Positions 1-32,636 of a stretch of DNA of 32,636 nt are shown piece by piece. The first letter of the stretch is position 1; each line of letters opens with the position of its first letter. A program made the position numbers and the translations under genes. The notes beneath the pieces were generated by a model. That model saw only the letters and a program-made list of their open reading frames with translations. It made no database searches and was not told the origin of the DNA. This stretch comes from Clostridium sp. DSM 8431 (GTDB lineage Bacteria > Bacillota > Clostridia > Clostridiales > Clostridiaceae). The stretch lies in NCBI RefSeq assembly GCF_900116755.1, contig NZ_FPBY01000017.1:1-32636 (forward strand), in the 5' to 3' direction.

Positions 1-50
1 TTTCCATCAATACTATATAACTGCTTTTTTAAATCACTTAAATTTTTCAT
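1..50 (-). CDS. N-terminal fragment of a probable ABC-class ATPase (COG3044-like), cut by the window edge
   Basis: The minus strand opens a frame at position 50 that reads MKNLSDLKKQLYSIDG and runs off the window. Its ATG overlaps the stop of the DUF1836 gene (ATGA), which is typical of translational coupling, so the two genes are probably one operon. A start of the form LxxLKKxLxSIDG followed by GKGYKAYK is what I remember for the predicted ATPases of the ABC class (COG3044). Only 16 residues are visible, so the family call is a guess from a short match; the existence of the gene is better supported by the overlap. Confidence 0.5.
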   Translation of the reverse strand, partial: MKNLSDLKKQLYSIDG

Positions 51-616
51 TTCTCATTCTCCTCTCCTAAAAGTTCATCTATTAACTTTTCTGCCATTCT
101 TCTATACATGTTACTCATTGAAATCATAGATGAAATCAATAAAAATTTATCTTCATATTTAACTTCTTCATTTATAATTTCATTTACTTCTTTATTATAA
201 AATTCTTTAAATTCATTACCATCTTCTTTTTTCACTTCAAGATATCTAATATATAAATCTCTTAAATCATAGCCATCTTCACTTTCATATTTTTCAACTA
301 TTGGTTTTAATATAGTTTTTATATCGCTAATTGATAATGTTCCTTTAAATTCATATATTAAGCTCATTAGCATTAAATGTTCTTTAGTATATTTTTTATT
401 TTTTACTGCCATAAATAACTTTGCCTTTGCATAATTATTTATCATAGTTTTTGTTAATACCTTATCATCATCATTTCTTTTTAAATCAGATAATTTAGCC
501 TCAAATAGCTGAATTACTTGATCCATATATAAATCTAAATCTGGAATATCCTTAACTTCAATTTTATTGTCTATCTTTAAACCACTAATTAAATCTAATA
601 CATCTTCTTTCTTCAT
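47..616 (-). CDS. DUF1836 family protein
   Basis: A 189-residue acidic soluble protein with no signal peptide or membrane segment. The central part (about residues 25-110), with IPDLDLYMDQV, TKTMINNYAKAKL and KNKKYTKEHLMLM, matches what I recall of DUF1836 proteins of Bacillota, which are thought to carry a MerR-like winged helix. The biochemical role of the family is unknown to me. The start is the ATG at 616, preceded by GAGGTG with good spacing. It is the first gene of a short minus-strand unit and overlaps the next gene by four bases. A DNA-binding role is only an inference from the predicted fold. Confidence 0.8.
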   Translation of the reverse strand: MKKEDVLDLISGLKIDNKIEVKDIPDLDLYMDQVIQLFEAKLSDLKRNDDDKVLTKTMINNYAKAKLFMAVKNKKYTKEHLMLMSLIYEFKGTLSISDIKTILKPIVEKYESEDGYDLRDLYIRYLEVKKEDGNEFKEFYNKEVNEIINEEVKYEDKFLLISSMISMSNMYRRMAEKLIDELLGEENEK

Positions 617-670
617 AAAGACACCTCTATATCTAGTTATTAAAACTACTTTTTGTTTTGCTCATATATA

Positions 671-699
671 ATATTAATAGTATGCAGGAGATATTTCAA
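671..699 (-). promoter_or_regulatory. candidate sigma-A promoter for the DUF1836 gene
   Basis: Reading the minus strand, TTGAAA (694-699) and TAATAT (671-676) are separated by 17 bp, about 55 bp upstream of the start at 616. The -35 is good and the -10 only fair, in very AT-rich DNA, so this is tentative. Confidence 0.4.
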
Positions 700-752
700 G
701 AAAATCATAGTAGAAACCTGTTTTTACTGTAAATTTTCCCCTTAAATAAATG

Positions 753-781
753 TTGACTTTTCTATCACCAAATATGATAAT
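753..781 (+). promoter_or_regulatory. probable sigma-A promoter for the hemolysin III family gene
   Basis: TTGACT (753-758) and GATAAT (776-781) are separated by 17 bp. The -10 ends about 57 bp before the chosen start at 839. Both boxes are one mismatch from consensus. Confidence 0.6.
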
Positions 782-838
782 CATAATATATTAAGAAGTA
801 GTTTTTAAAACTATATGATGTTTTATGGAGGTGTATAT

Positions 839-1489
839 ATGTTTAAATATTTACGTGAACCTGTAAATGGATTAACTCATTTAATTGGAGCTGTACTTTC
901 TTTAATTGGTTTAATTGCCTTATTAGTAAAAGTTTCTGTTGTTAATGGTACCTTAATTGACTATATAGCAATATTAAGCTTTGGTATAAGTATGATTTTA
1001 CTTTATAGTGCTTCTGCAACATATCACTCGGTTATCGGAAAAAATTCAGTTATTAAAATACTAAAGAAAATAGATCACTCTATGATTTTTGTATTAATAG
1101 CAGGTTCCTATGCACCTCTATGTTTAATAGCATTACAAAATTCAATCGGACACACTCTATTTACCATTGTAGTGGCTTGTGGCTTAATTGGTATTGTATT
1201 TAAAATATGCTGGGTCACATGTCCTCGTTGGGTAAGTAGTACAATTTATATAGTTATAGGATGGTTTGCTGTCTTTGCAATTTATCCTTTATCAAAAGTT
1301 TTAGAACCAACAGGTATATTTTTACTTCTATTTGGTGGAGTATTATACACTATTGGTGGAGTAATCTATGCACTTAAGAAAGACAAAATTAAAATTGGAC
1401 TTTTTGGTACTCATGAAATTTTTCATATTTTCATTATGCTAGGTTCTCTATGTCATTACTTATGTGTATTTTGTTATGTATTACAATAA
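839..1489 (+). CDS. hemolysin III / PAQR family membrane protein
   Basis: A 216-residue integral membrane protein with about seven hydrophobic helices. It has the family hallmarks: an N-terminal EPVNGLTHLIGA, then SATYHS after the second helix, a KKIDHSMIF segment, and a C-terminal GTHEIFHIFIMLGS. The conserved His residues (in SATYH, DHS and HEIFH) are the presumed metal ligands of the PAQR/HlyIII superfamily. Bacterial members (YqfA/YplQ type) are often called hemolysin III, but their real role is unsettled, with membrane homeostasis as one proposal. The ATG at 815 is possible, but the start at 839 is preferred: GGAGGTG (827-833) lies five bases before it and the protein then begins at the conserved region. 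The gene stands alone, with its own promoter and a hairpin terminator. Confidence 0.88.
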   Translation: MFKYLREPVNGLTHLIGAVLSLIGLIALLVKVSVVNGTLIDYIAILSFGISMILLYSASATYHSVIGKNSVIKILKKIDHSMIFVLIAGSYAPLCLIALQNSIGHTLFTIVVACGLIGIVFKICWVTCPRWVSSTIYIVIGWFAVFAIYPLSKVLEPTGIFLLLFGGVLYTIGGVIYALKKDKIKIGLFGTHEIFHIFIMLGSLCHYLCVFCYVLQ

Positions 1490-1498
1490 TAGCCTGCT

Positions 1499-1582
1499 TT
1501 TCATTAAAGAGATTACTTATTATCTCCTTAATGAAATTTAAAAAGCTAGACAGAATAACCTCCATTATTCTGCCTAGCTTTT
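1499..1582. terminator. two adjacent hairpins between convergent genes; the second is a bidirectional terminator
   Basis: First hairpin: 1499-1513 pairs with 1522-1536 (14 of 15 pairs, 8-base loop). Second hairpin: 1541-1558 pairs with 1565-1582, with one mismatch, and is followed by a T-rich tract on both strands. The second ends transcription of the membrane protein gene (+) and of ybaK (-); the ybaK stop codon begins inside its outer arm. Confidence 0.8.
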
Positions 1583-2057
1583 ATTTTTCTACTATTATAT
1601 TTTCAAACTCTGCATTAATTGCCTTAACAACATCTTCAGCATTAGCTTCAATTTGTGAACCTATTTTTCCTCCACTAAAAATTATAGAATCAAAGTTCTT
1701 AGCACTTTCATGGAAGAATGTTTTAAATGACTTTTTCATAGCTAAAGGTGAACACCCACCTCTTATGTAACCAGTATATTTATTAATGTCCTTTACATGA
1801 ATCATTTCTACCTTTTTTTCTTTTGCTGCCTTTGCAGCTTTCTTTAAGTCTAATTCTTCTGCTACTGGTAAAACAAAAACATAAAATTCTTTAGAATGTC
1901 CTTGTGTAACCAATGTTTTAAAAACCATTTCTGGATTTTGTCCAAGCTTTTCTGCTACTGCTAATCCATCAATTTTTCCGTCTTTACATTCATATTCATA
2001 TGTTTTATATGAAATTTTATTTTTATCCAAAAATCTCATTGCATTAGTTTTTTGCAT
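1581..2057 (-). CDS. ybaK: YbaK/EbsC family aminoacyl-tRNA deacylase, probably Cys-tRNA(Pro) deacylase
   Basis: A 158-residue cytoplasmic protein matching the whole YbaK/EbsC fold, a trans-editing domain related to the insertion domain of prolyl-tRNA synthetase. YbaK removes cysteine mischarged on tRNA(Pro). Visible marks are an N-terminal TNAMRFLDKNKISYKTYEY, the conserved FKTLVTQG segment with its lysine (about residues 46-53), KKAAKAAKEKKVEM, and the glycine-rich YIRGGCSPLAMKK and FSGGKIGSQIEA loops. A GTG nine bases upstream lies within the ribosome binding site (GAAGGTG), so the ATG at 2057 is taken as the start. The gene is monocistronic and shares a terminator with the convergent membrane protein gene. 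The exact substrate cannot be read from the sequence. Confidence 0.88.
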   Translation of the reverse strand: MQKTNAMRFLDKNKISYKTYEYECKDGKIDGLAVAEKLGQNPEMVFKTLVTQGHSKEFYVFVLPVAEELDLKKAAKAAKEKKVEMIHVKDINKYTGYIRGGCSPLAMKKSFKTFFHESAKNFDSIIFSGGKIGSQIEANAEDVVKAINAEFENIIVEK

Positions 2058-2179
2058 ATTAATCACCTTCTATAATAACTTTATATATTTATTATAACTT
2101 GATTTATATCAAATTTCCCATTTTACTGATTAATTTTACAAATATACTAATAATATAACCTTTTTAAATACTATTCTAG

Positions 2180-2208
2180 TTCTTAAAGTAGACTTTATAT
2201 GTTATAAT
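2180..2208 (+). promoter_or_regulatory. candidate promoter for the ABC-F gene
   Basis: A perfect TATAAT (2203-2208) has a weak -35 (TTCTTA, 2180-2185) 17 bp upstream, about 38 bp before the start at 2246. Confidence 0.35.
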
Positions 2209-2245
2209 AACGAAATAAATAATAAATGAAATGAGGTAGAAATGA

Positions 2246-3841
2246 TTGATAACTGTATCAAATGTTAGTTTAAGATATGGCGGACGTAAACTATTTGAAG
2301 ACGTAAATTTAAAATTTACTGCTGGTAACTGCTATGGTGTAATTGGTGCTAACGGTGCTGGTAAGAGTACATTTTTAAAGATATTATCTGGGGAAGTTGA
2401 ACCTAATACAGGAGAAGTTTCAATCGCTCCAAACACAAGAATGTCAGTTTTAAAGCAGGATCACTATCAATACGATGATTTCGAAGTTCTTGAAACTGTA
2501 ATCATGGGTAATGAAAGATTATATCAAATAATGAAAGAAAAAGATGCTCTATATGCAAAACCTGACTTCTCTGATGAAGATGGTATAAGAGCTTCTGAAT
2601 TAGAAGGTGAATTTGCTGACCTTAATGGATGGGAAGCTGAATCTGAAGTATCATCATTATTACAAGGTTTAGGAATAGGAACTGATGCTCACTACAAAAA
2701 AGTTTCAGAACTTACTGGTGCTGAAAAAGTTAAGGTTCTTTTAGCTCAAGCATTATTTGGTAATCCAGGAATCCTTGTTCTTGACGAACCTACAAACCAC
2801 TTAGATTTACAATCAGTTAACTGGTTAGAAGATTTCTTACTTAACTTTGAAGGAACTGTAATAGTTGTATCCCACGATAGACACTTCTTAAATACAGTTT
2901 GTACTCAAATGGCTGATGTTGACTTTGGAAAGATTAAATTATATGTTGGTAACTATGATTTCTGGTATGAATCAAGCCAATTAGCTTTACAAATGTCAAA
3001 AGATCAAAATAAGAAAAAAGAAGAAAAAATTAAAGAACTTCAAGACTTTATTGCTAGATTTAGTGCTAATGCTTCTAAATCTAAACAAGCAACATCTCGT
3101 AAGAAGTTATTAGATAAAATTACTTTAGATGATATCGAGCCATCAAGCAGAAGATATCCATTCGTTGGATTCAAACCTGAAAGAGAAGTTGGAAATGATA
3201 TATTAACTGTTAAGGGTCTTTCAAAGACAATTGATGGTGTTAAAGTATTAGATAATGTAGATTTCTTAGTTAATAAGAACGATAAAATAGCTTTAATCGG
3301 TAACGAAATAGCTGTTACTACATTATTCAAAATATTAGCTGGTGAAATGGAACCAGACGAAGGAGAATTCAAGTGGGGTGTAACAATTACTACTTCTTAC
3401 TTCCCTAACGATAACTCTGAATACTTCAATGATTGTCACCTTTCATTAGTAGACTGGTTAAGACAATACTCTGATGAAAAATCAGAAAGCTACATAAGAG
3501 GATTCTTAGGTAGAATGTTATTCTCTGGAGAAGAAGCTTTAAAAGAAGCTAGCGTATTATCAGGAGGAGAAAAGGTTAGATGTATGTTATCTAAAATGAT
3601 GCTTTCTAATGCAAATGTATTAATGCTAGATCAACCAACTAACCACCTTGACCTAGAGTCTATTACAGCTGTAAACAATGGTTTAAGAGACTTTAACAGC
3701 AATATAATTTTTGCTTCTCACGACCACCAATTTGTTCAAACTATAGCTAACAGAATCATCGATATTAAAGATGATGGATCTATCGTTGATAGAACTATGA
3801 CTTTCGATGAATACTTAGAATTTAGTAAAAACAATAAATAA
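2246..3841 (+). CDS. ABC-F family ATPase (YkpA/YbiT-like) with one degenerate ATP site
   Basis: A 531-residue protein with two ABC domains, no membrane segments, and a charged linker at about residues 250-300, as in ribosome-associated ABC-F factors. Domain 1 has Walker A GANGAGKST and Walker B LVLDEPTNHLD but an altered signature, LTGAEKV. Domain 2 has an intact signature, LSGGEKV, but its Walker A reads GNEIAVTT with no lysine, and the catalytic glutamate is replaced (LMLDQPTNHLD). ABC sites form between the Walker motifs of one domain and the signature of the other, so one composite site is intact and the other has lost all three elements. The start is TTG at 2246, eight bases after AGGT (2234-2237); an ATG at 2242 opens another frame of eight codons. 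Family members act on translating ribosomes or in antibiotic tolerance; which applies here is not known. Monocistronic with a strong terminator. Confidence 0.9.
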   Translation: MITVSNVSLRYGGRKLFEDVNLKFTAGNCYGVIGANGAGKSTFLKILSGEVEPNTGEVSIAPNTRMSVLKQDHYQYDDFEVLETVIMGNERLYQIMKEKDALYAKPDFSDEDGIRASELEGEFADLNGWEAESEVSSLLQGLGIGTDAHYKKVSELTGAEKVKVLLAQALFGNPGILVLDEPTNHLDLQSVNWLEDFLLNFEGTVIVVSHDRHFLNTVCTQMADVDFGKIKLYVGNYDFWYESSQLALQMSKDQNKKKEEKIKELQDFIARFSANASKSKQATSRKKLLDKITLDDIEPSSRRYPFVGFKPEREVGNDILTVKGLSKTIDGVKVLDNVDFLVNKNDKIALIGNEIAVTTLFKILAGEMEPDEGEFKWGVTITTSYFPNDNSEYFNDCHLSLVDWLRQYSDEKSESYIRGFLGRMLFSGEEALKEASVLSGGEKVRCMLSKMMLSNANVLMLDQPTNHLDLESITAVNNGLRDFNSNIIFASHDHQFVQTIANRIIDIKDDGSIVDRTMTFDEYLEFSKNNK

Positions 3842-3843
3842 TA

Positions 3844-3881
3844 AAAAATTAAGCTGTATCTTTTGATACAGCTTAATTTTT
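3844..3881. terminator. bidirectional terminator between the ABC-F gene and hydA
   Basis: A perfect 17-bp stem (3844-3860 with 3865-3881) with a TTTT loop and A/T tracts on both sides, between two convergent stop codons. Confidence 0.9.
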
Positions 3882-5606
3882 TTACTTTCTATATTTTATG
3901 TGTAAATATTCATGAGCTTTTCCATGACCAGGTTCACCCATATATACATCGTACATTTTCTTTACAGCTGGATTTTCATGGGACTTTCTAATTTTTGCAT
4001 TCTTATCTTGGTTATATAAAACTGAAGCTCTTACAGTTTTAATATTAACCTTTTCAATATCTAAATTATTAACGTGAGGTTGTCCACCTCCATTAACACA
4101 TCCACCTGGGCATGCCATTACTTCTATGAAATGATATTGCTTTTCCTTCATCATCCCACTTTCCATAAACTTAGTTAAATTCTTAGCTCCATTTATTACA
4201 GCCACATTAATATCATTATCTCCAATCTTAATAGTAGCTTCCTTAATACCTTCTAATCCTCTAACTTCTGTATAATCAAGTTTATTTAACTCTTTCTTTT
4301 CAACAAATTCCTTAGCACTTCTTATAGCTGCTTCCATAACTCCACCTGTTGCTCCAAAGATAACACCAGCTCCAGTATATTCTCCCATTGCAGGATCAGC
4401 TTCTTCATCTTCAAGCTTAGCAAATTGAATCTTTGAATCTTTTATAAGCTTAGCCAATTCTCTTGTAGTTAAAACTGCATCTATTTGTCTTAGTCCATTA
4501 ATCTCCATTTCTTCTCTATCCGCTTCAAACTTTTTAGCAGTACAAGGCATTATTGTAACTGTAAAAATATTTGAAGGATCTATATCTGAAATATGAGGAT
4601 AATATGTTTTTGTTATTGTTCCAAAAATTTGTTGTGGTGACTTAGCTGATGATATATTATCTAATAATTCTGGATAATAATTTTCAACTTGTCGTACCCA
4701 TCCTGGACAGCATGAAGTAAACATTGGGAAAGGTCCATTATTCTTAATTCTATCTATAAGTTCAGTAGCTTCCTCCATTATTGTTACATCTGCACCAAAA
4801 TTAATATCAAATATTTTATTGAAACCTAATTGTCTTAATGCTGCATATAGCTTTCCTGTAACATCTTGTCCATATCCCATCTTAAATAATTCACCAATGG
4901 CAGTTCTTATAGCTGGAGCTATTGCAACGATTACATGTTTATCTGGATTAGCTAAAGCTTCCTTAACTCTATCAATATGGCTCTTTTCATTTAATGCACC
5001 AACAGGACATGCTGCAACACATTGTCCACAAAGCAAGCAATTAGTATCATCAAAACATTTTTGTTCTGTTGTAGTAACTATTCTTTTGCCATCAACATTA
5101 GCTAACTTTATAGAACCAGTTCCTGTTTTGGTCATACATGAAGCCTGACATCTTCCACATAAAACACATTTAGTTCTATCTATAGTTATTGATTTGCTTC
5201 TTTCATCAACATACTCACTTTTATCCTTTGGAAGAAAGGGAGTTGCTGCCTTTCCTTTTGACTTTATTACAAGCTTTAATAATTCACAATTTTCTCTTCT
5301 TGTACAAGCTCCACATTTAAATTCATGTTTATTAAGTATTGTAGAAATTCTAGTTTTAACTCTCTCTTTAACCTTTTCAGTATCAGTTCTTATGACCATT
5401 CCATCTTCTACTTTTGTTAAACAAGCCAAAGATAGATTATTTTTACCTTCAACTTCTACTGCACATACTCCACATTTACCAACGTTACCGCATTCTTTCA
5501 AATAACATAAAGTAGCAATATCTATGTTATTTCCTCTAGCAGCTTCAAGGATTGTGCTTCCATCCTCTACTTGATATGACTCGCCATTAATAATAACGCT
5601 TTTCAT
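3882..5606 (-). CDS. hydA: [FeFe] hydrogenase, monomeric clostridial type
   Basis: A 574-residue cytoplasmic enzyme that reduces protons to H2 with electrons from ferredoxin, disposing of reductant during fermentation. Domains in order: an N-terminal [2Fe-2S] domain with CGNVGKCGVC; a His-Cys [4Fe-4S] motif, HEFKCGACTRRENC; two ferredoxin clusters, CVLCGRCQASC and CLLCGQCVAACP; then the H-cluster domain with all three signatures, TSCCPGW (L1), MPCTAKKFE (L2) and EVMACPGGCVNGGGQP (L3). The order and length match the Clostridium pasteurianum CpI and C. acetobutylicum HydA enzymes. The ATG at 5606 is preferred because MKSVIING matches the family N-terminus; GGGGG (5617-5621) lies 10 bases upstream. 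An in-frame ATG at 5630 would add eight residues. No maturation genes (hydEFG) are in the window. Monocistronic. Confidence 0.96.
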   Translation of the reverse strand: MKSVIINGESYQVEDGSTILEAARGNNIDIATLCYLKECGNVGKCGVCAVEVEGKNNLSLACLTKVEDGMVIRTDTEKVKERVKTRISTILNKHEFKCGACTRRENCELLKLVIKSKGKAATPFLPKDKSEYVDERSKSITIDRTKCVLCGRCQASCMTKTGTGSIKLANVDGKRIVTTTEQKCFDDTNCLLCGQCVAACPVGALNEKSHIDRVKEALANPDKHVIVAIAPAIRTAIGELFKMGYGQDVTGKLYAALRQLGFNKIFDINFGADVTIMEEATELIDRIKNNGPFPMFTSCCPGWVRQVENYYPELLDNISSAKSPQQIFGTITKTYYPHISDIDPSNIFTVTIMPCTAKKFEADREEMEINGLRQIDAVLTTRELAKLIKDSKIQFAKLEDEEADPAMGEYTGAGVIFGATGGVMEAAIRSAKEFVEKKELNKLDYTEVRGLEGIKEATIKIGDNDINVAVINGAKNLTKFMESGMMKEKQYHFIEVMACPGGCVNGGGQPHVNNLDIEKVNIKTVRASVLYNQDKNAKIRKSHENPAVKKMYDVYMGEPGHGKAHEYLHIKYRK

Positions 5607-5674
5607 TGCCTTGGTACCCCCTAATTTCATGAAATAAAATATTTTTTCACTCTTTTAATATATAACTCTTACCA

Positions 5675-5680
5675 ATTATA
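5675..5680 (-). promoter_or_regulatory. candidate -10 box upstream of hydA
   Basis: TATAAT on the minus strand, about 70 bp before the hydA start, without a convincing -35. The divergent 275-bp spacer between hydA and psd must hold promoters for both genes, but no other box stands out from the AT-rich background. Confidence 0.25.
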
Positions 5681-5881
5681 GTTTAACATATTATTAAAAA
5701 AATTCATATTTTTCTGGAGTTTATTACCTTTCATTTCTATTTATTCTAATCCAAAAGCAACATTTATACTTTAAACCAAATTAATTACAATGTTACAGCT
5801 ACAATAAATTTAAAATTGTAGACTTTCAATTAATATTATCTTAAAATTGATAATATATATTTCTTAATTTGTGAGGTAAAT

Positions 5882-6769
5882 ATGATAAAAGTTTATAATA
5901 GAAAAGAAAAAACTTATGAAGTAGAAAAGGTAGCTGGGGATAGCTATTTAAAATGGTGCTATGAATCTCCAATAGGTAAGAGCTTTACAGAACTTTTTAT
6001 TAAGAAAAAACTCTTTTCACGCCTTTATGGAAAGTATTGTGATACAAAATTTAGCTCAAGAAAAATTAATTCATTTATAAATGATTTTGATATTGATATG
6101 AACATTGCAGTTAAAAAAGCTTCTGACTTTAATTCATTTAATGACTTCTTTACTAGAGAATTAAAAGATGGTGCAAGACCAGTAGATAAAAATTCTGACA
6201 TACTAATTTCTCCTGGAGATGGTCGTTTATTTGCTTATGATAATATTTCTATGGATAATCTTGTTCAAGTAAAATCAATACATTATAGCTTATCAGAACT
6301 TTTAGGAGATGCTGAGGTTGCAAAAGAATATGAAGGTGGCATATGTTTAGTTCTTAGATTATGTCCAACAGATTATCATAGGTTCCATTTTATTGATTCA
6401 GGGATTCCAAAGAAAACTAATTTTATAAATGGTAACTACTATTCAGTTAATCCTATTGCATTAGAAAGAGTTCCAAAGCTATATTGTCAAAACAAACGTG
6501 AATGGTCTATATTTAAATCTGATAATTTTGGAGATGTAATTCATGTAGAAGTTGGTGCTACTTGTGTTGGTACTATAATTCAAAGTTATACTCCTGATAT
6601 AAGAGTAGAAAAAGGTGCTGAAAAAGGATACTTTAAATTTGGTGGATCTACTACAATCCTATTCTTTAAAAAAGATACAATCGAAATAGATGAAGATATA
6701 TTAAAGCAAAGTTCTCTTGGCTTTGAATGTAAAGTACAATGTGGTGAAACTATAGGACATCGTAAATAA
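5882..6769 (+). CDS. psd: phosphatidylserine decarboxylase proenzyme
   Basis: A 295-residue protein that makes phosphatidylethanolamine from phosphatidylserine at the membrane. The proenzyme cleaves itself at a Gly-Ser bond to give a pyruvoyl cofactor; the site is visible as FGGSTT near residue 255, in a good family context (YFKFGGSTT then ILFFKKD). The catalytic Asp lies in SPGDGRLF (about residue 112) and the His in [10 protein letters not shown] (about residue 165). The length fits the roughly 295-residue clostridial form. The start is ATG at 5882 after GAGGTAA. The partner pssA is not next to it. It is divergent from hydA and ends at a terminator shared with the CARF gene. Confidence 0.96.
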
Positions 6770-6793
6770 AAAAGCAGAAATTTTCTGCTTTTT
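6769..6793. terminator. bidirectional terminator between psd and the CARF gene
   Basis: A near-perfect palindrome around AGCAGAA/TTCTGCT, flanked by an A run on one side and a T run on the other, lying between the two convergent stop codons. Confidence 0.85.
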
Positions 6794-7935
6794 TATTTTA
6801 TATTTTCATTAACTATTTGTCTTAACTTCTTTTCTAAATAATTAATATTATTATCTTCTAATACTACTAAATGAATATTCATTTCTTTAGCTCTCTCAAC
6901 AATAGTAATTTTTTCTGGCTTTTTAGCTGCCACTAATATTTTTAAAGAATCTTTTCTGCCTAATCTTTCACTATATATACTAAGTTCATTTAATGCATTT
7001 TCGTCATACTTATCACTATCTTTACATGATATACAAATTAATACAGAGTCTTTTATAGCAATAACATCAATTTCATTTTTCACATTCTGTACATTTATTC
7101 CCCATGAAAATAATACTCCACACCTAACTTCATCAACTTCTTTAATATTTTTTACAGATAAATAAGTTATTACTTCAAGCCATGTACCACTTTTAAATAA
7201 AAAACTTTTTAAATAATTATCTTTAAATAATATAGATAAAGAATTTTCCTTCTTTACTTCTTCTATGCTATTTATTTTTTTTAAGTACTTAAGTAACTTT
7301 TGAAAAGCTTCTTTTTCCCCACTATTTAGCCTATTTATATTAACATCTATATTATAAATATCCTTACAATTATGCTTAAAAACAGAGTTATCATAAAGCT
7401 TCTGCTTATACTTATGCCATAAAGATAAATTAGATAGTATAGCTCTACTCATATCTATTATTTTTTTATTTTCACACAAAGAAGTAGATTCTTTTACTAT
7501 ATCTGATCCAGATAAATAGAATACCTCTTCCATAGAAATATCTTTTAAGCTACTCTCAATAACCCTACAATTATCTTTAAACACATATCTCCTTTTATTT
7601 AAAAAATCTATATATATGCTGTATATCTTTAACTCCATAGATATTTCTAAAAGTAAAAGAGAAATTATCCTGCTTCCCCCTGTTAAATTGATAATTGCTG
7701 ATTTATATTTCATTATTATACTTCTTATTATGTCTATGTTTTTTTCTTCAATTACCTGAAATGATATCTCTATATTTTTAAATATTTTAGAAAACTTAAT
7801 TGTATCTTCTTTTATTTTGCTTTCTTGTGCTTTATCTATAATAAATATTATTTTATTAATAGGAAACTTATCTATTAAAAATAGCAATGCTTCATTGTGC
7901 TCATCATATTGACTAATAATCTTATCAAATAACAT
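6793..7935 (-). CDS. CARF-domain protein with DUF1887-type PD-(D/E)xK nuclease domain (Card1/Can2-like)
   Basis: A 380-residue protein. The N-terminal half looks like a CARF (Rossmann-type) sensor: a first strand and helix at the start, strand KIIFIID (28-34), and the hallmark INLTGGSRI (82-90), which corresponds to the nucleotide-contacting NxTGGT/S motif. The C-terminal half has a restriction-endonuclease fold core: GTWLE (250-254), NEIDVIAI (287-294) and CISCK (301-305), that is E, D and K in the expected order. This layout matches DUF1887 proteins such as Card1 and Can2, nucleases switched on by cyclic oligoadenylates made by type III CRISPR systems. A TAG directly before the ATG at 7935 rules out a longer start; GAGG lies about 11 bases upstream. 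It is flanked by psd and tRNA-Arg, with no cas gene or repeat array. Ligand and substrate (DNA or RNA) are inferred from the family only. Confidence 0.85.
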   Translation of the reverse strand: MLFDKIISQYDEHNEALLFLIDKFPINKIIFIIDKAQESKIKEDTIKFSKIFKNIEISFQVIEEKNIDIIRSIIMKYKSAIINLTGGSRIISLLLLEISMELKIYSIYIDFLNKRRYVFKDNCRVIESSLKDISMEEVFYLSGSDIVKESTSLCENKKIIDMSRAILSNLSLWHKYKQKLYDNSVFKHNCKDIYNIDVNINRLNSGEKEAFQKLLKYLKKINSIEEVKKENSLSILFKDNYLKSFLFKSGTWLEVITYLSVKNIKEVDEVRCGVLFSWGINVQNVKNEIDVIAIKDSVLICISCKDSDKYDENALNELSIYSERLGRKDSLKILVAAKKPEKITIVERAKEMNIHLVVLEDNNINYLEKKLRQIVNENIK

Positions 7936-7984
7936 CTAAACAACATCCTCTACATTCATTTTACTATTCTTAGATTTCCCATTA

Positions 7985-8037
7985 GAAAAAAAAATATAAA
8001 AAAATACCTTCAAGAAAAATATCCTTGAAGGTATTTT
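7985..8037 (-). terminator. terminator of tRNA-Arg
   Basis: A 14-bp stem (8001-8014 with 8024-8037), 9-base loop, followed on the minus strand by a long T-rich tract (8000 down to 7985). It starts a few bases after the tRNA 3' end. Confidence 0.9.
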
Positions 8038-8040
8038 AAA

Positions 8041-8115
8041 TGGCAGGGCGTATAGGAATCGAACCCATAATGTACCGTCCGTAGCGGTATGTTATATCCG
8101 TTTAACTAACACCCC
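8041..8115 (-). tRNA. tRNA-Arg(ACG)
   Basis: A 75-nt cloverleaf on the minus strand. The anticodon stem is TACCG/CGGTA with loop CTACGGA, giving anticodon ACG (Arg, CGN codons). The D stem is GTTA/TAAC with GG and A20 in the loop, the T arm has a TTCGATT loop, and CCA is encoded. The acceptor stem pairs fully except that its first pair is a G-U wobble. It has its own promoter and terminator, so it is transcribed alone. Confidence 0.93.
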
Positions 8116-8135
8116 ATGTCATTCATAACATATCT

Positions 8136-8164
8136 ATCTTAACACAAAGCCATTTTAATATCAA
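8136..8164 (-). promoter_or_regulatory. promoter of tRNA-Arg
   Basis: On the minus strand TTGATA (8159-8164), a 17-bp spacer and TAAGAT (8136-8141), ending 20 bp before the tRNA. It starts just after the histidine kinase stop codon. Confidence 0.65.
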
Positions 8165-8176
8165 GTTTATTTTGAT

Positions 8177-9052
8177 TTATAGATAAATATCTGAAAATTC
8201 AACCTCTAATTGTTCTACTTTACTTCTTCCTCTAAGCTTAAAGTTATTATCATCTAAGTTTAATAGCACTCTTGGTATGGTAACTATAAAATTAGATCCC
8301 TTTCCATATTCGCTAACTAATTCTACCTTTCCTCCATGAGCCTTACATAAATAACTTACTAAATCTAATCCTATACCGCTGCCTTTAAATTCATTTTTTT
8401 CATTTTGAGTTGCTTGAATAAATCTATTAAATATTATTTTTTGGTCCTCTTTCTTTATTCCAACACCATCATCTTTAACAGATATAGTTATATCATTATC
8501 GCCCACATTAACATTAACTAATATATTTCCGTTCTCATTAGAAAACTTAATTGCATTAGATAATAAGTTCATCATAATTCTATCAATAGCTTCCGGATCA
8601 ACTGCACATATACATTCTTCAATATTAGTATCGAATATCATATTTATATTTTTTTGTTCAGCATATTTTTTAATTGATGTTACCGTACTCTCAATTAAAT
8701 TAATAACCTCTATATTATATTTATTCAATGAATAATAATTTTTTTCAAGCTTAGAAACATCAATTAAATTATCAATTAATTTTACTATCTTTAAGCTATT
8801 TCTTCTTACTATATCTTTATATTCATCTCTCTTCTCATCACTTATTCTTTTAGATTGTGATGTAGTTTCATATTTTAAACACTGTAATACACTTAAAATT
8901 ACATTTATAGGACTTCTTAAGTCATGCGATATGTTTAATAAAAATTCTTCTTGCAAACCTTGTTTTCTTTGCAAGTCATGTACAATCTTTATAAGTTCGG
9001 TCTTACTTAAACTTTCAATTTCCTTGTTATCTAACCTTTCATTTAATTCCAT
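8177..9052 (-). CDS. orphan soluble sensor histidine kinase
   Basis: A 291-residue protein with a short N-terminal coiled coil, a HisKA domain with the phospho-acceptor H43 in NISHDLRSPIN, and a HATPase domain: N box NLLSNAIKFSNENG, G1 DDGVGI, F box IIFNRF and G2 GSGIGLDLV. It has no transmembrane segment, PAS or other sensor domain, so it should be cytoplasmic, with input through the short N-terminus or by protein contact. A tail of about 30 residues follows the ATPase domain (ending EVEFSDIY). No response regulator is near. Orphan kinases of this kind in clostridia can feed the sporulation regulator Spo0A, but that is only a possibility here. The start at 9052 follows AAAGGGAT by seven bases. 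There is no obvious terminator before tRNA-Arg. Confidence 0.9.
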   Translation of the reverse strand: MELNERLDNKEIESLSKTELIKIVHDLQRKQGLQEEFLLNISHDLRSPINVILSVLQCLKYETTSQSKRISDEKRDEYKDIVRRNSLKIVKLIDNLIDVSKLEKNYYSLNKYNIEVINLIESTVTSIKKYAEQKNINMIFDTNIEECICAVDPEAIDRIMMNLLSNAIKFSNENGNILVNVNVGDNDITISVKDDGVGIKKEDQKIIFNRFIQATQNEKNEFKGSGIGLDLVSYLCKAHGGKVELVSEYGKGSNFIVTIPRVLLNLDDNNFKLRGRSKVEQLEVEFSDIYL

Positions 9053-9104
9053 ATTTATCCCTTTCTCAATCAGAACCCAAAATAATTTCCAAAATTTTAC
9101 TTAT

Positions 9105-9120
9105 ATTATATTAATATAAT
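9105..9120. promoter_or_regulatory. perfect 16-bp palindrome upstream of the histidine kinase gene
   Basis: ATTATATTAATATAAT is its own reverse complement and lies about 55 bp before the kinase start. It contains -10-like sequence on both strands. It could be an operator or simply AT-rich promoter DNA. Confidence 0.3.
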
Positions 9121-9154
9121 AACACACGTAAAAATTTAAAACAACCTAATTTGC

Positions 9155-9181
9155 AAATTATTGTTTTATATGCAATAATTT
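9155..9181 (-). terminator. weak hairpin after sbcC
   Basis: A 9-bp AT-rich stem (9155-9163 with 9173-9181) with a 9-base loop, about 40 bp past the sbcC stop. No clear T run follows, so termination is uncertain. Confidence 0.3.
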
Positions 9182-9219
9182 ATAAAAAATATTATTCTAT
9201 AATTCAAGTCAACTTCTAA

Positions 9220-12200
9220 CTAATCAAAATTAAATTTAGCACTACTTCCCTCTAATGTTGCCTTAATCTCTAATTTCGCCTCTATTCTCTCTTTTAATTC
9301 TGGGACATGCGATATTATCCCTACTAATCTTCCGCCTTTTTGCAATTCTATAAGTGAATTTATAGCATTATCCAAGGATTCTGAATCTAAAGTCCCAAAT
9401 CCTTCATCTATAAAAATTGTATCTAACGATATTCCTCCTGCATTTGCCTGAACAACATCAGATAGTCCTAAAGCTAATGATAATGATGCTTTAAAACTTT
9501 CTCCTCCAGATAAGGTTTTTACATGTCTACACTTACCTGTATAATTATCATATACCTCTAATTCTAATCCTTGTTGTACCTTTCCTTTTCCCTTATCTTC
9601 TTTTCTCTTTAATATGAATCTCTCACCTGTCATTTTAGTAAGTCTTAAATTTGCTGCATCAATTATTTCTTGAAAATATGATGCTAAAACAAATCTTTCA
9701 AAGCTTATATATGGACTGTTTTTTCCATTAGCTAAATTAGCAAGTTCTCCAACAACTCTATACTTCTTTTCTTTCTCTAAAACTTTTGAATGAATCTCCC
9801 TAACTTCACTTAAAATATTAATATTGTTTGTTATTATAGAATAAAGCTCTTTAGACTTTTCATTAATTTCATATTCATATTTCTTTTTCTCATTAATTCT
9901 TAAATCAATGTTATCTATATCCGTATATTCTAAATCTTTAGTTTTTAGCTTTAATTCATCATTTCTATCTAATAAAGACTTAAAGTTTTGTTTAAAATCA
10001 GATATTTCATGTTGAATTTCATCAATGCTTTTAATGTATTGTTTTACATCGTTATATTCATCATAATTTTTAAACTTATTTTCTAAAATTTTATTTTTTA
10101 CTGTTTCCTTACTCTTATTTATTTCTTCATCTAATTCTTTTATTTGTTTTTTTCCTTCTTCACTTTTAGCTTTTTCAGAAGATAAATTATTATTTAACTC
10201 ATTAACCTTTTCTCTAGCAAGTTTAATTTTCTTATTAAATAAGTCTATATTTTCTTTAATTACAGAAATCTTTTCTTCTAACTCCTCTATTGATTTTATA
10301 TCTTTAGGAATTTCTTTTTCTAAAGATTTAATCTTTTCCTTATCTGAAACTAATGTTGCATAATCATTTGTATACAACTCATTTAATTCCTTTATCTTAT
10401 TTTCACTGTTTACTATATTTTTCTTAATTTCTTCTAATTTTTTAGAAGCTGAATCTTTTTCAGAAATCTCTTTCTTATAACTTTCTAATTTGTAATTAAG
10501 TTCGTTTATTTCATTTCCTAAACCTTTTCCTAATTCAAGAACTTTTCCTTCAGTTTCTTCATTATAAGTATCATTACCTAATCTCTCCTTAAGCTCAGAT
10601 ATTCTTTTTTGAATTACATCATTCATTAGTGAATCCATATTAGTTTTTACTTGTGTAATTTTTAATAAAAGTTCATTATATTCTTTTTGATGTTCCTCAA
10701 ACTGCTCTTGATATTTTTTTAATTCTTCTTCTGAAGGTACATCTGAAACTCTTACTGCAGGACTTGGATGTTCAAGAGATCCACAAACAGGACACGGCAT
10801 TCCTATTTCAAGACTATCAGCTAATATTCCAGCCTGTTCCTTCATGTATATTTCTTGTTTTTCCTCAAAAATTATCTTACTATCTTTATAAGTTTTTTCT
10901 TGCTTAATAAATAAATTCTTTAGTTTATCATGATTATTCTTAGATACAGTATAATCTCTTAATTTTCTATATAATTCTCTAACGTTATCTATAAGTACTT
11001 TTTTTTCACTTATCTCTCTTTCTATAAGTATTTTTTTCTTTTCAAATTCAACTATATCTCGCTGTTTTTCTTCAATTTTACCCTGTTCTTCTTTAAACCT
11101 TTCTAAACTGCTTTGCTCATTTAAAGATGCCGTCTTAACCTCTTTTATTCTTATCTCTAACTCTTCAATACTTTTCTTTTTGCTATCAAATTCAAGAATT
11201 TTAGGTTTCTTATCACTTAGAGAATTAGCTTCTTCAACTAACTTATCTTTTTCTGCTTCCTTAGATTCTTCTACCTCTAAATTACTTTTTGCCTTCTCTA
11301 ACTCTTTTTCTAAAAAATCTATATTTTTTTCTACTTCTAAATTAATTTTTTCTTTTACTTCTTTATTTTTCTGCTGTTTAAGCATCTCTTCCTCAACAAA
11401 AAGTATTTCTTTTGCCTTCATAGTTTTAGATAATATATCTTCTTTTTCTTTAATCTCAAGTTCTTTACTCTTATATTTTTCAATAAGTTCAGCAACTTTT
11501 TTCTTATCATCTAAAAGCTTATTATTATTTATTGATTGAATTTTTTCTTCCTGAAGTTTCTCTATTTCTTTCTTTATCTTAGCTAACTCATCATCTATTT
11601 TCTTAGCTTCATTCTTTTTAGTATTTATAAGTTCTTCAATTTTACTTGCAACACTTACAAAATCTATATTGTCATTATCTATTATTTTTTCTTCACTCTT
11701 TATATTTTTTAGATTAACTAATATTCTGTCTCTAGATTTCTCTAAATCCTTTTTTAAATCCCTAGCTTTGTCATTTAATAAAGCTTGAATTCTCTCATAA
11801 TTATATGTTCCAAATATTTTTCTAAAAATAACTTCTCTCTCTTTTGAATCAGCTAGTAATAATTTTTTAAACTCACCTTGTGGAAGCATAACAATTTGTT
11901 TAAATTGCTCTTTATTAATTCCTAAAAGCTCATTTATCTTATTAGTTACGTTACTAGTTCCACTTATAACCTTGTCACTTGATAAAATTAATTCTGCTTC
12001 AGAGCCTTGATGAGTGAAACCATCACCCTTTACCTTAGGTTTCATTTGCTGAGGAATTCTCTTTATATGATAATTTTCTCCTCTAAGTTCAAAATCTAAT
12101 TCAACATAAGTAAGTCTATTTTTATCTGCAAAATCACTTCTTAAAGTCTCATTTTCTCTAGTACTTCCACTTGCCTCCCCAAAAAGTGCATAACTTATTG

Positions 12201-12339
12201 CATCAAAAATAGTAGTCTTTCCTGCACCAGTTGGTCCTGTTATTAAAAATATATTTTTATTGTTTAACAAAGAAAAATCAATAACTTCTTCCTTTGCATA
12301 TGGTCCAAAGGCTGACATTACTAATTTTATTGGTCTCAT
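9220..12339 (-). CDS. sbcC: nuclease subunit SbcC (Rad50-like SMC ATPase)
   Basis: A 1039-residue ATPase that works with SbcD (Rad50-Mre11 type) to open hairpins and clean protein-blocked or broken DNA ends. The N-terminal half of the ABC head has Walker A GPTGAGKTT (about residues 34-42) and a MLPQGEF Q-loop. Long coiled-coil arms rich in K and E run from about 180 to 880, interrupted by the zinc hook CPVC (C516 and C519) near the middle. The C-terminal half head has the signature TLSGGESFKASLSLALGLSD and Walker B TIFIDEGFGTLD. Length and order are normal. Its ATG shares one base with the sbcD stop (TAATG), showing translational coupling. Confidence 0.97.
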   Translation of the reverse strand: MRPIKLVMSAFGPYAKEEVIDFSLLNNKNIFLITGPTGAGKTTIFDAISYALFGEASGSTRENETLRSDFADKNRLTYVELDFELRGENYHIKRIPQQMKPKVKGDGFTHQGSEAELILSSDKVISGTSNVTNKINELLGINKEQFKQIVMLPQGEFKKLLLADSKEREVIFRKIFGTYNYERIQALLNDKARDLKKDLEKSRDRILVNLKNIKSEEKIIDNDNIDFVSVASKIEELINTKKNEAKKIDDELAKIKKEIEKLQEEKIQSINNNKLLDDKKKVAELIEKYKSKELEIKEKEDILSKTMKAKEILFVEEEMLKQQKNKEVKEKINLEVEKNIDFLEKELEKAKSNLEVEESKEAEKDKLVEEANSLSDKKPKILEFDSKKKSIEELEIRIKEVKTASLNEQSSLERFKEEQGKIEEKQRDIVEFEKKKILIEREISEKKVLIDNVRELYRKLRDYTVSKNNHDKLKNLFIKQEKTYKDSKIIFEEKQEIYMKEQAGILADSLEIGMPCPVCGSLEHPSPAVRVSDVPSEEELKKYQEQFEEHQKEYNELLLKITQVKTNMDSLMNDVIQKRISELKERLGNDTYNEETEGKVLELGKGLGNEINELNYKLESYKKEISEKDSASKKLEEIKKNIVNSENKIKELNELYTNDYATLVSDKEKIKSLEKEIPKDIKSIEELEEKISVIKENIDLFNKKIKLAREKVNELNNNLSSEKAKSEEGKKQIKELDEEINKSKETVKNKILENKFKNYDEYNDVKQYIKSIDEIQHEISDFKQNFKSLLDRNDELKLKTKDLEYTDIDNIDLRINEKKKYEYEINEKSKELYSIITNNINILSEVREIHSKVLEKEKKYRVVGELANLANGKNSPYISFERFVLASYFQEIIDAANLRLTKMTGERFILKRKEDKGKGKVQQGLELEVYDNYTGKCRHVKTLSGGESFKASLSLALGLSDVVQANAGGISLDTIFIDEGFGTLDSESLDNAINSLIELQKGGRLVGIISHVPELKERIEAKLEIKATLEGSSAKFNFD

Positions 12340-13544
12340 TATTCCTCACCCCCTGAAAGAACTTCTTTAATTACTTTGCTTAATACTTCTTCTTTTTCCT
12401 TTGAAAATTCTCCATCTCCAAGACGTTCATAATATTCTTTAAAAAGTTCAAGCTCTGATTTACTTTTATATCCTTGCGATGCAGCTGTATTGCTATCTAT
12501 TGAAGAATTTCTTTCTTCTTTTCTAAGAAGCATTATATTAGGATAAACAGCTCTTAGCTTTCCAATAGGATCTATAAGCTCACCTTCATCTGTTAATATA
12601 GCTTGAATATAATCTCCATTTTCTTCTTTACATTCATATGAAACTTTTATAAGTTCATCTATAGGACCTTTTATTGTTCTCATATTTCTTAAAGTTTTAA
12701 GTTCTTCTTGCCTTACAGTAAGTTCTTTATTTTCATCAAATTCAAGTATAGTAACTCCATTTTTATGATTAACTTCTGAAAAAGAATATTTTAAAAGTGA
12801 CCCTGAATATCTAATATTATCCCTGCCTACTCTCTGTCTTCCATGAAGATGTCCTAAAGCCACATAATCAAAATTCTCAAATACTTTTCCATCAATTAAA
12901 TCAGTTCCTCCAATTGACAAAGGTCTTTCTGAATCTGAAACCTCTATCTCTGCTACCTCATACTTATCTTTGTCATCTGAATCTAAAGCTTTTTCTCTGT
13001 TTAAAGTAACATATCCATGGGCTACTGCTATATTTACAGCACTTTCATCAAAATCTTCCTTTATCTTATCTATTAAAAACTTCATTGCATCATTATGATC
13101 TTTAATACTTTTATTTTCATATTTTTTTCTTAATACAGCAGGTTCAGTATAAGGAATTAAATAAAAATTATAATTAATATTATCTTTATTAATAGTGATT
13201 TTTTTAAAATCCTCTTTTATATTCCCAACAATATATAACCCGCTCTTTTCTAACATATTACTTGCAAATGATAATCTTTCAGCACTATCATGATTTCCTG
13301 CTATAGCTAAAATCTTTGTATTACTTTCATTAAGAATTTTTTCAAACACATTATTTAATAATTCCACAGCCTCTACAGGAGGTATAGACCTATCATATAT
13401 ATCTCCAGCAATAATTAATACGTCTGGCTCCTCTTTTTTTATCAATTTAATAAGATCATTTAAAACATATTTTTGATCTTCTATCATAGAAAATTCATTT
13501 ACAATCTTTCCAATATGCCAATCACCAGTATGTACAATCTTCAA
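12339..13544 (-). CDS. sbcD: exonuclease subunit SbcD (Mre11-like)
   Basis: A 401-residue metallophosphoesterase nuclease. The phosphodiesterase motifs are all present: DWHIGK, IAGDIYDRS, AGNHDSAERL, VAHGYV and ALGHLHGRQ. The C-terminal part is the accessory/capping region that contacts SbcC. The start is a TTG at 13544, giving MKIVHTGDWHIGK, which is the family N-terminus, with GGAGGAGGG just upstream. A TTG at 13559 lies inside that ribosome binding site and is rejected. It is the first gene of the sbcDC operon and is divergent from the L,D-transpeptidase gene. A minus-strand TATAAT (13611-13616) is a possible -10 box. Confidence 0.96.
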   Translation of the reverse strand: MKIVHTGDWHIGKIVNEFSMIEDQKYVLNDLIKLIKKEEPDVLIIAGDIYDRSIPPVEAVELLNNVFEKILNESNTKILAIAGNHDSAERLSFASNMLEKSGLYIVGNIKEDFKKITINKDNINYNFYLIPYTEPAVLRKKYENKSIKDHNDAMKFLIDKIKEDFDESAVNIAVAHGYVTLNREKALDSDDKDKYEVAEIEVSDSERPLSIGGTDLIDGKVFENFDYVALGHLHGRQRVGRDNIRYSGSLLKYSFSEVNHKNGVTILEFDENKELTVRQEELKTLRNMRTIKGPIDELIKVSYECKEENGDYIQAILTDEGELIDPIGKLRAVYPNIMLLRKEERNSSIDSNTAASQGYKSKSELELFKEYYERLGDGEFSKEKEEVLSKVIKEVLSGGEE

Positions 13545-13580
13545 AGTACCCTCCTCCAATCTTTAGCCTAAAAAAATAAA

Positions 13581-13595
13581 AGTGGATAATCCACT
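13581..13595 (-). other. small hairpin in the sbcDC leader
   Basis: AGTGG/CCACT around a five-base centre, about 40 bases upstream of the sbcD start. On the minus strand it includes TTATCCACT, one base from a DnaA box. Function unknown. Confidence 0.25.
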
Positions 13596-13718
13596 CTTTC
13601 ATTTTTCTATATTATAGACTTCTAATTTTTTTCTATTCATTAATTATATTTTACTCTTTACATAATAACGAATTCAATATAAATTAATGCAATAACTGTT
13701 TATTATTCTAAAAATTTG

Positions 13719-13739
13719 GCAATAGTATATGTATATTGC
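13719..13739. promoter_or_regulatory. 21-bp dyad upstream of the L,D-transpeptidase gene
   Basis: GCAATA (13719-13724) and TATTGC (13734-13739) form an inverted repeat ending 6 bp before the ribosome binding site. A further GCAATA lies at 13689-13694. It may be an operator or a 5' hairpin. Confidence 0.3.
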
Positions 13740-13758
13740 ATTAATAGGAGGTATTAAT

Positions 13759-14919
13759 ATGGTCAAAAATAATGGACTTACTTTTTATTCAAAACCTAAT
13801 CGTAAACATAAGTCTAATTTTTGGTCTTTAATAAAATTATTTTTTATAGCAGTATTTTATATAGCTTTATTTGAATTTTACAGTTATAAAAATTTAATTA
13901 GAGATTTCAAAACTAGTTTTAATGAATATAATTTTTCTGATGCAAATCTACTTTTAATAAGTAATGAAAATTTAAATCCTTTTAAAAGTATATTTTTAAA
14001 GAAAGATTTAACAGACTATTTTAATGAAAAAATAAATAAACTATCTTCAAATTCAGATAATTGCTTTAATGAACAAACTTCAATAAATATAATAAATGAA
14101 ATTAAACGTTATTCTGATTATACCGATATAGATAATCAAGTATTTTTTAATTCAGATAATTCATTTCAAAATGCTGTACATCTATTTGAATATCAAAAAT
14201 ATATTCAAGCGTATAATATATTTTCAAAAATAAAATCTACGGATATTAATTACACTAGCTCCATAGAATACATTAAAGAATGTAAAGAACACATAACTCA
14301 AGAAGTATTATCTGAAGTTACAGAACTTTGTAATGATGAATGCTACTCTGAAGCTTTAGATTTAATAGATAGTGTAAATTATATTATTGGAGATAATGAA
14401 AGTATTATTTCTAAAATTGAAGAAATTAAAGTATACCAATCAGATTATTCATATAAAGATGATGCGGCTCAAGTTTCTTCAACTAGCATAAATTCAAAAA
14501 TTAATTTATCTAATATAAATAATCTTTCATTATCAAGTAATACTAAATACTTAATTCAAGTTGATCTTCATAATCAAAGAACTAATATTTATAAAGGTTC
14601 TAAAAATTCATGGAACTTATTAAAAAGCTTTACCTGTTCATCAGGAGTTAAAGGAGAAGAAACACCTGCTGGCTCTTATACAGTTAAAACAAAAGGTAAG
14701 TGGTTCTTCTCTAATTCTTATAAGCAAGGGGGTAAATACTGGGTTCAATTTTACGGAAATTATTTATTTCACTCCCTTCCCCTTGATGAAACTAAAGATA
14801 AAATATTAGATTACACTTTAGGAAAACCAGCCTCACATGGATGCATTCGTTTAAGAGAAATAGATTCTAAGTGGATCTATGACAATATACCTGAAGGTAG
14901 CAAAGTAATTATTCAATAA
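13759..14919 (+). CDS. membrane-anchored L,D-transpeptidase (YkuD family)
   Basis: A 386-residue protein with a short basic cytoplasmic start, one transmembrane helix at about residues 18-40 (FWSLIKLFFIAVFYIALFEF), a helical extracytoplasmic stretch at about 45-225 with tetratricopeptide-like character, and a C-terminal YkuD domain from about residue 255. The catalytic motif is complete: FHSLP, then SHGCIRL with the active Cys. Such enzymes make 3-3 cross-links in peptidoglycan, or attach proteins to it. The start at 13759 is chosen because AGGAGGT (13746-13752) is six bases upstream; the ATG at 13729 would add 10 residues with no such site. The function of the middle region is unknown. Confidence 0.9.
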   Translation: MVKNNGLTFYSKPNRKHKSNFWSLIKLFFIAVFYIALFEFYSYKNLIRDFKTSFNEYNFSDANLLLISNENLNPFKSIFLKKDLTDYFNEKINKLSSNSDNCFNEQTSINIINEIKRYSDYTDIDNQVFFNSDNSFQNAVHLFEYQKYIQAYNIFSKIKSTDINYTSSIEYIKECKEHITQEVLSEVTELCNDECYSEALDLIDSVNYIIGDNESIISKIEEIKVYQSDYSYKDDAAQVSSTSINSKINLSNINNLSLSSNTKYLIQVDLHNQRTNIYKGSKNSWNLLKSFTCSSGVKGEETPAGSYTVKTKGKWFFSNSYKQGGKYWVQFYGNYLFHSLPLDETKDKILDYTLGKPASHGCIRLREIDSKWIYDNIPEGSKVIIQ

Positions 14920-14930
14920 ATTTCCTTAAA

Positions 14931-14970
14931 TAGTCTTAATATTTTATAATAATTATTAAGACTAATTTTT
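14931..14970 (+). terminator. terminator of the L,D-transpeptidase gene
   Basis: An 11-bp AT-rich stem (14931-14941 with 14954-14964), 12-base loop, then AATTTTT. It lies just before the ribosome binding site of the next gene, so some read-through is likely. Confidence 0.55.
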
Positions 14971-14984
14971 ATGGAGGTATTTTT

Positions 14985-16190
14985 ATGCTTATTTCAATTC
15001 CAAAAGATGTTCAATTTATTATTGATACTTTTTATAATAACGGATATGAAGCTTTTATGGTGGGAGGATGTATTAGAGATGCTTTACTAAAAAAAGCTCC
15101 TATGGATTATGATATAGCTACTTCCGCACCTCCTGAAGTTACAGAAAAATTATTTGATAAAACTATTCCAACAGGCATTAAACACGGAACTATAACTGTT
15201 CTTATTAATAAAATGCCTTATGAAGTTACAACTTATCGTGTAGAAGGAAAATATTCTGATAATCGTAAACCTGATAGTGTAACCTTTGTCTCAGACATAA
15301 AAGAAGATTTATCAAGACGTGACTTCACTATTAACGCCTTTGCTTATAACGATAGAAAAGGACTTATAGATTATTTTTCAGGAAATACAGATTTAAAAAA
15401 TAGAATAATAAAATGTGTTGGCAATGCAGATAAACGCTTTAAAGAAGATGCTTTAAGAATGCTTAGAGCCATCAGATTTAGTTCTCAGCTTAATTTTGAT
15501 ATTGATGAAAAAACTTATTTAGCTATTAAATCAAATTCAAAGTTAATAGAGAATGTAAGTAATGAACGTATGCGTGTAGAACTTTCAAAAATTTTATTAA
15601 GTTCCAATCCCTTTTTAGGAATGAAAAAACTTTCTGATAGTTCTTTATTATCAAAGATTATTCCTTATAATCTTAATATCAATAACACTTTAGATAAACT
15701 TAATAACTCATTAGTTAGTAGACTTGCTTTTTTATTTCTAAATTTAGATTTATCCTTAGTAAAGGACTTATTAAGAAAAATGACTTTTGATAACAATACT
15801 ATAAATAAAGTTATTACTTTAACCTCGTCTTATAAATTAATAGACTCTATAAATTCAAAGGTAGACTGCAAAAGATTAATTATAAGTTGCGGAAAAGAGA
15901 ATGTTTTTGATCTTATTGATTTATATGAAAAAACAAATAATAAAGATTTAAGTAAAGTAAACTTAATACTTAATGAAATAATAAACAGTAATGAACCACT
16001 ATATATTAAAGATTTAGCTATAGACGGAAATTATTTAATAACTAATTTAAAAATTAAACCTGGAAGAATTATTGGTGAAATACTAAATTATTTACTAAAT
16101 CAAGTTATTGAAGACAAAATAAAAAATAATAATGAAGACCTTATACTATGTGCTAAAAATTATTATAGTGAAAGATTTATGGATAATTAA
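14985..16190 (+). CDS. cca: CCA tRNA nucleotidyltransferase (class II)
   Basis: A 401-residue enzyme that builds or repairs the 3' CCA end of tRNAs. The class II nucleotidyltransferase head is clear: VGGCIRDALL (about residues 27-36), the metal-binding DYDIATSA (about 41-48), the RRDFTINAFAY flexible-loop region, and the template motif EDALRMLRAIRF. The C-terminal helical region is less conserved, and no HD phosphohydrolase motif is seen, so it is of the plain type and slightly shorter than many. The four tRNA genes in this window already encode CCA, so it may mainly repair ends here. The start follows ATGGAGG with good spacing. Confidence 0.93.
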   Translation: MLISIPKDVQFIIDTFYNNGYEAFMVGGCIRDALLKKAPMDYDIATSAPPEVTEKLFDKTIPTGIKHGTITVLINKMPYEVTTYRVEGKYSDNRKPDSVTFVSDIKEDLSRRDFTINAFAYNDRKGLIDYFSGNTDLKNRIIKCVGNADKRFKEDALRMLRAIRFSSQLNFDIDEKTYLAIKSNSKLIENVSNERMRVELSKILLSSNPFLGMKKLSDSSLLSKIIPYNLNINNTLDKLNNSLVSRLAFLFLNLDLSLVKDLLRKMTFDNNTINKVITLTSSYKLIDSINSKVDCKRLIISCGKENVFDLIDLYEKTNNKDLSKVNLILNEIINSNEPLYIKDLAIDGNYLITNLKIKPGRIIGEILNYLLNQVIEDKIKNNNEDLILCAKNYYSERFMDN

Positions 16191-16262
16191 TAAAACTAAT
16201 AATATATTGATTATAGTCCTTACATTTGTTTATTTTTATTATAAAATAAGACTATATAGTAT

Positions 16263-16292
16263 ACTTTTTTGCACTATATACAAAAAAAGTGC
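16263..16292. promoter_or_regulatory. overlapping inverted repeats upstream of azoR
   Basis: ACTTTTTTG (16263-16271) faces CAAAAAAAGT (16281-16290), and inside it GCACT (16271-16275) faces AGTGC (16288-16292). -10-like sequences (TATAGT 16255, TATACT 16260) overlap it. The placement suits a repressor site; HxlR-type regulators control similar flavin reductase genes in Bacillota, but that link is inference. Confidence 0.35.
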
Positions 16293-16402
16293 CTCCTTCA
16301 CAAAGAGTAATATATGAACTATTATATGGATATAATATTTAATAATAAACACAAATTAAATATATATTACTTATAATTACATATACAAAGGAGGAATTTA
16401 GA

Positions 16403-17008
16403 ATGAAGAAGATACTATATATTAAAGCAAATATAAAACCAGAAGGAGAATCTAGAACATTTAAAATTTCAGACAAGTTTGTAGAAGAGTATAAGAAGAA
16501 TAACCCTGAAGATGAAGTTATCATTTTAGATTTATATAAAGAAAATATAGACTTCCTAAAACCTGAAGATTTAAGTGCTGTATTTGGACCTAAGACAGAA
16601 GATAGCAAAAATCATCCAATATTAAAATATGCATATCAATTTGCAGATGCAGATAAATATATTATAAGCGCACCAATGTGGAACTTAAGTCTTCCAGCAA
16701 TAGTAAAAGCTTATTTTGACTATACAAGTGTTACAGGAATTACTTTTAAATACACAGCTGAAGGTGCAGTAGGATTATGTGAAGGTAAAAAAGCAGTAAT
16801 TATAACAACTAGAGGCGGCCAATATTCAGAAGGCGAAAGAGTAAACCTTGAAATGGGTGAAAGATATGTTAGAACTCTACTTGATTTCTATGGAATTAAT
16901 GATGTCGAAAGTATTACAGCAGAAAATCTTGATGTAATGGGCGTTGATGTAGAAGGAATTTTAAATAAGGCTATGGATAAAGCAGTTAATATAGCAAAAG
17001 AATTTTAA
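16403..17008 (+). CDS. azoR: FMN-dependent NADH-azoreductase / quinone reductase
   Basis: A 201-residue flavodoxin-fold enzyme. The FMN-binding marks are visible: the first strand KILYIKANIKPEGESRTFKI, SAPMWNLSLPAIVKAYFDY (about residues 90-108) and TTRGGQYSEG (about 135-144). Relatives reduce quinones and azo compounds by two-electron transfer with NADH, protecting against electrophile stress. The start at 16403 follows AAAGGAGGAA. Monocistronic, with an upstream repeat that may be its operator and a strong terminator behind. Its physiological substrate cannot be read from the sequence. Confidence 0.9.
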   Translation: MKKILYIKANIKPEGESRTFKISDKFVEEYKKNNPEDEVIILDLYKENIDFLKPEDLSAVFGPKTEDSKNHPILKYAYQFADADKYIISAPMWNLSLPAIVKAYFDYTSVTGITFKYTAEGAVGLCEGKKAVIITTRGGQYSEGERVNLEMGERYVRTLLDFYGINDVESITAENLDVMGVDVEGILNKAMDKAVNIAKEF

Positions 17009-17058
17009 TTAAAAAATAAAGAATTCTTCCACCTTTATAGGTGAGAGTAGTTTACTAG

Positions 17059-17100
17059 AAATCTCCTTAAAGATATAATCTATTCTTTAAGGAGATTTTT
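17059..17100 (+). terminator. terminator of azoR
   Basis: A perfect 15-bp stem (17059-17073 with 17084-17098), 10-base loop, then T residues. A smaller CACCT/AGGTG hairpin lies upstream near 17031-17045. Confidence 0.88.
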
Positions 17101-17159
17101 ATAATATTACGCTAATTATAAAATAATTATATAATTTTATAAAAAGGAGTTGATTAATT

Positions 17160-19718
17160 ATGACTAATAAATTACCAGAGATAGTTGTAAGTGGCGATAT
17201 CAATTTAAACTTATTATTTTGGCAAAAGGAAGCTACAATGAATAATAATCTTAATTATAAGTTATATCCTAATGTAAGTAGACGATATGATACAGGTGGA
17301 GCTTTATTGTTATCGAAGCTTGTATCACTATCAACAAATCTTGATGTAGCGTCTCCCAATCTAAAAAAAGAAAACTCATCTTCAGTAGATAATATTTTAG
17401 TTTCTGTTGCACAATTAAAAAAATTTCCAGTAGATACTAACAGCAAAAATAAAGTTTATAGAGTTGATGAATTTTCAGGATATTATATAACAGGTTTAGA
17501 AGAACCTAGAGTTTTTCCTGTATTTAATGATAATAAAGATGCAAAGATAGTTATATTAGATGATAATAACAATGGATTTAATTCTAATGAAGATGTTTGG
17601 CCATTAGCTATAAAAGAAAGTGACAAAACACCTACAATTTTATATAAAACAAATAAGATTGATTTTAACAACAAATTATGGATGCACATTGAAAAAAATC
17701 ATTTAAAAAATACAATAGTTATTATAAATGCAGAGGACCTAAGAGCTAAAGGAGTAAATATTAGTAAAGGTCTTTCTTGGGAAAAGACAGCATTAGATTT
17801 TGTATGGCAAATGAAAAATAATCCTAAACTTAGATACTTATCTAATTGTACAAATCTTATAATTCCATTTGGACTAGAAGGAGTAATCTACTATCATAAG
17901 GAATTAAATGCTGAGTCCAAGTTGTATTTTTTAACTGACCAATTTGAAGGTGGATTTATAAAAGAAGGTAATGGAAAAATGTATGGTTTAACATCATGTT
18001 TCGTTGCTGGTCTTGTTAAAACTATAGCTAATAATTCAAATGGTGAAGATTTTCAAGACTTAATAGATGAAGGAATAAGACTAGGAATGGTATCAGCTCA
18101 AAGATATTTTGCTAATGGCTTTGGAATTAACTTAGAAAATGATACATATTATAATGAATCATTATTTAAATATGATGAAAATCCCAGTGATTTAAGTGAG
18201 TATATTCAAGATATTAAAATAAAAGATAATTCTAATCCTAACTATCAAAGAGACTGGTATATCATTAAGGATAAGAGTTCAACAAATCTAGAGGATATTG
18301 CCTATGAAATAGTTAAAAAAGGTGAAGATAGTGCTTTAAAATATATTCCTATAGCTAAATTTAGAAACTTAAAGACAGTTGATAGAACTGAAATTGAAGC
18401 TTATAGAAGTATAAAAAATCTTATTGCAGAATATATTTCAACAGGAAATGCAGTAAGACCTCTATCAATTGCAGTCTTTGGTACTCCAGGTTCAGGAAAA
18501 TCTTTTGGAGTAACGGAAGTTGCAGCAAGTATCGCACCAAATTTAATTGAAAAAATAGATTTTAATTTATCGCAATTCCAAAGTGTAAATGACTTAATTG
18601 CAGCATTTCACAAAGTCAGAGATATATCACTTAATGGTAAATTACCTTTAGTATTCTTTGATGAATTCGATTCTAGTTTTGGAGAAAACCTCGGCTGGTT
18701 AAAATACTTCTTAGCACCTATGCAAGATGGTGTATTTAGAGAAGGAGATTCCCTGCATCCAATAGGTAAAGCTATCTTTGTATTTGCAGGAGGTACATCA
18801 AGTACATACGAATCATTCTGTGGAGAATACATAAAAGATAAAGAAAAAATAGAAATATTTAAAAGTAACTTCAAAAATGCCAAAGGTCCTGACTTTGTAA
18901 GTCGTTTAAGAGGATACGTAAATATTCTTGGACCAAATCAAACTGATAAAGAGTTAGATCAATTATTTATTATCAGAAGAGCAATGCTTCTTAGATCTTT
19001 ATTAGTTAGAAAAACACCATATCTTATAAATGACAATGGTGAAGCTCAAGTTGATAATGGAATTATTAGAGCCTTATTAAAAGTTTCTAAATTCAAACAT
19101 GAATCAAGATCAATGGAAGCTATTTTAGAAATGAGTATGTTATCAGGAGCAAAGAAGTGGGAACAATCACACTTACCATCACAAGATCAACTTAAACTTC
19201 ATGTAGATGAACAAGAATTCTATAATTATATGATGTTTGAAGAATTCTTTAGTGAAAAAGCTAATAATATATCATACTATATTTCTAATAATTATCAAAA
19301 CATATACTTACCAAATAATAAAGTCAATATAGCTGATGATGATATGATGTTACATCACTACATAAAAACTTGGATTATTGAACAAATAAAAAATATACCT
19401 CAAATACTACATAAAGATGATTATGAATTAAAATCAATTAAGAATAATTCAGAGGTAATAAAATTTACAGAAAAAGATTTAGAGTGTTTAGCCAAATATC
19501 AACATGAACTATGGTTGAAAAAGAGAAAAAAACAAGGTTGGAAATATGGAAAAGAGGCTGACTTTAATAAATTAATTCATCCAGCAATAACTAATTGGAA
19601 AAATCTAAATGATGATATAAAGAAAGCCATTATTAAATATATAGAATTATGGCCTAAAGCATTAATGAATAGCAATTTAAAAATTAAAAGATCAAATTAT
19701 TCACGTAATTTAGAATAA
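17160..19718 (+). CDS. multidomain protein: PfkB-like (degenerate) + AAA ATPase + RyR domain
   Basis: An 852-residue protein not assigned to a named family. Residues 5-310 resemble a ribokinase/PfkB fold: VVSGDINLNLL at the start and GLTSCFVAGLVKTIA (276-290) where these kinases have GAGD, so the catalytic Asp is missing. Residues about 420-600 are an ATPase: Walker A GTPGSGKS (441-448), Walker B LVFFDEFDS (497-505), a sensor-like FVFAGGTSS (540-548) and an arginine-bearing SRLRG (581-585). Residues about 769-840 match the RyR domain: LAKYQHELWLKKRKKQGW, YGKEADFNKLIHPAI, then a helix ending in LWPKAL. Prokaryotic RyR domains occur in proteins linked to nucleotide signalling and conflict; a sensing role here is inference. 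The gene stands alone between two terminators, with a good GGAG site. No signal peptide or membrane helix; base composition like its neighbours. Confidence 0.75.
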   Translation: MTNKLPEIVVSGDINLNLLFWQKEATMNNNLNYKLYPNVSRRYDTGGALLLSKLVSLSTNLDVASPNLKKENSSSVDNILVSVAQLKKFPVDTNSKNKVYRVDEFSGYYITGLEEPRVFPVFNDNKDAKIVILDDNNNGFNSNEDVWPLAIKESDKTPTILYKTNKIDFNNKLWMHIEKNHLKNTIVIINAEDLRAKGVNISKGLSWEKTALDFVWQMKNNPKLRYLSNCTNLIIPFGLEGVIYYHKELNAESKLYFLTDQFEGGFIKEGNGKMYGLTSCFVAGLVKTIANNSNGEDFQDLIDEGIRLGMVSAQRYFANGFGINLENDTYYNESLFKYDENPSDLSEYIQDIKIKDNSNPNYQRDWYIIKDKSSTNLEDIAYEIVKKGEDSALKYIPIAKFRNLKTVDRTEIEAYRSIKNLIAEYISTGNAVRPLSIAVFGTPGSGKSFGVTEVAASIAPNLIEKIDFNLSQFQSVNDLIAAFHKVRDISLNGKLPLVFFDEFDSSFGENLGWLKYFLAPMQDGVFREGDSLHPIGKAIFVFAGGTSSTYESFCGEYIKDKEKIEIFKSNFKNAKGPDFVSRLRGYVNILGPNQTDKELDQLFIIRRAMLLRSLLVRKTPYLINDNGEAQVDNGIIRALLKVSKFKHESRSMEAILEMSMLSGAKKWEQSHLPSQDQLKLHVDEQEFYNYMMFEEFFSEKANNISYYISNNYQNIYLPNNKVNIADDDMMLHHYIKTWIIEQIKNIPQILHKDDYELKSIKNNSEVIKFTEKDLECLAKYQHELWLKKRKKQGWKYGKEADFNKLIHPAITNWKNLNDDIKKAIIKYIELWPKALMNSNLKIKRSNYSRNLE

Positions 19719-19743
19719 AAATTATAATTAGATATTCTAGTAA

Positions 19744-19794
19744 AAAAGTACATTCAGATATATTAGAATAATCTCTATGTCTGAATGTACTTTT
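19744..19794. terminator. bidirectional terminator between the AAA-RyR gene and addA
   Basis: A 15-bp perfect stem (19744-19758 with 19780-19794), 21-base loop, with T-rich tracts on both strands, between convergent genes. Confidence 0.85.
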
Positions 19795-19814
19795 ATTTTA
19801 CAAATTAATTTTCT

Positions 19815-22800
19815 CTAAATCTCTATTTCTTTATCTAAATAGAATAAATATAAATAACTTTCCTTAACTTCTTTACCAGTAATTTTTCTTAAGGCTTCTT
19901 TATAGTAATTAATCTGAACAGTATACTTTTTTATCATATCCTCTTCGTTACCTCTTTCAACATAATCAGTTTTATAGTCAAGCAAGATAATATCATCACC
20001 TTCATAAAAGAAACAGTCAATTACTCCTTGAAGTCTCACCTTTTCATCCTTTATATTCTCTGGCAAAGAACTATCTGCCTCTAGAGGACTTATTTCAGTA
20101 AAGAAAGGTAACTCCTTATAAACAGTATTTCCTGCATTAAAAGCCTTTAGTAATCTTTTTCCTAAATCACTCTTAAAGAAATTTAATATCTTCCTAGGTC
20201 TTATGGCTTTAAATTCTTCCTCACTTAAAAGTTCATTATCAACCAATTCCCTAAGCTGTTCATTTATTTGCTCTAAATTTTGAACTCTTGTGAAGTCCAT
20301 CTTCTGCATTGCAAAGTGCATTGCTGTTCCTCTTTCTGCTGAAGTAAGTCCCTTTTCTTCTTGAAGAAACTTAGGCTTTACTTCTATCTTATCTTTAAAT
20401 AAACTTTCTGATAAAGTATCCTCTATCTCTTCATAATTCTTTTTCTTTAAATCTGAAACAGAAAAATTACTCTTTAAGCTTGTAGACGCCTCATATTTAT
20501 ATTTAAACCCTAAACGTCTTTCTATTTCTTTATCCACAGTTTCACACTGAGAATTTATCAACAGATGTCCTTCTTCATTTTTATCCACATCTTCTTCGTT
20601 TTTATCCACAACTAATTGAGATTTGGTCCATAAATTAACCTCCCATGTGGATAAGTCTGTTCTTATTGGGATATCCAAAGCATTTGCTATTTGTCTCAAG
20701 TTATCCCCATCTTTATGTTTGCTAACAGCCATTCCAATCCAGTCTAAATATGACTTTCCTTTTAAAACTTCTGAAGATGGAATTACATCTTTATCTAAGG
20801 CAGCAGCAGATGAACATTTATCAGCCCACTTTTCCACATTTGATACAGCCCCAGTTATTATTAACTTTTCCTTTGCTCTAGTAAAAGCAACATATAATAT
20901 TCTCATTTCCTCAGATAAAGTTTCTAATTTTATACGCTGTTTTATAGACTCCTTAGGAAGAGTACTGTAACTAATTCTTCTATCTAAATCTACTAAATCT
21001 GGCCCAAGTCCAAGCTCTTCATGATAAAGTATACTCTTATTTAAATCCATAAGATTAAATTGCTTTCCTGAACCAGCTAAAAATACAACAGGGAACTCAA
21101 GTCCCTTACTCTTATGAATACTCATTATTCTAACAACATCTTCATTTTCACCAAGAATCTTAGCACTTCCCATATCTCCTGATGATTTTCTTAATTTATT
21201 TATGAAATTTATAAAGTTAAATAAACCCTTAAAGCTTGTTTGTTCATACTGTTTAGCTCTTTGAAATAAAACTCTTAAATTTGCTTGTCTAAGGACTCCA
21301 TTAGGCATTGCACCTACATATCCATAATAAGCAGTGTCCATGTATAAGTACCATATAAACTCATCTATAGGAGTGTATACAGCTTTACTTCTCCACTCAT
21401 CAAGCTTCACTAAGAATTTTGCACACTTATCCTTAAGTACTTCATTACTATATTCTTCTGACATAACTTTCATATTTTCATAAAAATAATTGTCTTTATT
21501 AAATAATCTTATGTCACCTAATTCTTCAGCAGAAAAACTCATTATTGGTGATCTAAGTAACGCAATCATAGGAACATCTTGAAGTGGATTATCTATAACC
21601 TTTAAAAGAGACATAATTGTTCTTATTTCAATAGACTCAAAATATCCTGAACCTGTATCTGCATAAGCTGGTATTCCTTCTGCTCCAAGTTCATCTAAAA
21701 ATACTTCAGACCAATTTTTAGTTGCTCTTAGAAGAATAACTATATCCTTATATTTCACAGGCCTATATTCTCCTGTAGCTTTATCTAAAACTTTAAAAGT
21801 CTTTCCATCTTTTTCAGACATAAGCTCTTTTATTCTTTTAGCTACAATTCTTGCTTCTAGGTTTATTGCACCAATATCCTCTTCTTCCTCATCTTCATCT
21901 CTATTTTCTAAAACTTCTTCATCCTCTGATACTCCTGACTTATCTAAAACATGAAGCTCTATGTCTCCACCAGTTATTGAAGACTCATCATTTATTTCCT
22001 TATAGTCTGCTCCTAAATTTAACGCTTCATCATCTGTATATTCAAGCTCACCAACTACTCTAGACATAAGTTCCTTAAATATATAGTTAACTCCATTAAT
22101 AACTTCTAATCTACTTCTAAAGTTCTTATAAAGCTGAATCTTTCTATTTTTACCCTCAGTACTTGAATAATTCATATACTTATCTAAAAATAATTCAGGT
22201 TTTGCCTGTCTAAACCTATAAATACTCTGTTTAACATCTCCAACCATGAACACATTAGGGTCATCACTATACTTTCTAGAAACTAAATCTATAATAGCCT
22301 CTTGAACACTGTTAGAATCCTGATATTCATCAACAAGAACTTCATCAAAATACTCTTTATAATTTTCTGCAACATTAAACTCTTCGTTAGTTAATATTTT
22401 TAAACATAAATGTTCTAAGTCATTAAAGTCTAAGGCACTTTTTTTCTTCTTAGCCTTTGAAAATCTATCTTCAAATTCAATAACTAAATCAGTTAATGTC
22501 TTCATATAAGGATAAACTTCCTTTATTGATATAAACATATCATCAGGTGACATAGAAAAAACTTCTTCTTTAAGTTTTTCAATTTCTTTTTTAATGCTAT
22601 TTCTTATATCCTTAACTCTTTCCTGAGCATCAACATCTTCAACATTTGCTTTTCTAACGGTCTTTAACTTTGAAAATTTTATAGAAACTAAAGCTTTATA
22701 AGTTTCATCTAAATCTTCACCAATAGAATCTTGTACGTCTTTTAAAGCAAACATATCCATATCTAAATTTTCTAAATAAGGTTCTAATCCTCCAACATTT

Positions 22801-23519
22801 CTGCATAAATAAATAGCCTTCTCAAGCATACTTATTAAACCACTAATCTGAACACTTAAGTTCTCCATAAGCACAGTAACCCATGTACTTTTTAATAATT
22901 CATCCTTACTTTGAATATTAAATTCTTCAGCTTTTTCTCTAAGCCATTTATCTGGCCAAGGTCCACTCATGGAAAATCTATATAAATCTAAAATTATATC
23001 CTTTAACTTTTGATCGCTTCTTGAATCACTATAAGCATCAACTAAATCTAAGAAATCTTGATTTTCTTCTTCATACTTATCTTCAAATAACTCTTCTAAA
23101 ACTTCTGCTTTTAAAAGAGTTCCTTCAGTTTCATCTAAAATTCTAAAGCCTGGATCAAGCTCAATTATATGAAAATTATTTTTTATAACATCAAGACAAA
23201 AAGAATGCATTGTTGTTATATTAGCTCTACTTAACAATGTAAGCTGCTTTTGAAGATTTTTTGAATTAGGATTTTTCTCAAGACCTTTAGTTATAGCTGC
23301 TGCAATTCTTTCTCTCATTTCAGATGCTGCTGCACTAGTAAATGTAACAACTAGTAACTTATCTATATCAACAGGATTCTCTTCATTTGTTATAATCCTT
23401 ATTATTCTTTCAACTAATACTGCTGTCTTTCCTGACCCTGCAGCTGCTGCTATTAGTAAATTACACTTTCTAGTTTCAATGGCTGCCTTTTGTTCTTCTG
23501 TCCATCTAGTTTCGCTCAT
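19815..23519 (-). CDS. addA: ATP-dependent helicase/nuclease subunit AddA
   Basis: A 1234-residue subunit of the AddAB enzyme, which resects double-strand ends and loads RecA for recombination repair. UvrD-type helicase motifs run in order: Walker [39 protein letters not shown] (motif II), [33 protein letters not shown] and [12 protein letters not shown]. The C-terminal RecB-like nuclease has LQGVIDCFF and [10 protein letters not shown]. The start is ATG at 23519 after GGGGAGGT; the upstream GTG (23528) lies in that site. The first 14 bases overlap the end of addB, so the two are translationally coupled. The linker before the nuclease (protein [14 protein letters not shown]) carries a 21-bp tandem repeat and a group of DnaA boxes. 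Confidence 0.97.
20530..20654. promoter_or_regulatory. cluster of DnaA boxes inside addA
   Basis: Four perfect TTATCCACA sites: 20530-20538, 20581-20589 and 20602-20610 on the plus strand, and 20646-20654 on the minus strand. A fifth with one mismatch (TTATCAACA) is at 20555-20563. The sequences are read directly; DnaA binding is an inference from the consensus. Confidence 0.5.
20570..20611. repeat. two-copy 21-bp tandem repeat in addA
   Basis: Units 20570-20590 and 20591-20611 differ at two bases and encode VDKNEED and VDKNEEG in the AddA linker. The duplication keeps the frame and doubles one DnaA box. Confidence 0.85.
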
Positions 23520-26500
23520 CTTCAGCACCTCCCCTTACTTTATTCTCAATTTTTCTCCAAAGTTCTTTATCATCTTTTTTAACTACAAGCTTATACTTAT
23601 TATCCTTTATACCTGTATCAAACTGACATATAGAAGAATAATCACAATAATCACAGTATGTTGAAGTTTGATTTTTACATGGTTCTATTTTTAGTTTTCC
23701 AGAAAGCATATCTTTACATAGTTCTATCATTTTATCATTAACATACTGTCTTAAAATTTCAAACTGCTCCTCAGTAGCAACAGAACTATTAGCTGAAAAA
23801 TCTCCATCCTTCTTAAAAGTAGCAGGAATAATTAATGAATAAGTCTCCATATCATTATCCATAGCCCTTACAAGTTCTGCATTCTTTAATAAAAGTCCAT
23901 TCATTTTAAGCTTCTGTAATACTTCTTTTCTAATTTCTTCATCCTCAAGTTCAGTTTTACTCTTAATTATAGGGTCATCAACTTTAAAATAAAGAATTGC
24001 TCCTGGCATAGCTTGAGTACGTAATATATATTCAGAATTTCTAAGAACAGCATCTAAATAAACTAATAACTGTATTTGTAATCCATAATATAGTTCATTT
24101 AAATCAAATTTCTTAGCACCTGTTTTATAGTCAATTACTCTTACATAAGTATTACCATCCATCTTTAATGTGTCTATTCTATCAATTCTACCAGTTAAAT
24201 AAACCTCTTCACCTGATGGTAAATCTAATTTTATAGGTGCTCCATCTTTATAAGTTCCAAATTGAAACTCATTGCTAAAGACCTCAAATTGTCCTTTTCT
24301 CATCTGCTCTGATATTACAGATATAGACTTAGTTATGACTCTCTTAAATCTATCAGTAAAATATCTATACTTCTTACTACTATTTAATATTGAATCACTT
24401 TCTTCTTTTAACTTAATATCTATAAGCTCTCCAACAATTTCTCTACACCTATCAGAAGTAAGCTCTGACCATGCTATCTTTTCTCTTTTAATCTTAGTTG
24501 TAAAGTTATCTAAAATTTCATGCATAAATGATCCTAAGTCTGGTGCAGTAAATTCATAAATCTTTCTATCCTTAGCCTTCAATCCATACTGAACAAAATA
24601 CGCAAAAGGACATCCTGCATACTTTTCCAACCTAGAAACACTAAATAAAAGCCTTCCACTATCTGTACTATATAGTTCTTTTATTTTTTCCCTGGCAATT
24701 TCATCTCCTGTATTGCTATAATTTAGTCCTGAAAATATATGTCCTGATCTATTATTAAATTCTTCTCTATTCTTATACCAACAAAATACTTCATCCCAGT
24801 ATTCTTCAATATCATCTTTTTCATAGCTCTTTCTTAAAGCCAATATAAGATTGTTAAATGTAGGTACTGGAGCAATTACATCAGAATACTTATCCTTTCT
24901 TTTTCTAAGATTATATATATCACTTTCTTCTATAAGATTTGTAAATATTCTTTTTAATCTAGGAATTACTATTGATGCTCTCAGTGACTTACCTTCAAAA
25001 TCAGCCATAGGATAACTTACCATCATAAATTTACTTCCTAGTGTTAAAGCTGTATATACCATAAATTGTTCTTCAAATACCTTAGACTTAGTACTTGAAG
25101 ATAGCTCTACGCCCATTTCCTTTAAGATATCTCTATCCCTATCAGATAATATACCTTCATCTTTACTTGCTGAAGGTAAAACTCCATCATTAACTCCAAC
25201 AATAAATAATGCCTTAACTTCTCTTCCTTTGATTCTAGCAATATCTCCAACATTAACTTGATCTAAAGCTGCAGGAATAACTCCAATTTCCTTGCTTTCA
25301 AATCCTGAAATTAATATCTTATAAAATTCATCTATGTCAATTTTATCAAAGCCCATAACTTCAACAGCTTGATTTAAAATATCTAATACTATTTCACTTA
25401 CCTGCTCATATTCCTTAACCTTACTTTGAAGCCCTTTATCCTCAAACTCCTTAATCCATTCATCAATTCTATTAAAGACATCAATTTCTACAAGGAAGTT
25501 ATATATAGCTGTACATACTGCTCTTACATCCTTATTTATTATTGATTTATGGAAGTTCATAAGAGGTGTTCTTACTCTATCCATAATATCTACAATTTCT
25601 TCTTCAGCCTCAGCTGGTAGTTCTCCAGTCCACTTATAGCCCTTTATTCCCTTAGATAAAACATAGTTTTCTAGCTTATCAATTTCATCTCTACTTATAC
25701 CTGCAAGCCCACTTTTTAAATACTTAAATATAGTTTCATAAGACCAATTTCTAATATAAATTTCTAATGTGGATAAAATTAAAATAATTAGTTGATTATT
25801 TAGTATATCTATTTTTTTATCAAGGAAAAATGGAATTCCATATTCATTAAATATAACTGTAGTTATCTTTTCATACTCATCAATATTTCTACAAACAACA
25901 GAAATATCCCTATATCTATAATTCTCATCACGTACAAGTCTTATAATTTCCCTTGAGACTTCTTCTATTTCATCATAAGAGTTATTAGCTTTGTACAGTC
26001 TTAAGTCCTTAATTGGCTCCTTATATAGTTTAAAAGGGTATGTGAAAAAATATTTTTCTAGATGTGCAAGTTCTTTGCTTTCTCTAAAACGATATGGTAT
26101 ATCCTTATTTAAATCTACTGGGTTTTCATATCCAATATTATTTTCTCTCATCATACTTAAAATTCTGTATTCTGTACCCTTTATAACATTAAATATATCT
26201 GTAACTTCATCACCTTTCCCATCTCCAAGTTCATCCATACATAATGTTATGTTAATTGTCTTGCATTGACCTGCTAAAGCTCTTATAACTTCCATTTGCT
26301 GAGGAGTAAAAGTTGTAAACTCATCTATCCATATTTCAGTATTTTTATAAGGGTCCTTTAGCTTAAGCTTCTCTGCTAATAAAGTAAGTTCATCATCACC
26401 ATCAATCATATTTTCTGCGATACTTTCATTAAACTTACTATATATTAAGGATAAATCCATAAGCTTTTCTTTTAATTCTTTATCCTCAATATTATCAATA

Positions 26501-26925
26501 GTCCCATCAATATTTTCTGGGAAAACATTATACTTCTTAAATTCCGTTATAGTCTCAGATATTATATCTGTAAATCCATGTTCCTTAGAAATTCTATTGA
26601 AGTAACTCATATTCTCTTCATTGTTTTGTAAAATCTTATGGATAAGCATACTTCTTCCTGAATCTTTCATCCTATCATGTACTCTTCCTCCATAAGCCTC
26701 AAAAATTCTATGTGCCATTCTCTTAAAGCTAAGAACTTCAGCCTTTAATAAAGCTTTTTCTCCTACTTTTCTTAAGAGTAGCGTTTCTCTTTGAAAGGTG
26801 TATTGCTCTGGCACTATATAAATAAGTTTATCTATACTATTGTCATTTATCTTTTTGCTAATTTCATCTATACAAAAGCTGCTTTTTCCAGAACCAGCCC
26901 TTCCGTATATAAATCTTATTCCCAT
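23506..26925 (-). CDS. addB: ATP-dependent nuclease subunit AddB
   Basis: A 1139-residue partner of AddA. It has Walker [13 protein letters not shown] at the N-terminus, otherwise degenerate helicase domains, and a C-terminal nuclease with [12 protein letters not shown]. The four cysteines of the AddB iron-sulfur staple are visible: one in YAGCPFAYF before the nuclease, and three in the C-terminal [16 protein letters not shown]. The start is ATG at 26925. It is the first gene of the addBA operon, in the usual clostridial order. The frame is intact and of normal length. Confidence 0.96.
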
Positions 26926-27039
26926 AAATACAATCTCCTACTTTTTTTCTTATTAATTAATTCTATATAATCTAATTAAACCCCTTCTTATAATTATTCC
27001 TTATTTGTTTTTCTATAATCAAAATTATCATTAAAATTT

Positions 27040-27082
27040 AAAAAGGCATATCTAAATTTTAATAACTTAGCTACACCTTTTT
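27040..27082 (-). terminator. terminator of the GNAT gene
   Basis: On the minus strand a 16-bp stem (27067-27082 with 27040-27055) with two wobble pairs and one mismatch, 11-base loop, then a T-rich tract. It starts about 10 bp after the stop codon. Confidence 0.7.
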
Positions 27083-27090
27083 CAAATATA

Positions 27091-27573
27091 TTATTCACTT
27101 TTTTCTAGGACCATAGTTATTAAAGAAGTTCCTTCATGCTCTGATTTTTTATCCACAATAAATCCACAGGATTCATAACACTTTATAGCCCTTACATTTT
27201 TATCTATAACTTCAATAACAATTTTTTCTGCACCTAAATCCTCAAATAAATAATCACATAAAATTTTTATACTTTCTTTGCCATATCCTCTTCCCCAAAA
27301 TTTTTGGCCTATAGTTATTCCTATTGTATAAATTGCAGATGATAAGTCTCGTTTTCTGTAGTCCATAAAACCTACAATTACATCTTTCTCATTTATTATA
27401 GTTAATATTTTATTGTCCATTTTTTTTAGGATATTAAAATTTTTTCTTAAGTACTTTTTATCCGGTAACATGTTGTTATATTTATTAACACTCTCATCAT
27501 TACATAAATCGCATAATCTACTTATATCTTCTTTCATCATTAATCTCAAATAAACACTATTTCCTTTTATCAT
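27091..27573 (-). CDS. GNAT family N-acetyltransferase (RimJ/RimL type)
   Basis: A 160-residue acetyltransferase. The acetyl-CoA motif is GQKFWGRGYGKESIKIL (about residues 90-106), followed by the C-terminal IEVIDKNVRAIKCYESCGF that is standard in the RimJ/RimL group. Members acetylate protein N-termini, antibiotics or small amines; the substrate cannot be read here. The ATG at 27573 is preferred, with a GAGAGTGAT site four bases upstream that partly matches the Shine-Dalgarno consensus; a GTG at 27588 would add five residues. A perfect DnaA-type nonamer lies in the gene at 27149-27157. Confidence 0.88.
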   Translation of the reverse strand: MIKGNSVYLRLMMKEDISRLCDLCNDESVNKYNNMLPDKKYLRKNFNILKKMDNKILTIINEKDVIVGFMDYRKRDLSSAIYTIGITIGQKFWGRGYGKESIKILCDYLFEDLGAEKIVIEVIDKNVRAIKCYESCGFIVDKKSEHEGTSLITMVLEKSE

Positions 27574-27663
27574 TTCTATCACTCTCACACACTCTTCTAA
27601 TAATTAATATTCTGTTAACAAATGTAAAATGAATAACCTATTTTGAATTTAAACAAATATACG

Positions 27664-27695
27664 AAAAAAAAACACCTAACAATTGTTAGATGTTT
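27664..27695 (-). terminator. terminator of the tRNA-Ser pair
   Basis: On the minus strand an inverted repeat centred on CAATTG (arms 27669-27682 and 27683-27696, one wobble) followed by a run of T, directly after the tRNA-Ser(GCT) CCA end. Confidence 0.85.
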
Positions 27696-27786
27696 TGGCG
27701 GAGGATCCGGGATTTGAACCCGGGCGCCAGTTGCCCGACCTACGCCCTTAGCAGGGGCGCCTCTTCAGCCACTTGAGTAATCCTCC
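27696..27786 (-). tRNA. tRNA-Ser(GCT)
   Basis: A 91-nt class II tRNA with a long variable arm, acceptor GGAGGAT/ATCCTCC, anticodon stem CGCCC/GGGCG and loop CTGCTAA (anticodon GCT, codons AGC/AGU). CCA is encoded. It lies 29 bp behind tRNA-Ser(TGA) and is probably transcribed with it. Confidence 0.97.
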
Positions 27787-27815
27787 ATGTGTCCTACATA
27801 TAAAAAAATTATATA

Positions 27816-27906
27816 TGGCGGAGAGATAGGGATTCGAACCCTAGGTACCCGTGAAGGTACGCCGGTTTTCAAGACCGGTGCCTTAAACCAACTCGACCAT
27901 CTCTCC
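27816..27906 (-). tRNA. tRNA-Ser(TGA), copy 1
   Basis: A 91-nt class II tRNA with acceptor GGAGAGA, long variable arm, anticodon loop CTTGAAA (anticodon TGA, read UGA in RNA, for UCN codons) and encoded CCA. It is identical over its whole length to the copy at 28891-28981. Confidence 0.97.
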
Positions 27907-27921
27907 GTAACCTACTTCGTT

Positions 27922-27950
27922 AGTATAACAGGTATTTAAAACTCTGTCAA
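27922..27950 (-). promoter_or_regulatory. promoter of the tRNA-Ser pair
   Basis: On the minus strand a perfect TTGACA (27945-27950), a 17-bp spacer and TATACT (27922-27927), 15 bp before the tRNA. An A/T-rich UP-like stretch precedes the -35. Confidence 0.85.
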
Positions 27951-28034
27951 CATATTTTATAAAATTTTCTATACAAATATTCATTTTTTATTATATAATT
28001 ACTTTACAACAAAATTATACTAGGAGGTAAACTT

Positions 28035-28850
28035 ATGATACTTTATATTTCAGACTTAGATGGTACGCTGCTTAATAGCTCTGCTAAGATAAGTTCAAAC
28101 AGTACAAAACTGTTAAATGAAGCCTTAAATAATAATATTAGTTTTACAATAGCAACAGCCCGTACTCCTGCTACTATTGTTCCCATATTAAAAAATATTA
28201 ATCTGAATATGCCTGTTATAGCCATGAATGGATGTAGCATATATGATTTAAAAAATAATAAATATATACATACAATTTCTATAAATAGTAATTTAATTTC
28301 AAAGCTACAGAAATTAATTAGTAGTGAAGGACTAAATCCTTTTATATATACATTAAAAGATAATCATTTATATGTATATCACAATAAGCTTACTGTACCT
28401 TGTCAGGTAAAATTTTATGATGAAAGAAAAAATAGTTCATTAAAAACATTTATAGAAGCACCTTTACCTTCTAATTCGCAAGTTTTATATTTTACTATAA
28501 TGGATTCAAAAGAAAAAATAGACAGCTTATTTGATAAACTTAAAGATATTCCTGAAATATCTGCTATTAAGTATTCTGATACTTATAATAAAGATGTATA
28601 TAATTTAGAAATATATAATTATAAAGCATCTAAATCAAATGCTATTAACTACTTAAAAAATACATATGATTTTGATACCCTGGTTACATTTGGAGACAAC
28701 CTTAATGATATTCCTATGTTTAATATCTCCGATCACTCTTGTGCTGTAGAAAATGCTGCTTGTGAGCTAAAAGAAATTGCTAGCGAAATAATAGGGCTTA
28801 ATACTGATGATTCAGTAGCCAAATATATACTTAATCATTCGAATAAATAA
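28035..28850 (+). CDS. Cof-type HAD-superfamily hydrolase (class IIB)
   Basis: A 271-residue phosphatase. HAD motif I is SDLDGTLLN (residues 6-14) with the nucleophile and acid Asp, motif II is in IATARTP (about 38-44), the lysine is near KASKSNAINYL, and motif IV is TFGDNLNDIPMF. The C2B cap lies between motifs II and III. Family members dephosphorylate sugar phosphates, pyridoxal phosphate or flavin precursors; the substrate cannot be deduced here. The start follows AGGAGGT. The gene lies between two identical tRNA-Ser(TGA) genes of opposite strand and shares a terminator with one of them. Confidence 0.92.
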   Translation: MILYISDLDGTLLNSSAKISSNSTKLLNEALNNNISFTIATARTPATIVPILKNINLNMPVIAMNGCSIYDLKNNKYIHTISINSNLISKLQKLISSEGLNPFIYTLKDNHLYVYHNKLTVPCQVKFYDERKNSSLKTFIEAPLPSNSQVLYFTIMDSKEKIDSLFDKLKDIPEISAIKYSDTYNKDVYNLEIYNYKASKSNAINYLKNTYDFDTLVTFGDNLNDIPMFNISDHSCAVENAACELKEIASEIIGLNTDDSVAKYILNHSNK

Positions 28851-28856
28851 TACAAT

Positions 28857-28886
28857 AAAAAACCTCAACAAACTGTTGAGGTTTTT
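28857..28886. terminator. bidirectional terminator between the HAD gene and tRNA-Ser copy 2
   Basis: A perfect stem around CCTCAACA/TGTTGAGG with a three-base loop, an A run on the left and a T run on the right. It ends the HAD gene (+) and the tRNA (-). Confidence 0.9.
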
Positions 28887-28890
28887 CTCC

Positions 28891-28981
28891 TGGCGGAGAG
28901 ATAGGGATTCGAACCCTAGGTACCCGTGAAGGTACGCCGGTTTTCAAGACCGGTGCCTTAAACCAACTCGACCATCTCTCC
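28891..28981 (-). tRNA. tRNA-Ser(TGA), copy 2
   Basis: Identical over 91 nt to the copy at 27816-27906: same anticodon TGA, long variable arm and encoded CCA. It has its own promoter and terminator. Confidence 0.97.
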
Positions 28982-28996
28982 AAAACTTACTATTAT

Positions 28997-29026
28997 ATTA
29001 TAACAACCTATCATATAATATGTCAA
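28997..29026 (-). promoter_or_regulatory. promoter of tRNA-Ser copy 2
   Basis: On the minus strand a perfect TTGACA (29021-29026), an 18-bp spacer and a perfect TATAAT (28997-29002). The -35 and the preceding AAAATATG are the same as in the promoter of copy 1. Confidence 0.8.
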
Positions 29027-29057
29027 CATATTTTTTAAAACTTTTTTACTATATATC

Positions 29058-29085
29058 GAATAGAGGATATTAAAATCCCCTATTC
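29058..29085 (-). terminator. hairpin at the end of the pantothenate operon
   Basis: A 10-bp stem with one mismatch (29058-29068 with 29075-29085), 6-base loop, directly after the panD stop. The following minus-strand bases are not a clean T run, so efficiency is unclear. Confidence 0.5.
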
Positions 29086-29093
29086 AACACATT

Positions 29094-29477
29094 TTAAGCT
29101 ATTACCCCATGCTTTTCATATCTTGTTACTTCTTTTATACTATTATCCTCTTCAACAAATACTACTTTAGGTTTAAGCTCTTTTGCTTCCTCATTATCAA
29201 CCTCACAGTATGCCATAATAATTACTTTATCTCCAACTTCAGAGCATCTAGCTGCAGCTCCATTTAAGCATATCATTCCAGATCCTCTTTCACCTGCAAT
29301 TGTATAAGTTTCAAATCTTGCACCATTATTAACATCTACAATATGAACTTTCTCATACTCTAAAATTCCTGCTGCATCTAATAAATCTTCATCTATAGTA
29401 ATACTTCCAACATAATTTAGTTCAGCTTGTACAACAGTTGCTCTATGAATTTTTCCTTTTAACATTGTTAAGTTCAT
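29094..29477 (-). CDS. panD: aspartate 1-decarboxylase
   Basis: A 127-residue proenzyme making beta-alanine from aspartate for pantothenate synthesis. The self-cleavage site is the Gly-Ser in [10 protein letters not shown] (Ser about residue 25), which yields the pyruvoyl group. [16 protein letters not shown] at the start and [16 protein letters not shown] and CLNGAAARC in the middle match the family. Length is normal. It is the last gene of the operon, 16 bp after panC, with a GGAGG site. Confidence 0.97.
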
Positions 29478-29493
29478 CTTTTATTCCTCCAAA

Positions 29494-30339
29494 TTACACT
29501 TCATATATAAAGTTATCTATTAATCTTGTTTTTCCAATGAATACTGCAATAGCTACTAATACTGTTCCACTTATAGTTTCAACATCTTTCATAGATATAC
29601 CATCAACTACTTGAACATATTCAACTCTAGCTAAAGGTTCAGTTTCTAAGTTATTTTTTATAATATCAATAACCTTGCTACTATTTCTTTCACCAGCATC
29701 TACAGCTTCTTTTCCAAGTTTTAATGATTTACTTAATATTAAAGCAGCCTTTCTTTCCTCTGGGCTTAAATAAGTATTTCTTGAGCTCTTAGCTAGTCCA
29801 TCTTCTTCTCTTACTATAGGACATCCAACAATCTCAATTCCAAAGCTTAAATCTCTAACCATCCTCTTTATAATTGCTAATTGTTGAGCATCTTTTTGCC
29901 CAAAATAAGCTCTATCAGGAGTTACTATATTAAATAACTTACTTACAACAGTACAAACTCCTCCAAAGTGAACTGGTCTACTCTTTCCACATAAGTTTTC
30001 AGTAAGAACACTCATATTAACTGATGTACAGAAATCATCAAAATACATTTCTTCCTTCTCTGGGTGGAATATTAAGCTAGCTCCTGCCTTTTCACATAAT
30101 TCACTATCTCTTTCTAAATCTCTTGGATAGCTTTCTAAGTCTTCTGTAGGCCCAAATTGAATTGGATTTACAAATACACTAACAACAACTCTATCATTTT
30201 CTTTAACAGCTCTATCAATTAAGCTCTTGTGGCCTTCATGTAAGTATCCCATTGTTGGTACTAATCCAACGGTTAATCCTTCTCTTCTCCATTCCTTAAC
30301 TAATCTTATTACTTCTTCTATACTTCCTGTAACTTTCAT
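29494..30339 (-). CDS. panC: pantothenate synthetase
   Basis: A 281-residue ligase joining pantoate and beta-alanine with ATP. The HIGH-like motif is PTMGYLHEGHKSLI (about residues 28-41), followed by SVFVNPIQFGPTEDLESYPRD, and the KMSKS-like region is SSRNTYLSPEER. All sections of the family are present at normal length. It starts 13 bp after the chimeric panG-panB frame and precedes panD. Its substrate pantoate would normally come from PanB and a ketopantoate reductase, both of which look broken here. Confidence 0.97.
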   Translation of the reverse strand: MKVTGSIEEVIRLVKEWRREGLTVGLVPTMGYLHEGHKSLIDRAVKENDRVVVSVFVNPIQFGPTEDLESYPRDLERDSELCEKAGASLIFHPEKEEMYFDDFCTSVNMSVLTENLCGKSRPVHFGGVCTVVSKLFNIVTPDRAYFGQKDAQQLAIIKRMVRDLSFGIEIVGCPIVREEDGLAKSSRNTYLSPEERKAALILSKSLKLGKEAVDAGERNSSKVIDIIKNNLETEPLARVEYVQVVDGISMKDVETISGTVLVAIAVFIGKTRLIDNFIYEV

Positions 30340-30352
30340 TGTTATCTCCCTT

Positions 30353-31054
30353 TTAATATAATTTTTCTAAAACATCATCATTTATTTTAAAACAGTGCTT
30401 TTCTTCTGGAAAAACACCATCTTTTACTTCTTCAATATATTTTGCAAAGGCTTCCTTCATATAATCACCTACATTTGCAAATCTTTTTACAAATTTAGGA
30501 GTGAAATCTGAAAACATGCCTAACATATCTTGATAAACTAAAACTTGTCCATCACATCCAGCACCTGCACCAATACCTATTGTTGGTATACTTATTTCCT
30601 TTGATATAAGTTCTGCAAGCTTAGATGGAACGCACTCTAGAACTACAGCAAAAGCTCCTGCCTCTTCAACAGCCTTTGCATCAGATATTAACTTTTTAGC
30701 AGCTTCTTCATCCTTATTAGAAAAAATTTTAGAAGATAACGAACCACTACAATGGCATATAATCTTGTTTTTAATAGATAGTTTGTCTATATTTTCCCAT
30801 ATAGAACCTATAACAGAATCTGGGGTAGTAATAAAAATAACATCACTCTCTTTTATTAAATCATTTATACTTACAAAACACTTAGAGTTTGTAAACTTTG
30901 CTGCTTCCTTTGTAGATTCTACATTCCTACTATAATAACCACTAATATTTATTTTGTTATTAGTTAAATACTTTCCTAGAGAAAAACCAACTTTCCCCGC
31001 TCCTATAAAACCTATATTTATGTTATCACCTCCAAAATTTAGAGTATGACACAT
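30353..31054 (-). CDS. chimeric remnant: N-terminal PanG-like (Rossmann/DUF2520) joined to C-terminal PanB
   Basis: An open frame of 233 residues made of two unrelated parts. Residues 13-113 are the NAD(P)-binding front of a Rossmann/DUF2520 protein of the PanG ketopantoate reductase type ([18 protein letters not shown], then FITTPDS and CHCSGSLSS). From about residue 114 to the end it is the last 40 percent of PanB, ketopantoate hydroxymethyltransferase: [11 protein letters not shown] with the catalytic Glu (E140), [20 protein letters not shown], and [13 protein letters not shown]. The PanG C-terminal domain and the first ~160 residues of PanB, with its metal-binding Asp/Glu residues, are missing. 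The order panG-panB-panC-panD is expected in clostridia, so one in-frame deletion of roughly 1 kb explains it; the joint is near 30705-30718. A strong GGAGGTGAT (31025-31033) precedes an ATA (31019-31021) where ATG is expected; the ATG at 31054 is in frame. Neither activity is likely to remain. Confidence 0.85.
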
Positions 31055-31107
31055 ACTAGTCCCTTTCTGTTTAAGATATAAACTATCTAAAAATTCAATT
31101 CATTATC

Positions 31108-31131
31108 TGGTATGGTTTCCTTCAAATACCA
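31108..31131. promoter_or_regulatory. dyad upstream of the pantothenate operon
   Basis: TGGTAT (31108-31113) and ATACCA (31126-31131) form an inverted repeat with a 12-bp centre, about 55 bp before the first possible start. It might be an operator; no known site is recognised. Confidence 0.3.
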
Positions 31132-31203
31132 CCCACAATAATAAATCTATCATAATTTTACTTATTATTCAATAAAATCAATTGTAGTAAAAATTCATAA
31201 AAT

Positions 31204-31233
31204 AAAAAAGAGAGATATAAATCCCTCTTTTTT
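31204..31233 (-). terminator. terminator of serS
   Basis: A 13-bp stem with one mismatch (31204-31216 with 31221-31233), four-base loop and a T run on the minus strand, a few bases after the serS stop. Confidence 0.88.
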
Positions 31234-31239
31234 AACTAA

Positions 31240-32517
31240 TTATTTTATTACGTCTTCTCTGAAGAATGGTTTTAATACTTCAGGAACCTTAACTGTTCCA
31301 TCTGCTTGTTGATAGTTTTCTAATATAGCTGCAACAGTTCTTCCGATAGCAACACCTGATCCATTTATAGTATGAACGAATTGTGGCTTATCCTTTGGAT
31401 TTTCTCTATACTTAATATTTGCTCTTCTAGCTTGGAATTCTTCAAAGTTTGAACAGCTTGATATTTCAACATATCTGTTATAGCTTGGCATCCATACTTC
31501 AATATCATATTTGATTGCTGCTGTAAATCCTAAATCACCTTTGCAGATTCTAACTATTCTATAAGGTAATCCTAATCCTCGTAATACAGATTCAGCATCA
31601 GCTACTAACTTATCTAATTCTTCATAGCTTTGTTCTGGCTTACAGAACTTAACTAATTCAACTTTATTAAATTGATGTTGTCTAACTAATCCTCTTGTAT
31701 CTCTTCCTGCTGAACCAGCTTCTGCTCTAAAACAAGCTGAGTAAGCAGCATATTTTAATGGAAGATCAGCTCCATTTAATACTTCATTTCTGTACATATT
31801 AGTTACAGGAACTTCTGCTGTTGGAATTAAGAAGTATCCATTGTTTTCCACCTTAAATGCATCTTCTTCAAACTTAGGTAATTGACCTGTACCAGTCATG
31901 CTATCTCTATTTACCATGTATGGAGGTAAAACTTCTGTATACCCATTTTCAGTTGTATGTTTGTCTAAGAAGTAATTGATTATTGATCTTTCTAATCTTG
32001 CTCCTAAACCTTTGTATATAGTAAATCTTGAACCAGCAATCTTTCCGCCTCTTTCAAAATCTAATATATTTAAGTCAGTACCTAGATCCCAGTGAGCTTT
32101 TGGTTCAAAATCAAACTTAGTTGGTTCTCCCCATCTCTTTATTTCAACGTTATCTTCATCACTTTCACCTTCTGGAACTGATGGATTGGGTATATTAGGA
32201 ATTCTAAGCATTATATACTTAATTTTTTCATCTATTTCATTAGTTTTAACATCGAATTCTTTAATTTCATCACCAAGTTCTCTCATTTCAGCCATTATAG
32301 CAGTAACATCTTCACCTGCTTTTTTCTTCTTAGGAATTTCTGCTGAAACTTGATTTCTCTTGCTCTTTAATGTTTCAACTTGAACTAATATTTTTCTTCT
32401 TTCTTCATCTAATGCAATAAGTTCATCAATTACTGCTGTGTCGAAATCTTCTCCTCTGTTAGTAAGAGCTTTTTTAATTTCTTCTGGATTTGTTCTAATT
32501 CTTTTTAAATCTAACAT
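31240..32517 (-). CDS. serS: seryl-tRNA synthetase
   Basis: A 425-residue class II synthetase charging tRNA-Ser. The N-terminal antiparallel coiled coil (about residues 28-100) that reaches the long variable arm of tRNA-Ser is clear. The catalytic core has [22 protein letters not shown], motif 2 [21 protein letters not shown] and motif 3 [19 protein letters not shown]. Length is normal. The start is ATG at 32517 after AGGAGGT. Three tRNA-Ser genes lie 3.5-5 kb downstream, one of them in two copies. It ends with its own terminator, so the pantothenate genes form a separate unit. Confidence 0.98.
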
Positions 32518-32543
32518 TCTTAATACCTCCTAAAATTTACAAG

Positions 32544-32591
32544 AACAAAGTGGCTGACGCCACGCTTTTCAGCGCAGGAAGCAGCTTTGTT
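32544..32591 (-). ncRNA. structured GC-rich element upstream of serS, identity unknown
   Basis: A 48-base island of about 52 percent GC in otherwise AT-rich DNA, 27 bp before the serS start. On the minus strand AACAAAG and CTTTGTT form an outer 7-bp stem enclosing two hairpins: CGCT-GAAA-AGCG, with a GNRA-type loop, and GTGGC-GTCA-GCCAC. No T-box consensus (GGGTGGTACCGCG type) is present and no known riboswitch is recognised. It may be a serS leader or the end of an upstream transcript. The rest of the 119 bp to the window edge shows nothing else. Confidence 0.45.
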
Positions 32592-32636
32592 TTACCATGC
32601 AAAAGGTTCTAAAAGTAAAATAATTTCATATTAAAA

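Follow-up and report, generated by a model that had tools for sequence, protein, structure and literature searches.

The window analysed in this study is a stretch of 32,636 nucleotides from Clostridium sp. DSM 8431 (positions 1 to 32,636 of contig NZ_FPBY01000017.1), and it carries a pantothenate (vitamin B5) operon in which panC and panD are preceded by a single open reading frame (ORF) that joins the front of panG to the back of panB. The main features of this operon, all of which lie on the minus strand, are as follows.

31053..31135, minus strand: pan motif RNA (RF01749), the operon leader; 40.8 bits against a gathering score of 36.2
30353..31054, minus strand: fused panG'-'panB ORF, 233 aa when counted from the upstream ATG, with no internal stop
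30716..31054, minus strand: PanG-derived part, residues 1-113 of 292; Rossmann NAD(P)-binding part, the DUF2520 part missing
30715..30716, minus strand: joint, between AAT and AAG; position uncertain by at most 2 bp, about 1,001 bp presumably missing
30356..30715, minus strand: PanB-derived part, residues 155-274 of 274; residues 1-154 missing
29494..30339, minus strand: panC, pantoate--beta-alanine ligase, 281 aa, full length by family match
29094..29477, minus strand: panD, aspartate 1-decarboxylase, 127 aa, full length by family match

In its leader (for the pan motif, see PMC2864571), its panC and panD, and its gene order, the operon resembles the panG-panB-panC-panD operon with a pan motif leader of the nearest relative, L032 (one of the loci fetched for comparison). 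Unlike the operon of L032, however, it has its panG and panB cut to one hybrid frame. The leader is the sole match to RF01749 in the assembly at E-values up to 1, and serS lies upstream of the hybrid frame. Both panC and panD match their families over nearly full length, in agreement with an earlier, sequence-only reading of this DNA, which had called them intact. Elsewhere in the window, two tRNA-Ser(UGA) genes with equal scores (27816-27906 and 28891-28981, minus strand) flank an opposite-strand frame (28035-28850), which was named a HAD-type hydrolase from its sequence.

Composition of the hybrid frame

The sequence-only reading had taken the frame at 30353-31054 for an in-frame chimera of PanG and PanB, a description that is confirmed by both its Pfam make-up and its alignment to sibling proteins. 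Rossmann-type NAD(P)-binding families were found within residues 12-112 of the hybrid, the best of them in this N-terminal half being F420_oxidored (residues 14-99, E 3.9e-11), and residues 112-218 correspond to positions 153-259 of the 259 positions of the Pantoate_transf (PanB) profile (E 1e-45). In place of a full-length PanB (ketopantoate hydroxymethyltransferase) domain, the hybrid has only the last 107 of the 259 profile positions, and it scores 140.7 bits with the NCBIfam panB model, below the cut-off of 207.55, compared with 365.4 bits for the sibling PanB protein P0002. Of the PanG architecture, in which a Rossmann part is followed by DUF2520, the Rossmann part is there and DUF2520, found at residues 144-268 of the sibling PanG protein P0005, is absent. 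We call the N-terminal half PanG, a putative ketopantoate reductase, because of where it stands in the operon, and no family scan names PanG; the scans describe the parent of this half as a Rossmann plus DUF2520 protein, and its relatives of solved structure comprise a protein without a name and one annotated as a putative NADP oxidoreductase.

The same reading had also noticed that the C-terminal domain of PanG and the N-terminal part of PanB are absent, and this holds in detail, as DUF2520 and PanB residues 1-154 are both missing. The PanB residues that are lost include D43, D82, K112 and E114 (P0002 numbering), which, going by PanB structures, would have metal-binding and catalytic roles. 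The hybrid has none of D43, D82 and E114, which we take to be the N-terminal metal-binding residues of PanB, residues 1-154 being absent. On the other hand, E181 of PanB is kept, as E140 of the hybrid.

Sibling proteins and the extent of the missing DNA

A search of 5.8 billion proteins was carried out with the hybrid, in which 7,999 candidates were scored and 7,997 matches kept. Among the best 120 of these 7,997 matches, only the window's own protein covers both halves, while the other 119 span 51-53% of the hybrid. The closest of the listed matches include a PanB of 274 aa (P0002), found on 15 contigs, and a PanG of 292 aa (P0005), found on 10 contigs; the hybrid differs from P0005 at one of 113 residues, and from P0002 at one of 120. 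Furthermore, the SerS protein P0242, which is found on 11 contigs, differs from the SerS of the window at one of 425 residues. For each of these three proteins the longest contig has 58,242 bases, from which we infer that they are encoded on one contig. We read these siblings as probably belonging to the same species or a very close one, in which panG and panB would both be whole. In addition, a SerS identical to that of the window over 425 residues was found on two contigs, and a PanC one residue off that of the window (P0122) on one contig of 11,751 bases. A single contig was seen to carry the fusion, a figure that may understate the number of assemblies that have it. A further PanC, P0121 (432 aa), which is encoded in a different genome on a contig of 178,429 bases, contains an in-frame internal tandem duplication, with 153 identical residues at a shift of 151.

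According to the sibling proteins, and assuming that panG and panB overlap by 1 base as in L032, the missing piece amounts to 1,001 bp, and in the nearest relative, L003, there are likewise 1,001 bp between the same two codons; as the siblings were compared as proteins only, the exact endpoints of the deletion are deduced from these alignments. Both values support the earlier proposal that a deletion of about 1 kb took the final part of panG along with the first part of panB. The mechanism proposed with it, a short microhomology at an NKDE/GKDE-like stretch, did not stand. The sibling PanG reads SNIEDHS at this place, and its SNIED together with a codon-by-codon check, in which at most 2 bp could be shared, ruled out such a stretch as the cause of the deletion. 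In L003, the bases shared at the joint amount to 2 bp, no codon choice for the sibling residues permits a longer overlap, and at least 2 bp are common to the two sides in 21% of 200,000 breakpoint pairs drawn at random in this relative. Within 60 bp of both endpoints in L003, no exact repeat is longer than 7 bp, and the one of this length lies 45 bp out of register. The frame across the joint is open and neither half has decayed. Because panG and panB are read in different frames, whether the frame stays open depends on the length of the loss modulo 3, a 1-in-3 chance.

Distribution of panG, panB and panC

The fusion protein was matched (E up to 1e-15) in 45 of the 68 genomes of the genus, including the one studied here. 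In 44 of the 67 other genomes, the two halves match at different positions of one and the same contig, within frames of 280-366 codons for PanG and 275-298 codons for PanB; three of the PanG matches (L007, L009 and L017) cross one TGA, which lies upstream of the likely start. The sequence-only reading had considered the case that close relatives might all carry the same short protein, and this is contradicted by these 44 genomes with the parts apart, as well as by the closest listed relatives, which are two full-length proteins. The panC gene is found in the same 45 genomes, and the same 23 match neither the fusion protein nor panC; therefore, among the 67 others, panB and panC are either both kept or both missing. 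Of the 68 genomes, only the one studied here has panC without a complete panB. Some of the 23 genomes lacking the locus are incomplete; when only genomes with a completeness of 90% or more and a contamination of 5% or less are counted, the locus is present in 39 of 55, by the fusion-protein and the panC searches alike. We have also fetched 110 loci from inside and outside the genus, a number that counts some genomes twice (e.g. as L003 and L032). Both parts are found 0.9 to 1.3 kb apart in 103 of them, the PanB part only in the remaining seven, and a fused panG-panB in none of the 110.

Possible sources of pantoate and pantothenate

No second panB was found in the assembly, where the PanB family and P0002 match the C-terminal part of the hybrid only. 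Nor is the end of PanG, with the DUF2520 part, found elsewhere in the assembly: a search with P0005 returned the hybrid and three weak matches to the N-terminal Rossmann part (E 0.001 to 0.2). With no complete panB in the assembly, the earlier suggestion that pantoate would have to come from outside the locus gains support. Of the genes that might stand in for the lost ones, i.e. another panB, panE or ilvC, only ilvC turned up; another panB was not found, and PanE was not among the ApbA matches that were followed. The IlvC frame is 340 residues long, lies on contig C105 and has a complete KARI_C match. B. subtilis is described as having IlvC as a third ketopantoate reductase, the other two being PanE and a protein that was renamed PanG (PMC11487621), and for this reason the loss of PanG alone could be covered by IlvC. 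The B. subtilis PanG is placed by that source in the PanE orthologous group, and therefore may not be of the family seen here. As no second panB was found, a block is predicted at the PanB step, IlvC notwithstanding.

PanE as a spare reductase was rejected, as the one of nine ApbA matches above the cut-off is a glycerol-3-phosphate dehydrogenase by reading of its sequence. An ECF S-component for pantothenate import was likewise discarded as a candidate; there are eight PF12822 matches in the assembly, and none of the three scanned against NCBIfam was so named. PanS has been implicated in pantoate transport (PMC10645422), and the best of four SBF matches in the assembly scores 208.8 bits against the PanS cut-off of 400, in a frame that may begin at a late start. 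This best candidate, which remains below the cut-off, is a bile acid:sodium symporter family protein (L136, 1186-2025, minus strand, contig C330). No pan gene was found beside it in the 2,470 bases around, and by reading, none of the window frames next to panD or serS is a PanS.

The start codon of panG and a predicted hairpin

Two further features lie just downstream of the leader.

31024..31051, minus strand: predicted hairpin of 10 pairs with one bulged A, which would cover the ribosome-binding site GGAGGUGAU
31019..31021, minus strand: ATA codon where the panG of some relatives has ATG; likely initiation codon, the alternative being the upstream ATG at 31054

Directly behind the strong ribosome-binding site, the window has an ATA codon and not ATG. 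Among 20 sequences of the genus that match the anchor pattern, some of them near-duplicates, the codon at this place is ATA in 11, ATT in three, ATG in five and another codon in one; 11 other sequences have no match to the pattern. Many of the 14 sequences with ATA or ATT have other standard codons in frame upstream, and for this reason an AUA or AUU start is only a lead. Counted from the GF anchor, these codons are an ATG at -42 for the window, ATG at -24 in L005, L009, L013 and L015, TTG at -24 in L011, L012 and L019, and GTG at -39 in L004, L006, L014 and L112. In five sequences, L010 and L016 from the genus and L055, L103 and L111 from outside, the frame downstream of the last stop offers no standard start codon but a GTG that lies within or at the ribosome-binding site.

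The hairpin was followed in an alignment of 16 sequences (15 of the genus and L055), from which the near-duplicates L006 and L019, the two sequences without the arm (L008 and L018) and the four in which the arm differs (L017, L046, L103 and L111) were left out. The upstream arm, complementary to the ribosome-binding site, pairs in 156 of 157 cells, compared with 41-65% for slid versions. Of the 10 pairs, six vary on one side only with the pairing kept, none varies on both sides, three are invariant, and one has a single unpaired cell. All 500 of 500 shuffles reach the observed values, and this control says nothing, because the ribosome-binding side hardly varies. Folding of single sequences gave values mildly better than those of shuffles (z -1.75 to -1.99, three sequences), and L046 and L111 fold hairpins of their own over the ribosome-binding site. 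These results are in keeping with the hairpin being conserved, and do not constitute proof by covariation. If true, it would be unusual for a vitamin gene under a pan leader to have a weak start codon that is conserved.

Discussion

As the sibling proteins are nearly identical to the two parts of the hybrid and are both full length, a recent deletion is the most likely origin of the fused frame. We put a probability of about 0.6 on a loss of about 1,001 bp that is private to one strain, inactivated both enzymes, and made the strain dependent on pantothenate or pantoate from outside; this value and the weights that we give below to an artefact and to a working hybrid are judgements and were not computed. 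In such a course of events, the DNA would have been lost from a whole panG-panB pair, rather than the hybrid being ancestral, and the joint would have been made by end-joining with at most 2 bp of shared sequence. The hybrid is probably dead, judging from its lack of the first 154 residues of PanB and of the DUF2520 part of PanG. Its frame would have been left open by the 1-in-3 chance, which would also let translation run up to panC. The PanB step would be blocked and the de novo formation of pantoate halted, while panC, panD and the pan leader remain.

It is possible, though on balance doubtful, that a chimeric read or a misassembly dropped about 1 kb from a complete panG-panB pair. The fusion occurs on one contig, as against 10 and 15 contigs for the whole siblings, the joint is located 1.9 kb from a contig end in a draft of 330 contigs, and all the 44 other panC-bearing genomes of the genus have their panG and panB matches at separate places. 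The lack of decay in either half fits such an artefact, and fits a very recent event equally well. Against it, no repeat was found that an overlap-based assembler could have collapsed, given the 2 bp shared at the joint and the out-of-register 7-bp repeat in L003. Furthermore, the missing pieces are not on another contig, although a leftover of 1 kb could have been filtered out.

A further alternative, which is compatible with the deletion that we favour, is that the strain is a specialised pantoate salvager, for which the loss of panB was neutral or even favoured. The Apt variant of vitamin B5 metabolism, in which PanD and PanC occur without PanB and are combined with a pantoate importer, is described in gut Firmicutes, 35 of them with a panD-panC-panS operon (PMC6593275). 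The gene content seen here agrees with this variant, since PanC and PanD are there at full length and a complete PanB is absent, so that the strain would require either pantoate or pantothenate; contig C330 also encodes a transporter belonging to the same broad family. However, that transporter scores below the PanS cut-off and has no pan gene beside it in the 2,470 bases around, and, unlike in the Apt variant as described in that source, where pantoate synthesis is absent and panS is often in the operon, panG and panB persist here as fused remnants and the operon shows no panS. Salvage is not the established state of the genus, because panC without panB occurs in none of the 67 other genomes, and we regard this alternative as unlikely.

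That the hybrid is a kept, expressed and working protein under the pan leader, i.e. a new NAD(P)-binding/half-barrel protein with a new role, is very improbable and without positive support: its frame has no stops and still has the leader and a ribosome-binding site ahead of it, but an open frame is expected by chance in one third of such deletions, the parts of PanB and PanG named above are missing, and no second two-half sequence was found among the best 120 of the 7,997 matches or in the 67 other genus genomes.

The deletion that we prefer has parallels among fusions born by deletion, in which the front of one gene becomes linked to the back of another through a deletion, the split genes being the ancestral state (Kaul et al., preprint PMC12803068); narX is described there as assembled from an operon. 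The frame studied here is of the same kind in its formation, being an open frame that unites parts of two genes separate in relatives, and would be a further, strain-private case. It differs from those cases of the preprint that were considered here, which are common to many genomes, in being found on a single contig, with its parents adjacent in one operon; the screen described there needs a fusion in more than one genome, whereas this one is seen on one contig, in one of 68 genomes.

Either way, the case rests on one assembly and is not a new enzyme. An artefact at the joint would mean that nutrient needs predicted from this assembly are wrong. A real joint, on the other hand, would be an ordinary gene loss and represent an early step in the loss of the vitamin B5 pathway, with the downstream genes and the leader still in place, and the strain would be an exception in a genus of which the other sampled genomes have either both panB and panC (44 of 67) or neither (23 of 67).
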